This document shows positions 1 to 64,000 of a stretch of 64,000 nt of DNA, piece after piece. A model generated the notes under the pieces. It did no database searches, was not told the DNA's origin, and worked only from the letters and a program-made list of their open reading frames with translations. Within the stretch, counting starts at the first letter, position 1. The number at the start of each line of letters is the position of its first letter. Location: NCBI RefSeq assembly GCF_003590945.1, contig NZ_QYUK01000016.1, positions 186,001 to 250,000 of the forward strand, in the 5' to 3' direction. The position numbers and the translations under genes are program-made. Source of the DNA: Oleomonas cavernae (GTDB taxonomy: Bacteria; Pseudomonadota; Alphaproteobacteria; Zavarziniales; Zavarziniaceae).

Positions 1-259
1 CCAGCGGTGCCCCTTCCAGGATCGCCATGCGTTCCTCGAACATGGCCGTGGTGGGATTGCCCAGGCGCGAATAGGTAAAGCCCTCGGCCTCGCCCTTGAA
101 GCGGGCCTCGGCGACTTCGGCGCTATCGTAGCGGAAGCCGGAGGTCATGAAGATCGCCTCGCCGGTTTCGCCGAAATCGGAGCGATTGGTGCCGCCGCGC
201 ACCAGCTTGGTCGAGAGTTTCCACTTGTCCGCAACGTTGCGGGGCGTACGCCGTGCCAT
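1..259 (-). CDS. metZ: O-succinylhomoserine sulfhydrylase, N-terminal part (cut by window edge)
   Basis: Only the first 86 codons lie in the window; the gene runs off the left edge. The translation from the ATG at 259 starts MARRTPRNVADKWKLSTKLV and continues with the Cys/Met-metabolism PLP-enzyme pattern (RGGTNRSDFGETGEAIFMTS, then SRLGNPT), typical of MetZ. MetZ makes homocysteine from O-succinylhomoserine and sulfide in the cytoplasm, with PLP as cofactor. The catalytic lysine lies beyond the window. The promoter, SAM-II aptamer and terminator directly upstream support a methionine-pathway role. MetB/MetC-type relatives share the fold, so the exact substrate is inferred from family resemblance and the riboswitch. 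Confidence 0.85.
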   Translation of the reverse strand, partial: MARRTPRNVADKWKLSTKLVRGGTNRSDFGETGEAIFMTSGFRYDSAEVAEARFKGEAEGFTYSRLGNPTTAMFEERMAILEGAPL

Positions 260-284
260 GATCACCAAGGGTCCCTGGGCCCAT

Positions 285-309
285 AAAAAAACCCGGCCGA
301 CGGCCGGGT
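285..309 (-). terminator. Intrinsic terminator in the metZ leader (riboswitch expression platform)
   Basis: Read on the minus strand, ACCCGGCC (309-302), a 3-base loop and GGCCGGGT (298-291) form a GC-rich hairpin followed by a run of T (291-285). It lies between the SAM-II aptamer and the metZ start. Its 5' arm can instead pair with GGCCGGG (323-317), which directly follows the conserved CTAAAA at the 3' end of the aptamer. Binding of SAM would hold the aptamer 3' end and free the terminator. The pairing is read from sequence; the switching mechanism is inferred. Confidence 0.8.
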
Positions 310-321
310 GGAATCCCCCGG

Positions 322-373
322 CCTTTTAGCGGTTTTTAACGTGGCCGCAAGCCGACCGGCTCAAATCCCACGG
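322..373 (-). promoter_or_regulatory. SAM-II riboswitch aptamer upstream of metZ
   Basis: On the minus strand the block reads CCGTGG, GATTTGA, a GGTCGGCTTGC segment, CCACGTTAAAAACC and GCTAAAAGG. CGTGG pairs with CCACG to form P1, and the conserved SAM-II elements GATTT, CGTTAAA and GCTAAA are present in order and at the usual spacing. SAM-II aptamers lie upstream of metA, metX, metZ and related genes in Alphaproteobacteria and lower expression when S-adenosylmethionine is plentiful. Confidence 0.88.
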
Positions 374-380
374 GAAGCGG

Positions 381-409
381 AGCATAGGGCGGGAGGGAGG
401 GGGCGTCAA
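381..409 (-). promoter_or_regulatory. Sigma-70-type promoter of metZ
   Basis: On the minus strand TTGACG (409-404) and TATGCT (386-381) are separated by exactly 17 bases. Transcription would start about 7 bases downstream, at the 5' edge of the SAM-II aptamer, which is the expected geometry for a riboswitch leader. Confidence 0.65.
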
Positions 410-443
410 GGGTTGGGTGGAATGACCGCCACTCGCGTTTGCG

Positions 444-472
444 TTGAGCCAAAGTAAAATTTCCCGTAACGT
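444..472 (+). promoter_or_regulatory. Possible promoter of the reverse transcriptase gene
   Basis: TTGAGC (444-449) and TAACGT (467-472) are spaced by 17 bases in the AT-richer stretch directly before the reverse transcriptase gene. Both hexamers are imperfect. Only about 20 bases separate the -10 element from the proposed TTG start, leaving no room for a structured upstream RNA. Confidence 0.3.
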
Positions 473-493
473 CTCAGCTAATGTGCAGCGAAA

Positions 494-2203
494 TTGGGGC
501 TAAAATTGTTTTCCAAGAGGTTACTTACAGCTCTGGTTTCTCGCGGCTATTTCCCACGGGAGCTTCCAGCGACATTCACCACCACAGATTTCGGAGAGCG
601 CGTTGGTGGAGTAATCGCCGACTGGGAGAAAGCAAAAATATTTACGACAGACAAAGTAAACTACAAGAAATCTGGAAATAGGATTAAATTGTCGTCGTCA
701 TATACATACAAAATTCCGGAGGCAGAAATTGAAATTATTTCAAAGCCAAAGAGAGGGTACGAACGAAGAAATATTCATATTACCCACCCTCTGCCACAAG
801 CTCTTTTGTCAAGAGAATTGATAGAGAATTGGAGGACCATCTGTAAATGGACGGCAAAAAGCAAATTTACTATAGATAAATTGGAAATATCGGAAAATTT
901 CGAGAGATCTATAAAAGATATCAATTTTCGGGTCCATGGTGCAAAGAAAAATTTTATTGAAGCTTCTGCAAATTGGATAGTACAGACGGATATTAGCCGA
1001 TTTTACCCCTCTATTTATACCCACTCCATTCCGTGGGCCGCATACGGAAAGCAAAAGGTGAAGGGCAATTTAAATTTGTACAAGGGGTCTTTGGGGGATA
1101 GACTAGATATATTAGTTAGAGCATGCAATAGAAATCAGACAATTGGGATTCCTATTGGTCCAGAAACCTCAAGAATTCTATCGGAAATAATTTCGTCTCG
1201 TATTGATTTGAATTTCTCTCAGCGAATGCCTTCGATAAAAGTGGATAGCGTAGATAGGCTGCAGGATGATTGGTTCGCAGGAGCAGAGAATTTTAGCGAA
1301 GCTGAAAATATAATATCAGCGATAACGCACGTATATCGGGATTACGGCCTTGAGATAAATGGTGGAAAAACTTCTATTGATAGGATGATCGCCGCCCCAT
1401 TCGCTGGTTGGCGCTCGGAACTTGCATCATTTCTCTCCCACAAGAGCGGCCCACTACGATCAGGTAGACTTAAAGAATTTCTCGATATGGGTTTAAACCT
1501 TCAATCCAAAACACCCAATGATCCAGTTATTAACTATGCCATGTCTGTCATTGAAGGGCAGCGTTACAATGATTCAGACGCTGAAATATTGGAATCATTT
1601 TTGCTTAAAGCTGCCGCTATATCGCCGATATCTTTAGATAAGATATGCAGAGTAATTCTAAATATAAACAACTATACAAAAACAATATCTAAAAGAAGAA
1701 TAGTCAATAGATTTAGATCACTGATCGATATAAATATGCAAAATGGCAACACTTATGAAGTCATTTGGCTACTGTTTACAATCCGAGGACTCAAGAAAAC
1801 TTTTGATTCTAAGGTGTTAACGGAATCATTGGACCTATATAGTGGAAGCGTAATACCTCTTATTTTACTGGAAATGAAGAATAATGGGACGTTTCTCGGA
1901 AAATTACCGATTTCTCGCTGGCAGTCGTCCATCGACGATGAAACCATAAAAAGTGATTGCATTTGGCTTTTGGCATATGAGGGCATGAGGAGAGGATGGC
2001 TTTCTGATCCAAATAAGTTACTTAGTAGGCCTTTTTTTAAGCCGCTTCTTGATCGAAAAATTGTCTTCTATGACGAAACACGGAATGTACTCATGTCTTC
2101 AAAGGCTAATTCGGAGAGAAGACGTAAATCATACAATGAAAATTTGGCTGTTATGGCGCTGATGAAGACATTAAGGGGGTTTAACATGTTTTCCGAATAC
2201 TGA
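494..2203 (+). CDS. Reverse transcriptase, probable phage-defence (DRT/Abi-like) type
   Basis: 569-residue protein with an RNA-directed DNA polymerase palm in residues about 90-300. Motif A is TDISRFYPSIY (D166), motif B is GIPIGPETSR (about 218-227), motif C is RLQDDW (D258, D259) and motif D is LEINGGKTSI. The metal-binding aspartates are all present, but motif C has LQ before DD instead of the usual YA or FV. Residues 310-569 are mostly helical-looking and match no family I recognise; such C-terminal helical domains are common in abortive-infection and DRT reverse transcriptases. There is no maturase or integrase region, so a group II intron or retroelement is unlikely. The gene is strikingly AT-rich compared with both flanks, a sign of recent transfer. 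The start is a TTG at 494, because an in-frame stop sits at 479-481. Antiphage function is inferred from the family; the DRT subtype is not resolved. Confidence 0.85.
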   Translation: MGLKLFSKRLLTALVSRGYFPRELPATFTTTDFGERVGGVIADWEKAKIFTTDKVNYKKSGNRIKLSSSYTYKIPEAEIEIISKPKRGYERRNIHITHPLPQALLSRELIENWRTICKWTAKSKFTIDKLEISENFERSIKDINFRVHGAKKNFIEASANWIVQTDISRFYPSIYTHSIPWAAYGKQKVKGNLNLYKGSLGDRLDILVRACNRNQTIGIPIGPETSRILSEIISSRIDLNFSQRMPSIKVDSVDRLQDDWFAGAENFSEAENIISAITHVYRDYGLEINGGKTSIDRMIAAPFAGWRSELASFLSHKSGPLRSGRLKEFLDMGLNLQSKTPNDPVINYAMSVIEGQRYNDSDAEILESFLLKAAAISPISLDKICRVILNINNYTKTISKRRIVNRFRSLIDINMQNGNTYEVIWLLFTIRGLKKTFDSKVLTESLDLYSGSVIPLILLEMKNNGTFLGKLPISRWQSSIDDETIKSDCIWLLAYEGMRRGWLSDPNKLLSRPFFKPLLDRKIVFYDETRNVLMSSKANSERRRKSYNENLAVMALMKTLRGFNMFSEY

Positions 2204-2231
2204 ACCCTCAGTGATGCTGTACATAAATCAT

Positions 2232-2507
2232 TTAAGGTTTCTTAGACGACGCCATTGACTGCTCGCTGGCTGGCCCACGCTTGGCGATCTCATTCATTTC
2301 CTCGATCGATAGGGTTGGGCCGCCGTCGCGCCTCAGAAGGCCGAAGACCGCGGAGATTGAGGTGGCCGGCCGTGCCGCCCGAACCTCGATGCGTCCGCCT
2401 GGCAATTTCTCCAAGGTGATTTTCTCGCCAGCCTGAATCCCCAGATGTTCAAGGATATCCGCGGGCAACGTGATCCGACCCTTTGCAGTGATGGTGAGTA
2501 CGCTCAT
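2232..2507 (-). CDS. AbrB/MazE-family antitoxin without an adjacent toxin
   Basis: 91 residues. The N-terminal half (MSVLTITAKGRITLPADIL, then LEKLPGGRIEVRAARP) is a swapped-hairpin AbrB/SpoVT DNA-binding domain. The middle (SISAVFGLLRRDGG, LSIEEMNEIAKRG) is the toxin-neutralising tail found in antitoxins of VapC (PIN) ribonucleases. In this family the PIN toxin gene normally follows directly, but here the gene ends 28 bases from the reverse transcriptase stop and no PIN coding sequence is present. The last residues (SEQSMASSKKP) look unlike the usual family ending, suggesting the 3' end was altered at the island junction. It may still bind its operator, or act on a toxin elsewhere. Confidence 0.75.
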   Translation of the reverse strand: MSVLTITAKGRITLPADILEHLGIQAGEKITLEKLPGGRIEVRAARPATSISAVFGLLRRDGGPTLSIEEMNEIAKRGPASEQSMASSKKP

Positions 2508-2600
2508 GGCATGAACCCCAAGAAACCATAGGGGAAAGTATCATTGCCTTTCCATCAAGCCCCCAGAATCCATGGGCACTCAGTCTCGATCGGCCTCCCC

Positions 2601-3715
2601 TCACCCGCCACCTTCCAGCCGCAGATAATACCGCGCATACCGCCGCTCCCCCGTCCGCGTCAGCGCACCCTTCTCGACGAGATCCTGCAAGTCCCTGGTC
2701 ACCGTCGCGGGCGAGGCCTTGGCGATGCTTGCGTAGTTCTCCGCACTCAGGCCGCCCTTGAAGCCGTCGATGCCGGCCGCAAACAGGCGCGCGACGACCT
2801 TCTCCTGGCGCGGGTTCAGGCGGCCGCGCAGGCGGTCGTAGAACCTGGCCTTGGCGATCAGGAAGTCGACGCGGGCCAGGGTATTGCGCTGGGCTTGCAG
2901 GATCGTCCGGCCGAAATAGTCGAGCCAGGCGGTGACCGCGTTCGCCTTGTTGCTGGCTTCCAGCGCATCGTAATAGGCCTTGCGGTGGCGCTCGATCGTG
3001 TGGGCCAGGGCGATCAGGCTGGGCGCGCCCAGCGCCTGCGCCAGCACCTTTTCAGAGAGGGCGCGGCCGATGCGGCCATTGCCGTCCTCGAAGGGATGGA
3101 TGCTCTCGAAATAGAGATGGGCGAGGCCGGCGCGGGTAAGCGGCGGCAGGGGGCTTGGCTTTCCGGCGCCGTGTCGTTGAACCAGGCGATGAAGCCGTCC
3201 ATTTCCGCCGCCACACGGGCCGAGGGCGGGGCCTGGAAATGCACGGTGGGCGCACTGACGCTGCCGGAGACGACCTGCATGGGCTCGGCGTGCTTGCGGT
3301 ATTGGCCGACCACCTCGATGCCGCGATGCCCGGCCATCACCATGCCGTGCCAGGCGTGGAGCGTGGCGTGGCCAAGCGGGGCGGCGAAGTGGCGGTAGAC
3401 GTCCACCATCATTTCGGCGATGCCGCGCTCGGCCGGGAGGATGCGCCGGGCCTCCGCGTCCAAGCCGAATTGCTGACGCAGGGAGGCTTGCAGGCTGTCG
3501 CGGTTGAGGAACTCGCCCTCGATCGCCGAGGTTTGCAGGGCCTCGTCGCTGATCAGGTCGATCTTCAGGCTGTCCCGGTCATCGGCGCGCAGGTGCCGGA
3601 AGACGCCGACGAATTCACCCGTCAGGCGCAGGAACTGCTGCTCCAGGGGCGCCAGCGCCGCCGCGTCGTAGGTGAAGTGGGGCCAGTCGGCCTGCTGCCA
3701 GTTCCAGGTCGGCAT
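2601..3715 (-). CDS. Fic-family AMP-transferase (DUF4172 N-terminus), apparent -1 frameshift
   Basis: Two reading frames join near 3154-3158 (a run of five G on the plus strand) to give one protein of about 371 residues if one base is restored. The N-terminus WNWQQADWPHFTYD is a DUF4172 region. TSAIEGE fits the (S/T)xxxE(G/N) inhibitory helix of class II Fic proteins. After the junction comes the catalytic Fic motif HPFEDGNGRIGR, and the C-terminus (ENYASIAKASPATVTRDLQD) is a winged helix. Fic enzymes move AMP or similar groups from nucleotides to target proteins. The winged helix and the two palindromes at the start codon suggest autoregulation. The frameshift may be a sequencing error, because all parts of the domain are intact. 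Confidence 0.8.
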
Positions 3716-3744
3716 GAGCGATAGAATTCCTTTCTATCGCTCAT
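3714..3744. promoter_or_regulatory. Perfect inverted repeat over the fic start codon (operator-like)
   Basis: ATGAGCGATAG (3714-3724) and CTATCGCTCAT (3734-3744) are exact reverse complements of 11 bases with a 9-base spacer. The block overlaps the fic ATG (3713-3715). It shares architecture and consensus with the repeat at 3759-3789, which points to a protein-binding operator and not a chance hairpin. Confidence 0.6.
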
Positions 3745-3758
3745 AATATGGCGAACTT

Positions 3759-3789
3759 GTGAGTTATAGAAACACATTCTATCCCTCAC
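3759..3789. promoter_or_regulatory. Second operator-like inverted repeat upstream of fic
   Basis: GTGAGTTATAG (3759-3769) and CTATCCCTCAC (3779-3789) have the same 11-9-11 layout as the repeat at 3714-3744, giving a shared consensus TGAGNNATAG, 9 bases, CTATNNCTCA. The two centres are 45 bases apart. The likely ligand is the winged helix of the Fic protein; that is inference. Confidence 0.55.
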
Positions 3790-3812
3790 ACTGATAGGGC
3801 TTATCCGGTCAA

Positions 3813-3909
3813 ACTTCACGCCCTCGAGCCGGCCCTTGGCGTGCTCGTGGTGCCAGACGAAATCATAGGAAACCACCATGCCCGGTTGCGGCCGCGCCGG
3901 CAGCGGCAA
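3813..3909 (-). pseudogene. Truncated PemK/MazF-like toxin, N-terminal stump
   Basis: The frame starting with TTG at 3909, 2 bases after the antitoxin stop codon, reads MPLPARPQPGMVVSYDFVWH and then HEHAKGRLEGVK. This resembles the first 30 or so residues of PemK-like growth inhibitors (an opening PG-V-I-SY-W pattern followed by EEG-KDRP). At about 3813 the similarity stops and unrelated sequence leading into the fic control region follows. The core beta-barrel and active site are absent, so it cannot be a working toxin. Family assignment rests on a short stretch and is moderate. Confidence 0.5.
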
Positions 3910-3911
3910 GA

Positions 3912-4145
3912 TCAGCCGCCCAGGTCTTTGAGCAGCTTCGCCATTGCCTGCCGGGTCCGCGACGGCTTGTCCTCAGCCAGAAAGACTTTCTGGGTGGGGC
4001 GCCGGCCGGTCGGGAGGCGGGCGGCGGCGTCGGCAGGTTTTTCCTTTGCCGAGAAGACGGCCGTGCCGGTCTTTCGGTCGATGGACAGGCGCCCTTTGCT
4101 GGAAGCGGCGCCGCCTGCCCGAATATGCGTTCTGCTCGTAGCCAT
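3912..4145 (-). CDS. Small basic protein, probable antitoxin of the truncated PemK-like pair
   Basis: 77 residues from the ATG at 4145: MATSRTHIRAGGAASSKGRL, a central SIDRKTGTAVFSAKEKPADA region and an end KPSRTRQAMAKLLKDLGG. It is basic and helical at the C-terminus, and I recognise no named domain. The toxin stump begins 2 bases after its stop, the tight arrangement of a toxin-antitoxin operon. A perfect palindrome lies directly upstream of the start, as expected for an autoregulated antitoxin. With the partner truncated it is an orphan. The role is inferred from arrangement only. Confidence 0.5.
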   Translation of the reverse strand: MATSRTHIRAGGAASSKGRLSIDRKTGTAVFSAKEKPADAAARLPTGRRPTQKVFLAEDKPSRTRQAMAKLLKDLGG

Positions 4146-4146
4146 A

Positions 4147-4161
4147 GGGACAAAATGTCCC
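4147..4161. promoter_or_regulatory. Perfect palindrome before the small antitoxin-like gene
   Basis: GGGACA (4147-4152), AAA, TGTCCC (4156-4161) form a perfect 6-3-6 inverted repeat that begins 1 base upstream of the ATG (minus strand). A TTGACC box lies about 20 bases further upstream on the same strand, so a bound protein would cover the promoter. Confidence 0.45.
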
Positions 4162-4228
4162 CTCGCGCCGGGATGGTCAACGTAGCCGTGCGGAAAAAAT
4201 TCCGCACGTGGCGCGGTCCGGGCCTTTT

Positions 4229-5389
4229 CTACGTCGTCTTGTTCGCCTCCGGCCAGTCGAGGTGCAGGAAGACATAGCGGTAGATCGTACTGCCCACGGC
4301 GTCGCTCGAGGTGTGCTCGTTGCCCTTCTTGTCGGTCCACTTGGCCTTGTCGTTGGTCAGAACCCAGGTCTGGCCGGCGTTCTTGGGGTAGGAGAGCGAG
4401 ATCGGCCCGCCGGCGCCGTCGCCCGGCGGCGCGTCGCCGGCGTTGCCGTTCATCACCACGAAGGGGTCCGTCGGCCCTTTGGGCGGCTCGTAGACCATGC
4501 AGACATGGTTGAACTCGCCGTGATGATCCTCGGCCCGGACCAGCACGACGTCGCCCCGGGCGATCGAGCCGGCGGCGACCTTGTTCAGCCTGGTCGCGAA
4601 GGACTTGGCCTCGTCACCGCTGAACGCACCGCCGCCGAAATGCTGGCCATAGCGCGGGCCGCCTTCGTAATTATAGACGGTGCACTGTCCCTGGGCCTGG
4701 CGCTTCAGGCCCCAGTCCAGCGCCTGGATGCCTGAGCGCAGTTCGTTGTACACGCCGTTCATGGCCATCGGGCTCTTGATGCCATGGGCCGCTGCGACCA
4801 CGCCATAGCACCAGGCCACGAAGGAACCGCACCAACTGGCGCCCGAGCTGTCATAGGTCTTGCCCGACTCGTCCCCCGACCCGGTGCCGTTCTTGCCCTG
4901 CATCTGGTCGACGGCGACCCGCAGCACGGCGTCGCGCCAGGGCAGCTTCTTCAATTCCTCCATAAACTTTGGGTGCATGTTGATGCCGCCCAGGCTCTGG
5001 CGGTTGCCGGAATTCTTCTCGCCATAGACGCGGATTTCCAGCGGCCGGATGAAGTCCCCGCCCTTGGGCCAGGGGGCCAAGTCGCGGTTGAGGATGCCGC
5101 GCAGCACGGCGGTTTCATTGGCCTTCTTGCCGGTCAGCTTGAAGCGGCGGTAGACGGCGCCGTTGCTGGCCGGGAGCGGGCCGGTCAGGTCGACCGCCTG
5201 CTCGCCCGGCGGCACCAGGGTAATGTCGATGTCCTGCCCCTGCACGAGATCCAGCTCGACGGTCTCGCCCACCCCCAGCGTCAGGATATCCCGGCTGCCC
5301 GGGGGCGCCGGGGTCGGCGGGCTGTGCGTGCTTTGATCCTCGGCGGAGGCGAAGCCTCGCCCGGGCTTGACCACTTCCAGACGAGCCAT
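4229..5389 (-). CDS. CHAP/NlpC-P60-like hydrolase with a novel N-terminal domain
   Basis: 386 residues. Residues about 1-150 hold a proline-rich opening and a beta-rich region (TVELDLVQGQDIDITLVPPG) that I do not recognise. Residues about 185-310 carry a papain-like catalytic layout: SSGASWCGSFVAWCYG supplies a nucleophile Cys at the start of a helix, and EDHHGEFNHVCMVYE supplies the His, with downstream MNGNAG. This is the order in CHAP/NlpC cell-wall amidases and endopeptidases. I see no convincing signal peptide, so a cytoplasmic role or delivery as an effector is possible. No immunity-like neighbour or secretion genes lie nearby. It is a single-gene unit upstream of the antitoxin-like gene. 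Confidence 0.6.
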   Translation of the reverse strand: MARLEVVKPGRGFASAEDQSTHSPPTPAPPGSRDILTLGVGETVELDLVQGQDIDITLVPPGEQAVDLTGPLPASNGAVYRRFKLTGKKANETAVLRGILNRDLAPWPKGGDFIRPLEIRVYGEKNSGNRQSLGGINMHPKFMEELKKLPWRDAVLRVAVDQMQGKNGTGSGDESGKTYDSSGASWCGSFVAWCYGVVAAAHGIKSPMAMNGVYNELRSGIQALDWGLKRQAQGQCTVYNYEGGPRYGQHFGGGAFSGDEAKSFATRLNKVAAGSIARGDVVLVRAEDHHGEFNHVCMVYEPPKGPTDPFVVMNGNAGDAPPGDGAGGPISLSYPKNAGQTWVLTNDKAKWTDKKGNEHTSSDAVGSTIYRYVFLHLDWPEANKTT

Positions 5390-5486
5390 GGCGCGATCTC
5401 TCGAATTTGGCGGTTCAGTTGGAGTTTAACATAACGCAGACAAGGCTGCACAAGCGCAAGCCACGGCGGCGTGGGGGCCGCCTCTC

Positions 5487-5617
5487 CCCACCGGCGTCAT
5501 CCCGGCGAAGGCCGGGATCCATTCTGGGGGCACGCGAGATCGCACCGTGCCCGATTCCCCGGATCTCCCTTGCGCCGCCGATGGATCCCGGCCTTCGCCG
5601 GGATGACGCCGGTGGGG
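5487..5617. repeat. Intergenic inverted repeat, family A (GTCATCCCGGCGAAGGCCGG type)
   Basis: The left arm (5487-5523) and right arm (5580-5617) are near-perfect reverse complements; each arm is itself a small hairpin around CCGGCGAAGGCCGG. Related copies are at 15788-15896, 25613-25702 and, as a single half, 36875-36900. In the 300-base gap between genes this is the main content, with the palindrome at 5638-5676. It may act as a bidirectional terminator. Confidence 0.8.
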
Positions 5618-5637
5618 CGTTGTCCGGGCTTGCCTTT

Positions 5638-5676
5638 CGCTACGGAAAGGATAGCATCGCTATATTTTCCATAGCG
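5638..5676. promoter_or_regulatory. Long imperfect palindrome upstream of the CMD-family gene
   Basis: Two 18-base arms (5638-5655 and 5659-5676) around a 3-base centre match in 15 of 18 positions, built on GGAAA..ATAGC and GCTAT..TTTCC. It ends 12 bases before the ATG at 5689, covering the expected promoter and Shine-Dalgarno region. It could be an operator or an RNA hairpin limiting translation. Confidence 0.4.
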
Positions 5677-5688
5677 TGAGACCCGCCC

Positions 5689-6258
5689 ATGCCCCGCGTC
5701 ACCCCACTGTCCCCGCCTTACGCCCCGGAAATCCAGGGGCACTTCGATCAGGTCATGCGCGGGGCGCCGCCCCTGCTGCTGTTCCGCACCCTGGCGAAGT
5801 TCGAGCGGGCCTGGGGCAAGTTCCGCGCCGGCTCGCTGCTCGATCGCGGGCCGCTCTCCTTACGTGAGCGCGAGATCGTGATCGACCGGACCTGCGCCTT
5901 GACGGCTTGCGAATACGAATGGGGCGTGCATGTCACGGCCTTCGCCGGGGCTGCGAAGCTCACGCCTGAACAAGTGGCGGCGACGGTGACGGGCCGCAGT
6001 GATGCACCCTGCTGGTCGGCGGCGGAGCAGGCGCTGATCGCCGCGGTCGATGCCCTGCACGCGCGCGCCTCCCTGTCGGACGCGGAATTCGCCGCCTTGC
6101 GCGCGCATTACGACGAGGCCCAGGTGGTCGAGGTGCTGCTGCTGGCGGGCTTCTACCGTACCGTCGCCTATCTGGTGGGCGGGCTGGGCCTTGAACGGGA
6201 GGAGATGGGCGCGCGCTTCCCGGCCGCTCAAGGCGCGCCGTGCACCGTGAGCGTATAG
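5689..6258 (+). CDS. Carboxymuconolactone decarboxylase (AhpD-like) family protein
   Basis: 189 residues, all-helical, with the family signature around LREREIVIDRTCALTACEYEWGVH: a Cys-Glu followed 5 residues later by His (CEYEWGVH). Proteins with only this single conserved Cys are usually uncharacterised members, not peroxide-reducing AhpD (which needs CxxC) nor true decarboxylases. The start is the ATG at 5689 after a long palindrome. The 3' end overlaps the convergent DUF2199 gene by 31 bases. No pathway genes lie nearby, so the substrate is unknown. Confidence 0.8.
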   Translation: MPRVTPLSPPYAPEIQGHFDQVMRGAPPLLLFRTLAKFERAWGKFRAGSLLDRGPLSLREREIVIDRTCALTACEYEWGVHVTAFAGAAKLTPEQVAATVTGRSDAPCWSAAEQALIAAVDALHARASLSDAEFAALRAHYDEAQVVEVLLLAGFYRTVAYLVGGLGLEREEMGARFPAAQGAPCTVSV

Positions 6259-6734
6259 AGCTGCACCACGCGGCCGGCCGCGATGCCGTCCTGCTGTTCG
6301 AGGGCCAGCGGGTGGCCGGTCGGCGCCACCTCCACCAGGGGCCGTCGCCCGCGGTCGCGCAGGTGGAGGCGGGTCTCCAGGTTCAAGGTGTCGGGATAGC
6401 CGGGCAGGCGGGTGTTGAGCCAGCCCCGGAACGGGCCCGGCGGCGCCCGCCGGGGCAGGTCGCGGGCCGCGCGCCAGGCCTTGTAGTCGGACTCATTGAG
6501 CGAGACCCAGACCAGCCAGGCAAAGGCCTCGTCCTCGAAGGCGACGGGAATTTCGAGCGCCCCGCGCACGAAGAACCAGGTGCGGTCGATGACGCAGTCG
6601 TCCGCGCTCAGGGTGCAGCGGGCCGCCTGCTCGGCCGCGGAGACTTCGTGATAGCTGTCGGGCACGTCTGGCCCCAGGCGCGGCATGCCCTTGTGCACCT
6701 GGCCACAGCGATGGCACTGGAACTCGAAGCTCAT
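6228..6734 (-). CDS. DUF2199 domain-containing protein
   Basis: 168 residues from the ATG at 6734. It opens MSFEFQCHRCGQVHKGMP with a CxxC pair typical of DUF2199, followed by DCVIDRTWFFVRGALEIPV and LETRLHLRDRGRRPLVEVAPTGHPLA, also family hallmarks. The function of DUF2199 is not known. It starts 17 bases after the SHOCT gene on the same strand, so the two are probably co-transcribed. The last 31 bases overlap the convergent CMD-family gene. Confidence 0.75.
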   Translation of the reverse strand: MSFEFQCHRCGQVHKGMPRLGPDVPDSYHEVSAAEQAARCTLSADDCVIDRTWFFVRGALEIPVAFEDEAFAWLVWVSLNESDYKAWRAARDLPRRAPPGPFRGWLNTRLPGYPDTLNLETRLHLRDRGRRPLVEVAPTGHPLALEQQDGIAAGRVVQLYTLTVHGAP

Positions 6735-6751
6735 GGCTGCCGGCGCGGGAC

Positions 6752-7635
6752 CTAGAGCCTGGCGAGCAGCTCGGCCTTCTTGGCGGCGAATTCCTCGTCC
6801 GAGAGGATGCCCTTGGCCTTCAGGCCGGCCAGTTTTTCGATGGTGGCGAAGATGTCGGCCTCGCCGCCCCCGGCCTGCAGGGTGAAGGCCGGCTGGGGCA
6901 CCGAGGGCGCCGACGGCTCGACATAGGCCGGCTGGGGCGGCGGGGCCTGGGGCGCCTGGCCGCCGACGCTGATCACCGGCAGGCTGGACACCGCGACCAG
7001 GCCGTACTGGCTGGAGAAGGTGAGCGAGCCGCCATAGGACTGCTGCTGCGAGAAGCCGCCGATGTTGTGGTCCAGCGTGTCGTAGACGGTCACCAGGCCG
7101 TTGACGTCGATCGCCAGGCGGCGGGCATCGGCGAAGTAGGCATAGCGGACATTGTTCTGGGCACCGGTCGAATTGGGCCAGCCGATGCCGTCCGGCCACC
7201 AGTTGCCCGAGGTGCCGGGTGCCGGCGGCACGAACAGGCTGACCGGGCCTTGGGGGCCGTTGCCGTCCTGCTGCTGTTGCTGGCCGTAGCCCGCATTGGT
7301 CTGGTATTGGCCGCCCTGGAACTGGTTGCCCTGGCTCTGCGACTGGAAGCTGCCGCTGCGCACCAGGTCGGGCTGGTTGGCGACGAGGTTGGAGAGCTCG
7401 CTGCACAGGCCGTCGACCCGGCCTTTGAGGTAATTGTTGAACATGTCGGAGAGCATGATCATGCCGCCGCGCATCCATTGGCCCGAGCCGGCGAATTCCG
7501 GGTGGTTGAACTGGGCCATGGCGCCGTTGCCGTTGATCACGCTGTCGAGCATGGAAAGCACCGCGTCGGCGCTGAAGCCGTGGCGCTGGGCGATGTCGTC
7601 GACGGCCTGGCGGCCGGCGGGGAAAGCTGTCGCAT
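6752..7635 (-). CDS. SHOCT-domain protein, apparent -1 frameshift near its start
   Basis: The main frame starts as GTG at 7561, but the coding pattern clearly extends upstream (AGRQAVDDIAQRHGFSADAV). The natural start is the ATG at 7633-7635 (MRQLSP), reached if one base is restored in the four-G run at 7619-7622; the product is then about 294 residues. The N-terminal third resembles small helical domains seen in other SHOCT proteins (MAQFNHPEFAGSGQWMRGGM). A Gln/Gly-rich middle follows. The C-terminus (LAGLKAKGILSDEEFAAKKAELLARL) is a SHOCT helix pair thought to mediate oligomerisation. No catalytic motif was seen. It is the upstream partner of the DUF2199 gene. Confidence 0.7.
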
Positions 7636-7790
7636 GGTATTTCAGTCCTGCCGGGCGCAGCGCGGCCGTGCGACGCCTGTGCCCCGGGCCTTTGGCCGAT
7701 TTGCCGATTGAACGGATGAGCCCGCATTATGCCCGCTGGGGCCTGGAACGGGCAAACGGATAATCGGCATGGGCGGATGCGTCACAAAAA

Positions 7791-7938
7791 GCCCTCTCCG
7801 CCCTTCAGGGGGGAGAGGGTGGGGTGAGGTGGGTCGGCGGCATAGAGCGCGCCCTTGCCCGCTCCACCACCTCACCCTCCCCGTCGCTCACGCGACGGGT
7901 CCCCTCCCTCTCCCCCGCAAGCGGCGGAGAGGGCTTTT
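7791..7938. repeat. Intergenic inverted repeat, family B (CCCTCTCCGCCCTTCAGG type)
   Basis: Starts GCCCTCTCCGCCCTTCAGG and ends CAAGCGGCGGAGAGGGC, with an internal GGTGAGGTGG and CCACCTCACC pair. Close copies are at 35384-35530 and, inverted, 43203-43348; divergent ones are at 50136-50272 and 51189-51296, and a fragment at 25714-25748. It fills most of the gap between the SHOCT and GST genes. Confidence 0.8.
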
Positions 7939-7943
7939 AAGGT

Positions 7944-8753
7944 TCAGGCCGACAGCACCCGCACGAGGGGGGTGATGGCGAAGTGGGGGCGGCGGGCGGC
8001 GGCAGGGCGGGCGACCGGGGCCCAGGCGTGCTCGGGATAGAACTGCGCCATCAGGCGGTCGACGTAATCGCGCAGGTTGTCGAAGCCCTCGGCCGCCCGG
8101 CGCAGGGGGGTGTCGAAGAACGGCGCCAGGATGCCGGCCAGTATCCCTAAGGTAATGGCGTCGACGCTGCTGGGCCGCTCGCCCATCACATAGGGCTTGT
8201 CGCCCAGCAGCATGGCCAGGGATTTCAGCGAGCGTGCGCCCAGCTCGGCGATCTCGGCCGGGGTGTGGCGGGCGACACCCTGGGCATAGTAGGTGCCGCG
8301 CACCTCCTCCTGGACCTGGACCAGCAGGTGGGGACGGATCTCCTCGGGCGCATCGTCGAAGAAATGCGCCGGGCCCTTGGCGAAATTCTCCGGCACCAGC
8401 CAGCGGAAATAGCCCGAGGTCCAGGCCAGGTGGTCTTCCAGCATGCGCTCGACCATCCAGGCGATGGAACGCTCAGTGGTACACAGGCCGGCATCGAGGT
8501 CGAGGTCGTAGCGACGCTCCAAGTGAGCGCGGATGAAGGTCGAATCGGCGACCACGGCCTCCGCGTCGCGGATATAGGGCAGCTTACCCTTGGGCGCCGC
8601 GTCGAAACCGCTCAGGTCCTTCACGTAGGCGAGGCCCGCCAGCTTCAACTGGATCTCGGTCTTCATCACATAGGGGCTCACCTCGGGCAGGCCGAAGCCG
8701 GGACCGAAGCCATACAGAGTGATCGGGCTATGCGTGGGGGAACGCTTGATCAT
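7944..8753 (-). CDS. Glutathione S-transferase family protein (metaxin-like N-domain)
   Basis: 269 residues from the ATG at 8753. A thioredoxin-like N-domain starts ITLYGFGPGFGLPEVSPYV, runs through KLPYIRDAEAVVADSTFIRAHL (the cis-Pro and Asp-Ser of the glutathione site), and is followed by an all-helical C-domain (SSVDAITLGILAGIL). The first strand lacks the usual CPxC or catalytic Tyr/Ser arrangement, as in metaxin/Tom37-type members. The substrate is unknown. It diverges from the WYL regulator at 8848, with a perfect 20-base palindrome between, so it is a likely target of that regulator. Confidence 0.75.
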   Translation of the reverse strand: MIKRSPTHSPITLYGFGPGFGLPEVSPYVMKTEIQLKLAGLAYVKDLSGFDAAPKGKLPYIRDAEAVVADSTFIRAHLERRYDLDLDAGLCTTERSIAWMVERMLEDHLAWTSGYFRWLVPENFAKGPAHFFDDAPEEIRPHLLVQVQEEVRGTYYAQGVARHTPAEIAELGARSLKSLAMLLGDKPYVMGERPSSVDAITLGILAGILAPFFDTPLRRAAEGFDNLRDYVDRLMAQFYPEHAWAPVARPAAARRPHFAITPLVRVLSA

Positions 8754-8802
8754 GGCTTGCTCCTGCGGGCGGGGTTGACGACCACAGGCATACTGCCAAG
8801 CT

Positions 8803-8822
8803 GCTGACAGCATGCTGTCAGC
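8803..8822. promoter_or_regulatory. Perfect 20-base palindrome between GST and WYL regulator genes
   Basis: GCTGACAGCATGCTGTCAGC is a perfect palindrome lying 26 bases before the WYL regulator start and 50 bases from the GST start. WYL/HTH regulators commonly bind such a site to control a divergent gene and themselves. Confidence 0.65.
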
Positions 8823-8847
8823 ATGGTGGCGCGAGAGTTTCGATCCC

Positions 8848-9546
8848 ATGAGACGGGCAGACAGATTATTCCAGATCATCCAGATCCTGCGGCGCAGCCA
8901 CCGGCCCACCACGGCCGATGCCATTGCGCTCGAACTGGAAACCTCCAAGCGCTCGGTCTACCGCGACATCGCCACCCTGATCGGCCAGCGCGTGCCGATC
9001 CGGGGCGAGGCCGGCGTCGGCTATGTCCTGGACGGCGGCTTCGACCTGCCGCCCCTGATGCTGACCCAGGACGAGATCGAGGCGGCGGTGCTGGGCGCCC
9101 AATGGGTGGCCGGGCGCGGCGATCCGGCGCTGGCCCGGGCGGCGCTCGACCTGGTGGCCAAGATCGGCGCTTCGGTCCCCGAACGCCTGCGCCCCTTCGT
9201 GCTCGATTCCGCGACCATGGCGACACCCTCGCACCGGGCCGTGGCCGATGCGATCGACATGGGGGCGGTGCGGGCCGCCATCCACGGCGGGCGCAAGGTG
9301 CAACTGTCCTATCGCGACGAGCAGGGCCGGGCCAGCGAGCGGGTGATCTGGCCGGTCGCGGTCGGCTATTACGATACGGTCCGCCTGATCGCCGCCTGGT
9401 GCGAGCTGCGCCAGGATTTCCGCCACTTCCGCACCGACCGGGTGGCCGATGCCGCCTTCCTGGACGAACGCTATCCCGAACGGCCCCAGGCCTTGCGCGC
9501 CAAATGGCGGCGGACGCTGGCGACGACCCGGCGGATCCGCCCCTAG
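8848..9546 (+). CDS. WYL-domain HTH transcriptional regulator (YafY/DeoR-like)
   Basis: 232 residues from the ATG at 8848 (MRRADRLFQIIQILRRSHRP). Residues 1-60 form a winged helix (TADAIALELETSKRSVYRDI). The middle (MLTQDEIEAAVLGAQWV) is the linker typical of this family. The C-terminal WYL domain has QLSYRDEQGRASERVIWPVA and RLIAAWCELRQDFRHFRTDR. WYL domains sense ligands, often nucleic acids or small molecules. I rejected upstream starts because they would run through the palindromic operator. It diverges from the GST gene, which it probably controls. Confidence 0.85.
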   Translation: MRRADRLFQIIQILRRSHRPTTADAIALELETSKRSVYRDIATLIGQRVPIRGEAGVGYVLDGGFDLPPLMLTQDEIEAAVLGAQWVAGRGDPALARAALDLVAKIGASVPERLRPFVLDSATMATPSHRAVADAIDMGAVRAAIHGGRKVQLSYRDEQGRASERVIWPVAVGYYDTVRLIAAWCELRQDFRHFRTDRVADAAFLDERYPERPQALRAKWRRTLATTRRIRP

Positions 9547-9569
9547 GCGCAGCCTCGGTCCACTTGCGC

Positions 9570-10925
9570 TTACGCGCAGGCAGCCTGCGGCTGCGGCCCA
9601 GGCATCACCTCGGGCCCGGTGAAGCGGTCGTCGAAACAGGCGGCGACCCGTTGTACCTGGTGGCGCGCGGCAAAGGGAATGGCGATGTGCAGGCCCACCC
9701 GGGTGACGACGCCGGCGGCTTCCAGCGGCGCCAGCCGGGGCCAGGCATCCTCGATCGCGCGGGGATCCAGCTTGTGGGCCACGGCCAGGCGGCCGATGTC
9801 GGCGGCATAGTCGCACATCAGCCGTTCGATCACGGCGCGCCGCAGGTGATCGGTCGGGCGCAGCGCGATGCCGCGCCGGGTCGCCAGGCGGCCGGCCTCG
9901 ACGGTCTGTGCCCACAGGGAAATGTCGACCTGGTTCTGGGCATAGCCCTGGGGCAGTTCGCTGATCGACGACGGCCCCAGGCCGATCAGGATTGCCGCGT
10001 CGTCGGTGGTATAGCCCTGGAAATTGCGGTGCAGGCGCCCGGCCCGCGCCGCCTGGGCCAGGGCATCGTCGGGCCGGGCAAAATGGTCGAGGCCGATGGC
10101 TTCGTAGCCCGCGGCGCTCAATTCGTCGCAGGCCGCCTGAAGCTGGGCATGGCGTTCCGCCGGCCCGGGCAGGGCCGCCTCGGGGATCAGCCGCTGGTGC
10201 GGCTTCATGGCCGGCACATGGGCATAGCCGAACAGGGCCAGGCGATCGGGCTTGAGGCTCAGCACCTGGCGGATCGTTTGCCGCACGCCGTCGACGGTCT
10301 GATAGGGCAGGCCATGCACCAGGTCGATGTTGATCGAGCCGACACCGCGCCGGCACAGGCCTTCGACCACGGCCGCTACCGTTTCGAACGGCTGCACCCG
10401 GTTGATCGCCTGCTGCACCTTGGGGTCCAGGTCCTGCACGCCCAGGCTGGCGCGGGTCATGCCGGCGGCGGCCCAGGCATCCAGCTTGGCCTCGTCGACC
10501 CCGCGGGGATCGATCTCGACCGCGATCTCGCAGGTCTCGTCGATGACGAACAGGGCGCGCAGGGCCGCCATCAGACGCTCGATCTCCTCGGGCGGCAGGA
10601 TGGTCGGGCTGCCGCCGCCGAAATGCAGATGGGCCAGCCGCCGCTTGGATCCCAGCGCCGCGCCGACCTGCGCCGCCTCGGCACTCAAGGCCGCGACATA
10701 ACGCTGCACATGGCTCAACCGGTTGGTCACCTTCATGTGGCAGCCGCAGAAGAAGCACAGCGATTCGCAGTAGGGCACATGGACGTAGAGCGACAGGGCC
10801 TCGTCCGCGGGCAGCGCCTCAAGCCAGCCGGCGTAGGTGTCTGCCGCGACGGCGGCATGGAAATGCGGCGCCGTCGGGAAGCTCGTGTAGCGGGGATAGC
10901 GATGGGCAAGGGCGGTCTGTGGCAT
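9570..10925 (-). CDS. hemN: Oxygen-independent coproporphyrinogen III oxidase (radical SAM)
   Basis: About 451 residues from the ATG at 10925. The radical SAM cluster motif CxxxCxxC appears as YCESLCFFCGC near residue 60, followed by HFGGGSPTILPPEEI (SAM-binding region) and SLGVQDLDPKVQQAINRVQP. Length and motif order fit HemN, which decarboxylates coproporphyrinogen III to protoporphyrinogen IX without oxygen. An FNR/FixK-type box sits 36 bases upstream of the start, matching the known anaerobic control of hemN. A TTG at 10934 is an alternative start. Confidence 0.92.
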   Translation of the reverse strand: MPQTALAHRYPRYTSFPTAPHFHAAVAADTYAGWLEALPADEALSLYVHVPYCESLCFFCGCHMKVTNRLSHVQRYVAALSAEAAQVGAALGSKRRLAHLHFGGGSPTILPPEEIERLMAALRALFVIDETCEIAVEIDPRGVDEAKLDAWAAAGMTRASLGVQDLDPKVQQAINRVQPFETVAAVVEGLCRRGVGSINIDLVHGLPYQTVDGVRQTIRQVLSLKPDRLALFGYAHVPAMKPHQRLIPEAALPGPAERHAQLQAACDELSAAGYEAIGLDHFARPDDALAQAARAGRLHRNFQGYTTDDAAILIGLGPSSISELPQGYAQNQVDISLWAQTVEAGRLATRRGIALRPTDHLRRAVIERLMCDYAADIGRLAVAHKLDPRAIEDAWPRLAPLEAAGVVTRVGLHIAIPFAARHQVQRVAACFDDRFTGPEVMPGPQPQAACA

Positions 10926-10960
10926 GGGATCCAAGGTCGCGCCGTTGGACGGCGGTCGCC

Positions 10961-10974
10961 TTGATTCAGGTCAA
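10961..10974. promoter_or_regulatory. FNR/FixK-type anaerobox upstream of hemN
   Basis: TTGATTCAGGTCAA matches the TTGAT-N4-ATCAA consensus with one mismatch and is centred about 42 bases before the hemN ATG. FNR-family control of hemN under low oxygen is established in several Alphaproteobacteria. Confidence 0.6.
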
Positions 10975-11361
10975 GGGCCTTTTAACGCCGGGTGTGAATG
11001 ATCGGCAGCGGGCGCGCGAACCTATGTTGGCGCGTGATGGTCTTGGGGGAGGCCGTCGCGGCCGGGGCAAGACCCGGCCGCCCCTCGCCCTCTCGCGCTG
11101 CGGGCCGGCGCGCAACGATCTGTCGCGCAACGGTAACCCGGTGCGCTGAATCGGCCACACCCCGCCGCCAAAGCGGCCTTCATCGCCACCTTATATTGCA
11201 CTGCAATATTGCGCGTGCGAGATTCATCGGGAACCGGGATCATCGGCCCGGGTTTCTTGGGGTATGGCGACGGAATAGGTCAGATTTTCTGTCCTGTCTG
11301 GCGCCGGGGGTGCCGGCCCCGTTGTCGGCAGTTCCGTCAGGATTAGGGAATCGAGAGTCAC
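10975..11361. other. Long intergenic region before the 65-residue gene
   Basis: No convincing coding sequence was found between hemN and the small gene at 11362. It holds the hemN control region at its left edge and the ATATTGCA-C-TGCAATAT palindrome at 11193-11209. The 150 bases after the palindrome are probably a 5' leader. Short GC-rich open frames here lack start-site support or similarity. Confidence 0.6.
11193..11209. promoter_or_regulatory. Perfect AT-rich palindrome upstream of the 65-residue gene
   Basis: ATATTGCA (11193-11200), C, TGCAATAT (11202-11209) is a perfect 8-1-8 inverted repeat in otherwise GC-rich DNA. The TGCAcTGCA core resembles sites bound by PhaR-type and related alphaproteobacterial repressors; that link is a guess. 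Confidence 0.5.
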
Positions 11362-11559
11362 ATGATTATCGAGCTGAAGCAGAACGACCGTGTCCTGGCC
11401 ACCGACGTGGTCTCCGCCACCGAGGCCTTCGAGGCCCGTCACCTGAAGTGGGCCGAGCGCAAGGCCGCCGAACTTTCCGTGCATGGCAAGATCGAGCTGG
11501 CGCTGAAGACCCTGGCCGGCGCCATCCATGCCCGCCATACGCTGACCGCCGCCGCCTGA
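11362..11559 (+). CDS. Small conserved-looking protein of unknown function (65 residues)
   Basis: Translation from the ATG at 11362 begins MIIELKQNDRVLATDVVSAT and is followed by one long amphipathic, probably helical stretch (EAFEARHLKWAERKAAELSV, then KIELALKTLAGAIHARHTL). There is a GAGAG Shine-Dalgarno-like sequence 6-10 bases upstream, a strong intrinsic terminator after the stop, and a palindromic operator candidate in the long leader. Together these argue that it is a real single-gene unit. I do not recognise the family; the helix content would allow a surface-binding or protein-binding role. Confidence 0.65.
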   Translation: MIIELKQNDRVLATDVVSATEAFEARHLKWAERKAAELSVHGKIELALKTLAGAIHARHTLTAAA

Positions 11560-11594
11560 ACCTCACCCGACAGCTAGGGGCCTCGCGCCCCCAA

Positions 11595-11637
11595 AACGGG
11601 GTTGCACGATGCCGGTCGTGCGACCCCGTTGCTTTTT
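11595..11637 (+). terminator. Intrinsic terminator after the 65-residue gene
   Basis: AACGGGGTTGCACGA (11595-11609) pairs with TCGTGCGACCCCGTT (11616-11630) around a short loop, followed by GC and TTTTT (11633-11637). The stem has one mismatch or wobble. It ends at the stop codon of the convergent DUF599 gene. Confidence 0.8.
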
Positions 11638-12359
11638 CAGTACTTGGTTAGCTTGCGCGCCTCGACCCGGATCGCCACCGCCGCCGGCGAGCTGATCTGG
11701 CGCCGCAGCAAGGTCCAGACCATGGCCAGGGTCGCCACGATGAAGGCGAGCGGGCCGCCGAACCAGAACAGGCACGCGAGCGCGAAATAATACGAGCGGA
11801 TGCCGCCGTTGAAGGCCTCCGCCGCCGAGGTCATCACTTCCGCGGTCTGGTCGGCCATGGCGATGCCGTCGCTGCCCTGCGTGTCGCCCGGGGCCGGCGT
11901 CGCGCCGATCAGGGCGATGGCGTAGTTGAACTGGCGCAGCGACCAGGTGAAACGGAAGAAGCCGCCGACAAAGACGATCAGCGGCAGCAGCACCTTGAGT
12001 TCGAACAGCGCGCGGGAGGTCTTGGCGGTGAAATCCAGGCCCTCGATGGCCGGCTGCATCGTGTCCAGGCTGGCCAGGGCGCCCACCATGGCGGCCGCCA
12101 CCAGCACCGTGGTCGAGGCGAAGAAGGCGGTCGAATTCATCACATGGCCCAGCAGGGCGGCGTCGCCGATGCGCACCTCGCGCCGGACCATCGCCTCCAT
12201 CCAGTGGCGGCGCACCAGGCGCATGGTGAAATTGATCGTGCGGTAGCGCCGGCCGATCAAGTGCAGCAGCCGCTCGTAACCGAACCAGACCGCCCCGAAC
12301 AGCACCAGGGCGACGAAGTCGAGCGGGGTGAAGCCGATGGCCCAGAGCTTGTCGATCAT
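11637..12359 (-). CDS. DUF599 family integral membrane protein
   Basis: 240 residues. The opening LDFVALVLFGAVWFGYERLL and later AFFASTTVLVAAAMVGALAS, LPLIVFVGGFFRFTWSLRQF and YYFALACLFWFGGPLAFIVA segments give about four membrane helices. The pattern FTWSLRQFNYAIALIGATP with an adjoining Asn/Gly-rich stretch is characteristic of DUF599. The function is unknown. It stands alone, convergent with the 65-residue gene and divergent from ahcY across about 150 bases. Confidence 0.8.
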   Translation of the reverse strand: MIDKLWAIGFTPLDFVALVLFGAVWFGYERLLHLIGRRYRTINFTMRLVRRHWMEAMVRREVRIGDAALLGHVMNSTAFFASTTVLVAAAMVGALASLDTMQPAIEGLDFTAKTSRALFELKVLLPLIVFVGGFFRFTWSLRQFNYAIALIGATPAPGDTQGSDGIAMADQTAEVMTSAAEAFNGGIRSYYFALACLFWFGGPLAFIVATLAMVWTLLRRQISSPAAVAIRVEARKLTKY

Positions 12360-12427
12360 GGCGCCAATCTAGCCTGCCCGCGGCCGAATCGCCATGGCGG
12401 GCGCGGCCGCCGGGGGGAGATCAAGAC

Positions 12428-12443
12428 ATAAAGATATCTTTAT
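12428..12443. promoter_or_regulatory. Perfect palindrome upstream of ahcY, SahR-site-like
   Basis: ATAAAGATATCTTTAT is a perfect 16-base palindrome in GC-rich surroundings, 70 bases before ahcY. ArsR-family SahR regulators bind palindromes upstream of ahcY and methionine-cycle genes in Proteobacteria and release DNA with S-adenosylhomocysteine. Assignment to SahR is from memory of the motif type; no sahR gene is in the window. Confidence 0.55.
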
Positions 12444-12513
12444 CTGCCCGCTTGCGTCGCCGCCGCCACGCTGGTAATAGGATAGCCATCGCCTAAGCCC
12501 TCAAGGATACCCC

Positions 12514-13809
12514 ATGGCCACGTTCGCCGACTTCAAGGTCAAGGATTTCTCGCTCGCCGAATGGGGCCGCAAGGAAATCAACATTGCCGAGACCGAAATG
12601 CCGGGCTTGATGGCCTTGCGCGCGGAATACGGCGCCTCGCAGCCGCTGAAGGGCGCCCGCATCGCCGGCTGCCTGCACATGACGATCCAGACCGCGGTGC
12701 TGATCGAGACCTTGATCGCCCTGGGCGCCACCATCCGCTGGTCCTCCTGCAACATCTTCTCGACCCAGGACCAGGCGGCGGCGGCGATCGCCGCGGCCGG
12801 CATCCCGGTCTTCGCCTGGAAGGGCATGTCGGAGGAGGAATTCTGGTGGTGCATCCACCAGACGGTGAAGGGCCCGGACGGCTGGACCCCCAACATGATC
12901 CTGGACGACGGCGGCGACCTGACCGTCCTCATGCACAATGAATATCCCGAGCTGATGGACGGCGTGTACGGCCTCTCGGAAGAGACCACCACCGGGGTCC
13001 ACCGCCTCTACGAGATGCACAAGGCCGGGACGCTCAAGGTTCCCGCCATCAACGTGAACGACAGCGTGACCAAGTCGAAGTTCGACAACCTCTATGGCTG
13101 TCGCGAGTCGCTGGTCGACGGCATCAAGCGCGCCACCGACGTCATGCTGGCCGGCAAGGTCGCCGTGGTCGCCGGCTATGGCGACGTGGGCAAGGGCTCG
13201 GCCGCCTCGCTGCGCAGCCAGGGCGCCCGCGTCATGGTCACCGAGATCGACCCCATCTGCGCCCTGCAGGCGGCGATGGAAGGCTACCAGGTCACCACCA
13301 TGGAAGAGGCCGCCCCGCTGGGCGACATCTTCGTCACCTGCACCGGCAACCTGGACGTCATCACGCTGGACCACATGCGCGAGATGAAGGACCGGGCGAT
13401 CGTCTGCAACATCGGCCACTTCGACAGCGAGATCCAGATCGCCTCGTTGCGTAACTACAAGTGGGACAACGTCAAGCCGCAGGTCGACGAGGTCGTGTTC
13501 CCCGACGGCAAGCGCCTGATCGTGCTGGCTGAAGGCCGCCTGGTGAACCTGGGCTGTGCCACCGGCCACCCCAGCTTCGTCATGAGCGCCTCGTTCTCGA
13601 ACCAGGTGATCGCCCAGATCGAGCTCTACCAGCACCACGCGAAGTACGACCGCAAGGTCTACATGCTGCCCAAGCACCTGGACGAGAAGGTCGCCTCGCT
13701 GCACCTGGCCAAGCTGGGCGTGAAGCTGACCAAGCTGTCGCCGGTCCAGGCCGAGTACATCGGCGCCAAGGTCGACGGCCCCTACAAGCCGGAACACTAC
13801 CGCTACTGA
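12514..13809 (+). CDS. ahcY: Adenosylhomocysteinase
   Basis: 431 residues, a normal length for bacterial AhcY. It hydrolyses S-adenosylhomocysteine to adenosine and homocysteine, clearing the product inhibitor of methyltransferases. Seen in order: [18 protein letters not shown] near residue 50, [17 protein letters not shown], the NAD-binding [12 protein letters not shown] about residue 215, [11 protein letters not shown], and the conserved C-terminus [13 protein letters not shown]. The ATG at 12514 has an AAGGA sequence 8-12 bases upstream. An intrinsic terminator follows, so it is a single-gene unit with its own palindromic operator. Confidence 0.97.
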
Positions 13810-13830
13810 GCGCTTGCGCGCACACACCAA

Positions 13831-13859
13831 GGGCGGCACCGCGCGGTGCCGCCCTTTTT
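13831..13859 (+). terminator. Intrinsic terminator of ahcY
   Basis: GGGCGGCACCGC pairs perfectly with GCGGTGCCGCCC, followed by TTTTT (13855-13859). It lies 22 bases after the ahcY stop and ends 61 bases before the nasT start. Confidence 0.9.
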
Positions 13860-13920
13860 GTTTGGGCCTGCGACGTTCACGGACGTTGCGCGTCCCGCCC
13901 GGGCCATTGATGCTTGGGGC

Positions 13921-14523
13921 ATGGCCGAGCGCGATTCCGAAACCAAGATCCTGGTCATCGACGACAACCGCATCCGCGCCTCGATCATCGAGGAGGGGCT
14001 GCGCGAGGCGGGCTATGCCCACGTCACGGTGATCGTCGAGCGCCTGCCCCTGGTGCGCAGCATCGTCGAGGCCGACCCGGACGTGGTCTTCATCGACCTG
14101 GAACATCCCCAGCGCGACGTGCTCGAGCACATGTTCCAGGTCAGCCGCGCCATCAGCCGGCCCGTCGCCATGTTCGTCGACCGCTCGGACAAGGCGATGA
14201 TCGAGGCGGCGATCGAGGCCGGGGTTTCCGCCTATATCGTCAACGGCTTGAAGAAGGAACGGCTGAAACCGATCCTGGACATGGCGATCAGCCGCTTCAA
14301 CGCCTTCAGCCGCATGCGCGACGAATTGTACCGGACGCGCAAGGCCCTGGACGACCGCAAGCTGGTCGACCGGGCGAAGGGCGTGCTGATGAAGCTCAAA
14401 GGGATCGGCGAGGATGAAGCCTATGGCCTGCTGCGGCGCACGGCGATGAACGAGAACCGACGGATCGCCGAGGTGGCGCAGAGTATTTTGACCGCGTCGA
14501 CACTGTTGTCGGGGGACAAGTGA
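13921..14523 (+). CDS. nasT: ANTAR-domain response regulator NasT (antiterminator)
   Basis: 200 residues. The N-terminal receiver-like domain (KILVIDDNRIRASIIEEGL, DPDVVFIDLEHPQ) keeps the acidic pocket. The C-terminal ANTAR helix bundle is LVDRAKGVLMKLKGIGEDEA followed by YGLLRRTAMNENRRIAEVA. NasT binds paired hexaloop hairpins in nitrate-operon leaders and prevents termination; NasS holds it inactive when nitrate and nitrite are absent. Its stop overlaps the nasS start, and the leader at 16095-16268 carries exactly such hairpins. I chose the ATG at 13921 because earlier in-frame starts lie within the ahcY terminator. Confidence 0.92.
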   Translation: MAERDSETKILVIDDNRIRASIIEEGLREAGYAHVTVIVERLPLVRSIVEADPDVVFIDLEHPQRDVLEHMFQVSRAISRPVAMFVDRSDKAMIEAAIEAGVSAYIVNGLKKERLKPILDMAISRFNAFSRMRDELYRTRKALDDRKLVDRAKGVLMKLKGIGEDEAYGLLRRTAMNENRRIAEVAQSILTASTLLSGDK

Positions 14524-15779
14524 TGGGTGAACCCGAGAAACCCTTTGCCATCCGGGCCGGCTTCATCCCGCTGCTGGACGCCGCCATCCTGATCATCGCC
14601 AAGATCCGCGGCTTCGCCGAGGAGGAGGGCATCGAACTCACCCTGATCCGCGAAGCCTCGTGGGCCAGCATCAGGGACCGGCTGGCGCTGGGCCATTTCG
14701 ACGTCGCCCATATGCTGGCGCCGATGCCGATCGCCGCCTCCCTGGGCCTGACCCCGTTCGGCGGCTCGGTGATCACGCCCATGTGCATGGGGCTGGGCGG
14801 CAACGCGGTCACGGTCTCCAACGCGGTCTGGCACGGCATGAACATGGCCGGTGCCGACAACAGCGGCGACCCCATGACCATGGCCGTGGCCCTGCGCAGC
14901 GTGGTGGAAAGCCGCAAGGCTTCGGCCAAGCCGCCGCTGACCTTCGCCGTGGTCCACCCCTATTCCAGCCACAATTATGAACTGCGCTACTGGCTGGCGG
15001 CGGCCGGGATCGACCCGCGCGTCGATATCGGGCTGACCGTGGTGCCGCCGCCCTACATGGCCGATGCCCTGGCCGGCGGCCACATCGACGGCTATTGCGT
15101 GGGCGAGCCGTGGAACAGCGCCGCCGTGGTGGCCGGCGTCGGCCACATCGTCACCACCACCACGGCCATCTGGCGCTCCAGCCCCGAGAAGGTGCTGGGC
15201 ATGCGCAGCGATTGGGCCGACCAGAACCCGGAAGCCGCCGCCGCCCTGCTGCGGGCCATGCACCGGGCCTCGCTGTGGTGCGACTCGCCCAAGAACACCC
15301 AGGAAATGGTCGAGTTGCTGTCGACGCCCAGCTACCTCGATGTCGCCCAGTCGACGCTCATGGCCGGCCTGACCGGGCGGATCGCCCTGGGCGCCGGGCA
15401 GCCGCAACTGGTGCCCGAGTTCCGTTCCTTCGCGCGCCGCGCCGCCACCTTCCCCTGGATCAGCCACGGCCTGTGGTTCTTCAGCCAGATGGTGCGCTGG
15501 GGCCAGCTCGAGCTGACGCCGGCCACGCTCGAGACCGTGCGCCGCTGCATTCGCCCGGACCTGTACCGCAAGGCCCTGGGGCCGTTGGGCGTCGCCCTGC
15601 CCAACGCCAGCTCGAAAGTCGAAGGGGCGCTGACCATGGAGACGCCGGTGGCCACGGCCAACGGCCGGCTGTTCCTGGGGCCTGACGGCTTCTTCGACGG
15701 CCTGGTCTTCGACCCCGACCGGATCGAGGACTATGTCGCCGCCTTTGCCATCCGCGGGCCGAGCGCGATCAGCGACTGA
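14523..15779 (+). CDS. nasS: Nitrate/nitrite sensor NasS (NrtA/CmpA-like, cytoplasmic)
   Basis: About 418 residues, related to the nitrate-binding protein NrtA but without a signal peptide: it begins MGEPEKPFAIRAGFIPLLDA. Shared features are EASWASIRDRLALGHFDVAH, LAPMPIAASLGL, VVPPPYMADALAGGHIDGYC and VGEPWNSAAV. The lack of an export signal and coupling to nasT (TGATG overlap) mark it as the NasS sensor, which binds nitrate or nitrite and then releases NasT. A GTG at 14520 is an alternative start. Confidence 0.9.
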   Translation: MGEPEKPFAIRAGFIPLLDAAILIIAKIRGFAEEEGIELTLIREASWASIRDRLALGHFDVAHMLAPMPIAASLGLTPFGGSVITPMCMGLGGNAVTVSNAVWHGMNMAGADNSGDPMTMAVALRSVVESRKASAKPPLTFAVVHPYSSHNYELRYWLAAAGIDPRVDIGLTVVPPPYMADALAGGHIDGYCVGEPWNSAAVVAGVGHIVTTTTAIWRSSPEKVLGMRSDWADQNPEAAAALLRAMHRASLWCDSPKNTQEMVELLSTPSYLDVAQSTLMAGLTGRIALGAGQPQLVPEFRSFARRAATFPWISHGLWFFSQMVRWGQLELTPATLETVRRCIRPDLYRKALGPLGVALPNASSKVEGALTMETPVATANGRLFLGPDGFFDGLVFDPDRIEDYVAAFAIRGPSAISD

Positions 15780-15787
15780 TGGCCCCT

Positions 15788-15896
15788 GTCGTCATTCCGG
15801 CGAAGGCCGGAATCCATGGCAGGGGCAGGCGAGATCTGTCCGGCAAGGTCTCGTCTCGCACTACGATGGATTCCGGCCTTCGCCGGAATGACGATA
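15788..15896. repeat. Intergenic inverted repeat, family A
   Basis: GTCATTCCGGCGAAGGCCGG on the left and its reverse complement on the right, with about 45 unique bases between. It is a variant of the repeat at 5487-5617 with TTCC in place of TCCC. It begins 9 bases after the nasS stop and may end that transcript. Confidence 0.8.
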
Positions 15897-15938
15897 GAGC
15901 GGGTGAGGCATTCTTATAGTTCGCTCAGAAATGACGCG

Positions 15939-15957
15939 CTGCACAATTTTTTAGCAG
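15939..15957. promoter_or_regulatory. Possible NtrC-type enhancer site
   Basis: CTGCACAATTTTTTAGCAG has the GC-N11-GC spacing of NtrC sites and lies about 145 bases before the predicted sigma-54 start. The half-sites are not full consensus, so this is tentative. Confidence 0.3.
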
Positions 15958-16065
15958 CCCGCTGGCCAATAAGGCATCACTGCGCCGCGAGGCGGCAACT
16001 GCTGCGCCCCGGCACCCGCTGCCTAACCCCCTGATATCGAACGAAAAACCCGATCGTCGCCCACT

Positions 16066-16081
16066 TGGCACGCTGTGTGCA
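16066..16081 (+). promoter_or_regulatory. Sigma-54 (-24/-12) promoter of the nrt-nir-nas operon
   Basis: TGGCACGCTGTGTGCA matches TGGCACG-N4-TTGCW with one mismatch, with the invariant GG and GC 12 bases apart. Transcription would start about 12 bases downstream, near 16093, just before the first ANTAR hairpin at 16095. RpoN with NtrC is the usual nitrogen-limitation input for assimilatory nitrate genes. Confidence 0.75.
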
Positions 16082-16094
16082 GTGAATAGGGTGC

Positions 16095-16143
16095 GAGCCA
16101 ACGATGGCTCAACCTCCCGGTCAGGCCAATGGCGGCAGACCGG
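16095..16143 (+). promoter_or_regulatory. ANTAR two-hairpin RNA motif (NasT target)
   Basis: Hairpin 1 is GAGCC-AACGAT-GGCTC (16095-16110). Hairpin 2 is CCGGTC, AG, GCC-AATGGC-GGC, A, GACCGG (16117-16143). Both have hexaloops with A at position 1 and G at position 4, the defining feature of ANTAR targets, and are separated by 6 bases. They begin at the predicted transcription start and precede the terminator at 16202-16268. Confidence 0.85.
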
Positions 16144-16201
16144 CGATCGCCCTTCCGGGCACCGACTTTAGAACATCTGGCCCAGAGTTGGGCACGTGGC
16201 A

Positions 16202-16268
16202 GCGCTGCCGACGGAACTGTACCGATTACCAAATCGGTTCCGGTTTTCAGTCGTGCGGCGCTTTTTTT
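16202..16268 (+). terminator. Leader terminator (attenuator) upstream of nrtA
   Basis: GCGCTGCCGAC (16202-16212) pairs with GTCGTGCGGCGC (16250-16261) with one bulged base, followed by TTTTTTT (16262-16268). The large loop holds an inner hairpin ACCGATT-ACCA-AATCGGT. It ends 42 bases before the nrtA start, so it would stop transcription unless NasT acts on the upstream hairpins. Confidence 0.82.
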
Positions 16269-16310
16269 ATGCCTGTTTTGCGCAGGCGGGGCTTCGAGAA
16301 GGAACGGGCA

Positions 16311-17606
16311 GTGAGCAAGATCGTTACACGCAGCATCAATCGCCGCGACCTCCTCAAGGTCTCGAGCACCGCCGCCCTGCTGGGCGCCGTCGGCGCGGCC
16401 TTCCCGCGCGGCGTCTTTGCCGAGGGCGCAGGCCCCGAGACCCCCAAGGCGACGCTGGGCTTCATCGCCCTGACCGACAGCGCGCCGCTGATCATCGCCA
16501 AGGAAAAAGGCCTCTACGCCAAATACGGCATGACCGAGGTCACCGTGGGCAAGCAGGCCTCGTGGGGCGCCACCCGCGACAACCTCGAGCTGGGCTCGGC
16601 CGGCGGCGGCATCGACGGCGCCCATATCCTGTCGCCCATGCCCTACCTGATTTCGACCGGCAAGATCACCAAGGGCAACGCGCCCCTGCCCATGTACCTG
16701 CTCTCGCGCCTCAACATCAACGGCCAGTGCATCTCGGTCGCCGGCGCCTACAAGGGCCTTGGCATCGGCACCCAGGCGGCCGCGCTGAAGGATGCCTTCG
16801 CCAAGGCCAAGGCCGAAGGCAAGGAAGTTAAGTGCGCGGTTACCTTCCCCGGCGGCACCCACGACCTGTGGATGCGCTACTGGCTGGCGGCCAATGGCAT
16901 CGATCCCAACAAGGATGTCTCGACCATCGTCGTGCCGCCGCCCCAGATGGTGGCCAACATGAAGGTCAACACCATGGAAGCCTTCTGCGTGGGCGAGCCG
17001 TGGAACGCCCAGCTCGTCAACCAGGGCATCGGCTTTTCCGCCCTGACCACCGGCGAGCTGTGGGGCAATCACCCCGAAAAGGCCTTCGCCATGCGGGCCG
17101 ACTGGGTCGACGCCAACCCCAAGGCGGCCAAGGCCCTGCTGATGGCCGTCCAGGAAGCCGCGCAATGGTGCGACAAGCCCGAGAACAAGGAAGAGATGTG
17201 CTCCATCGTCGGCGGCCGTGACTATTTCAAGGTGCCGGTCGAGGACATTCTGGGCCGCGCCAAGGGCGAGATCGATTACGGCGACGGCCGCAAGGTGACC
17301 GACAGCCCGCACATCATGAAGTACTGGAACGACTTCGCCTCCTATCCCTGGCCCAGCCACGACCTGTGGTTCCTGACCGAGGATATCCGCTGGGGTTACC
17401 TGCCGGCCGACCTGGACACCAAGGCCCTGGTGGCCAAGGTGAACCGTGAGGATCTGTGGCGTGACGCGGCGGCGGCCATCGGGGCGCCGGCGGCGGAAAT
17501 CCCGACCTCCAAGTCACGCGGAGTCGAGACCTTCTTCGACGGCAAGACCTTCGACCCGGCCGATCCGGCCGCCTATCTCGCCAGCCTGGCCATCAAGGCC
17601 GTGTAA
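16311..17606 (+). CDS. nrtA: Nitrate ABC transporter substrate-binding protein
   Basis: 431 residues from the GTG at 16311, chosen because AAGGAA lies 7-12 bases upstream and it gives a compact Tat signal: INRRDLLKVSSTAALLGAVG with cleavage near VFA. The mature part has the NrtA/CmpA pattern (TLGFIALTDSAPLIIAKEKG, KQASWGATRDNLELGSAGGG, FCVGEPWNAQLVNQGIGFSA). It binds nitrate or nitrite in the periplasm for NrtBC. It is close to NasS in sequence but exported. It is first in the nrtABC-nirBD-nasA-cobA operon, under the sigma-54 promoter and NasT attenuator. An ATG at 16270 would be an alternative start within the terminator region. Confidence 0.93.
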   Translation: MSKIVTRSINRRDLLKVSSTAALLGAVGAAFPRGVFAEGAGPETPKATLGFIALTDSAPLIIAKEKGLYAKYGMTEVTVGKQASWGATRDNLELGSAGGGIDGAHILSPMPYLISTGKITKGNAPLPMYLLSRLNINGQCISVAGAYKGLGIGTQAAALKDAFAKAKAEGKEVKCAVTFPGGTHDLWMRYWLAANGIDPNKDVSTIVVPPPQMVANMKVNTMEAFCVGEPWNAQLVNQGIGFSALTTGELWGNHPEKAFAMRADWVDANPKAAKALLMAVQEAAQWCDKPENKEEMCSIVGGRDYFKVPVEDILGRAKGEIDYGDGRKVTDSPHIMKYWNDFASYPWPSHDLWFLTEDIRWGYLPADLDTKALVAKVNREDLWRDAAAAIGAPAAEIPTSKSRGVETFFDGKTFDPADPAAYLASLAIKAV

Positions 17607-17630
17607 TCAGACCAGTTGGAAGGCTTACCC

Positions 17631-18505
17631 ATGACCGTCCATAGTGACCAGCTTGCCAAACTCCTCGAGGAGCCGGTGCGCAAGCCGCTGATCGATGCAG
17701 CGCTCCTCGCCAAGGCGGGGGCATGGCTGAAGCGCAAGGCCATCAACCTGGCCCCGCCGGTCGTGATGCTGATCCTGCTGTTCGGCCTGTGGGAGATTCT
17801 GTGCCGGGGGCCGGTGCCCCCCTGCCGCCCCCCTCCAAGGTCATCGCCGATACCTGGGAACTGATCATCGATCCGTTCTACGACAACGGCGGCACCGACG
17901 TCGGGCTGTTCTGGCAGATCGCCGCCAGCCTCACCCGGGTCGCGGAGGGTTTCGCGATCTCGGCCGTCGCCGGCATCCTGCTGGGGGTGCTGATCGGCCA
18001 GTCGTCGCTGGCCTTCCGTGGCCTCGACCCGATCTTCCAGGTCCTGCGCACGGTGCCGCCGCTGGCTTGGCTGCCCTTGTCGCTGGCCGCCTTCCAGTCG
18101 GCCAATCCCTCGGCCATCTTCGTCATCGCCATCACGTCGGTGTGGCCGATCATCCTCAACACCGCGGTCGGTATCCGCAACATCCCGCAGGACTATCGCA
18201 ACGTCGCCAAGGTGCTGCGCCTGTCGGGCCCGGAATTCTTCTTCAAGATCATGCTGCCGGCGACCGTGCCCTTCATGTTCACCGGCCTGCGCATCGGCAT
18301 CGGCCTGTCGTGGCTGGCCATCGTCGCGGCGGAAATGCTGATCGGCGGCGTCGGCATCGGCTTCTTCATCTGGGATGCCTGGAATTCCTCGCTGATCAGC
18401 GAAATCATCATCGCCCTGATCGCGGTCGGCCTGGTCGGCTTCGTGCTGGACCGGCTGATCGGGGCCTTGGGCAACCGCCTCGGCGGCAGCTACAGCCAAC
18501 GGTAA
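17631..18505 (+). CDS. nrtB: Nitrate ABC transporter permease, apparent -1 frameshift
   Basis: About 291 residues if one base is restored near 17805-17830, where the frame of ILLFGLWEILCRGP switches to GAPLPPPSKVIADTWELIID inside a G/C-rich stretch. Downstream are membrane segments (VAEGFAISAVAGILLGVLIG, LSWLAIVAAEMLIGGVGIGF, IIIALIAVGLVGFVLDRLIG) and the cytoplasmic EAA-type loop YRNVAKVLRLSGPEFFFKIM that contacts the ATPase. Start: ATG at 17631 with GGAAGG upstream. It lies between nrtA and nrtC in the operon. An operon with an intact importer fits better with a sequencing error than with a dead permease. Confidence 0.88.
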
Positions 18506-18516
18506 GGAGTAGCGTC

Positions 18517-19317
18517 ATGGCAAGCCATCTTTCGATCGAGCAGGTCGGCGTCACCTTCAAGACCGAGCGCGGATCCTATGTCGCCCTGCGCGATGTCGAC
18601 CTCAAGGTCGCCCAGGGTGAATACATCGCCATCATCGGCCACTCGGGCTGCGGCAAGTCGACCTTGCTGAACCTCGTCGCCGGCTTGCTGCAGGTTACCA
18701 CCGGCGCCATCCTGCTGGACGACAAGGAAGTCTCGCAGCCCGGCCCCGACCGCGCCGTGGTGTTCCAGAACCACTCGCTGCTGCCCTGGCTGACCGTTTA
18801 CGACAATGTCCGCCTCGCCGTGGACAAGGTGCATGGCAAGACCAAGAACAAGGCGGAACGCCATGCCTGGACCATGGAAAACCTGAAGCTGGTCGGCATG
18901 GATCACGCCGCCCAGCGCCACCCGAACGAGATTTCGGGCGGCATGAAGCAGCGCGTGGGCATCGCCCGGGCCCTGGCCATGGAACCCAAAGTGTTGTTGC
19001 TGGACGAGCCTTTCGGCGCGCTCGACGCGCTGACCCGCGCCCAGCTCCAGGACAAGGTGATGGAGATCCAGACGCGGCTGAACAATACCGTGCTGATGAT
19101 CACCCACGACGTCGACGAGGCGGTCCTGCTGGCCGATCGCATCGTCATGATGACCAACGGCCCGGCCGCCACCATCGGCGAAGTGCTGACGGTGGACCTG
19201 CCCCGGCCGCGCAACCGCCTGGCCCTGGCCGGCAACCCGACCTATATCGCCGCCCGCGCCGGGGTGATGGAATTCCTCTATGCCCGCCACGCCATGAACA
19301 AGGTGGAGGCCGCCTGA
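18517..19317 (+). CDS. nrtC: Nitrate ABC transporter ATP-binding protein
   Basis: 266 residues. Walker A is GHSGCGKST, the Q-loop is VVFQNHSLLPWLTVYDNV, the signature is ISGGMKQR, Walker B is VLLLDEPFGALDALTR and the switch His is in LMITHDVDEAVLLADRIVMM. The sequence fits the NrtD/SsuB/TauB group, and the operon position makes nitrate the substrate. It has no C-terminal NrtA-like fusion as in cyanobacterial NrtC. Start: ATG at 18517 with AAGGAG at 18504-18509. It ends 1 base before nirB begins. Confidence 0.93.
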   Translation: MASHLSIEQVGVTFKTERGSYVALRDVDLKVAQGEYIAIIGHSGCGKSTLLNLVAGLLQVTTGAILLDDKEVSQPGPDRAVVFQNHSLLPWLTVYDNVRLAVDKVHGKTKNKAERHAWTMENLKLVGMDHAAQRHPNEISGGMKQRVGIARALAMEPKVLLLDEPFGALDALTRAQLQDKVMEIQTRLNNTVLMITHDVDEAVLLADRIVMMTNGPAATIGEVLTVDLPRPRNRLALAGNPTYIAARAGVMEFLYARHAMNKVEAA

Positions 19318-19318
19318 G

Positions 19319-21769
19319 ATGAGCCCGAAACTTGTCGTCATCGGCAACGGCATGGCGGCCGGCCGGGTGCTGGAGCACCTGACCGACGATGCGCCCGAGG
19401 CCTACCAGATCACCGTGTTCGGCGCCGAACCGCGGGTGAACTACAACCGGATCCTGCTCTCGCCCGTGCTGTCGGGCGAGAAGACATTCGACGAGATCGT
19501 CACCCATGACGATGCCTGGTATGCGGCGCGCAGTATCGACTTGCTGAAGGGCAAGGAGATCGTTGCGATCGACCGTGCGGCAAAGACCGTGCAGGCCAAG
19601 GACGGGAGCGTAACGCCTTACGACAAGCTGCTGGTGGCGACCGGCAGCCTGCCCTTCATCGTCCCCGTGCCGGGCAAGGACCTGCCCGGCGTGGTCGCCT
19701 ACCGCGACCTCGACGATGTCAACACCATGCTGGCCGCGGCGCAGCACGGCGGCAGCGCCGTCGTCGTCGGCGGCGGCCTGCTGGGCCTGGAGGCCGCGGC
19801 AGGCCTGAAGATGCGCGGCATGGACGTGACCGTGCTGCACCTGATGCCGACCCTGATGGAGCGCCAGCTCGATCCGGCCGCCGGCCACCTGCTGAAGAAG
19901 GCCATGGAGGCGCGGGGCATCCGCGTCATCACCAAGGCCAATACCCACGCCATCGTCGGCGACGGCAAGGTCGAGGCGGTGCGCCTCGACGACGGCACGG
20001 AAATCCCGGCCGACATCGTGGTCATGGCCGTGGGCATCCGCCCCAATTCGGGCCTGGCCAAAGCGGCGGGCCTGGAGGTCGGCCGCGGGCTGAAGGTCGA
20101 CGACCACATGGTGACCTCGGACCCAGACGTGCTGGCGGTGGGCGAATGCGCCGAACATCGCGGCCAGTGCTACGGCCTGGTGGCGCCCCTGTTCGAAATG
20201 GCCAAGGTGGTCGCCGCCCAGCTCAACGGCGATACCAGCGCCGCCTACACCGGCTCGGTCACCTCGACCAAGCTGAAGGTGACCGGGGTCGACCTGTTCT
20301 CGGCCGGCGATTTCGCCGAGGGCGAGGACCGGGAGGAGATCGTGCTGCGCGACGCGGCGCGGGGCATCTACAAGCGCCTGGTGCTGCAGGACGACCGCAT
20401 CATCGGCGCGGTGATGTACGGCGAGACCGCGGATGGCGGCTGGTTCCTCGACCTGCTGCGCAAGGCGACCTGCATCGCCGACATGCGCGACACCCTGATC
20501 TTCGGCCAAGGGTACGTGGGCGGTGCCGCCCTGGACCCTATGGCGGCCGTTGCAGCCTTGCCGGATGAGGCAGAGATCTGCGGTTGCAACGGCGTATGCA
20601 AGGGCAAGATCACTTCGACCATCACCGCCAAGGGCCTGACCACGCTGGACGGCGTGCGCGCCCACACCAAGGCCTCCGCCTCATGCGGCTCATGCACCGG
20701 CCTGGTGGAACAATTGATGTCGCTCACCCTGGGCGACCAGTTCAACCGCGCGGCGGTGCAGCCGATGTGCGCCTGCACCGAGCTCGGCCATGACGACGTC
20801 CGCCGCCTGATCATCGCCAAGGATCTGAAGACGATCCCGGCGGTGATGCAGGAATTGGAGTGGAAGACCTCGTGCGGCTGTGCCAAGTGCCGGCCGGCGC
20901 TGAACTACTACCTGCTCGCCGCCTGGCCGGGCGAGTATGTCGACGACAACCAGTCGCGCTTCATCAACGAGCGGGTCCACGCCAATATCCAGAAGGACGG
21001 CACCTATTCCGTCGTACCGCGCATGTGGGGCGGCATCACCAACCCGCGCGAACTGCGGGCCATTGCCGATGTCGCCGACAAATTCGCCATCCCCACGGTG
21101 AAGGTCACCGGGGGCCAGCGCATCGACCTCCTGGGCGTGAAGAAGCAGGACCTGCCTGCCGTCTGGGCCGATCTCAACGCCGCCGGCATGGTCTCGGGCC
21201 ATGCCTATGGCAAGGCCCTGCGCACGGTGAAGACCTGCGTGGGCACCGACTGGTGCCGCTTCGGCACCCAGGATTCGACCGGCCTTGGCATCCGCATCGA
21301 GAAATTCATGTGGGGCTCGTGGACCCCGGCCAAGGTGAAGATGGCGGTCTCGGGCTGCCCGCGCAATTGCGCCGAGGCGACCTGCAAGGATGTCGGCGTG
21401 ATCTGCGTCGATTCCGGTTACGACATCCACTTTGCCGGGGCCGCGGGCCTCGACATCAAGGGCACGGAAGTGCTGACCCATGTCGACACGGAAGACGAGG
21501 CGCTGGCCGTCATCGTGGCCCTGACCCAGCTCTACCGCGAGCAGGCACGCTACCTCGAGCGTATCTACAAGTGGACCAAGCGGGTGGGGATCGAGTCGAT
21601 CCGCGCCGCCGTGGTCGACGACCTGGAACGCCGCCAGGCCCTGTTCGACCGCTTCGTCTATTCGCAGAAGTTCGCCCAGGTCGACCCCTGGGCCGAGCGG
21701 GTGGCCGGCGCCGAGGCGCACGAGTTCCGCCCCATGGCACACTTCGAACCCCGGGAGGCCGCAGAATGA
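19319..21769 (+). CDS. nirB: NAD(P)H nitrite reductase, large subunit
   Basis: 816 residues. It starts with an FAD/NAD-binding oxidoreductase (KLVVIGNGMAAGRVLEHL, AVVVGGGLLGLEAAAGLKMR). Next come [2Fe-2S] BFD-like segments (EICGCNGVCKGKI, SCGSCTGLVEQL, TSCGCAKCRPALNYY). The siroheme/[4Fe-4S] reductase half follows, with cluster ligands in VKTCVGTDWCRFGT and SGCPRNCAEATCKDVG. It reduces nitrite to ammonium with electrons from NADH in the cytoplasm, together with NirD. The nirD ATG overlaps its stop. CobA at the operon end supplies the siroheme precursor. Confidence 0.96.
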   Translation: MSPKLVVIGNGMAAGRVLEHLTDDAPEAYQITVFGAEPRVNYNRILLSPVLSGEKTFDEIVTHDDAWYAARSIDLLKGKEIVAIDRAAKTVQAKDGSVTPYDKLLVATGSLPFIVPVPGKDLPGVVAYRDLDDVNTMLAAAQHGGSAVVVGGGLLGLEAAAGLKMRGMDVTVLHLMPTLMERQLDPAAGHLLKKAMEARGIRVITKANTHAIVGDGKVEAVRLDDGTEIPADIVVMAVGIRPNSGLAKAAGLEVGRGLKVDDHMVTSDPDVLAVGECAEHRGQCYGLVAPLFEMAKVVAAQLNGDTSAAYTGSVTSTKLKVTGVDLFSAGDFAEGEDREEIVLRDAARGIYKRLVLQDDRIIGAVMYGETADGGWFLDLLRKATCIADMRDTLIFGQGYVGGAALDPMAAVAALPDEAEICGCNGVCKGKITSTITAKGLTTLDGVRAHTKASASCGSCTGLVEQLMSLTLGDQFNRAAVQPMCACTELGHDDVRRLIIAKDLKTIPAVMQELEWKTSCGCAKCRPALNYYLLAAWPGEYVDDNQSRFINERVHANIQKDGTYSVVPRMWGGITNPRELRAIADVADKFAIPTVKVTGGQRIDLLGVKKQDLPAVWADLNAAGMVSGHAYGKALRTVKTCVGTDWCRFGTQDSTGLGIRIEKFMWGSWTPAKVKMAVSGCPRNCAEATCKDVGVICVDSGYDIHFAGAAGLDIKGTEVLTHVDTEDEALAVIVALTQLYREQARYLERIYKWTKRVGIESIRAAVVDDLERRQALFDRFVYSQKFAQVDPWAERVAGAEAHEFRPMAHFEPREAAE

Positions 21770-22113
21770 CCGCCTATACCCCTCACGACTGGATCGATGT
21801 CGGCGCGGTCGAGGACGTGCCCCTGCGCGGCGCCCGTGTCGTCCACACCGCCAGCGGCGATATCGCGGTGTTCCGCACCGGCGAAGGCAAGATCTTCGCC
21901 CTGCGCGACCGCTGCCCCCACAAGAACGGCCCCCTGAGCCAGGGCATCGTCCACGACGACGGCGTCACCTGCCCCTTGCACAACTGGGTGATCGACCTCG
22001 CCACCGGCCAGGCACGCGGCGCCGATGTCGGCTGCACCGGCGTCATCCCGGTGCGGGCCGAGCGCGGCCGCATCCATCTGGGCGTTGCCGCCCTGGCCGG
22101 GCGCGTCGCCTGA
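21766..22113 (+). CDS. nirD: Nitrite reductase small subunit, Rieske type
   Basis: 115 residues with a Rieske-like fold. The cluster segments are CPHKNGPLSQG and CPLHNWVIDLATG, giving Cys-x-His and Cys-x2-His ligands, so this NirD can bind a [2Fe-2S] cluster, unlike the enterobacterial type that lost the ligands. It forms the NirBD enzyme. It overlaps nirB (ATGA) and nasA (TGATG), which indicates translational coupling. Confidence 0.9.
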   Translation: MTAYTPHDWIDVGAVEDVPLRGARVVHTASGDIAVFRTGEGKIFALRDRCPHKNGPLSQGIVHDDGVTCPLHNWVIDLATGQARGADVGCTGVIPVRAERGRIHLGVAALAGRVA

Positions 22114-24769
22114 TGGGCGCGTGCGAGACCGTCCGCACCACCTGCCCCTATTGCGGGGTGGGCTGCGGCGTGCTCGCCACGCCCCAAGCCGACGGCAGCG
22201 TCGCCATCAAGGGCGACCCCGATCACCCGGCCAATTTCGGCCGGCTGTGCTCCAAGGGATCTGCGCTCGGCGAAACCCTGAGTCTCGACGATCGGCTGCT
22301 GATGCCGGTCGTCGAGGGAGAGCGGGCGACATGGTCCCAGGCCCTCGGCCTTGTCGCCCGCCGCTTCCAGGAGACGATTGCCGAGCATGGCCCGGACTCG
22401 GTTGCCTTCTACGTCTCGGGGCAGTTGCTGACCGAGGATTACTACGTCGCCAACAAGCTGATGAAGGGCTTCATCGGCTCGGCCAACATCGACACCAACA
22501 GCCGGCTGTGCATGGCCTCCTCGGTGGCCGGGCACAAGCGCGCCTTCGGCACCGACACGGTGCCCGGCTGCTACGAGGACCTGGAAGAGGCCGACCTGGT
22601 GGTCCTGGTCGGCTCCAACCTGGCCTGGTGCCACCCGGTGCTGTTCCAGCGCCTGGCCGCAGCCAAGGCGGCACGCGGCATCCAGGTGGTTACCATCGAC
22701 CCGCGCCGCACCGCCACCAGCGAACTGGCCGACCTGCATTTGGGGCTAGAGCCGGGCTCGGACGTCGCGCTGTTCAACGGCCTGCTCGACCATCTGGTGC
22801 AGGCCGGCCTGGCCGACCAGACCTTCATCGCCGAACACACCACCGGCATCGTCGAGACCCTGGCGGTGGCCGAGTCGACCGGCATCAAGGGCGCCCAGGC
22901 GGCGACCGGGCTGACACCCGAGCAGCTCACCCGCTTCTACCGCCTGTTCGCCCGCCACGAAAAGGTGGTGACGGTCTATAGCCAGGGCGTGAACCAGTCG
23001 AGCGCCGGCACCGACAAGGTCAATGCCATCATCAATTGCCACCTGCTCACCGGCCGCATCGGCCGGCCGGGCATGGGGCCGTTCTCGGTCACCGGCCAGC
23101 CCAACGCCATGGGCGGGCGCGAAGTCGGCGGCCTCGCCAACCAGCTCGCCGCCCATCTGGAACTGGGCGTGCCCGAGCACCGCGCCCTGGTGCAGGCGTT
23201 CTGGGCCAGCCCCACGATCGCCGACAAGCCGGGCCTGAAGGCCGTCGACCTGTTCGAGGCGGTCCATGACGGCCGCGTCAAGGCGCTGTGGATCATGGCC
23301 ACCAACCCGGTCGACAGCCTGCCCCAGGCGGATCGGGTGGCCGAGGCCCTGCGGCGCTGCCCCTTCGTCGTGGTCTCGGACGTGATCGGCAAGACCGACA
23401 CCACGGCCTACGGCCACGTTCTCCTGCCCGCCACGGCCTGGGGCGAGAAGGACGGCACGGTGACCAATTCCGAACGCCGCATCTCGCGCCAGCGCCCCTT
23501 CCTCGATCCCCCGGCGAAACCCGGCCCGACTGGTGGGCGATGGCGCAGGTGGCGGGCCGCATGGGCTTTGCCGGCTTCGACTACGACGGCCCCGCCGCCG
23601 TCTACCGCGAACATGCCGCCCTTTCCGCCCACGGCAACGACGGCAGCCGCGATTTCGACCTGGGCGCCCACGGTGCCATCGACGCGGCCGCCTATGACGC
23701 GCTGGAACCGTTCCAGTGGCCCCTGCCGGCCGGGGGCGCGAGCCGCGCCCGCTTCTTCGCCGACGGCAATTTCTATACCGCCGACGGCAAGGCACGTTTC
23801 GTCCCCACCCCGCCCCGTACCCCCATGAGCCGGACCAGCGCCCAACGCCCGCTGATCCTCAACACCGGCCGCGTGCGTGACCAGTGGCATACCATGACGC
23901 GCACGGGCAAGACCCCGCGCCTGACCAGCCACCTGGCCGAGCCCTTCGTCGAAATCAACCCCGCCGACGCCGACCGCCTGGGCCTGCGCCCCGCGACCCT
24001 GGCGGTCGTGGCCAGCGACCATGGCGAGGCCCTGCTGCGGGTGCTGATCACCGACCGGCAGCGTGTCGGTTCGGTCTTCGCGCCGATCCACTGGACCGAC
24101 CAGCAGGCCGCCAAGGCGCGGGTCGATGCCCTCGTCGCCGCCCATGTCGATCCGCTCTCGGGCCAGCCCGAGGCCAAGTTCACCCCGGTTTCGGTGGCGC
24201 CCTTCGCCGCCGCCTGGTACGGCTTTGCCGTCAGCGCCAATCGCCCCGCGGTGGGCGAGACCGAATACTGGGCCCTGGCGCCGGCGCTGGGCGGCTTCCG
24301 CCTGGAGCTGGCCGGCCACGAGGTACCGGCGGATTGGGGCGACTGGGTGCGCCGCCTGATGGGCCTGAGCGAGACGGTGGAGGTTCTGGCCTATCACGAC
24401 GAGGCCCACGGCCGCTATCGCTTTGCCGCCTTCGAGGGCGAGAGCCTGGTCGGCGCCCTGTTCGTCTCGCCCGAGCCGGTGGAGATTTCCCGCGGTTGGG
24501 TGGTGGGGCAACTGGGCGCGACGATCGATGCTGCCGCCCGCTTCCGCATCCTGGCCGGGCGCGGCGGCGAGGCCGGGGCCGATCCCGGGGCCACGATCTG
24601 CTCGTGCTTCTCGGTCGGGATCAACCAGATTACCGCCGTCATCCGCGGCGGCCAGGCCACCAGTGTCGAGGCGGTCGGCGCCTGCCTGAAGGCGGGAACC
24701 AACTGCGGCTCGTGCCGCATGGAAATCGGGAGGCTGATCGATGCCCACGCCGTCGCGAAAGCCGGTTGA
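22113..24769 (+). CDS. nasA: Assimilatory nitrate reductase catalytic subunit, apparent -1 frameshift
   Basis: About 885 residues if one base is restored in the five-C run at 23508-23512, where FLDPP switches frame to the GETRPDWWAMAQVAGRMGFA segment. The N-terminus binds [4Fe-4S] (TCPYCGVGCGVLA, then LCSKG). The molybdopterin domains follow (NIDTNSRLCMASSVAGHKRA, NQSSAGTDKVNAIINCHLLT). The C-terminus adds a BFD-like [2Fe-2S] domain (ICSCFSVGINQITAVIRGGQ, CLKAGTNCGSCRMEIG), as in NasA/NasC proteins that take electrons from a reductase. It reduces nitrate to nitrite in the cytoplasm using Mo-bis-MGD. No separate electron-donor subunit is in the operon. Both halves are fully conserved, so the frameshift is probably an error. 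Confidence 0.92.
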
Positions 24770-25595
24770 GGTTCGCCTCATCGCCGGCGGGATCCCTGCC
24801 GGGCAGGAGATGCCTGCCCGCGGGCCCGGCAGCGTCACCCTGGTGGGTGCCGGCCCGGGCGATGCCGAGCTGCTGACCATCAAGGCGCTGAAAGCGCTGC
24901 AAGCGGCCGAAGTGGTGCTGTTCGACGATCTGGTGGCCCAGGAAGTGCTGGACCTGGTGCACGCCCAGGCGCGTTGCCTGGCCGTGGGCAAGCGCGGCGG
25001 GCGCGAGAGCTGCGCCCAGGGCGACATCAACGACCTGATGGTGCGCTTCGCCAAGGCCGGCAAACGGGTGGTGCGCCTGAAATGCGGCGACCCGATGATC
25101 TTCGGCCGCGCCGGCGAGGAAATCGCCCGGCTTCAGGCCGAAGGCATTGCCGTAGAGGTGATCCCCGGCATCACCTCGGCATCGGCGATGGCCGCCGCCT
25201 GCAAGGTCTCGCTGACCCACCGCGATCACGCGCAATCGGTGCGCTTCGTCACCGGCCATTCGCGCCACGGCACCCTGCCCGACAATCTCGACTGGCAGGG
25301 CCTGGCCGATGCCCGCACCAGCCTGGTCATCTACATGGGCGGGCGCACCGCGGGCGATCTCGTCGCCAAACTGACCGCCGCCGGCTTGAGCCTGGCGACC
25401 CCGGCCATCGCCGTGCGTGCAGTGACCCGGCCGGACGAAAAGCGCTGGCACGGCACGCTGGCCGATCTGGCCCAGGGCGTGGCCGGCCTTGGCCTGGAAC
25501 ACCCCCTGCTGATCGGCATCGGCAACGCCTTCGCCGCCGCCCAGGCCATCGACCTTGCGTGCTTCGAGGCGGCCCTTCAAGCCTCCTCGGCCTGA
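24741..25595 (+). CDS. cobA: Uroporphyrinogen-III C-methyltransferase
   Basis: 284 residues; it begins 29 bases inside nasA. SUMT features are VGAGPGDAELLTIKALKALQ, DDLVAQEVL, RLKCGDPMIFGRAGEEIARL, PGITSASAMAAACKVSLTHR and LVIYMGGRTAGDL. It makes precorrin-2 from uroporphyrinogen III using two SAM. As the last gene of the nitrate operon it supplies siroheme for NirB. It lacks the CysG dehydrogenase/chelatase part, so those steps must be encoded elsewhere. The start may lie a little downstream, since the first 25 residues are not conserved in the family. Confidence 0.92.
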   Translation: MPTPSRKPVEVRLIAGGIPAGQEMPARGPGSVTLVGAGPGDAELLTIKALKALQAAEVVLFDDLVAQEVLDLVHAQARCLAVGKRGGRESCAQGDINDLMVRFAKAGKRVVRLKCGDPMIFGRAGEEIARLQAEGIAVEVIPGITSASAMAAACKVSLTHRDHAQSVRFVTGHSRHGTLPDNLDWQGLADARTSLVIYMGGRTAGDLVAKLTAAGLSLATPAIAVRAVTRPDEKRWHGTLADLAQGVAGLGLEHPLLIGIGNAFAAAQAIDLACFEAALQASSA

Positions 25596-25612
25596 GGAAA
25601 TAAACGTAATCT

Positions 25613-25702
25613 CTATCGTCATCCCGGCGAAGGCCGGGATCCATTGAGACGTCGCGCGCTGCCCCAGAATGGATCCCGGCCTTCGCCGGGATGACGGCAT
25701 AG
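25613..25702. repeat. Intergenic inverted repeat, family A
   Basis: GTCATCCCGGCGAAGGCCGG and its reverse complement flank about 40 bases. It lies 18 bases after cobA and could terminate the nitrate operon. Confidence 0.8.
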
Positions 25703-25713
25703 GGGACGGCGCC

Positions 25714-25748
25714 CAACCCTCTCCCCCCTAAAGGGCGGAGAGGGCTTA
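25714..25748. repeat. Fragment of a family B repeat
   Basis: CAACCCTCTCCCCCCTAAAG followed by GGCGGAGAGGGCTTA matches one end of the family B units at 7791-7938 and 43203-43348. It forms a short hairpin just after the wrbA stop. Confidence 0.7.
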
Positions 25749-25759
25749 TTCTCGGCGGA

Positions 25760-26362
25760 TCAGGCCTTCAGCTTGGCCGCGATCTTCGCCACGTGGGCGC
25801 CCTGGTAGCGGGCGATCTTCAGCTCGTTTTCCGACGGCTGGCGGCTGCCGTCGCCGCCGGCGATGGTCGAGGCGCCGTAGGGCGTGCCGCCCGAGACTTC
25901 GCTCAGGATGGTCAGGCCCGGCTCGGCGTAAGGCACGCCCACGATCACCATGCCGTGGTGCAGCAGGGTGGTGTGGAATGAGGTGATGGTGGTCTCCTGG
26001 CCGCCGTGCTGGGACGCGGTCGAGACGAACACGCTGCCCACCTTGCCGATCAGGCCCCCCTTCATCCACAGCCCGCCGGTCTGGTCGAGGAAGTTGCGCA
26101 TCTGGGCCGTCATCATGCCGAAGCGGGTGGGCGTGCCGAAGATGATCGCGTCATAGTCGGCCAGCTCGTCGACCGTGGCGATCGGGGCTTCCTGGTCCGG
26201 CTTCATGCCGAACTGCTTCATCAGATCGGCATTCATCAGCTCGGGCACGCGCTTCACGCTGACCTCGACGCCATCGACGGAGGCGGCGCCTTCGGCGACC
26301 GCCTTGGACAGCGTCTCGATGTGGCCATAGCTCGAATGATACAGCACCAGCACCTTGGTCAT
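25760..26362 (-). CDS. wrbA: NAD(P)H:quinone oxidoreductase, WrbA type
   Basis: 200 residues, the usual WrbA length. It is a flavodoxin-like fold: [20 protein letters not shown] at the FMN phosphate loop, [40 protein letters not shown], and [20 protein letters not shown]. It performs two-electron reduction of quinones, protecting from semiquinones. Start: ATG at 26362 with an AAGGA upstream. It diverges from a LysR gene with a palindrome between them, so it is a likely target. Confidence 0.93.
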
Positions 26363-26446
26363 GATCTTCAGTCCTTTTGGGTTGAAATTCGTGAACAGAA
26401 GGTAGGGCCGCAGCAATCCTTTGATAATCCGCCGGCTTCGAACATA

Positions 26447-26469
26447 ATCGTTTCCGATCCGGAAATGAT
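26447..26469. promoter_or_regulatory. Palindrome between wrbA and the divergent LysR gene
   Basis: The core TTTCCG-ATC-CGGAAA (26451-26465) is perfect and extends with one mismatch to 26447-26469. It ends 12 bases before the LysR gene start. LysR regulators usually bind such a site to repress themselves and control the divergent gene. Confidence 0.5.
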
Positions 26470-26481
26470 CTTGGGGCGCCG

Positions 26482-27399
26482 ATGGACCGCTTGGGAGCGA
26501 TGGCCGTGTTTCGGCGGGTGGTGGAACTGGGCGCCTTCGCCGCCGCCGCGCGCGATCTTAACCTGTCCAACGCCGCGGTCAGCAAGCATGTCGCGGCCCT
26601 GGAGGGGCACCTGGGCGCGCAGCTCCTCAACCGCACCACCAGGCGCCTGTCCCTCACCGAGGCGGGCCAAGCCGCCTATGACCGGGCCGTGCGCCTGCTC
26701 GACGACATGGCGGACCTGGAACAGGCGGTCGGCCAGATGGAGGCGCGGCCCAGGGGCCGGCTGCGCCTGAACGCCCCCATGTCCTTCGGCCTGATGGTGC
26801 TGGGCCAGACCCTGCCGATCTTCCTGGACCGCTACCCCGACATCACCATCGACCTGGTGATGAACGACCGGGTGGTCGACCTGGTCGAGGAAGGCTTCGA
26901 CGTCGGCATCCGCATCCGCAGCGAGTTGGGCGATACCAGCCTGATCGGCCGGCGCATCGGCGGGGTCAGGCCGCTGGTGGTGGCGGCGCCGCAGTACCTG
27001 CAGCGGCGCGGCACGCCGCACAGCCCGGACGACCTGCTCGACCACGACTGCTTTCACTATTCGCTGAACTCGACCGGCGACGAATGGCCCTTCACCAACG
27101 ACAAGGGCGAGGAACGCCGGGTGCGCATCCGCGGCCGCATGGCCGCGAACAACGGCGACGTGCTGCGCAACGCCGCGGTGGCCGGGCACGGCATCTGGCG
27201 CACGCCGGATTTCCTGGCCCAGGCGGATATCGATGCGGGCCGCCTGGTGGTGCTCGACCTCGACGGCTTCCGCTCGGCCGATCATTCGATCTTCGTGCTC
27301 TACCCGCCCGGCCGGCACCTGAGCCCCAAGGTGCGGGTCTTCGTCGATTTCCTGGTCGAGGTCATCGGCGCCCAATGCCGGGCGCACGGCATGCCCTGA
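26482..27399 (+). CDS. LysR-family transcriptional regulator, probable wrbA regulator
   Basis: 305 residues. The N-terminal winged helix is [20 protein letters not shown] followed by [15 protein letters not shown] and [15 protein letters not shown]. The C-terminal periplasmic-binding-like effector domain runs from about residue 90 ([20 protein letters not shown]). The sequence type, DRLGAMAVF start and [19 protein letters not shown] motif, is the large group that controls quinone or redox enzymes. It is divergent from wrbA. The effector is unknown. Confidence 0.85.
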
Positions 27400-27403
27400 G
27401 GGT

Positions 27404-28020
27404 TCAGGGGCCGATCAGCTTGGCGAGGGTCTGCACCATCACCTTGGGATCCATGTCGGGGGTGAGGACCTGCTTCAGGCGGCCGTCCGGCCCATCAGAT
27501 AGATCAGCGAGGAGTGATCCATCGTGTAGTCCTCGCCCTCGCCCCGGCGCGCGGCATAGACCCGGTAGGTCTTCAGCATGGCATCGATCGCGGCCTGGGA
27601 ACCGGTCAGGCCGATGATCCGGGGATCGAAGGTCGAGGTATAGCTCTTGAGCGCGGCCGGATTGTCGCGCCCGGGATCGACCGAGACGAACAGCGGCTGG
27701 ATCCTGTCCGCCGTCGGCCCCAGGTCCTTCATCACGCCGGCCAGTTGCGCCAGGGTGGTGGGGCAGACGTCCGGGCAATAGGTGAAGCCGAAGAACACCA
27801 GCAGATACTTGCCGGGCCAGCTCTTCTCGTTCACCGGCTTGTCGTCCTGGTCCACCAGGTTGAACGGGCCGCCCACGGCATCCGCCAGTTCGTGGTCCGG
27901 CGGCAGGCCGCCCGTGGCGACCGACGTATCCTGGCCGCGCAAGGCCGGCCACTCGAACCAGGCGACCACCGCGATGGCCGCCAGGATGATGATGATCAGG
28001 GTGGGGATTTTCCAGCGCAT
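27404..28020 (-). CDS. SCO1/SenC-family protein, apparent -1 frameshift
   Basis: About 205 residues if one base is restored near 27485-27492. There LIYLMG changes frame to GPDGRLKQVLTPDMDPKVMV. One N-terminal membrane anchor (IPTLIIIILAAIAVVAWFEW) is followed by a thioredoxin fold with the copper site FTYCPDVCPTTL (CxxxC) and the downstream His (YTMDHSSLIYLMG). SCO proteins deliver copper to the CuA centre of cytochrome c oxidase in the periplasm. No oxidase genes lie nearby. Start: ATG at 28020; a longer form from 28056 is possible. It ends 5 bases after the convergent LysR gene. Confidence 0.88.
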
Positions 28021-28161
28021 GGCGCCCAAGTGACCCTTCGCCCGGTGCCGCGTCAAGCCCGCCGCGCGGCCGCTGCGACGGCGCGCCGCACGGCATTGTG
28101 CTCCCTAAAAAGTCCCTGCACCGTGCATGGATGCCGTGCATAAGCGGTCTTCGGTGAGGGC

Positions 28162-28806
28162 ATGGCTATCGCCCTTCGATACCGCCCTCGTTCGTGCTTT
28201 AGTGCAGTGAATGAGCGGGGTGCTGTCGTGGACGACGTGAACACCCGACGCCACCCTAAATCCAATGTGTATCAAGGCAGGACATCGAGCCAAGTGACCG
28301 TTGTTGACCCCAACCACGCCACGGCGTCGGCTTCGCTCCCGGGCTTCGCGCTCGAGGCCGGTAGCGAACTCACCCCCGCCCGTTTCGACGGCCCGCTGAC
28401 CGACTCCGAGCTCGATGGCCTGCTCAACCTGCTGATCGAGGCGACACGCGCCGGGGCCAAGGTTGCCGCCGTCTTCGCCTGCCGCGCCCAGTGCCAGGAA
28501 AAGCGCGGCATGTACCTGGATATCCAGGCCGATGCCTCCAAGACCATCCAGTCGCTGGCGCGCATCCTCAAGACCCGTGGCATCGAACCTTCGGCCGCCA
28601 CCAACGGCTTCTTCGACCGCGCCATGGACCTGCCCGAAAAGGCCGACCGGGTCGCCTTCTTCGTCCGGGGCCAGGCCTGGCTGGTCGCCACCCTGCGCGA
28701 AGCCCTGCCCCACATCGCCGATGCCGAGATCGTCCAGATCTTCCGCGACTGTGCCGTCCAGGCCGATCGCAACCGGGTCCGGGCGATGTCGTTCCAGCTC
28801 GGCTGA
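28162..28806 (+). CDS. DUF6306-like helical protein of unknown function
   Basis: Up to 214 residues. The part from about residue 75 (DGPLTDSELDGLLNLLIEAT, AATNGFFDRAMDLPEK, RVAFFVRGQAWLVATLREAL) resembles DUF6306, a small ferritin-like helical family of unknown role. Four helices are expected, but the Glu/His metal ligands of true ferritins are not evident. The first 60 or so residues look unconserved, so a GTG at 28228 or 28237 may be the real start. It is followed 34 bases later by a membrane protein gene on the same strand. Confidence 0.55.
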   Translation: MAIALRYRPRSCFSAVNERGAVVDDVNTRRHPKSNVYQGRTSSQVTVVDPNHATASASLPGFALEAGSELTPARFDGPLTDSELDGLLNLLIEATRAGAKVAAVFACRAQCQEKRGMYLDIQADASKTIQSLARILKTRGIEPSAATNGFFDRAMDLPEKADRVAFFVRGQAWLVATLREALPHIADAEIVQIFRDCAVQADRNRVRAMSFQLG

Positions 28807-28840
28807 TCCGACACCTTCAAACCGCGAACAGGCTCGACCG

Positions 28841-29323
28841 ATGTTGATGGCGGCGCTCGTCGGCCTCGGCTTTGCGCTTCTCGTCGCCTTCCTGGCGCGG
28901 GCCATGCTGCCGGCGCCCTGGAATCGCTATGTCTTCATGGCCCTGGGCCTGCCGGCCTTGGGCCTGGTGATCGCCGGCCTGGGCGTCACCATCTACTATT
29001 ACGGCAAATGCCAGGAGAGCCTCCTGGCCGAGCACCTGGCCCAGGACGGCCGCGTCGCCATGGCGATCAAGATGGTCGACTGCGGTTCGGCGCCGGACCG
29101 GACCTACGACGTCTCGGTCGCCCTGATCGAGGGCGAGAAGGTCACCACCCGCACCATCCTGCGCAGCCGCGGCCGCCCGGTCCCGACCGAGGTCGCCATG
29201 ACCGGCCCCAACAGCTTCACCGTCACCCTGGACGACGGCACCACCCGCACCTCGACCCTCGAGGGGCCGGCAGCGCTGCCGGCCCCCGTCTGGTCATTGA
29301 TCGACGGCGTGGAGCTTCACTGA
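28841..29323 (+). CDS. Small membrane protein with a periplasmic domain, unknown function
   Basis: 160 residues from the ATG at 28841. Two membrane helices (LMAALVGLGFALLVAFLARA; YVFMALGLPALGLVIAGLGV) are followed by a soluble beta-rich domain (DRTYDVSVALIEGEKVTTRT). I do not recognise the family. It probably forms an operon with the upstream DUF6306-like gene and ends 7 bases before the convergent gene at 29330. Confidence 0.65.
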   Translation: MLMAALVGLGFALLVAFLARAMLPAPWNRYVFMALGLPALGLVIAGLGVTIYYYGKCQESLLAEHLAQDGRVAMAIKMVDCGSAPDRTYDVSVALIEGEKVTTRTILRSRGRPVPTEVAMTGPNSFTVTLDDGTTRTSTLEGPAALPAPVWSLIDGVELH

Positions 29324-29329
29324 TCCGCC

Positions 29330-29695
29330 TTATTGCGGTTCCCAGGTCTCGGTGCCGGTGGTCTTGGCGCCGACCGTGGCCCACAGGCCGGAGAGGCCCT
29401 TGCCATCGGGCTTCATGATGAAGACGAACTGGTCCTTGCCCAGCGACCCGGCGACCGACAGCACATCCTGATAGAACACGCCGGTGCCCGTGGTGGTCTG
29501 GCCGGCCACGACCCATTCGACCTGGTAGGTGTCGCCGGTTTCGGTCACGGTCACCGTCCCCTTGTAGGCGCCGCCGCCGCCGGGATTGGTGCCGACGACC
29601 TTGTAGCTGCCGACGGGCGAGGCTTCGGCCAAGGCCAGGGCCGGCGCAAAGGCGATGGCGCCGGCGACGATGACGCGGCTCATGAACTTGTGCAT
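29330..29695 (-). CDS. Secreted beta-rich protein of unknown function
   Basis: 121 residues with a clear Sec signal (MSRVIVAGAIAFAPALALAE, cleaved after ALA). The mature part (YKVVGTNPGGGGAYKGTVTV, ETGDTYQVEWVVAGQTTTGT, FVFIMKPDGKGLSGLWATVG) looks like an all-beta lipocalin-like periplasmic domain with no cysteines. Similar short exported proteins are common in Alphaproteobacteria and are uncharacterised. It stands alone, divergent from the SDR gene. Confidence 0.7.
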   Translation of the reverse strand: MHKFMSRVIVAGAIAFAPALALAEASPVGSYKVVGTNPGGGGAYKGTVTVTETGDTYQVEWVVAGQTTTGTGVFYQDVLSVAGSLGKDQFVFIMKPDGKGLSGLWATVGAKTTGTETWEPQ

Positions 29696-29772
29696 GGTGT
29701 CCCCCCTGAAGGATGCAGGCGGCGCCCAAGGTAACCTTGGAACGCCCAGTACAAAAGCACGAAGGAGAGCAG

Positions 29773-30498
29773 ATGAGCGGATCGCGGCCTGCGGCCCTGG
29801 TCACCGGCGGGGCGCGCCGGATCGGCGCCGGCCTTGCCCGTCATTTGGGCGGGCGGGGCTTTGCCGTCGTCCTGCATCATCACGGCAGTGTCGAGGAGGC
29901 GCAGGCGACCGCCGCGGCGATTCGCGCCGGCGGCGGCACCTGCCATCTGCTGGCCGCCGACCTGGCCGATGCCGCCGCGGTCGAGACCCTCGTGCCCCGG
30001 GCCATCGCCCTGGAACCGGGCCTCTCGCTGCTGGTCAACAATGCCGCGCGCTTCGTTCACGACCGGGTGGAAACCCTGACCCGGGCCAACTGGGATGCCC
30101 ATCTGGCGGTCAACCTGACGGCGCCCGCCTTCCTGGCCCAGGCCTTTGCCGCCCAGGTCGAGCGGGGCGTGATCGTCAACCTGACGGATTTCAAGGTGAC
30201 CGGCCGCCCCGATCCCGCCTTCCTGTCCTATACCGTCGCCAAGGCCGGCCTGGGCGCCCTGACCGACCTGCTGGCCGTCGCCCTGGCCCCGCGTATCCGC
30301 GTCGCCGCCATCGCCCCGGGCTTCACCCTGCCCGGCGGCAAGCAGACCCGCGAGAAATTCGACAAGGCCTTCCGGGCCGCCCCCTTGGGGACAGGTTCCA
30401 CGATCGAGGACCTGGCCCGGGCCCTCGATTTCATCATCGACAGCCCGGCCCTGACCGGCCTCACGCTGACCATCGATGGCGGGATGCACCTTCTCTGA
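29773..30498 (+). CDS. Short-chain dehydrogenase, pteridine-reductase-like
   Basis: 241 residues, a Rossmann fold. TGGARRIGAGLARHL is the TGxxxRxG form of pteridine/dihydromonapterin reductases (FolM-like) in place of TGxxxGxG. Other motifs are LLVNNAA, a catalytic SYTVAKAG (Tyr-x3-Lys) and IAPGFTLPGGKQT. It is likely an NADPH-dependent reductase of dihydrofolate, dihydropterin or a related compound. Start: ATG at 29773 with AAGGAGA upstream. The next gene, a nitroreductase, begins 61 bases on. Confidence 0.8.
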   Translation: MSGSRPAALVTGGARRIGAGLARHLGGRGFAVVLHHHGSVEEAQATAAAIRAGGGTCHLLAADLADAAAVETLVPRAIALEPGLSLLVNNAARFVHDRVETLTRANWDAHLAVNLTAPAFLAQAFAAQVERGVIVNLTDFKVTGRPDPAFLSYTVAKAGLGALTDLLAVALAPRIRVAAIAPGFTLPGGKQTREKFDKAFRAAPLGTGSTIEDLARALDFIIDSPALTGLTLTIDGGMHLL

Positions 30499-30559
30499 CG
30501 GGCGCTGATCTGCTAGGTCTTCGGCCATGACGTTGACGTAAGCGTCAAGGGAGGAATCA

Positions 30560-31231
30560 ATGAACGTCTCAGAGGCCTTGGAGACCCGGCTGACCGTGCG
30601 CGGCTTCCTGGACAGGCCGGTCCCGGCCGACACGGTGCGCAGCATTCTGGAAACCGCCAAGCGCGCGCCCTCGGGCGGTAATCTTCAGCCCTGGCATGTC
30701 TATGTCGTCTCGGGCGATGCCCTGGTGGACTTGAAGGCCCAGGTCCAGGCCCGCATCGGCGACCATCCCACGGGCGAAGGCACCGAGTACCACATCTACC
30801 CGCCCAACCTGTCGGAGCCCTACCGCACCCGCCGCTTCCGCATCGGCGAGCAGATGTTCGCAACCGTCGGCGTGGCGCGCGAGGACAAGTTCGGCCGCCT
30901 GATGCAGTTCGCCCGCAACTTCGACATGTTCGGCGCCAGGACCGGCCTGTTCTTCGCCATCGACCGCCAGATGCAGGAAGGCCAGTGGGCGGACCTGGGC
31001 ATGTTCATGCAATCGATCATGCTGCTGGCCCGCGAACACGGGCTGGACACCTGCCCGCAGGAGGCCTGGGCGATCTGGTACAAGACCATCGGTGCCTTCC
31101 TGAAGATCCCCGACAACCTGATGCTGTTCTGCGGCATGGGGATCGGCTACCGCGACCCCGACCATCCGATGAATTCCCTGCGCAGCGAACGCGCGCCGCT
31201 CGAAGAATTCACCACCTTCGTCGGGCAGTAA
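30560..31231 (+). CDS. Nitroreductase-family FMN oxidoreductase
   Basis: 223 residues. TRLTVRGFLDRPVPADTVRS and AKRAPSGGNLQPWHVYVVSG form the FMN site. DLGMFMQSIMLLAREHGLDT and CPQEAWAIW are typical of the NfsB/FrmA-like nitroreductase fold. The C-terminus (CGMGIGYRDPDHPMNSLRSE) fits the subgroup. It uses NAD(P)H to reduce nitroaromatics, quinones or similar acceptors. Start: ATG at 30560 with GGAGG upstream. It precedes a pirin gene after a family A-prime repeat. Confidence 0.88.
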   Translation: MNVSEALETRLTVRGFLDRPVPADTVRSILETAKRAPSGGNLQPWHVYVVSGDALVDLKAQVQARIGDHPTGEGTEYHIYPPNLSEPYRTRRFRIGEQMFATVGVAREDKFGRLMQFARNFDMFGARTGLFFAIDRQMQEGQWADLGMFMQSIMLLAREHGLDTCPQEAWAIWYKTIGAFLKIPDNLMLFCGMGIGYRDPDHPMNSLRSERAPLEEFTTFVGQ

Positions 31232-31244
31232 AATCTCTCTTTTC

Positions 31245-31352
31245 CGTCATGCCCGGGCTTGTCCCGGGCATCCACGTCGAGACAACGTAAGCTGGTCGGG
31301 ATCAGGTCGAAGCGGCCTGACGTGGATGGCCGGGACAAGCCCGGCCATGACG
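31245..31352. repeat. Intergenic inverted repeat, family A-prime (GTCATGCCCGGGCTTGTCC type)
   Basis: GTCATGCCCGGGCTTGTCC and then GGGCATCCACGT at the left, with GACGTGGATGGCCGGGACAA and GCCCGGCCATGAC at the right. A near-identical copy is at 47752-47860. The right end runs into the GAGGAG Shine-Dalgarno sequence of the pirin gene. Confidence 0.8.
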
Positions 31353-31367
31353 AGGAGCGAGAATCAA

Positions 31368-32234
31368 ATGAGTGCAGTCGAGTTGATGATCGAGGCGCGC
31401 CGGCGCGAGATCGTGCCGGGCTTTGCGGTGCGCCGGATCCTGCCCTATGCCCAGCGCCGCAGCGTGGGGCCCTTCGTCTTCCTCGATCACATGGGGCCGG
31501 TCGATGCCGGCCCGCACGGCCAGGCCGATGTCCGCCCGCATCCCCACATCGGCTTGGCCACCGTCACCTGGCTGTTCTCGGGCGAGATCGTCCACCGGGA
31601 CAGCTTAGGGTTTGTCCAGCCGATCCGGCCGGGCGAGTTGAACTGGATGAGCGCCGGCCGCGCCATCACCCATTCCGAACGCATGCCCGAGGACAAGCCG
31701 GTGGTGCACCTGCACGGCGTCCAGGCCTGGGTCGCCCTGCCCCATGACCTGGAAGAAGGCGAGCCCTCCTTCACCCATGTGCCGGCCAGCGAGATGCCGG
31801 TGATCGAGGAAGAAGGCGCCCGCCTGACCCTGATCGCCGGCAGCGCCTATGGCCGGGTGGCACCCATGGCCGTGCCTTCGCCCCTGTTCTACCTCGAAGC
31901 CAGGCTGGAGCCGGGCGCTACCATCGCCCTGCCCGATACCCATGCCGAGCGCGCCGCCTATGTGGTCGAAGGCTGCGTCACCAGCGACGGGACCGAATTC
32001 GGCGAGGGCAGCCTGGCCGTGTTCGAGACGGCCAAGGCCGTGACCCTGAAGGCCGAGACGCGGGCCATCGTCATGCTGCTGGGCGGGGCGCCGCTGGACG
32101 GGCCGCGCCACATCTATTGGAATTTCGTCTCGTCGGACAAGGCGCGGATCGAGACCGCCAAGGAAGACTGGCGTGCCCAGCGCTTCCCCCAGGTGCCGGG
32201 CGAGACCGAATTCATTCCGCTGCCGCCCGATTGA
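31368..32234 (+). CDS. Pirin family protein
   Basis: 288 residues with two cupin domains. The metal-binding histidines and glutamate of the N-terminal cupin are visible in RPHPHIGLATVTW and in the HLHGVQAW and HSERMPED stretches. The C-terminal cupin begins AERAAYVVEGCVTSDGTEF. Bacterial pirins are iron proteins reported as quercetinases or enzyme modulators; no substrate is evident here. Start: ATG at 31368. Confidence 0.9.
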   Translation: MSAVELMIEARRREIVPGFAVRRILPYAQRRSVGPFVFLDHMGPVDAGPHGQADVRPHPHIGLATVTWLFSGEIVHRDSLGFVQPIRPGELNWMSAGRAITHSERMPEDKPVVHLHGVQAWVALPHDLEEGEPSFTHVPASEMPVIEEEGARLTLIAGSAYGRVAPMAVPSPLFYLEARLEPGATIALPDTHAERAAYVVEGCVTSDGTEFGEGSLAVFETAKAVTLKAETRAIVMLLGGAPLDGPRHIYWNFVSSDKARIETAKEDWRAQRFPQVPGETEFIPLPPD

Positions 32235-32292
32235 CGCCTTTAAAATCTTTATCACCTGACCTAAGTATACCGCAACCGATGGGGAGAAGGTC

Positions 32293-33230
32293 ATGGCAGG
32301 CTGGGGCGTGAAGGACATTCCGGATCTTGCGGGCAAGGTCGCCGTGGTCACCGGGGCCAACAGCGGCCTGGGCTGGCACACCGCCGCCGGCCTCGCCGCC
32401 AGGGGCGCCCATGTCGTCCTGGCCTGCCGCGACAAGGTCAAGACGCAAGCCGCCATCGCCGGCATCAAGGCCATAACCCCGGAGGCCAGCCTGGAGTTCA
32501 TGGCCCTGGACCTGGCCAACCTGGCCTCGATCGGCAGCTTTGCCGAGAGCTTCAAGCGGGCCCATCCGCGCCTGGACATCCTGTGCAACAATGCCGGCGT
32601 CATGTTCCTGCCGTTCCGCGAGACCGCCGACGGCTTCGAGATGCAGATGGGCACCAACCACCTGGGCCATTTCGCCCTGACCGGGCGGTTGCTGGACATC
32701 ATCGCCGCCACGCCCGGCAGCCGCATCGTCACCTTGAGCAGCGGCTTTGCCAATTTCGGGCAACTACCGCTCGACGACTTGAACAGCACCCGGGGCTACT
32801 CCCGCTACCGTGCCTATGCCAATGCCAAGCTGGCCAACCTGGTCTTTGCCCTGGAATTGCAGCGCCGCTTGGGCCAGGCCGGCAAGGAGACGATCAGCCT
32901 GGCCGCCCACCCCGGCTATGCCGCCACCAACCTGCAGGGCGCCGGCCCGGCCATGAGCGGCAGCGCCCTGGTGCGGGCGCTGGGCGACATCGGCGCCCGC
33001 TTCGCCAACGCGGTCTTCGCCCAGGACGCCGCCAGCGGCGCCCTGCCCACGCTCTATGCCGCCACCGCACCCGACGTCGCCGGCGGGGACTATTGCGGCC
33101 CCAAAGGCGCCCTGGAAATGCGCGGAGCCCGGGCAAGGTCGGCGTCCCCAAGCGTGCCCTCGATCCGGCCAAGGCCGCCCGCCTGTGGCAGGAATCGGAG
33201 AAATTGACCGGCGTCGCTTATCTGTCATGA
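32293..33230 (+). CDS. SDR-family oxidoreductase, apparent -1 frameshift near the end
   Basis: About 312 residues if one base is restored near 33123-33130, where ALEMRG changes frame to SPGKVGVPKRALDPAKAARL. The cofactor motif is VVTGANSGLGWHTAAGLAAR. LDILCNNAGVMFLPF, a catalytic YRAYANAKLANLVF (Tyr-x3-Lys) and HPGYAATNLQ place it among the retinol dehydrogenase/protochlorophyllide-reductase-like SDRs. The conserved C-terminal tail after the junction (WQESEKLTGVAYLS) argues for a sequencing error. The natural substrate is unknown. Confidence 0.85.
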
Positions 33231-33250
33231 AGGCGGGCATCGGCATCCTG

Positions 33251-33362
33251 CGTCCTTCGAGACGGTCGCTGCGCGCCCTCCTCAGGATGAGGAAAACCTT
33301 TATGGCAAAAAGACTTACCTCATCCTGAGGAGCCGCCGGAGGCGGCGTCTCGAAGGACGCAC
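33251..33362. repeat. Intergenic inverted repeat, family C (GTCCTTCGAGACG type)
   Basis: GTCCTTCGAGACGG at the left and CGTCTCGAAGGAC at the right, with an inner CCTCAGGATGAGG and CCTCATCCTGAGG pair. Copies are at 59199-59310 and 62756-62869. It lies between the SDR gene and the typA promoter. Confidence 0.85.
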
Positions 33363-33412
33363 GATATTGCCCCAGGCCCCGGCGCCATGTGCGGATCGCA
33401 TGGCCTGACATA

Positions 33413-33440
33413 TTGCGGTGCCGTAAACTGACGCTATACT
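33413..33440 (+). promoter_or_regulatory. Probable typA promoter
   Basis: TTGCGG (33413-33418) and TATACT (33435-33440) are spaced by 16 bases, about 110 bases before typA. The rest of the 320-base gap holds the family C repeat and an untranslated leader. Confidence 0.55.
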
Positions 33441-33551
33441 CCGCCGCCGCCTTTGGGGCGGCTTTCACAGAGATTTGGCCTGCTTCCCCTGGGCTCTGCC
33501 GCTAGGCGCCGGGGTCGGGCTGTTTGCCAGTGCCCCGGAAGGCGCCGTTTC

Positions 33552-35374
<1,823 letters not shown>

Positions 35375-35383
35375 TCGACTTAG

Positions 35384-35530
35384 AGCCCTCTCCGCCCTTC
35401 AGGGGGAGAGGGTTGGGTGAGGTGGGTCGATGGCACAGAGCGCGCTCTTGCCCGACCCACCACCTCACCCTCCCCATCGCTGACGCGACGGGTCCCCTCC
35501 CTCTCCCCCGCCAAGCGGCGGAGAGGGCTA
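35384..35530. repeat. Intergenic inverted repeat, family B
   Basis: Near copy of 7791-7938, starting GCCCTCTCCGCCCTTCAGG 11 bases after the typA stop and ending GCGGCGGAGAGGGC. It probably terminates typA. Confidence 0.8.
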
Positions 35531-35590
35531 CAGACAGGTAGTCGCGACAACTATCCGCCGACAAAATTCTGGCGTTGCGTCGAAATGCTG

Positions 35591-35620
35591 CCAATATGGG
35601 TCGTCTTTTTCCCGTATTGG
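35591..35620. promoter_or_regulatory. Inverted repeat overlapping the Shine-Dalgarno of the XRE gene
   Basis: CCAATATGGG (35591-35600) and CCCGTATTGG (35611-35620) are complementary in 9 of 10 positions with a 10-base spacer. The right arm runs into TTGGAGG, the Shine-Dalgarno sequence of the gene at 35631. It may be an autoregulatory operator or an RNA hairpin. Confidence 0.5.
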
Positions 35621-35630
35621 AGGCATCGCC

Positions 35631-36047
35631 ATGCCGATGAGCCCGATGGATATCCAGATCGGTCGCCGTATTCGCGAACGCCGATGGCTGCTCGGGCTCT
35701 CGCAGGAAAAGCTGGCGCGACGGGTGGGGCTCAAATTCCAGCAGGTGCAGAAGTACGAGACCGCCGGCTCCAAGGTGTCGGCCAGCCGGCTGTTGCTGAT
35801 CGCCCGGGCCCTGGAAGTATCGGTTTCCTATTTCTACGAGGGTGATGCCGCAGCACAGGGCACCGATACCGCGATGAGCCGGGAGGCGGCCGAATTCGCG
35901 CACTACTTCATGCGCCTGCCCGAGGCCCAGCGCGTGCGCCTGTCGGAACTGGTCCGGGCCATGGTCGCCATGGACGCCGCGCCGGCGCCGGCCGTGGCCC
36001 GCGAAAAGGCCCAACCGGCGCAGGCGCAGCACACCATCGCCGCCTGA
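35631..36047 (+). CDS. XRE-family transcriptional regulator, PraR-like
   Basis: 138 residues. A Cro/C1 helix-turn-helix spans about residues 10-65 (IQIGRRIRERRWLLGLSQEK, VGLKFQQVQKYETAGSKVSA, SRLLLIARALEVSVSYFYEG), closely resembling PraR regulators of Rhizobiales that act in quorum-sensing and biofilm control. The C-terminal 60 residues are alanine-rich and unconserved. Start: ATG at 35631 with TTGGAGG. It is convergent with the HAD phosphatase gene. Confidence 0.85.
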   Translation: MPMSPMDIQIGRRIRERRWLLGLSQEKLARRVGLKFQQVQKYETAGSKVSASRLLLIARALEVSVSYFYEGDAAAQGTDTAMSREAAEFAHYFMRLPEAQRVRLSELVRAMVAMDAAPAPAVAREKAQPAQAQHTIAA

Positions 36048-36059
36048 TCAGCCCCCTGA

Positions 36060-36859
36060 TCAGCCTGGGCGGGCGGCCAGCAGGGCGTCCGCCAGTTCGG
36101 CAAAGCCCGCCCCCCGCCGCCGGGCGTCACATAGGCCGGCAGGGCCGTCATGCGGTCCTTGAAGGCCGCGACATTGGCCACCCCGACGGCATGGGGAAAG
36201 AAGCCGAACATCGGCGCGTCATTGGGGCTGTCCCCGGCGAAGACCACGCGCGCCTTCACCGCATCGAGATCGCGGCCCAGCACTTCGGCGAAGAAATGCC
36301 GGGTCATGGCCAGCTTGTCGTAGGCGCCGAACCAGCCGTTGACATGGATCGAGCTGACCTTGGCGACCGCGCCCGCCGCCTCGAACAGGGCGATGATACG
36401 GTCGACCTCGCGGGGCGGCAGCGGCGGCACGTCTTCGCAGAAATCGATCGCGAGATCGGCCTCGCGGCTGAACTGGTCGCTGGCGACCGCGGCGCCCGGG
36501 ACCTGGGCCAGGATCACGTCGCGCAACCGGTCCAGCCGGGCGCGGTCGGCGGCCCGTTCCTGCGCGGATTTCCAGTAGCGCCGGGTCATGCGCCGGGCCT
36601 GGTCGTCATAGCGGTAGTAGAAGGCGCCGTTCTCGCCCACCACGCCGTCGACCGGCCATTGCCGGGCGATCAGGTCGCACCAGCCGGCGGGCCGGCCGGT
36701 GATCGGCACCACGGTAACGCCCGCGTCGCGCAACCGCTCCATGGCGCCGTAGGCCACGGCCGGCAGGCGCCCCTCGTGGGTCAGGGTGTCATCGATATCG
36801 GTGAGTACGACCTCGACCGCCGCCCGGTCGGACTCAGTGAATTCAGACAGGGGTTTCAT
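36060..36859 (-). CDS. HAD-IIB family phosphatase, apparent -1 frameshift near the end
   Basis: About 266 residues if one base is restored in the G/C run near 36108-36115, which changes the tail to AGFAELADALLAARPG and a stop at 36060-36062. HAD motifs: DIDDTLTHEG (catalytic Asp pair), PITGRPAGWCDLIARQWPVD, and FAGDSPNDAPMFGFFPHAVG. The cap type and VVGENGAFYYRYDD fit the sucrose/mannosyl-3-phosphoglycerate phosphatase group (Cof-like). The substrate is not known. Start: ATG at 36859. It is convergent with the XRE gene. Confidence 0.82.
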
Positions 36860-36874
36860 CGCCCGCTCCACAGC

Positions 36875-36900
36875 ATCATCCCGGCCTTCGCCGGGATGAT
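36875..36900. repeat. Half unit of family A repeat (single hairpin)
   Basis: ATCATCCCGG, CCTTCG, CCGGGATGAT is a perfect hairpin and equals one arm of the family A repeats. It lies between the HAD gene and glpD. Confidence 0.7.
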
Positions 36901-36913
36901 AAAATGGGGGCAA

Positions 36914-38421
36914 TCACGCCTGGGCCGCCACGGCGCTGCGCTGGGCAAACCAGCGGCCGACCGCGTCGCGCCCGGCATCGTCCAGCAGGATGAAGGTCTT
37001 GGTCCGGCGATAGAGGAAGTCCTCGGCGGTACGGGCGTCCTCGACCGTTACCGCGTGAAGCAATTCCGCCTCGGGGATCCCGGGGGCGATTTCGCGGGCG
37101 AGTGCCGGATCCTGCCGCACCATGCCATAGAGGCTCTCGATCTCGGCGCCATAGGTGAAGGCCCAGCGCCTGGCCACCGCCGGCGCCACCGCTTCCGGGC
37201 CACTTCGGGCCAGGCGGGCCAGGTCGTCGCGGCCCAGGGCCCCGCCATGGATCGGCTTGGTGGTGGTCCAGCTCGGCCCCAGCTTGGCGCCCAGGCCGGC
37301 CAGTTCGGCCATGACCAGCTCGCCCAGCTTGCGGTGCGTGGTGATCTTGCCGCCATAGATCGAGACCATGGCGCCGGTCCCCTGGCGGGTCGAGACCAGC
37401 TCGTATTCGCGGGTGACCTTGGAGGGATTGTCGGCCCCGTCGTCGACCAGGGGGCGCACGCCCGACCAGGTCCAGACCACGTCTTTAGCACTCACCTCGT
37501 GATTGAAATTGCGGCGGTAGCAGTCGAGCAGATAGTCGCGCTCGGCATCGGAACATTGCGGCCTGGCCGGGTCGCCGTCGTGGGGCACGTCGGTGGTGCC
37601 GATGATGAGGAACTTCTCCAGCCAGGGAATGACGAAGACCACCCGCTTGTCATTGTTCTGCAGGGTGAAGGCCCGGGTCTCTTTCGGCTCGGGCATCGGG
37701 ATCACGATGTGGCTGCCGCGCACCAGGCGCAGGCGCTTCTGGCTCGGCGCCGCGCCGGCCATCTTGGTCAGCACGTCGTTGGCCCAGGGGCCGCCGGCAT
37801 TGACCACGAAGCGCGCCTCGACCTGCCGGGGCTGGCCGTCCTCGCGCACGGTGACGCGGTAACCGTCGGCGATCGGCTCGATCCTGGTCACCGGGCGATA
37901 GTTGCCGATGTCGGCGCCCCGTGCCCGGGCATCCAGCAGGGTCTCCAGGGTCAGGCGGGCATCGTCGGTCCAGCAGTCGGGATAGTGCAGGATGGCGCGC
38001 ACGCCGTCCGGCTTCAGGCGGGGCACGGCCGCCGCCTCGGCCTTGGTCAGGCGACCGGTCTTGGCCAGCAATTGCCGGCCCGAGAGCAGGTCGTAAAGGA
38101 TGAGCCCCAGGCGCACCACCCAGGCCGGGCGCGGCTGGGTCTTGGTCACCGGGACCAGGAACTGCAGCGGGAAGACCAAGTGGGGGCGAGCTTCATCAGG
38201 GTCTCGCGCTCGCGCAGCGACTCGCGCACCAGGCGGAATTCATACTGCTCGAGATAGCGGATGCCGCCGTGGATCAGCTTGGACGAGGCCGAGGAGGTGG
38301 CCGAGGCATAGTCATTGGCTTCCGCCAGGAAGACCTTCAGCCCGCGCCCGACGGCATCGCGCGCCACCGCCGCCCCGTTGATGCCGCCGCCGATCACCAC
38401 CAGATCGTATCGCGTAGTCAT
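36914..38421 (-). CDS. glpD: Glycerol-3-phosphate dehydrogenase (aerobic), apparent -1 frameshift
   Basis: 502 residues if one base is restored in the five-base C/G run near 38184, where LMKLAP switches frame to LVFPLQFLVPVTKTQPRP. It starts with an FAD-binding YDLVVIGGGINGAAVARDA and SATSSASSKLIHGGIRYLEQ. Further GlpD features are KLIVTREYELVSTR-like and MVSIYGGKITTHRKLGELVM stretches. It oxidises glycerol-3-phosphate to DHAP at the inner membrane, passing electrons to quinone. Start: ATG at 38421. No glpF or glpK lies nearby. Confidence 0.92.
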
Positions 38422-38523
38422 GCCCACCTGCAGTACTGCTCAATCGCCGCTGTCATACCATGGATGTCCGTGCTGGTGGCAAACCTTGGACAGGCTATCG
38501 TCCAGGGGCCGAGGGAGATTTCC

Positions 38524-39111
38524 ATGCCGCAGCCGCCACAATTCGTCGACCGCAACGACCGGCGCCTGCGCCGGCTGGGCCTTGCCGGTCGCCAGGTAAC
38601 GGTGACCCTGGGCGAGCGCGAGATCCTGCTGACCGGCGAGGCCGGCAGCACCGCCCGCATCGCTTTCGCGAGCCTGACCAGGGCCCGCTTCGGTTTCGTG
38701 GAGGGCAAGTCGGGCACCTATCCCTTCGTCCGCCTCTGGCTGTCGGGCCAGGACAGGCCCCTGGAGCTCGGCGGCGGCTACGGGCGGCAGCCCTATTATG
38801 CCTTCGCCCACGCCCTGGCCGCCGCCCTGTTTGCCGCCCGTCCGGACCTGGCGATCGAGACCGGGGACGGCTATTTCACCCCCATCCTGGTCATCGGCGC
38901 CTTTGGCGCCATGGCCCTGTTCTGCACCGGCATGACCCTCTTGCTGCTCCTGAGCGGCTCGGAAGACTGGACCGATTTCCTTGGTGCCCTGGCCGTCTCC
39001 CTGGCACTGCTCATCCCCCTGGGCTGGTGGTCGCTGAGCCGCTACGCCCCGCGGCGGATCCGGCGGGCCGACGAGGTGCTTCGCGCCCTGCCCGGCTACA
39101 AGCCGGCCTGA
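38524..39111 (+). CDS. Membrane protein of unknown function with two C-terminal helices
   Basis: 195 residues from the ATG at 38524. The first 115 residues form a soluble, probably PH-like beta domain (VTVTLGEREILLTGEAGSTA, FGFVEGKSGTYPFVRLWLSG). Two membrane segments follow (ILVIGAFGAMALFCTGMTLL; FLGALAVSLALLIPLGWWSL), and a short basic tail ends the protein. I do not recognise the family. It diverges from glpD. Confidence 0.65.
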   Translation: MPQPPQFVDRNDRRLRRLGLAGRQVTVTLGEREILLTGEAGSTARIAFASLTRARFGFVEGKSGTYPFVRLWLSGQDRPLELGGGYGRQPYYAFAHALAAALFAARPDLAIETGDGYFTPILVIGAFGAMALFCTGMTLLLLLSGSEDWTDFLGALAVSLALLIPLGWWSLSRYAPRRIRRADEVLRALPGYKPA

Positions 39112-39181
39112 CATGGCCAGCCTTGCGCCCGCCGCGGCGGGCGCAAAAGTCACAGGCTCGCTTGCATCCCCAAGCCGGCTT

Positions 39182-39619
39182 TCACTGGGCAGAGCCCAGA
39201 CATGATCCGACTGCGGCAGCCATCGTCGCGAGATTGCCTTCCTTCAGGAAAATCTGATTGGCAGCCCAGTTTTCTATCTCCACCAAACCAGTCCCCACTT
39301 GTCTGACAGTAAGTGTATAGATCGGATACTCGCCACGGGACTGAGCGCCCGTGCCTCTATAGTGCTTAGTAAGATCGCACATCACCATAAGCGTGCCCGC
39401 CGCTCTGTCCTCTAAGATCAGGGCGTCCTGGATCGAAGAATTACAATCCCGCTCTGCAATCTCGTCCCGCAGGCAGCGCGCAACCGTGGCCTTGTCGCCC
39501 GCTCCGCGCCTCACCTCGGTGGGAACGCTGTCGAAAGCACCACCACGTTCCAATCCTCCACCGCCGACGCAACCTGCCAGCAGGCATCCGAGAACCAACA
39601 CCTGAGCGAACCTGTGCAT
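39182..39619 (-). CDS. Small lipoprotein of unknown function
   Basis: 145 residues from the ATG at 39619. Signal peptide with a lipobox (FAQVLVLGCLLAGC; LAGC gives Cys 16 as the lipidated residue). The mature part contains several cysteines (RCLRDEIAERDC, VMCDLTKHYRG). The neighbouring lipoprotein at 40642 is of the same general type but a different sequence. Base composition is lower in GC than the neighbours. Function unknown. Confidence 0.6.
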   Translation of the reverse strand: MHRFAQVLVLGCLLAGCVGGGGLERGGAFDSVPTEVRRGAGDKATVARCLRDEIAERDCNSSIQDALILEDRAAGTLMVMCDLTKHYRGTGAQSRGEYPIYTLTVRQVGTGLVEIENWAANQIFLKEGNLATMAAAVGSCLGSAQ

Positions 39620-39829
39620 GCGCCCTAACCTCAAATTGTTGCCAATAACGAAGAACAATCTCGGCAAAAGAAGAATGGGTTTCCCTCTTGCTAAGGCGCC
39701 GATAGCACCTCATGAAATTTACACTCTTCCCCATATGCCTCATAGCGCGGCCACGGCCCAAACGATCACTGCCGTGCTTGCTTCCCGCCATGCCCACTTC
39801 TAGCGTGCCTCGACAACTGTGAGATTCTG

Positions 39830-40630
39830 ATGCCGCTTTCCCCCGACGAAATCGACACCCTGACCGCCTTCGCCGGCACCCTGGCCGATGCGGCGCGGGC
39901 GGCGATCCTGCCCTATTTCCGCACCGCCATGGCGGTGGACGACAAGGGCGAGCAATGGGGCGGCGCCAAGGGCTACGACCCGGTGACCGAGGGCGACCGG
40001 GCGGGCGAGGCCGCGATCCGCGCCCTGATCGAGGCGCATTACCCCGACCATGGCATCCTGGGCGAAGAATTCGGGCCTAAGAAGGGCGCCAGCCCCTTCA
40101 CCTGGGTGCTCGATCCCATCGACGGCACCCGCGCCTTCATCACCGGCCTGCCCCTGTGGGGCACCCTGATCGGCCTGAACGACGGCACCCGGCCGGTGCT
40201 GGGCGTGATGGACCAGGGCTTTACCGGCGAGCGCTTCACCGGCAGTGCCGCCGGCAGCTTCCTCAACGGCAAGCCGATCAGGACCCGTGCCTGCCCCTCG
40301 CTCGGCGCGGCCCGCCTGATGGCCACCGGCCCCTACCTGTTCCGCACGGCGCAGACCAAGGCTGCCTTCGAGCGCGTCGCCGCCCGGGCCCAACTGCTGC
40401 GCTTCGGCGGCGACTGCTATGCCTACTGCATGGTCGCGGCCGGCCATGTCGACGCGGTGGTCGAGTCGAGCCTCGAGACCTATGACATCCAGGCCCTGAT
40501 CCCGATCATCGAGGGTGCCGGCGGCGTGGTCACCGCCTGGGACGGCGGCGATCCCCAAGCCGGCGGCAATGTCGTCGCCGCCGGCGACAGGCGCGTGCAT
40601 GCGGAGATATTGGCGCTGATCAACAGCTGA
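39830..40630 (+). CDS. hisN: Histidinol-phosphatase, inositol monophosphatase family
   Basis: 266 residues. Metal-binding motifs of the IMPase fold are DHGILGEEFG, VLDPIDGTRAFITGLPLWGT and, near the C-terminus, SLETYDIQALIPIIEGAGG. Sequence flavour and length (TEGDRAGEAAIRALIEAHYP) match HisN, the histidinol-phosphatase used in many Alphaproteobacteria. Another sugar or inositol phosphate is possible. Start: ATG at 39830. It is convergent with the lipoprotein gene at 40642. Confidence 0.85.
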   Translation: MPLSPDEIDTLTAFAGTLADAARAAILPYFRTAMAVDDKGEQWGGAKGYDPVTEGDRAGEAAIRALIEAHYPDHGILGEEFGPKKGASPFTWVLDPIDGTRAFITGLPLWGTLIGLNDGTRPVLGVMDQGFTGERFTGSAAGSFLNGKPIRTRACPSLGAARLMATGPYLFRTAQTKAAFERVAARAQLLRFGGDCYAYCMVAAGHVDAVVESSLETYDIQALIPIIEGAGGVVTAWDGGDPQAGGNVVAAGDRRVHAEILALINS

Positions 40631-40641
40631 TCCGATTGCCT

Positions 40642-41211
40642 TCAGGGGATCAATTTGCCGCCTGGCGGAGCGGACGGCGGCGGTGCCGCCAGCCTTGCAT
40701 GGCTCGCGCAGCTATCGACCGCGGCCAGGATCGATTTCTGCCGGGCATCTCCCCGCAAAGGCACGGGGGTGATCCACAACCGCGCCTCGACCACAGACGG
40801 CGCCACATCGCGAAACGCCGCGACAAAAGCCGCGTAACCCGCCAGATCCGCGTTGGTGCCCTCCATCGCCGCGTCGAAAGCTTGGCCGATGATGAAGCCC
40901 ATGAGGCCTGCACCCGCCGCGCCAGCTCCAGCACCGCCGCTACCTTCGACGGCACAGCGCAGGACCCGCGTCTGCCCGCCGTCGGCAGACATGGCTCTCA
41001 ACGTCTGGGTGGGATCGCCGCATTCGTCCTGCACGTCGGCATTCGACGCCACGCAGGTTGCCAGTTGCTGGGCGTCACCCTTGTAGTAAGAGGCATTGTC
41101 GGGCGGCGTGGTGGTTGGGTCCCGCATGCGCGCACATCCAACCGGCCCCATCGCGAGAATCAGGGCTAGAACGCCCCCAAGCAACGGAACGCGAAACGCG
41201 ATTTGGCGCAC
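40642..41211 (-). CDS. Lipoprotein of unknown function
   Basis: 189 residues, with signal peptide and lipobox (VLALILAMGPVGC). The mature protein has a Thr/Pro-rich start, paired cysteines (LATCVASNADVQDECG), a glycine-rich glycine-zipper-like helix (GAGAGAAGAGLMGFIIGQAF) and an Ala/Pro tail. The glycine zipper suggests membrane or oligomer contact. Family not recognised. Confidence 0.6.
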   Translation of the reverse strand: MRQIAFRVPLLGGVLALILAMGPVGCARMRDPTTTPPDNASYYKGDAQQLATCVASNADVQDECGDPTQTLRAMSADGGQTRVLRCAVEGSGGAGAGAAGAGLMGFIIGQAFDAAMEGTNADLAGYAAFVAAFRDVAPSVVEARLWITPVPLRGDARQKSILAAVDSCASHARLAAPPPSAPPGGKLIP

Positions 41212-41333
41212 TCTACCCTCCTCGACGGCACGCTACAACGCTGAGAACAACTATAGCATGTTGCCAGAAGTTCGTGCATGTTTCGAATAGCATTCGGCGT
41301 TTTCTATTCGAGGGCGCATCACGCCCATCCGGC

Positions 41334-41435
41334 CATCAAACGCCGCCCAAAGCTGCTCCCTGAACTCGTCCCGCTCCTTCAGGATCTCGGCGCCAGCGAC
41401 CCTCGATCTCGACCAAGACGGCAGCGATACCGGCA
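41334..41435 (-). pseudogene. Fragment of a hydrolase gene 3' end (duplicate of 42285-42385)
   Basis: 41334-41388 is about 90 percent identical to the segment beginning at 42285, which encodes the C-terminus of the alpha/beta hydrolase at 42259-43188. On the minus strand it would read EILKERDEFREQLWAAFDG, compared with EILKERDEFRGQFWAAFDDW in the intact gene. Similarity fades after about 41435. It lies upstream of the DUF1778/GNAT pair, so the toxin-antitoxin unit is flanked by direct copies of the same gene end. Confidence 0.7.
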
Positions 41436-41484
41436 CAGTTGAAGCGTACGCCTATTGGTCGTACATTTCAATCAGGAGACCGCC

Positions 41485-41766
41485 ATGCCCCGCATCGCCC
41501 AACGCCCCGACCGGATCAGCCTGCGCATCAGCGCCCAGGCCAAGCGCACGCTCGAACGGGCAGCCGCCTATGCGGACAAGTCGCTGACCGACTTCATCAC
41601 CGAGGTGGCGATGCAGCGGGCCGACGCGATCGTTCGTGAGCAGGAAGTCATCAGCCTCTCCGCGCAGGAATGGCAGCGGTTCCAAAGCCTGTTGCTCGAT
41701 CCGCCGGCCCCGAACGACAAGCTGATCCACGCCTTGGCCGAACACAGCCGGATCGTGCGACGGTGA
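41485..41766 (+). CDS. DUF1778-family antitoxin (TacA-like)
   Basis: 93 residues. The ribbon-helix-helix N-terminus is RPDRISLRISAQAKRTLERA followed by AYADKSLTDFITEVAMQRA, and the C-terminal toxin-binding tail is ISLSAQEWQRFQSLLLDPPA. These antitoxins pair with GNAT toxins and repress their own promoter. Start: ATG at 41485 with AGGAGA. The toxin GTG overlaps its stop. GTACG and CGTAC half-sites about 25-43 bases upstream may be its operator. Confidence 0.9.
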   Translation: MPRIAQRPDRISLRISAQAKRTLERAAAYADKSLTDFITEVAMQRADAIVREQEVISLSAQEWQRFQSLLLDPPAPNDKLIHALAEHSRIVRR

Positions 41767-42266
41767 GTTTCGCCGATGCCTCGCTGGTGATCGAGCCGTT
41801 GCGGCAAGATCATGATCGCGAGGCCTTCGCCTGCGGTGTCGAAAGCCTCGACCGATACATCAAAACCCAGGCTGGCCAGGATATCAGGCGCGGTATTGCA
41901 CGCGTCTTCGTCGCCGCAACCGTCGAGCGGCCGACGACGATCCTGGGTTACTATACGCTGAGTGCCACATCCGTTGCCGCTGCCGAGCTCCCGCCGGCCA
42001 TCGCCAGGCGGCTGCCGCGATACCCGATTCCGGCCGCGCTGATCGGCAGGCTGGCCGTCGCGCAGGCAACAGCTGGCCAGGGCCTGGGCAAGGTGGTGCT
42101 GGCGGACGCGATCAAACGCACAATTGCCGCCGCCGAAACGCTCGCCGTGGCTGTCATCGTCGTCGATCCGATCGATGACCGAGCAGCCTCCTTCTATGCG
42201 GCATTCGGCTTTGCCGAGCTGCAAGCAGCGCCACGACACATGGTTCTCGCCTTGTCGATCAAGTGA
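41763..42266 (+). CDS. GNAT-family toxin (TacT-like)
   Basis: 167 residues, GTG start overlapping the antitoxin stop (GTGA). It has the GNAT pattern of TacT-type toxins: LVIEPLRQDHDREAFACGVE, GYYTLSATSVAAAELPP, LIGRLAVAQATAGQGLGKVV (acetyl-CoA pyrophosphate loop) and the catalytic tyrosine in ASFYAAFGFAEL. Such toxins acetylate the amino group of charged tRNAs and block translation. The 3' end overlaps the convergent hydrolase by 8 bases. Confidence 0.88.
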   Translation: MSFADASLVIEPLRQDHDREAFACGVESLDRYIKTQAGQDIRRGIARVFVAATVERPTTILGYYTLSATSVAAAELPPAIARRLPRYPIPAALIGRLAVAQATAGQGLGKVVLADAIKRTIAAAETLAVAVIVVDPIDDRAASFYAAFGFAELQAAPRHMVLALSIK

Positions 42267-43188
42267 CGGCGCAACGAACCCAATCATCAAACGCCGCCCA
42301 GAACTGCCCCCTGAATTCGTCCCGCTCCTTCAGGATCTCGTGCCGGCTGCCCTCGATCTCGACCAGGGTGGCGCGGCGCAGGCGGGTGGCGGCGTGGCGC
42401 TGGGCGGCCGGCGAGACGACCTGGTCGGCGCCGGCGACGGCGAGCATGACGGGGACATCGATCGCTTCCAGGGCGCCCGGCAGGTCGATCGCGGCCACCG
42501 AGCGGAAGGCGGCGTCCAGCCAGCCGAAGGTGGGGCTGCCCAGTGCCAATCGGGGTTCCTGGGCGATGAACCAGGCCTGGTCGCCGGCGCGGTCGGGGTC
42601 TGACGTGAGGACGTTGAAACCGGTGCCCGATTCCTTGGGCGACGGCGCCTGGGCACCGCGCAGGCCGGCGCGCGACAGGCTGCGGGCGAGGCGCCTGGCC
42701 GTGGTCGCCGAGAAGCGGCCGGTGTTGATGCCCAGCATGGCGGCGGAGACCACCGCGCCGCTGACCTTTCGGCGCAGCGCCGGCCGTTCGGCGAGCGCCC
42801 GCAACACGATATGGCCGCCCATGGAATGGGCCACGACGATCAGGTTCGGGGCCGCGATCGCCCCCACGAACAGTTCCAGGTCGTCCATGTAATCGGTAAA
42901 GTCGCGGACATGGCCTTTCATCCGGTTGGCGAGCGGCCGGCCCGACAGGCCCTGGCCGCGCCAGTCCATCATGTGGACGTTGAAGCCGCGGTCTTGCAAG
43001 TCGGCGATGGTCTCGAAATATTTCTCGATGAATTCGTTGCGGCCGGTCAGCAGGGCCACGGTGCCCCGGGCCTCGCCGGGTGCCGCCCAGGCGGCGGTGC
43101 GCAGGCGCGTGCCGTCACCGGCCTTCAGGTAATGGAACGCGCCGCCCGGCGGGGCGGTCAGCCGCCGGGCTTCGCTTGGCAAAGTCAC
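42259..43188 (-). CDS. Alpha/beta hydrolase, lysophospholipase-like
   Basis: 309 residues. The nucleophile elbow is AHSMGGHIVLRALAERPALR, with the oxyanion region TVALLTGRNEFIEKYFETIA, MDWRGQGLSGRPLANRMKGH, a late Asp in MLAVAGADQVVSP and a His in EGSRHEILKERDE. The pattern fits PldB/monoglyceride-lipase-like serine hydrolases. It is not part of an operon. A diverged duplicate of its 3' end occurs at 41334-41435. Confidence 0.85.
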   Translation of the reverse strand: MTLPSEARRLTAPPGGAFHYLKAGDGTRLRTAAWAAPGEARGTVALLTGRNEFIEKYFETIADLQDRGFNVHMMDWRGQGLSGRPLANRMKGHVRDFTDYMDDLELFVGAIAAPNLIVVAHSMGGHIVLRALAERPALRRKVSGAVVSAAMLGINTGRFSATTARRLARSLSRAGLRGAQAPSPKESGTGFNVLTSDPDRAGDQAWFIAQEPRLALGSPTFGWLDAAFRSVAAIDLPGALEAIDVPVMLAVAGADQVVSPAAQRHAATRLRRATLVEIEGSRHEILKERDEFRGQFWAAFDDWVRCAVT

Positions 43189-43202
43189 GTGACCTGTCCG
43201 TT

Positions 43203-43348
43203 TCCCTCGCCGCCGCTTGCGGGGGAGAGGGAAGGGGCCCGTCGCGCCAGCGATGGGAAGGGTGAGGTGGTGGGTCGGGCGGAGCGTGATTTATGCCGTC
43301 GACCCACCTCACCCAACCCTCTCCCCCCTGAAGGGCGGAGAGGGCTTA
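43203..43348. repeat. Intergenic inverted repeat, family B (inverted orientation)
   Basis: Reverse-orientation copy of 7791-7938: begins CTCGCCGCCGCTTGCGGGGG and ends AAGGGCGGAGAGGGC. It fills the gap between the hydrolase and prfC. Confidence 0.8.
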
Positions 43349-43369
43349 TGGATTGGGCCCGCGCCATGG

Positions 43370-45013
43370 TCACGGCGCCTGGGAGGCTGCGGTCAGGCGG
43401 GCGCCTGAATCCGTGATCTGCTCGCGGGTCGAGAGGAAGCGGACGCCGGGCCAGTCGTCCATGGCACGTTGCAGGTACCAGTTGTTGCGGGCGAGGTAGA
43501 CCAGGGCGCCGTCGTGATCCTCGGCCAGGTTCATCTGGTTGCCGTCGACGAATTTCTCGACCGCCGCCTTGTCGTCGGCATCGACCCAGCGGGCCAGTTC
43601 GAAGGGCGCCGGCTCGAACTCGATGTCGAGGCCGTATTCAGCCGACAGGCGGCTGCGCAGCACCTCGAACTGCAGCGGCCCGACCACGCCCACGACATAG
43701 TCGCCGCCGATGCGCCGGCGGAACACCTGGCTGGCGCCTTCCTCGGCCAGTTGGTCCAGCGCCCGGCGCAGGTGCTTCACCTTCATCGGGTCCTCGAGCT
43801 TCACCCGGCGCAGCATTTCAGGGGCGAAGGAAGGAACCCCCAAGAAGGCCAGGTCCTCGCCCTCGGACAGGGTGTCGCCGATGCGCAAGGTGCCGTGGTT
43901 GGGAATGCCGAGGATATCGCCGGCGAAAGCCAGGTCCGCGGTCTCGCGGTCGCCGGCCATGAACTGCACCGGATTGTTGATCGCCAGCATGCGGCCGGAG
44001 CGGACGTGCTTGAGCTTCATGCCGCGCTTGAACTGGCCCGAGACCAGGCGCAGGAAGGCCACCCGGTCGCGGTGGTTGGGGTCCATGTTCGCCTGGATCT
44101 TGAAGACGAAGCCGGCGACCTTGTTCTCGGTCGGCTCCACCAGGCGCGCCGCCGCCTTGGCGGGGCGTGGGGAAGGCGCCTTCTCCGCCAGGCCCTGGAG
44201 CAGTTCTCGCACCCCGAACGAGCGCAGGGCCGAGCCGAAGAAGATCGGCGTCAGGTGCCCGGCGCGATAGGACTCTTCATCGAAAGGCGGGCTCAAGGCC
44301 CGCAGCATCTCGACATCCTCGCGCAGCTTGGCCACCAGTTCGGCCGGCAGGCGAGCGTCGATCTTGGGATCGTCCAGGCCTTCGCACTTCTCGATCTCGG
44401 GCATTTTGCCGCCCGCGGTACGATCGATCAGGATCAACTCGTCATGGAACAGGTCGTAGCAGCCGTGGAAGTCGCGGCCCTGGCCGATCGGCCAGGTGGC
44501 GGGCGTGACATCCAGCGCCAGCGTCTTCTCGATCTCGTCCATCAGCTCGAAGGGATCGCGCGCCTCGCGGTCCATCTTGTTGACGAAGGTGACGATGGGC
44601 ACGTCGCGCAGGCGGCACACCTCGAACAGCTTCAAGGTCCGCGCCTCGATGCCCTTGGCGGCGTCGATCACCATGATCGCGCTGTCGACCGCGGTCAGCG
44701 TGCGATAGGTGTCTTCCGAGAAATCCTCGTGGCCGGGGGTATCGAGCAGGTTGAAGGTGCAGCCGTCGGCCTCGAAGGTCATGACCGAGGCGGTGACCGA
44801 GATGCCGCGTTCCTGCTCCACCTTCATCCAGTCGGAGCGGGCGCGCCGCTGGTCGCCACGGGCCTTCACGGCGCCGGCGGTCTGCACGGCGCCGCCGAAC
44901 AGCAGCAGCTTTTCAGTCAAGGTGGTCTTGCCGGCGTCCGGGTGCGAGATGATCGCAAAGGTGCGCCGGCTGGCAATAGCGCTCTCGAGCGGGGTCACGG
45001 CCGGTCCTGTCAA
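43370..45013 (-). CDS. prfC: Peptide chain release factor 3
   Basis: 547 residues. GTPase motifs: SHPDAGKTTLTEKLL (G1), GISVTASVM (G2), LLDTPGHEDFSEDTYRTLTA (G3) and FVNKMDREARDPFELMDEIE (G4). EF-G-like domains follow, with the RF3-typical VVGPLQFEVLRSRLSAEYGL. It recycles RF1 and RF2 from the ribosome after termination. Single-gene unit. Confidence 0.95.
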   Translation of the reverse strand: MTGPAVTPLESAIASRRTFAIISHPDAGKTTLTEKLLLFGGAVQTAGAVKARGDQRRARSDWMKVEQERGISVTASVMTFEADGCTFNLLDTPGHEDFSEDTYRTLTAVDSAIMVIDAAKGIEARTLKLFEVCRLRDVPIVTFVNKMDREARDPFELMDEIEKTLALDVTPATWPIGQGRDFHGCYDLFHDELILIDRTAGGKMPEIEKCEGLDDPKIDARLPAELVAKLREDVEMLRALSPPFDEESYRAGHLTPIFFGSALRSFGVRELLQGLAEKAPSPRPAKAAARLVEPTENKVAGFVFKIQANMDPNHRDRVAFLRLVSGQFKRGMKLKHVRSGRMLAINNPVQFMAGDRETADLAFAGDILGIPNHGTLRIGDTLSEGEDLAFLGVPSFAPEMLRRVKLEDPMKVKHLRRALDQLAEEGASQVFRRRIGGDYVVGVVGPLQFEVLRSRLSAEYGLDIEFEPAPFELARWVDADDKAAVEKFVDGNQMNLAEDHDGALVYLARNNWYLQRAMDDWPGVRFLSTREQITDSGARLTAASQAP

Positions 45014-45059
45014 AGAAGTGGCGGGACACTAGCGGCCCCGCCCCTTTGGTTCAAGCCGA

Positions 45060-46046
45060 TCAGGTCCCCACGCCCTTCATGCCCTCGGGCGTGTAGCGCT
45101 CGCCGGTCACGGCGTCGGGCACGAACAGGGTGTCGAGGACGTCGATTTCGCCGGTATTGAGGCGGATGGCGGCGGCCGCGGCATTCTCGGCCACGCGGGC
45201 GGCCTTGGTGGTGCCCGGGATCGGGATCACATGGGGCTGCTTGGCCAGGATCCAGGCCAGGGCGACCTGGGCCGGCGTCGCCTGCTTCGCCGCGGCAAAG
45301 GCCGCCAGGGCATCGGCCAGCTTCAGGTTGCGCGCCAGGGCCTCGCCCTGGAAGCGGGGCAGGAACTGGCGGAAATCGCCTTGCCCGAAGTCGTCGGCCG
45401 TGCGGAAACGGCCGGTCAGGAAGGCCCGGCCCAGGGGGCTGTAGGCGACGAAGGCGGCCCCCAGTGCCTGGCAGGCGGCCAGGACGTCGACCTCGGGCTC
45501 GCGCGTCCACAGCGAATATTCGCTCTGCATCGCCGTGATCGGATGCACCAAGGCCGCCTTGCGCAGGGTCGCGGCCGAGACTTCTGATAGCCCCAAGTAC
45601 CGCACCTTGCCGGCCTCGACCAGGCGGGCCATGGCGCCGACCGTCTCCTCGATCGGGTACGCCGGGTTCACCCGATGGGCGTAGTAGAGGTCGATCGTCT
45701 CGATGCCGAGACGGCCGAGCGAGGCATCGCAGGCCTGGGCGATATAGTCGGGCGAATTGTTGATGCGCCGCTCGTAGGTGCCGGGCTTGCGCTCGATGCC
45801 GAACTTGGTGGCGATCGTCACCTTGTCGCGGCGGCCGTTCAGGAACCGGCCGAGCAGGCGCTCGTTGTCGCCGGAACCGTACATGTCGGCGGTATCGAAG
45901 AAGTCGATGCCGGCATCGAGGGCGGCGCCCAGGGTGACCAGCGAGGCGGCGTCGTCCGCCTTGCCGTAGAATTCAGACATGCCCATGCAGCCGAGGCCGA
46001 TGGCAGACACGGTGAGGCCGGACGAGCCGAGGGGGCGACGATCCAT
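45060..46046 (-). CDS. Aldo/keto reductase
   Basis: 328 residues from the ATG at 46046. The TIM barrel includes SAIGLGCMGMSEFYGKADDA, FFDTADMYGSGDNERLLG (catalytic Asp and Tyr), the Lys in VTIATKFG, DLYYAHRVNPAYPIEETVGA (His), SEYSLWTREPE and the NADP-binding PIPGTTKAARVAENAAA. It belongs to the AKR13-like group. It diverges from the TetR gene at 46144 with a 19-base palindrome between, and is probably repressed by it. Confidence 0.9.
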   Translation of the reverse strand: MDRRPLGSSGLTVSAIGLGCMGMSEFYGKADDAASLVTLGAALDAGIDFFDTADMYGSGDNERLLGRFLNGRRDKVTIATKFGIERKPGTYERRINNSPDYIAQACDASLGRLGIETIDLYYAHRVNPAYPIEETVGAMARLVEAGKVRYLGLSEVSAATLRKAALVHPITAMQSEYSLWTREPEVDVLAACQALGAAFVAYSPLGRAFLTGRFRTADDFGQGDFRQFLPRFQGEALARNLKLADALAAFAAAKQATPAQVALAWILAKQPHVIPIPGTTKAARVAENAAAAAIRLNTGEIDVLDTLFVPDAVTGERYTPEGMKGVGT

Positions 46047-46111
46047 GATCAAACTCCGGTGTCGGTGATATGTCGGGAGATGCCCGGTGGTATCGGCACC
46101 GGACATGGTGT

Positions 46112-46130
46112 AAACTATACCGTATCGTTT
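46112..46130. promoter_or_regulatory. TetR-type operator between the aldo/keto reductase and TetR genes
   Basis: AAACTATACCGTATCGTTT is a near-perfect palindrome (two mismatched positions around ATACCGTAT) 13 bases before the TetR start and 65 bases from the reductase start. It overlaps the expected divergent promoters. Confidence 0.6.
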
Positions 46131-46143
46131 ACTTTGTCAAGAG

Positions 46144-46746
46144 ATGGCTGAAACCACGCCCTCAAAACCCGGCCGCAAGACCGCCGCCGTCCTGACCGCC
46201 GCCAAGCGGCTGTTCCTCGAGCGCGGCTATGCCGGCACCTCGATGGATGCGGTGGCCGCTGCGGCGCCCGTCTCCAAGCGCACGCTGTACCAGTATTTCC
46301 CGGGCAAGGAAGAGTTGTTCGGCGCGGTGATCGACAGCGTGTGGTCGGGCCTGGGCAGCACCGCCATACCTGCCGGCGAAGACCCGCGCGCGGTCTTGCG
46401 CGGCTTCGTGGAACGGCTGATCGCCCATTGGGAACATCCCGATGTCATCCCCCTGCTGCGCCTGATCATGGCCGAAGCACCGCGGGCGCCCGAACTCTCG
46501 GCCGCCTATTATGCGCGTGGCAAGGCGCCGGCCGTGGCCACCCTGGCCGCCTATCTGCGCCCGCTGGCCGCGCGCGGGAGCCTGGCCACGGCCGACCCGG
46601 AACTGGCCGCGGTCCAGTTCCTGGGCATGATCAAGGAAGCCCTGTTCTGGCCCCGGGTGCTGGGCGTGCCGGCCGGGCTGGACGCGGACAAAGTGATTGC
46701 GGGAGCGATCGATCGTGTTCTGATAGCGCCCGAAAACAAAAAATAA
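46144..46746 (+). CDS. TetR-family transcriptional regulator
   Basis: 200 residues. The N-terminal helix-turn-helix is AAKRLFLERGYAGTSMDAVA followed by APVSKRTLYQYFPGKEELF. The C-terminal domain (ERLIAHWEHPDVIPLLRLIM) is a TetR_C-type ligand domain. It diverges from an aldo/keto reductase and is followed 18 bases later by an epimerase on the same strand, so it probably controls both. Confidence 0.85.
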   Translation: MAETTPSKPGRKTAAVLTAAKRLFLERGYAGTSMDAVAAAAPVSKRTLYQYFPGKEELFGAVIDSVWSGLGSTAIPAGEDPRAVLRGFVERLIAHWEHPDVIPLLRLIMAEAPRAPELSAAYYARGKAPAVATLAAYLRPLAARGSLATADPELAAVQFLGMIKEALFWPRVLGVPAGLDADKVIAGAIDRVLIAPENKK

Positions 46747-46764
46747 GCCGCGGGAGGCGGACCC

Positions 46765-47736
46765 ATGCAGATTTTCGTGACCGGGGCTTCGGGTTTCGTT
46801 GGCGGCGCCGCGACAAGGCGGCTGGTCGCGGACGGGCATTCGGTCAGCGCCATGTCGCGCTCTGCCGGCAGCGACCTGAAGATCGAGGCCCTGGGCGCGC
46901 AGCCGGTGCGCTGCGACCTGGAGGATGTCACGGCGGCACACCTCGACAGTGCCGACGTGGTGATCCACGCCGCCGCCTTCGTCGAGCCCTGGGGCCCCAA
47001 GGACGCCTGGGACCGGCTCAATGTCGGGGGCACCAGGCGCATGCTGGCGGCGGCCAAGGCCGCCGGGGTGCGCCGCTTCGTCCACATCGGGACCGAGGCG
47101 GCGATCGTCCACGGCCAGCATGTCCACATGGCCGACGAAACCGTGCCCTTGTCCCTCGACAGCCCCTACCCCTATTGCCGCACCAAGGCCTTGGCCGAAC
47201 AGGCGGTGCGGCAGGCCAACGATCCCGCCGCCAGTTTCGAGACCGTGGTGCTGCGCCCACGCTTCATCTGGGGGCCGGGCGACCAGACCATCCTGCCCAT
47301 GATCAAGGCCATGGCGGCGAGCGGCCAATGGTCGTGGTTCGACCATGGCCGCGCCGTGACCTCCACCACCCATGTCGAAAACCTGGTCGAGGCCATTGTC
47401 CTGGCGCTCGACAGCGGCCGCGGCGGCGAGGCCTATTTCATCCTCGACGACGGCGAACGCTCGATGCACGAGATGATTTCCGGCATGGCCGCCAGCGTCG
47501 GCGTCGCCCTGCCCGAACGCTCCCTGCCCGGCTGGCTGGGCCACGCCATCGGCGCCGTGCTGGAGGGGACATGGCGCACCTTGCGCCTGAAGGGCGCCCC
47601 GCCCCTGACCCGCCACGCCGCCATGGTGATGTCGCGCGACTGTACCCTGATCGGCGACAAGGCCCGGCGCGAAATGGGTTACGTGCCGAGGATCTCGGTC
47701 GAGGAAGGCCTGGCCGCGCTGAGGAACCAGGGCTGA
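46765..47736 (+). CDS. NAD-dependent epimerase/dehydratase (3-beta-HSD-like)
   Basis: 323 residues. Extended SDR: MQIFVTGASGFVGGAATRRL (NAD site), VDVVIHAAAF-like stretch in ADVVIHAAAFVEPWG, catalytic SPYPYCRTKALAEQAV (Tyr-x3-Lys), and RPRFIWGPGDQTILPMIKAM. The family includes 3-beta-hydroxysteroid and dihydroflavonol reductases. The substrate is unknown. It follows the TetR gene in a likely operon. Confidence 0.85.
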   Translation: MQIFVTGASGFVGGAATRRLVADGHSVSAMSRSAGSDLKIEALGAQPVRCDLEDVTAAHLDSADVVIHAAAFVEPWGPKDAWDRLNVGGTRRMLAAAKAAGVRRFVHIGTEAAIVHGQHVHMADETVPLSLDSPYPYCRTKALAEQAVRQANDPAASFETVVLRPRFIWGPGDQTILPMIKAMAASGQWSWFDHGRAVTSTTHVENLVEAIVLALDSGRGGEAYFILDDGERSMHEMISGMAASVGVALPERSLPGWLGHAIGAVLEGTWRTLRLKGAPPLTRHAAMVMSRDCTLIGDKARREMGYVPRISVEEGLAALRNQG

Positions 47737-47751
47737 CTGCACCCCCTCAAT

Positions 47752-47860
47752 CGTCATGCCCGGCCTTGTGCCGGGCATCCACGTCGTGACGACGCAAACT
47801 GGTAAAAGGTAATCGCGAGCGGCTCGACGTGGATGGCCGGGACAAGCCCGGCCATGACGA
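47752..47860. repeat. Intergenic inverted repeat, family A-prime
   Basis: Near copy of 31245-31352, with GTCATGCCCGGCCTTGTGCC in the left arm. It lies between the epimerase and the convergent dioxygenase gene. Confidence 0.8.
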
Positions 47861-47881
47861 TTCTTTGTTATGTTCGATGTT

Positions 47882-48661
47882 TCACGCCGCCTGGGCGGTA
47901 CCCCAGGCGTCCATGGCCAGGATGCCATAGGTATAGCTGCGATGGCGGGCGGCCAGGGTCTCGCCGGGGTGGGCGGCGCCCATGACCGTCATCAGGGGCA
48001 GCAGGTGCTCCTCCGTCGGGTGGTTGCGCAGGCCGAAGGGGGCCTGGTTGCGATAGTCGAGGACCGCCGCGGTATCGCCCTGTTCCAGCCGCTGTGCCAT
48101 CCAGTCGGCAAAGGCAACGGCCCAGGGCGCGGGCGGCTGCTCCTGCACGGAAGAGCGGAATTCGTGGAGATTGTGGGTGAACGAGCCCGAACCCAGGATC
48201 AGCACGCCTTCGTCCCGCAGGGGGCGCAGCGCCTGGCCGATCTCATAGGCATGGGCCGGCCCCAGGTGGCTTTGCACCGAAAGCTGGGTCACCGGCACAT
48301 CCGCCTGCGGATAGGCCAGCTTCAGCGGCACCCAGGCACCGTGATCGAGCCCGCGGGCGGGATCGACCTGCGTGCCCGGCACCAGTTCGGCGACGCGCGC
48401 CGCCAGATCCGGCGCACCGGGGGCGGGGTACTGCATCTCGAACAGGGCGCGGGGGAAACCGCCGAAATCGTGGATGGTGCGAGGCCGCTCAACGGCCGAG
48501 ACCTTGGGGGTTTCGGTCTCCCAATGGGCGGAGACGACGAGAATGGCCGCGGGGCGCGGCAGGACGCGGCCCAGCCCCACGAGGAAGCGATGGGCCAAAC
48601 CGTCATCCAGGGCCAGCATGGGCGAACCATGGCTGACAAAGAGCGCAGGCAGGCGGGTCAT
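47882..48661 (-). CDS. LigB-type extradiol dioxygenase (4,5-DOPA dioxygenase-like)
   Basis: 259 residues. PALFVSHGSPMLALDDG contains the first metal His, and the VVSAHWETETP and GLDHGAWVPL histidines follow, with LILGSGSFTHNLHEF later. This is the YgiD/DODA class III family. It opens catechol rings; the substrate in bacteria is often unknown. It is 28 bases downstream of a DoxX gene, and a divergent LysR gene lies beyond. Confidence 0.88.
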   Translation of the reverse strand: MTRLPALFVSHGSPMLALDDGLAHRFLVGLGRVLPRPAAILVVSAHWETETPKVSAVERPRTIHDFGGFPRALFEMQYPAPGAPDLAARVAELVPGTQVDPARGLDHGAWVPLKLAYPQADVPVTQLSVQSHLGPAHAYEIGQALRPLRDEGVLILGSGSFTHNLHEFRSSVQEQPPAPWAVAFADWMAQRLEQGDTAAVLDYRNQAPFGLRNHPTEEHLLPLMTVMGAAHPGETLAARHRSYTYGILAMDAWGTAQAA

Positions 48662-48688
48662 GGCCGTTGGTCCTCGTGGGGCGACAGG

Positions 48689-49111
48689 TTACAGCCGGGC
48701 CAACTTGCCGGGCAGCCGGGCGCCCAGGGCATAGGCGCCGGGGCCGATCAGGGCGCAGGCCAGCAGCAGCACGGTCCAGGCCACCGGGAATTCCCAGCCG
48801 CCGCCGGTGCCCGAGAAGACCCAGCCGTTGCCGACATGCTGCAAGGCGGCGCCGATCAGCAGCGGGATCGAGGCCAGGGCGGCCAGGCGCGGCAGGAGCC
48901 CCAGGATCAGGCCCAGGCCAGCGGCGATTTCGGCAAAGGCGACGAGATAGGCCAGGCCGCCGGGATAACCGATCGACTCGAAATAGCCGGCGGTCCCGGC
49001 CAGGCCGAAGGTCATCACCTTCAAGACCAGGCCATGGGCCAGCGACAGCACACCAAGGGTCAGGCGCAGGATCAAGGCGCCCAGCGACGCCGCAGTGACC
49101 TGATCGTTCAT
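48689..49111 (-). CDS. DoxX family membrane protein
   Basis: 140 residues from the ATG at 49111 with four membrane helices (LGALILRLTLGVLSLAHGLV, GYPGGLAYLVAFAEIAAGLG, LGLLPRLAALASIPLLIGAA, PVAWTVLLLACALIGPGAYA). The HGLVLKVMTFG region is the DoxX signature. It forms a two-gene unit with the downstream dioxygenase, a common pairing, probably under the divergent LysR gene. Confidence 0.88.
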   Translation of the reverse strand: MNDQVTAASLGALILRLTLGVLSLAHGLVLKVMTFGLAGTAGYFESIGYPGGLAYLVAFAEIAAGLGLILGLLPRLAALASIPLLIGAALQHVGNGWVFSGTGGGWEFPVAWTVLLLACALIGPGAYALGARLPGKLARL

Positions 49112-49169
49112 CAAAGACTCTCCAGGGGGATGGATGTTGGTTCGGATGCCAATATAGGGCCGCCTCAAC

Positions 49170-49186
49170 CATTGTTGAAATCAATG
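49170..49186. promoter_or_regulatory. LysR-type box between DoxX and the LysR gene
   Basis: CATTGTTGAAATCAATG has perfect 5-base arms around 7 bases and contains the T-N11-A pattern of LysR sites. It lies 25 bases before the LysR gene and 59 bases from the doxX start. Confidence 0.5.
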
Positions 49187-49211
49187 ATCTGAAGATAGAT
49201 TATTTCTAATC

Positions 49212-50126
49212 ATGATATCGGACCGGATCGACCTGAACCTTCTGCGCCTGTTCGAGGCGGTCATGCTGGCGGGCAACGTCAGCCGGGCGGCGCAGGCCCT
49301 GGGGATGACCCAATCAGCCACCTCCAACGGCCTGGCCCGCCTGCGCGAGGCCCTGGGCGATCCCTTGTTCGTGCGCCGGCCGGGCGGGGTGGAGCCGACG
49401 GCACGGGCGCGCGACCTGGCCGGGCCGGTGGCCGATGCCCTGGCCCGCCTGCGCGGCGCCCTGGACGGCCCCGGCCCCTTCGATCCCGCCGTGGCCACGG
49501 CCGAGGTGATCATCGGCACCTCGGACCATGCCGAACTGGTGCTGGGCACAAGGCTGGTCGCCCGGCTCAACACGGCGGCGCCGGGGATTTCGGTGACCTT
49601 CCGCCATTGCGACCGCTCGGACGCCGTCGCCCTGATCGACGATGGCGCCGTCGCCCTGGCGATGGGCGTGCTGCCCGAGCCGCCGGCACGCATGACCAGG
49701 CTCTATCTGTCGCGCGAGGATTTCGTGGTGCTGATGCGGCCGCAGCATCCCGCCGCCGGCGGCACGCTCGATCTCGATGGCTATCTCGCCCATCGCCACC
49801 TGCTGGTCTCGGCGGTTGCCAGCCGCATCGGCGCGGTCGACCGGGTGCTGGCCGAACGCGGCCTGTCGCGCCGATTGGGCCCGGTCGTCTCGCATTACCT
49901 GGCGGCCGGGGTGATGGTGGCCGGCAGCGACCTGCTGGTCACCCTGCCCCGCTCGGTGGGCGAGGTGCTGGCGGGCGCTTTCGCCCTGGCCACCCGCGCC
50001 CTGCCCCTGGCCCTGCCAGCCATGCGCCTGGCCATGATCTGGCACCGGCGCGACGACGAGGCACCCCTGCACCGCTGGCTGCGCAAGGAATTGGCCGCTT
50101 TGGCACGCACGCCCTCCGGCAACTAG
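49212..50126 (+). CDS. LysR-family transcriptional regulator
   Basis: 304 residues. N-terminal winged helix: LLRLFEAVMLAGNVSRAAQA, MTQSATSNGLARLREALGDP, FVRRPGGVEPTARA. This group (NodD/SyrM-like LysR, LFEAVML type) includes regulators of aromatic and redox genes. The effector domain runs from about 90 to 295. It diverges from doxX and the dioxygenase, which are the probable targets. Confidence 0.85.
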   Translation: MISDRIDLNLLRLFEAVMLAGNVSRAAQALGMTQSATSNGLARLREALGDPLFVRRPGGVEPTARARDLAGPVADALARLRGALDGPGPFDPAVATAEVIIGTSDHAELVLGTRLVARLNTAAPGISVTFRHCDRSDAVALIDDGAVALAMGVLPEPPARMTRLYLSREDFVVLMRPQHPAAGGTLDLDGYLAHRHLLVSAVASRIGAVDRVLAERGLSRRLGPVVSHYLAAGVMVAGSDLLVTLPRSVGEVLAGAFALATRALPLALPAMRLAMIWHRRDDEAPLHRWLRKELAALARTPSGN

Positions 50127-50135
50127 GTCGCAGCC

Positions 50136-50272
50136 AAGCTCCCTCGCCCCCAACGGGGGAGAGGGCTGGGGTGAGGGGGCCGACACCTCTCCAAGCCCAA
50201 CCGGCCGTCAGCGCGGCTCCCGCGACCCCTCACCCCGGCCCTCTCCCCGCAAGCGGGGCGAGGGAGTTTAGG
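50136..50272. repeat. Intergenic inverted repeat, diverged family B
   Basis: AAGCTCCCTCGCCCCCAACG at the left and its near reverse complement around CCCCGCAAGCGGGGCGAGGG at the right, with GGGGTGAGGGG and CCCCTCACCCC inside. It separates the convergent LysR and TIR genes. Confidence 0.7.
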
Positions 50273-50282
50273 GTTCTTCCTC

Positions 50283-51131
50283 CTATCCCACCGGGCGGGG
50301 GCAGCGGCGGAACGGCAGGTTGGCCAGGTCGGCGTCGCTGCTGGCCGCGACCGGCTGCAGGGTCTCGGCGTCGACGCGCAGCAGGCGCTGGGTCCGCTCT
50401 TCGACCGTGCCGTCGCCGTCCCACAGCAGGATCAGGCTTTCGTCGGCGACGGTAATGGTGCCGGTGCCGGTCAGGGGGTCGCCCACCTGCGGGTGGTGAT
50501 AGGCCATGGTGAAGCGGCCGTCCTTGGTCACCACCACCTCGCGCCAATGATTTTCCTGCCCCACCTCGCACCACACCCCGGCCAGGAACTGTGGGGCCAG
50601 CGCCGGCGGGCGCAGCACGAAGAACCAGACAGCGGCAGCGATCGCGGCAACAGCGCCCAGCCCCAGGCCGGCCAGCATCGGCCACAACCGCCGCTGCGGC
50701 CTGACCGGCGCCGCCTTGGGGCCGGGCCCGGCGGTGCCGGCCAGGTTGCCGATCGCCTGCACCAGGGGCAGCAGTTGCGTCTCCAGCGGCGACTTGAAGG
50801 CATCGACCCACTGGTTGGCGCCGACGAAGAATTCCAGCGAGCCCGAGGGCGTCACCTCCCGGATGCGCACAGGCAGCACCGGCTTGGTCCGCGACACCGC
50901 CCGCTCGACCTCGCGCCGGACATATTGGGAAGCGTTGGCGTCTTCCGACAGGATCAGGATCAGCGCCTTGACCTCGCCGATCGCCTCCATGATCGCCCCG
51001 CCATAGTCCGCCCCCGGCGCCACGTCGCGCGGCGCGATCCAGCAGGTGATCCCCCGCCCCTCCAGGAACCCCGCGACGGCATAGGCCGCCTCGCGATCCG
51101 GCGTCGCATAAGACACGAAGACGTCAGGCAT
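50283..51131 (-). CDS. TIR-domain protein with one membrane helix
   Basis: 282 residues from the ATG at 51131. Residues 1-130 form a bacterial TIR domain: PDVFVSYATPDREAAYAVAG, ITCWIAPRDVAPGADYGGAI, LILSEDANASQYVRREVERA (with the conserved Glu used by NADase TIRs). One membrane helix follows (MLAGLGLGAVAAIAAAVWFF), then a beta-rich periplasmic-facing domain (VWCEVGQENHWREVVVTKDG, DESLILLWDGDG). Such domains either bind or cleave NAD in defence or signalling. There is no obvious partner gene (no Thoeris, NLR or SIR2 neighbour). Function open. Confidence 0.8.
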   Translation of the reverse strand: MPDVFVSYATPDREAAYAVAGFLEGRGITCWIAPRDVAPGADYGGAIMEAIGEVKALILILSEDANASQYVRREVERAVSRTKPVLPVRIREVTPSGSLEFFVGANQWVDAFKSPLETQLLPLVQAIGNLAGTAGPGPKAAPVRPQRRLWPMLAGLGLGAVAAIAAAVWFFVLRPPALAPQFLAGVWCEVGQENHWREVVVTKDGRFTMAYHHPQVGDPLTGTGTITVADESLILLWDGDGTVEERTQRLLRVDAETLQPVAASSDADLANLPFRRCPRPVG

Positions 51132-51188
51132 CGATTTCCCCTCGAACCGGCCCATTGTGCCGGGAAGGCCCTGAGGCGGGAAGGCTGT

Positions 51189-51296
51189 TCCCTCTCCTCC
51201 TGGGAGGAGAGGGTCAGGGTGAGGAGGGAAACACCGCCGGCCGGCGCAAGCCCCCCTCCCCCAACCCCCTCCGCCCTAAAGGGCAGAGGGGGCTTT
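51189..51296. repeat. Intergenic inverted repeat, diverged family B
   Basis: CCCTCTCCTCCTGGGAGGAG at the left and CCCTAAAGGGCAGAGGGGGC at the right. It lies in the gap between the divergently transcribed TIR and RluA genes. Confidence 0.65.
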
Positions 51297-51349
51297 ACTC
51301 TCCCCACCGGCTTTGACATTGCGCCCGCGATCGACAAGAGTGCGCCGCC

Positions 51350-52075
51350 ATGCCCCGCCCTGCTCACCGGCCCACCCTGACCGCTGCCGAAATCGAGGCG
51401 CGGGTCCTCTACAAGGACTCGCTGATCATCGTCGTCGACAAGCCGGCGGGCCTGCCGGTGCACCAGGGCCCGGGCGGCGGGCCCAACCTGGAACAGTCCT
51501 TCGTGCACCTGCGCTATGGCCTGCCGCGGGCGCCGTCGCTGGGCCACCGGCTGGACCGCGATACCACCGGCTGCCTGGTGCTGGGGCGCCATCCCAAGGC
51601 GCTGGCCAAGCTGGGCAAGATCTTTGCCGGCGGCCGGGCCGAGAAGACCTATTGGGCGGTGGTCCATGGCCGCCCGGCGCAGGCGAGCGGCACGATCGAC
51701 CTGAGCCTGACCAAGCTTACCCCCAAGCAGGGCTGGCGCATGGTGGTCTCGCCCGACGGGCAGAATGCCGTTACCGACTACAAGGTCATGGGCAGCAGTG
51801 CCGACGGCCGCCTGTCGTGGCTGGAATGCAAGCCCCGCACCGGCCGCACCCACCAGATCCGCGTCCACTGCGCCGAACTGGGCTGCCCGATCCTGGGCGA
51901 GCCGATCTATGGCCGGGCCGAAGGCGCGCCGCCGCCCGACGAGCCGCTGCACCTGCTGGCCCGTGCGATCCGCCTGCCGCTCTACCCCAGCCGCGACCCG
52001 GTCGAGGTTGTCGCCCCGCCGCCCGAGCACATGCTGACGGCCCTTGCCGCCTGCGGTTACATCGGCGCGCCGTGA
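51350..52075 (+). CDS. RluA-family pseudouridine synthase
   Basis: 241 residues. SLIIVVDKPAGLPVHQGPGG is the family opening, the catalytic Asp is in LGHRLDRDTTGCLVLGRHP, and the RTHQIRVHCAELGCPILGEP motif follows. It lacks an S4 domain and so is RluA-like or an RluC/D relative without that domain. It converts uridine in rRNA or tRNA to pseudouridine. The ATG at 51350 gives MPRPAHRPTLTAAEIEARVL. The 3' end overlaps the convergent DUF2066 gene by 19 bases. Confidence 0.88.
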   Translation: MPRPAHRPTLTAAEIEARVLYKDSLIIVVDKPAGLPVHQGPGGGPNLEQSFVHLRYGLPRAPSLGHRLDRDTTGCLVLGRHPKALAKLGKIFAGGRAEKTYWAVVHGRPAQASGTIDLSLTKLTPKQGWRMVVSPDGQNAVTDYKVMGSSADGRLSWLECKPRTGRTHQIRVHCAELGCPILGEPIYGRAEGAPPPDEPLHLLARAIRLPLYPSRDPVEVVAPPPEHMLTALAACGYIGAP

Positions 52076-52857
52076 CCTGACAGGATCCGGGCAGCACCAC
52101 CGACCCCGGCCCGGAAGGCATCGTCGAACGAGACCCCCTCGACCGACCACGACTTGGTGGCCTGGTCGTTGACCATGCGCCAGTCGGTGCGCCAGCCGAG
52201 CCTTGCCTCGTCCCAGGTCATGTCGCCGACCAGCAGGGCATCGGCCCCCAGCGCCTTGATGATGGCGGCCGGCGGCGGTGCCGCGGGGGTCAGGCCCAGG
52301 GCGTCGAGCCTGTCCACCTGGGGCAGTGCGATCGGCACGCCGAAGCGCCGGCCGGCGGCATCGAGCGCCTCGACCTGGGCACCGCGGGTAACCCCCTTGA
52401 TGCCGCGGGCGACGATCCAGGTGTCGCCGTCCCGGTGGGCCACGGCGATGACCGCCACCACCGGTCGGTCCGCCCCCCAGGCGGTCGTCCCCAGCTCGCC
52501 CAGGAGGGTATCGATCTTGGCCGCGTCGAAGGTCGGGCGCAGGAAGAAGGGCCGGTCGCGGGTGCCCTGCTCGTCCCCCACCGGGAGGGCCTTCATGCGG
52601 TCTTCGTATTCCAGGCTGGCCACGAACTCGCCCGCCCGGGCAGCCAGCGGCTCGACCCGCGGATCGGCGGCCAGCCGGGGATCGCCCGAGACCTTGACCA
52701 GCACCTCGGGCAGGCATTGGGCGAGGCCGCGCGCCCGCTCCGCCTCGCCCTGGCCGGTCACCATGGTCTCGCACCAGGTCAGTTTTTCGACTGGCGCCGC
52801 CAGGGCGGATGATGCCGCCAACAGCAAGCCGGCCACCACGGCGTGAGAGGTCTTCAT
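52057..52857 (-). CDS. DUF2066 domain-containing secreted protein
   Basis: 266 residues with a Sec signal (KTSHAVVAGLLLAASSALAA). The mature part (VSGDPRLAADPRVEPLAARA, YEDRMKALPVGDEQGTRDRP, FFLRPTFDAAKIDTLL, IKALGADALLVGDMTWDEA) matches DUF2066, a conserved family of unknown function. Single gene, convergent with RluA. Confidence 0.85.
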   Translation of the reverse strand: MKTSHAVVAGLLLAASSALAAPVEKLTWCETMVTGQGEAERARGLAQCLPEVLVKVSGDPRLAADPRVEPLAARAGEFVASLEYEDRMKALPVGDEQGTRDRPFFLRPTFDAAKIDTLLGELGTTAWGADRPVVAVIAVAHRDGDTWIVARGIKGVTRGAQVEALDAAGRRFGVPIALPQVDRLDALGLTPAAPPPAAIIKALGADALLVGDMTWDEARLGWRTDWRMVNDQATKSWSVEGVSFDDAFRAGVGGAARILSGHGAPM

Positions 52858-53007
52858 TCGTCGTATCCTTCACCGTCGCCGCAAGACTAGCCAGCCGTCG
52901 CGGCCAAGGGGAGTCATCTCGTTGCAACGGTATTCTGGTAGGAATTGATTTGGCAGCGCTTGGCAGTGCTGTAGGGTCGGGCAGACAATCGATCGGACAG
53001 CGTCTGC

Positions 53008-53039
53008 CGAGTCGGGGCGTTACCGAGTTGGGGCGTTAT
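53008..53039. repeat. Tandem 16-base duplication upstream of the NUDIX gene
   Basis: CGAGTCGGGGCGTTAC (53008-53023) and CGAGTTGGGGCGTTAT (53024-53039) are direct tandem copies with two differences. They lie 17 bases before the NUDIX start and cover its promoter/Shine-Dalgarno region. The remaining gap (52858-53007) shows nothing recognisable. Confidence 0.7.
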
Positions 53040-53055
53040 AAAGTATCGGGGAGAG

Positions 53056-53520
53056 ATGGCGACCAAGCCGACGCTGCGCCAATACGCCGCCCTGCCGATC
53101 GACCTGCGATCCGGCCGGCTGGAGATTGTCTTGGTTACGTCGCGAAGCAGCGGCCGCTGGATCGTGCCCAAGGGCCGGCCCGAGGCGCGGATGCGCGGCC
53201 ACGAGGTGGCGAAGATGGAAGCCTTCGAGGAGGCGGGCCTGCTGGGCGCCGTGTCGCCCAAGCCGATCGGCTCGTTCGGCGCCGAAAAGGGTGAGGGCCC
53301 GAATTTCACCCTGGCGCGCGTCGCCCTCTACCCGTTCCGGGTCGAAGGCGACGCGCAGGATTTTCCCGAAAAGGGCCAGCGGGAAATCCGCCGCGCCTCC
53401 CTGCTCGAAGCGCTGATGCTGCTGTCCGACGGCGGGCTGATCTCGATCCTGGTGCGCAACGAGCACCGGCTGATCGATCTGCTGCCGCCGCCCAGCGCCG
53501 GCCTTGCGCCTAAGAGTTGA
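53056..53520 (+). CDS. NUDIX-domain hydrolase
   Basis: 154 residues. The Nudix box is visible as GRPEARMRGHEVAKMEAF and EEAGLLG, close to G-x5-E-x7-REUxEExGU, but the conserved Arg is Met here. The N-terminus (LRQYAALPIDLRSGRLEIVL, WIVPKGRP) is family-like. It hydrolyses a nucleoside-diphosphate-linked compound; the substrate is unknown. Start: ATG at 53056 (MATKPTLRQYAALPID). Confidence 0.85.
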   Translation: MATKPTLRQYAALPIDLRSGRLEIVLVTSRSSGRWIVPKGRPEARMRGHEVAKMEAFEEAGLLGAVSPKPIGSFGAEKGEGPNFTLARVALYPFRVEGDAQDFPEKGQREIRRASLLEALMLLSDGGLISILVRNEHRLIDLLPPPSAGLAPKS

Positions 53521-53592
53521 GCGCAGGGCCGGAACCTGCGCTAAAATGTCAAACGGCGCGGGGGCGCTGAACGCGGCCGGGAGAGTGGCGCA

Positions 53593-54215
53593 ATGATAGA
53601 GTCCGCAGGACCGACCAGGGTTGCGCGCCGCAAGTCGCAAGTGACCAAGGAGCGTATCGCGATCGTTGCCCTGGAGCTGTTCAACCGGCTGGGCTACACG
53701 CCGGTGACGACCAACCGCATCGCCCAGGCCTGCGATATCTCGCCGGGCAACCTCTACTATCACTTCCGCAATCGCGAAGACATTCTGTGGTTCCTGTTCG
53801 AGGGGGTCGAGGAACAGGTCCGGACCTTTTTCCTCCATCCGCCCTTCCCGAGCGGGGCCTGGCGCTGATCCGCTGCCAGATCGAGGCGGTACTGGCGATT
53901 CTGCTGGAATACCGCTTCTTCTTTCCCGACCAGACCGCGATCCTGCGCCGCGACGAGCGGGTGATGACAGCCTTCCGCGGCCTGCAGACCGATGTCATCG
54001 CCGCGATCAGCATCGAGCTGGCGGCGGCCACGGCCCATTCATCGGTGCCGCCGCCCGAGCCGCAGGCCCTGGCCCGGTCCCTGTGGCTGGTGGTCACCGG
54101 CTGGGTGACCTTCCTGCTGGCCCAGGGGCGGCAGATCGACCGCGACTCGGTCCATGAAGTGCTGGAGATCGCCCTGGCCCTGGTCCGCCCCTTCATCATT
54201 GAGCCGCGCCGCTAG
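53593..54215 (+). CDS. TetR-family regulator, apparent -1 frameshift
   Basis: About 207 residues if one base is restored near 53845-53852. There FLHPPFP switches frame into ERGLALIRCQIEAVLAILLE. The helix-turn-helix is ALELFNRLGYTPVTTNRIAQ, ACDISPGNLYYHFRNREDIL, and the C-terminal domain (HSSVPPPEPQALARSLWLVV) matches other TetR regulators next to efflux genes. Its end overlaps the convergent RND pump gene by 20 bases. Its targets are not evident from position alone. Confidence 0.82.
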
Positions 54216-57200
54216 CCCGCTCCCGCGCTTCGGCCTCGATCCGGCGGGCGGCGAAGCGCTTGCCGAAGTGCTTCGCGATGAAGGCCTGGATGTCGTCGAC
54301 CACGGTGAAGATCACCGGCACATAGACCAGGCTGAGCAGAGTCGAGGTGATCAGGCCGCCGATCACCGCGATCGCCATGGGCGAGCGGAATTCGGTGTCG
54401 GCGCCGATGCCCGCCGCGATCGGCAGCATGCCGGCGCCCATGGCGACCGTGGTCATGATGATCGGCCGGGCCCGCTTGTGCGCCGCCTCGATCAACGCCT
54501 CGCGCCGGCTCATGCCGTCCTCCTGCTGTTTCAGCACATATTCGACCAACAGGATCGAGTTCTTGGCCGCGATCCCCATCAGCATCAGGATGCCGATCAG
54601 CGCCGGCATCGACAGCGCCTCGCCCGTTACGAACAGCAGGCCGAAGGCACCGCCGAAGGACAGCGGCAGGGCGGTCAGGATGGTCGCCGGGTGGGTGAAG
54701 CCCTTGAACAGCAGGACCAGCACGACATACATCAGGAACACGCCGGTCAGCAGGGCGATGAGGAAGCCCTGCATCAGCTCGGCCAGGTTCTCGACGTCGC
54801 CCGTGGGCAGTTCGTGCACGCTGTCGGGCAGGTCGCGCATCGACGGCAGGGCATGGACCCGGTCGGCCGCGATCCCCAGCGGGATGCCGATCAGCTCGCC
54901 CTCGATGCTGGCGCTGCGCCGGCGGTCGAGGCGATTGATCTGCGCCAGGCCCGAGCCGTGCTCGATATCGGCGACCGCGGCCAGGGGGACCGAACCGCCG
55001 TCCTTGGTGGGCACGCGCAGGGCGGCGAAGGTTTCGGGATCGGCGCGGGAAGTATCCTCCAGCATCAGGCGGATCGGGATCTGCCGGTCGGGCAGGTTGA
55101 ATTTGGGCAGCGCCTGGTCGATGTCGCCCAGGGTGGCGACCCTGGCCACCGCGGCGATGGTCTCGGCCGCGACACCCAGTTCCGCCGCCTTGTCGGGCTT
55201 GGGGGTGATGCGGATTTCCGGCCGGGTCAGGTTCGCGGTCGAGGCGACATTGGCCATGCCGGGAATGCCCCGCATCTCGCGTTCGACCGCCCGCGAGACC
55301 CGCGACAGCACCTCCGGATCGTCGCCCACCAGGGTGAGCTGGAATTTGGCGCCCGACGAACCGTCGGCGCCGAAGCGCACGCGGGCGCCCGGCACCTGGC
55401 GCAGCAGGACGCCCACCTCGTTTTCGAATTCCTGCTGGGTCAGCTTGCGCTGGCCGCGCGGCACCAGGTTGACCGTCACGGTCGCCCGCCGCACCTCGCC
55501 CAGCAGCGAGCCGCCGCCGCCGGGACCGCCCACGGTGGTGGTGGTACCGATCGAGACATAGACCGAGGAGACTTCCGAACGGGCCTGCAGGGTCGCGGTG
55601 AGCTGGCTGACCGCGGCATCCGTCTCGGCCAGGGACGAGCCCGGCGGCAGTTCGACCGACATGACCGAACGGCCGCGATCGCTGACCGGCACGAAATCAT
55701 TGGGCAGCAGGCCCGACAGCGCGATCGAGCCGATGAAGATGCCGATGCCGGCCACGACCACGACCAGGCGGTGATCGAGCGACCAGTTGAGGAAGCGCAG
55801 ATAGGGCCGCATCCAGCCCGGCTCGCGGTGGGGATGGGCTTCCTCGCCGCGCAGCAGATAGGCGCCCATCAAGGGGGTGAGCATGCGCGCGACCAGCAGC
55901 GAGAACAGCACCGAAACGCAGGCGGCGATGGCGAAGGACTGGAAGAACTGCCCGACCACGCCCGGCATGAAGCCGACCGGCATGAACACGGCGACGATGG
56001 TGGCGGTGGTGGCGACCACCGCCAGGCCGATCTCGTCCGAGGCCTCGAGGGCCGCGGCGTAAGGCGCCTTGCCCTGGGAGATATGACGGACGATGTTCTC
56101 GATCTCGACGATGGCGTCGTCGACCAGGATGCCCACGGTCAGGGACAGGGCCAGCAGGGTGACGATGTTGATCGACTGGTCCAGCAGCGCCATCACCGCG
56201 AAGGTCGGGATCAGCGACAGGGGCATGGCGACCGAGGTGATGAAGGTCGCCCGCCCGTCGCGCAGGAACCAGAACACCACCACCACCGCCAGGGCCGCGC
56301 CCAGGGCCAGCGCCTCGATCGAGGCCTCGTAGCTTTCGACCACGAAATCGACGCCGGCCGTCACCTCCTCGAAGGAAACATCGTCGCGCGTGGCGTCGAA
56401 GGCGACCAGGGCCCGGCGCACCGCGTCGGCGACGTGAACCTCGCTGGTGCCACGGGTGCGCATGACGCTGAAGCCGACCACCTCGTCGCCGTTGTAGCGG
56501 GCCCTGGTGCGCGGCTCGGCAAAGGAATCCTCGACCGTGCCCAGGTCCGACAGGCGCGCGGTGCGGCCGTCGGGCAGGTCGATGCGGGTCGCTGCCAGGG
56601 CTTCGACCGTGGTGGCGCTGCCCACCGTGCGGATCGCCTGCTCGCCCGTGCCGATGGTGGCGCGGCCGCCGGGCAGGTTGATGTTGATCCGGCGCAGTTG
56701 CTGGGACACCGCCGAGGAAGACAGCCCCAGGGCCGCCATGCGTTCGGGATCCAGGCGGACGCGGATTTCGCGATCGACCCCGCCTTCGCGGATCACCTCG
56801 GCCACGCCCTTGATCGCCAGCAGGGTCTTGGCAACCTCGTTGTCGATGAACCAGCTGCGTTCCGCCGGCGTCATGGCCGGTGCGCGCACCGCATAGGTGA
56901 ACAGCACGCCGCCCGACGAATCGACCTGCTCGACCACCGGGTCCTCGGCATCGCCCGGCAGGTCGGCGCGGATGCCGGCCACGGCATTGCGCACGTCATT
57001 GGTCACACGATCGAAATTGACGCCCAGCAGGAATTCGACGGAGGTGATCGAGACGCCGTCGCTGATGCTCGAGGTGATGTGCTTGACCGCGCCCAGGCCG
57101 GCCACCGAATCCTCGACCAGGCGGGTGACCTGGGTTTCCAGTTCCGACGGGGCGGCGCCGGGCTGGGTCACTGTCACCGTGACGATCGGCAGGTCGACGT

Positions 57201-57321
57201 CCGGGGTGTTGTTGATCCGCATCGAGACAAAGCCGGCGACGCCGGCGATGGTCAGGATCAGGAACAGGACGATGACCGGGACCGGGTTGCGGATCGACCA
57301 GGACGACAGGCCGCCCTTCAT
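54196..57321 (-). CDS. RND efflux transporter, inner membrane subunit
   Basis: 1041 residues from the ATG at 57321, the usual HAE-1 length. TM1 is NPVPVIVLFLILTIAGVAGF. The proton-relay aspartates are in LALSLTVGILVDDAIVEIEN (helix 4), and GGLITSTLLSLVYVPVIFTV is the last helix. Repeated RND motifs (GGVDREIRVRLDPERMAALG, and the periplasmic hairpins) are present. It exports toxic compounds in exchange for protons with an adaptor and an outer membrane factor. Translationally coupled to the upstream adaptor gene (ATGA overlap). The substrate range is unknown. Confidence 0.93.
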   Translation of the reverse strand: MKGGLSSWSIRNPVPVIVLFLILTIAGVAGFVSMRINNTPDVDLPIVTVTVTQPGAAPSELETQVTRLVEDSVAGLGAVKHITSSISDGVSITSVEFLLGVNFDRVTNDVRNAVAGIRADLPGDAEDPVVEQVDSSGGVLFTYAVRAPAMTPAERSWFIDNEVAKTLLAIKGVAEVIREGGVDREIRVRLDPERMAALGLSSSAVSQQLRRININLPGGRATIGTGEQAIRTVGSATTVEALAATRIDLPDGRTARLSDLGTVEDSFAEPRTRARYNGDEVVGFSVMRTRGTSEVHVADAVRRALVAFDATRDDVSFEEVTAGVDFVVESYEASIEALALGAALAVVVVFWFLRDGRATFITSVAMPLSLIPTFAVMALLDQSINIVTLLALSLTVGILVDDAIVEIENIVRHISQGKAPYAAALEASDEIGLAVVATTATIVAVFMPVGFMPGVVGQFFQSFAIAACVSVLFSLLVARMLTPLMGAYLLRGEEAHPHREPGWMRPYLRFLNWSLDHRLVVVVAGIGIFIGSIALSGLLPNDFVPVSDRGRSVMSVELPPGSSLAETDAAVSQLTATLQARSEVSSVYVSIGTTTTVGGPGGGGSLLGEVRRATVTVNLVPRGQRKLTQQEFENEVGVLLRQVPGARVRFGADGSSGAKFQLTLVGDDPEVLSRVSRAVEREMRGIPGMANVASTANLTRPEIRITPKPDKAAELGVAAETIAAVARVATLGDIDQALPKFNLPDRQIPIRLMLEDTSRADPETFAALRVPTKDGGSVPLAAVADIEHGSGLAQINRLDRRRSASIEGELIGIPLGIAADRVHALPSMRDLPDSVHELPTGDVENLAELMQGFLIALLTGVFLMYVVLVLLFKGFTHPATILTALPLSFGGAFGLLFVTGEALSMPALIGILMLMGIAAKNSILLVEYVLKQQEDGMSRREALIEAAHKRARPIIMTTVAMGAGMLPIAAGIGADTEFRSPMAIAVIGGLITSTLLSLVYVPVIFTVVDDIQAFIAKHFGKRFAARRIEAEARERASGAAQ

Positions 57322-58432
57322 CGCCGGGCCTCCACCACGCCGACATGGTCGCCGTCTTCGAGGAAGCCCGCCCCCTGGACCGCCACCGGCTCGCCGGCGG
57401 CCAGGCCCTGGCGGATCTCGACCGCGCCGTCGCGGCGCAGGCCGGTCTCGACCGCGCGGAAATGGGCGACACCGTCCGTGCCGACGATGAACACGCCCTC
57501 GGCCCCGTCGCGCCAGATGACCGAGGTCTGTGGCACCATCACCACCGCGACCTCGCCGCGATCGATGGTGGCGGTGGCGAACATGCCGGGGCGTAGGCCC
57601 GAGCCGGCGGGCAAGGCGATGTGGGCAACACCTAAGCGGGTCCTGGCGTCGACCCGCGGCGCCAGGCTGCGGATCCTGGCCGGGACCGGAACCGCGAGCC
57701 CTTCGGCCCGCACGCTGGCCGCAAGGCCGGGGGCGAGCGTGGCGAACTCGGTTTCCGGCACCTCGGCGTCGAGTTCCAGGCGGCCGTCGCGGATCAGGCG
57801 GAACAGTTCGACCCCCGGCGACACCACCTGGCCCAGATTGATGCTGCGGACCGCCACCGTGCCGGCCACCGGGGCGGCGATCACGGCCTGGGCCAGGCGG
57901 GCCTCGATCTCGGCCCGGGCAGCCTCGGCGACCGCGACCTGGGCCGCGGCGGTGCGTTGCGCCGCCAGGCGCTCGTCGAGGGCTTGCTGGCTGGCATTGC
58001 CCCGGGCCTGCAGGTCGCGGGTGCGGCGCAGGTTCGCCTCGGCCTCGGCCAGGGCGGCCTTGGCCGCGCTCAGGTTGGCCACCTGCTGGTCGCGCTGGGC
58101 CTTGATGACACTGTCGTTCAGGCGCAGCAGGACCTGGCCCGCGGTGACGCTGTCGCCTTCGTCGACCAGCATCTCGACCACGGCCAGGCCCTGGGCTTCG
58201 GCGCTGACGACGATTTCCTCCCACGGCACCACGCTGCCCGAGGCCACCACCTGGCGGGCCAGGGCGCGGGACTGCGCCAGCACCGTCGTCACCGTCAGGG
58301 TCGGGCCCTTTTCGGCCGCGGCGGACGGGGCCTGGTCGCAGCCGGCCAGGCTCAACGCCAGAACCACCGCCAGGGGGCGGCGGCCAGGGCGCCCGACAGG
58401 CGCGACAGGATGGGGCGGGTCGACACGGCCAT
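57318..58432 (-). CDS. RND periplasmic adaptor (HlyD-type), apparent -1 frameshift near start
   Basis: About 371 residues from the ATG at 58432 (MAVSTRPILSRLSGALAAA) if one base is restored in the five-G run at 58373-58377 (plus strand). The product then continues LAVVLALSLAGC, a signal with a lipobox. Adaptor features follow: SVVPWEEIVVSAEAQGLAVV (lipoyl half), a coiled coil around QVANLSAAKAALAEAEANL, and APVAGTVAVRSINLGQVVSP. Without the frame correction the lipoprotein signal is lost, so an error is likely. It overlaps the pump gene (ATGA). Confidence 0.88.
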
Positions 58433-58488
58433 GGAGCCTACTCTCACAAGCGTTGCACGGTGAACAGCAACGGACGCTACATAGATAT

Positions 58489-58510
58489 ATTGACTAACTC
58501 GTCGGTCAAT
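58489..58510. promoter_or_regulatory. Operator-like inverted repeat between adaptor and TetR genes
   Basis: ATTGAC (58489-58494) and GTCAAT (58505-58510) flank a 10-base centre with further symmetric AC and GT. It lies 14 bases before the TetR start, in the divergent promoter region, and has the TTGAC-type form common at TetR-controlled efflux operons. Confidence 0.6.
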
Positions 58511-58524
58511 GAAAAGAAAGAGGC

Positions 58525-59180
58525 ATGAGCAGCGACAACGCAAATTTCGATCGCGGCGACGGGATCCGCAAACGCCAGAAGGCGGCGCGGCCGGGCCAGA
58601 TCATCGAGGCCGCCCTGGCGGAATTCGCCGAGAAGGGCTATGCCGCCACCCGTCTTGAGGAAGTGGCGCGCCGCATCGGCGTCAGCAAGGGCACGATCTA
58701 CGTTTACTTCGCCAGCAAGGAAGAATTGTTCAAGGCGATGGTGCGAACCACGCTGGTGCCCCTGTTCGAGGGGTCGAGCAGTTGGTGGCGCAATCGACCG
58801 CCGGCGGCGAGGCCCTGCTGCGCGCGGTGCTCGACATTGCCTATCGCGGCCTGGTGGGCGAGGCCAAGGCGCGGGAATTCCTGCGCCTGATGATCGGCGA
58901 AGCCTCACGCGTGCCCGACCTGGCGAAATTCTACCTGCAGGAAATCACCGGCCGCGGCAACCGGGCCCTGCTGGGCGTGCTGGAGAAGGGTGCGGCGACC
59001 GGCGAATTCTCGGCCGATGCCCTGGCCCGCTTCAAGGCCATGCCGGAAGCCCTGGTCGCCCCGATCGTGATGGCCGCGCTGCAACGGCTGACCTCGAACC
59101 ACTGGGACGAGGTCCCCGACCTGGAAGCCCAGATGGCCGCACACCTGGACCTGATCCTGAACGGCCTGCGCCCGCGGTAG
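58525..59180 (+). CDS. TetR/AcrR-family regulator of the RND operon, apparent -1 frameshift
   Basis: About 218 residues if one base is restored in the four-G run near 58770, where LVPLFEG switches into VEQLVAQSTAGGEALLRAVL. The helix-turn-helix is LAEFAEKGYAATRLEEVARR and IGVSKGTIYVYFASKEELFK. The C-terminal ligand domain is REFLRLMIGEASRVPDLAKF. Divergent from the RND adaptor and pump with a palindrome between, so it is probably their repressor. Start: ATG at 58525. Confidence 0.87.
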
Positions 59181-59198
59181 GGCCGGCATCGGCGTCGT

Positions 59199-59310
59199 GC
59201 GTCCTTCGAGACGGCCCTGCGGGCCTCCTCAGGATGAGGAGAATCTTTGTGGCAAAAAAATCGTCCTCATCCTGAGGAGCCACCAAAGGTGGCGTCTCGA
59301 AGGACGCACG
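59199..59310. repeat. Intergenic inverted repeat, family C
   Basis: Copy of 33251-33362 with CCTCAGGATGAGG and CCTCATCCTGAGG inside, between the convergent TetR and outer membrane factor genes. Confidence 0.85.
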
Positions 59311-59325
59311 GTGCTGCCCCAAACG

Positions 59326-60776
59326 CTATTGCGGCCCCGCCTGCCAGCCGCCGCCCAGGGCCTTGTAGAGGCCGACCACGGCCTGGAGGGCTGAAAGCTT
59401 GATCTGGGCCTGGGCATCGACCGCGGCATAGAGCGATTGCTGCGCGGTCAAGACCGACAGCAGGTCGCCCGAACCGGCGCGGTACTGGATCTGCGCCAGT
59501 TCCAGCGCCCGGCGGGCCTGAGCCACCTGGTCGTCCTGGAACACCCGCTGGCGCTCCAGGCTGTCGACCGAGCCCAGCGCCACCTCGACATCGCGCAAGG
59601 CGGTCAGGATGACGGCGCGGTAGGACTGCACCAGTTCCACCTGCTGGGCCTCGCTCAGGTCGTACTGGGCCGCGCGCTGGCCGCCGTCGAAAATGGTCTG
59701 CACCAGCGAGGCGGCCAGCGAATAGGCCGCCCCCGACAGGCTGAACAGGTCGCCGAAGGCCGCCTGCTGCAGCGCCATCGACGCGCTGAGCGTCACCTGG
59801 GGGAAGAAGGCGGCGCGGGCGACCGCGATATTGGCATCGGCCGCTGAAAGGCGGGCCTCGGCGGTCTTGATGTCGGGCCGGCGCTCCAGCAGGGCCGAAG
59901 GCAGGCCGGCCGTAACCTTTGGGACCCCGACCGAGGCAAGGCTGGTCGCGGCGACCTGGAAACCAGAGGGCACCTTGCCCAGCAGGATGGCGAGCGCCGT
60001 CAACTGTTCGCGGGCCTGCTGTTCCAGGGGTGGGATCGCGCCGCGGCGCTGGGCTACCACCGTGCGCTGCTGGGCGAGGTCGAGATCGCTGCCGGCGCCG
60101 GCATTCACCCTGGCCTCCACCAGGCCCATGACATCCTCGGCAATCGCTAGATTGCTGCGCGCCACCGCCAGCCGGTCGCGCAGCGACAGTACCTGGAGAT
60201 AGGTGGTGGCAACGCCGGTGGTCACCGTCAGGGCCACCGTCTCCTGGTCGAAGCGGCTGGCGGCGAGCGAGGCGGCGGCCGCGGCCTCGCCGGCGGCATT
60301 GGCGCCCCAGAAATCGACCTCGTAACTGGCGCTCAGGCTGGCCGCATAGGTGTCGTTCCAGCCACCGGCAGTATTGCTGCTGCCGGTGGCCGAGCCGCTG
60401 GTGCTGGCACCGCTGCCGGCACGCCTGGTGGTGCCGCTGCCCGAGAACGACAGGCTGGGCAGCAGGCTGGCGCCGGCGATGCGCAGTTGCGCCTGCGCCT
60501 GGGTCACCCGCGCGGCGGCGGCGGCCATGTCGGTATTGCTGGCCTTGGCATCGGCCACCAGGCGATCGAGTTCGGCGCTGCCAAAACCCTTCCACCAGTC
60601 CAGCGCCGGCCAGACATCGGCCGTGCCCACCGGCACCGGGGCATCCCAGGCGGGCGGCGCCGCGACCACGGCGGGCGGCGGCGTCTTCTTGTAACCGCAG
60701 GCGCTCAAGGCGAGCGTCGCGACGAGAGCGGCGGCGAACGGGCGGAGGGTGGACATGTTGCGGGAAATCCTGCCGG

Positions 60777-60780
<4 letters not shown>
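59326..60780 (-). CDS. Outer membrane efflux lipoprotein, NodT/OprM type
   Basis: 484 residues from the ATG at 60780, which overlaps the macB stop (ATGA); ATG at 60756 is an alternative. The lipobox is [11 protein letters not shown]. The two repeated halves are visible, with the [20 protein letters not shown] signature near the C-terminus and [20 protein letters not shown] in the middle. It forms the trimeric outer membrane channel for the MacA-MacB genes immediately upstream. It may also serve the RND pump, which has no channel gene of its own nearby. Confidence 0.9.
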
Positions 60781-62732
<1,952 letters not shown>

Positions 62733-62755
62733 TACCGTACCTTGGCCAAACGCGG

Positions 62756-62869
62756 TGCGTCCTTCGAGACGCCACTCTGCGAGTGGCTCCTCAGGATGAG
62801 GCAAGTCTTTTTGCCATAAAGATTTTCCTCATCCTGAGGAGGCCCGCAGGGCCGTCTCGAAGGACGCAG
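62756..62869. repeat. Intergenic inverted repeat, family C, between macA and macB
   Basis: Copy of 33251-33362 with the same CTCAGGATGAGG and CTCATCCTGAGG pair. It lies inside a probable operon, so it would tend to attenuate macB expression or mark a second promoter. Confidence 0.85.
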
Positions 62870-62900
62870 GATGCCGGTGCCACACGTCGGACGGGCCATG

Positions 62901-64000
62901 TTACAGCGCTCCCAGCCGCGGCCTCGTGGCGCCCATGCCGGGCGGGCCGCCGGTGGCGGGGGTGGCGGCGGGGGTCGTGCTGCGGGTGCCGACCACGACC
63001 ACGTCGCCCGGCTCCAGGCCCTCCAGCACCTCGGCCGAGACGCGGTTCATCACGCCGATGCGAACCCGGCGTTCGGCCGGCTTGCCGTCTTCGCCCATGA
63101 CCATGACCCGGTAGGGCTTGCCGGTACGGCCCTGGCCGCCCTGGGCCGGGGCGGCCGCCGGCGCGCCCGGCCGCGGCCCCGGCGCCTTCAGCGCGGCGAC
63201 CGGCACCGTCACCACGTCCTTGGCCGCGGCGACGAGGAAAAACACCTGGGCGCTCATCTGCGTCATCAGGCGGCCGTCGGCATTGTCGACATCGAACAGG
63301 GCGTTGTAGAGCACGACATTGTTGACCACGGTGGGCGTCGGCATGATCTGATTCAGCTTGCCGATCCAGCGCTTGTCGCCGCCGCCCAGCGTGGTGAAAT
63401 AGGCATCCATCCCCACCTTCAGGCGCGAGATGTCGGCCTCCGACACCTGCGTCTGCACCGTCATCACCGACAGGTCGGCGATTTGCAGGATGATCGGCGC
63501 GGTCTGGTTGGCGTTCAGGGTCTGGCCCTTGCGCGCGGTCAGCGAGGTCACCGTGCCGGCCATGGGGGCATAGATCTTGGTATAGCCGAGGTTGGCCTGG
63601 TCGCCGTTCAGGGTCGATTCCGTCTGCTGGATCTGGGCCTTGATCTGGTCGATCAGGGCGCTGGCCGACTTCAGGGTGGCTTCCGCGGTCTGCACCGCCT
63701 CCTCGGTCGTCGCCTTCTGCGCCCACATCTGCTTCTGGCGCTTGAGCTGCTGGGCCGCCAGGACTTGCTGGGCCTCGCGATCGGCCAATTGCGCCTTCAG
63801 CGCCAGCAACTGCGCCTGGTCGGCGGCGACCCTGGTCTGATAGACGGTGGGGTCGATTTCGGCCAGCAGGTCGCCCTGCTTGACCGTGTCGCCAACATCG
63901 ACATGGATGGTCTTGAGCTGGCCCGAGACCTGGGTGCCGACATCGACATAGTCGCGCGGCTGCAAATTGCCCAGGGCCGAGACCGTATCCTCGATATCGC
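62901..64000 (-). CDS. macA: MacA-type periplasmic adaptor, N-terminus beyond window
   Basis: The reading frame stays open to the right edge of the window (beyond LGNLQPRDYVDVGTQVSGQL), so the start and signal are missing. Features: lipoyl and coiled-coil regions (DLLAEIDPTVYQTRVAADQA, ALIDQIKAQIQQTESTLNGD), APMAGTVTSLTARKGQTLNA, and a C-terminal proline/alanine-rich tail. MacA links MacB to the outer membrane channel and stimulates its ATPase. It is upstream of macB on the same strand. Assignment as MacA rests on the neighbour as much as on sequence. Confidence 0.88.
   Translation of the reverse strand, partial: DIEDTVSALGNLQPRDYVDVGTQVSGQLKTIHVDVGDTVKQGDLLAEIDPTVYQTRVAADQAQLLALKAQLADREAQQVLAAQQLKRQKQMWAQKATTEEAVQTAEATLKSASALIDQIKAQIQQTESTLNGDQANLGYTKIYAPMAGTVTSLTARKGQTLNANQTAPIILQIADLSVMTVQTQVSEADISRLKVGMDAYFTTLGGGDKRWIGKLNQIMPTPTVVNNVVLYNALFDVDNADGRLMTQMSAQVFFLVAAAKDVVTVPVAALKAPGPRPGAPAAAPAQGGQGRTGKPYRVMVMGEDGKPAERRVRIGVMNRVSAEVLEGLEPGDVVVVGTRSTTPAATPATGGPPGMGATRPRLGAL

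Follow-up and report, generated by a model that had tools for sequence, protein, structure and literature searches.

One of the leaders reportedly under NasST control is that of Azotobacter nasAB. The wider picture, in which NasT antiterminates nas and nos operons, nas genes are subject to NtrC-dependent control and the RNA target is a dual hexaloop, was already established (PMC5424462, PMC3795266, PMC6759348, PMC6712156, PMC12316311, PMC7496416). In Paracoccus nasA and Bradyrhizobium nosR, nitrate releases NasT, whose target is a leader containing hairpins and a terminator, as is proposed below for the locus considered here. The nitrate- or nitrite-dependent release of NasT from NasS is known for Paracoccus (PMC3795266), where nas genes are under NtrBC control and nasTS, as here, adjoins its target. 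Not every hairpin of such a leader need matter, since a mutation of hairpin HI in Paracoccus was reported to reduce expression severely while one of HII had little effect (PMC5424462). The H1, H2 and H3 region of the Bradyrhizobium nosR leader, as it is presented in the text of PMC6712156, was read by us as P1, terminator and P2, and not as extra hexaloops.

Beyond NasT, the second hairpin (P2) overlaps the terminator in ANTAR attenuators generally described (PMC3369931, PMC3369936). Klebsiella nasF and its regulator NasR have in common with the present leader the P1 and P2 hexaloops with A at position 1 and G at position 4 (A1/G4), a C:G loop-closing pair (reported from NasR SELEX; PMC7496416), the overlap of P2 with the terminator and a response to nitrate (predicted for the present leader), but NasR is a one-component NIT-ANTAR protein and there are two hexaloops only. 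The Enterococcus eutP, eutG, eutS and eutA leaders likewise carry a dual hexaloop with an antiterminator overlapping the terminator; they differ in using phosphorylated EutV instead of release from NasS, in their linkers of 5–12 nt and in having two hexaloops per terminator. Shortening the eutP linker to 3 nt is reported to have drastically reduced induction (PMC3369931), and adding 20 nt to the hairpin linker abolished antitermination by EutV (PMC8934654). The authors of the EutV–RNA structure argue that one dimer cannot bind both hexaloops simultaneously and propose that a recruitment hairpin passes it on to the antiterminator hairpin (PMC8934654). The EutX/Rli55 sRNA, like the present leader, has more than two hexaloops (a dual motif plus a single one), but that sRNA sequesters EutV in trans whereas the array here precedes a coding operon. 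For Desulfotomaculum acetoxidans, PMC3369931 counts at least 13 ANTAR attenuation systems over six units, several elements per transcription unit on average; these are described as separate attenuation systems, whereas here two pairs stand before one terminator. Compared with the NasST-controlled nas and nos leaders, the present one has an extra upstream pair of hexaloops, and its P1 is the third hairpin. The open-access articles searched, PMC8164766 included, yielded no account of a NasT leader with three or four hexaloops ahead of a single terminator, although an earlier one may exist. It is the four-hexaloop NasT leader that appears to be new here; NasT attenuation itself was already known.

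The leader lies in a 64-kb window, by which is meant the whole stretch of DNA that was analysed, from a genome grouped with five others in one genus (Zavarzinia-type), the nearest named relatives being Zavarzinia aquatilis and Z. marina. The Zavarzinia set with a close nasT consists of five genomes, namely the window genome, G001 (Z. marina), G002, G004 and G005. The sixth genome of the genus, G003, is 74% complete and has a distant ANTAR gene only, and G006 is a genome of the same family outside Zavarzinia. Gene order and Pfam matches give the NasST arrangement, with an ANTAR, response-regulator-like gene followed directly by an NrtA-like one (Table 1), and bear out a preliminary description that had placed nasT and nasS just upstream of the leader. 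The nasS gene is 80–82% identical in four Zavarzinia relatives and nrtA is 83–84% identical in three. The GTG start of nrtA has AGGA upstream, and a GTG stands at the aligned place in three of five relatives; Pfam NMT1_2 gives 353 bits for the longer nrtA open frame, 16104–17603. That frame is open upstream across the whole leader (16104–17606), as far as an ATG starting within the loop of HP1, but it was set aside in favour of the GTG at 16311. Pfam matches downstream of nrtA are to a permease, an ABC ATPase, a nitrite reductase resembling NirB and a molybdopterin oxidoreductase, read here as the nitrate reductase. The nrtB-like permease (17632–18505) is split over two frames with a one-base gap in a G/C-rich run against a relative, which points to a sequencing error or a recent frame break, and the molybdopterin reductase (22113–24769) consists of two overlapping frames (22113–23828 and 23288–24769), suggesting a second frame break in the operon.

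Table 1. Features of the nasTS–nrtA region, in window coordinates
Feature	Position	Strand	Details
nasT	13921..14523	+	receiver + ANTAR RNA-binding protein; Pfam ANTAR 74.8 bits, Response_reg 43.2 bits
nasS	14523..15779	+	nitrate/nitrite sensor, NMT1_2 family, NrtA-like; Pfam NMT1_2 264.7 bits
Candidate NtrC site	15940..15956	+	TGCACAATTTTTTAGCA; the window's only exact match to the pattern printed in PMC5424462; weak
Sigma-54 −24/−12 promoter	16065..16080	+	TTGGCACG-N5-TGC; sole exact match in the window
HP1	16095..16110	+	GAGCC-AACGAT-GGCTC; loop AACGAT; starts 2–3 nt past predicted +1
HP2	16117..16143	+	inner GCC-AATGGC-GGC 16125–16136, loop AATGGC; outer stem CCGGTC/GACCGG
HP3 (P1, predicted recruitment hairpin)	16180..16193	+	GCCC-AGAGTT-GGGC; loop AGAGTT; aligns to P1 elsewhere
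HP4 (P2, predicted antiterminator)	16197..16210	+	TGGC-AGCGCT-GCCG; loop AGCGCT; overlaps terminator 5' arm
Intrinsic terminator stem-loop	16201..16262	+	−34.3 kcal/mol
Seven-T (U7) tract	16262..16268	+	from the sequence
nrtA, first structural gene	16311..17606	+	GTG start; twin-arginine-like signal RRDLLK (by eye)

Two further elements of the window belong to its description. Between nasS and the promoter, at 15786–15897, lies an inverted repeat with two 52-nt arms, 85% complementary, of the GTCATTCCGGCGAAGGCCGGAATCCATGG type. Its core, GGCGAAGGCCGG (or GGCGAAAGCCGG), occurs in seven copies in the window, two of them in the repeat itself and the others near 5.5–5.6 kb, 25.6–25.7 kb and 36.9 kb. 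The repeat is absent from the leaders extracted from four genus-mates and is, by its look, a dispersed REP-like element. No Rfam family reached its gathering score in the leader; elsewhere in the window there is one SAM_alpha riboswitch, on the minus strand at 306–381 (56.3 bits).

Searching the leader for ANNGNN loops closed by stems of 3 bp or more returned four hairpins, HP1 to HP4. An A1/G4 hexaloop on a stem of at least 3 bp is present in HP3 and HP4 and also in HP1 and HP2, the two that the preliminary description had named and that were confirmed with their loops, and the loop-closing pair is C:G in all four. Four non-overlapping hexaloops in 120 nt were reached by none of 20,000 dinucleotide shuffles of 16093–16212 (three were reached by 3), and the window has no second such cluster on either strand. 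The leader as a whole (16090–16270) has a fold z of −5.26, with 0 of 200 shuffles as stable. The strong terminator and 7-T run reported before nrtA were also found, even though a simple terminator scanner listed none in 15700–16400, presumably because the stem is interrupted and the loop exceeds the scanner limit of 8.

The 5' arm of the terminator starts at 16201, the first base of the HP4 loop, and the HP4 loop and 3' arm (16201–16210) lie inside it, which makes HP3 and HP4 the standard ANTAR P1/P2 pair. The 3' end of HP2, in contrast, is 57 nt ahead of the terminator stem and has no base in common with it. The earlier view of a complete two-hairpin NasT attenuator was right as to the kind of element, but there are four hexaloops, and the sequence indicates that the operative pair is most likely HP3/HP4, with HP1/HP2 as an extra upstream pair. 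The accompanying statement that all parts could be read from the sequence was an overstatement, since HP3 and HP4 had been overlooked and it is they, not the pair that was named, that can act on the terminator. The linker is 3 nt between HP3 and HP4 and 6 nt between HP1 and the outer stem of HP2. The former falls outside the 5–12 nt range of the E. faecalis eut leaders and equals the length of the shortened eutP linker, which counts against the HP3/HP4 reading; however, P1–P2 linkers of 1–6 nt are usual in NasT leaders (54 retained pairs), so the eut range was not taken as defining. HP1 is complete about 150 nt ahead of the T-tract, as against roughly 70 nt for the P1 of a standard leader. An independent first terminator after HP2 was considered and rejected, since inspection by eye of the five Zavarzinia leaders showed no stretch of four Ts from HP2 to HP3.

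Folding along the growing transcript showed HP4 and the terminator to be mutually exclusive. In the window species the stem probability of HP4 fell from 1.0 in a transcript that ends at +123 to 0.0 at +177, and with the addition of the terminator 3' arm it went from 0.91 to 0 in G002, from 0.80 to 0 in G001 and from 1.0 to 0 in G006. HP4 formed poorly ahead of the terminator in G005 (0.21), and no switch was seen in G004, with 0.11 before and 0.20 after. The equilibrium-fold probability of HP3 was 0.02–0.52 in the window species and 0.25–1.0 in the other four Zavarzinia; it is weak in the former because 16162–16169 can pair with 16184–16191, and the strong upstream pair might for that reason matter more here. 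HP1 and HP2 of the window species had probabilities of 0.98–1.0 in folds past +100, and were thus more stable than HP3. Full-length folds gave only 0.05 for HP2 of G005 and 0.12 for HP1 of G001.

The promoter that had been proposed is an exact −24/−12 box, and this GG-N10-GC element, together with rpoN in the genome (RpoN 411 bits), identifies it as of the sigma-54 type. With up to two mismatches the pattern had 20 matches in the window against about 31 expected by chance, and all six leaders compared within the order have an aligned TGGCACG-N5-TGC box. By the GG-N10-GC spacing rule, we take the transcript to start at about 16092–16093. A sigma-70 promoter for the leader was rejected, as a simple scan of 15700–16400 returned none. 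The genome has ntrC (NtrC 718 bits), and a candidate NtrC site starts 126 nt upstream of the sigma-54 box. The pattern used is that of Paracoccus as printed in PMC5424462; 0.23 exact matches are expected in 64 kb and at least one was seen in 21 of 100 shuffles. The other Zavarzinia fit it loosely, with 2–3 mismatches. Up to two mismatches were found in 21 of 43 leaders and up to one in 3, compared with 200 permuted patterns, for which the mean was 5.6 and the maximum 22. Joint control by nitrogen limitation and nitrate, which had been suggested before, is the most likely logic, with the NtrC and RpoN genes present and an exact match to the NtrC pattern upstream.

The four hexaloop hairpins keep their order throughout the five Zavarzinia genomes that have a close nasT, a layout that rests on five genomes of one genus. 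G4 is kept in 20 of 20 loops and A1 in 18 of 20, the two exceptions being HP2 and HP4 of Z. marina, where G is at position 1; its four hexaloops therefore count only if G1 is allowed. By hairpin, HP1 has A1 and G4 in 6 of 6 leaders (the five Zavarzinia and G006), HP2 has G4 in 5 of 5 and A1 in 4 of 5 Zavarzinia, and HP3 has both in 5 of 5. Changes on both sides of the stem that preserve pairing were seen, in these few sequences, at two positions of HP1, two of the inner and three of the outer stem of HP2, and one HP1 position is unpaired in each of G005 and G001. For these counts the HP1–HP2 pairs were registered by hand on the loop, as the MAFFT alignment had put the outer stem out of register. 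The G006 leader has HP1, a hairpin with the loop GCCGCA and a P2 with the loop GACGCC over the terminator (loops by eye), with probabilities of 1.0 for HP1, 1.0 for the GCCGCA hairpin and 1.0 falling to 0.0 for P2.

The comparison covered 96 nasT loci (the window, 15 more and 80 from GTDB genomes). An A1/G4 P1/P2 pair with P2 pairing into a terminator was present at 55 of the 96, from which the removal of L054 (spurious) and L046 (a duplicate of L032) left 54 pairs, L037 having two. The other 41 loci stood outside the pair analyses except for L034 and L035 (G001 and G006); many are from Bradyrhizobium or Rhizobium, where the target may not be downstream of nasTS. The usual layout is a sigma-54 box, about 50 nt, P1, 1–6 nt and P2/terminator. 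HP3, HP4 and the terminator of the window align with 21 other alphaproteobacterial nasTS-linked leaders, HP3 and HP4 falling exactly at P1 and P2. In this alignment of 22 leaders, 99.0% of P1+P2 cells are paired with a covariation score of 0.250 against 0.145 in shuffles, and 92.5% of P1+terminator cells are paired with 40 double-change cells against 12.2 (0 of 500 shuffles); both figures, and the loop invariance, are in part inflated by the selection of leaders for A1/G4 hexaloops and pairing, and related sequences can beat covariation shuffles. Both-side changes occur at 6 of 11 terminator pairs in these 22 leaders, which were chosen for such pairing. The outer pair of P2 (columns 29–40) and the terminator pair 40–91 share column 40 and co-change in two sequences, and the latter pair is unpaired in 7 of the 22.

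Independently of that selection, a covariance model of the alignment, R1, recovered two leaders that the selection had missed and that were outside the training set, those of G001 (43.1 bits) and G006 (32.8 bits); the window leader (44.9 bits) was inside that set. The next place in the window genome had 20.1 bits (E 0.16), and further NasT leaders in that genome were rejected, R1 giving none above this score. Among 386 alphaproteobacterial genomes drawn, 27 had a match at E ≤0.001. Two genomes of one genus, G305 (L154/L172) and G224 (L155/L173/L174), had three such matches each, perhaps a small NasT regulon. In L160 the presumed terminator loop (by eye) contains an additional ANNGNN hairpin (AGCGTT).

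Extra hexaloops were counted on stems of at least 4 bp in the segment from the predicted start to P1 of 74 leaders, 5 from Zavarzinia and 69 others. Twenty of the 74 were added from R1 searches with hand-set P1 offsets, L159 and L163, which have no A1/G4 P1, being given the default offset; in 7 of the 74, where the sigma-54 box went unrecognised, the segment was taken as the 60 nt immediately preceding P1. Near-duplicates were left out (L132, L140–L142, L152, L162 and L166), as were four that by eye did not look like clear NasT leaders: L168, L169 (despite a sigma-54-like box), L170 (despite one ANNGNN hairpin) and L171. An extra A1/G4 hexaloop was found in 13 of the 69 non-Zavarzinia leaders, against 18 matches in the other 15 loop classes together, and was absent from 56. 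After de-duplication there were 11 in 57 leaders, all C:G-closed, against 13 C:G-closed in the other 15 classes together, or about one per class (binomial about 7e-8), and the minus strand of the same segments gave a single A1/G4 hexaloop. The contrast is smaller at a 3-bp threshold (A1/G4 12, the two classes that follow 7 and 6), and the inner stem of HP2 has only 3 bp; the counts depend on the chosen threshold and the hand-set offsets, and the leaders are related. The extra hexaloop lies 8–23 nt before P1 in 9 of the 11 and about 40 nt before it in Methylocapsa and Labrys. Two extra A1/G4 hexaloops upstream of P1 were seen, in this sample, only in Zavarzinia. G1 with G4 kept recurs among NasT leader hexaloops (L143 from G001, L144 from G006, L158, L159, L163 and L164, partly by eye), several leaders showing it in P1 (by eye), and the loop rule looks looser in the leaders compared, with G4 kept and position 1 sometimes G.

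A single ANTAR protein, NasT, was found with PF03861 (E ≤0.01) in the window genome, which is 96% complete, so that every hexaloop is presumably a target of NasT; the other six genomes of the order also have one each. NasT aligns to EutV (6wsh) and to 1s8n. Counted along the 6wsh alignment, its R146, K147, R151, Y168 and M176 fall on R142, K143, K147, Y164 and M172 of EutV, which are named as RNA contacts in PMC8934654. Residue 168 (14422–14424), the G4-stacking position in EutV, is Tyr in the window species, while the other four Zavarzinia have His. It is Phe in 16 of the 96 loci, largely Rhizobium/Agrobacterium records.

The leader element is very probably a NasT attenuator, and we consider it probable that it is a NasST-controlled transcription attenuator in which HP3 and HP4 are the working pair for one terminator. 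The grounds are the four hairpins, their conservation in the genus, the exclusivity of HP4 and the terminator, the promoter box and NasT as the sole ANTAR protein found. A plainer account keeps HP3, HP4 and the terminator as an ordinary two-hairpin attenuator and makes HP1 and HP2 a structured leader with no role for NasT, or a decayed duplicate. It fits the greater frequency of the canonical pair alone outside Zavarzinia, the absence (by eye) of a U-tract after HP1 and HP2, and the displacement of one or the other in the full-length fold of some relatives. We nevertheless hold it to be unlikely: HP1 and HP2 keep the hexaloop, G4 and their stems, with changes on both sides, in relatives whose NasT is 77–82% identical, and extra A1/G4 hexaloops are enriched in unrelated leaders. 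The wiring first proposed, with HP1 and HP2 as the NasT pair that directly blocks the terminator, has in its favour that both hairpins are real, are A1/G4 and outdo HP3 in stability, but it is very improbable and was rejected for want of any base common to HP1/HP2 and the terminator, and P2 overlaps the terminator in comparable leaders and in published ANTAR systems.

Two further proposals concern what the upstream hairpins might do. The terminated leader of about 175 nt, which keeps HP1 to HP3, might titrate free NasT and so set a threshold, as EutX/Rli55 does for EutV. Three hexaloops do lie outside the terminator, and EutX, a dual motif with an additional single hexaloop, is described as sequestering EutV (PMC8934654); a separate promoter or riboswitch was not seen here, however, and the copy number of a cis leader may be too low, so this idea, although compatible with the attenuator reading, is rated improbable. 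Two hairpin pairs could in principle also serve two proteins, but PF03861 found only NasT in the 96%-complete window genome, and a second ANTAR protein acting on HP1 and HP2 was rejected as scarcely credible.

As a NasST-controlled attenuator working through HP3 and HP4, the leader would operate as follows, with the binding of NasT, the response to nitrate and the action of NtrC assumed from published studies of NasST and of ANTAR proteins. When nitrogen is limiting, NtrC-P and RpoN would start the transcript at about 16093. Without nitrate, NasS would hold NasT, HP4 would melt into the terminator and transcription would stop near 16268. Nitrate or nitrite would free NasT from NasS, and HP1 and HP2, the first to be made, may load it beside the polymerase, after which NasT would occupy HP3 (P1) and HP4 (P2). 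With HP4 held by NasT, the terminator could not close, and nrtA and the rest of the operon would be transcribed. More broadly, and as a tentative suggestion that may well prove wrong, NasT leaders could be modular arrays of two, three or four hexaloops per terminator, in which upstream sites would load NasT dimers and relay them along the nascent RNA towards the antiterminator or, once transcription has terminated, act as a NasT sponge, and the number of hairpins would tune the threshold or sharpness of the nitrate response. The apparently looser rule at loop position 1 in NasT leaders is relevant to any search for ANTAR targets. Leaders with two, three and four hexaloops before a single terminator offer a natural series in which to study how an ANTAR dimer uses them, by hand-off or simultaneous binding, and to examine cooperativity and titration.
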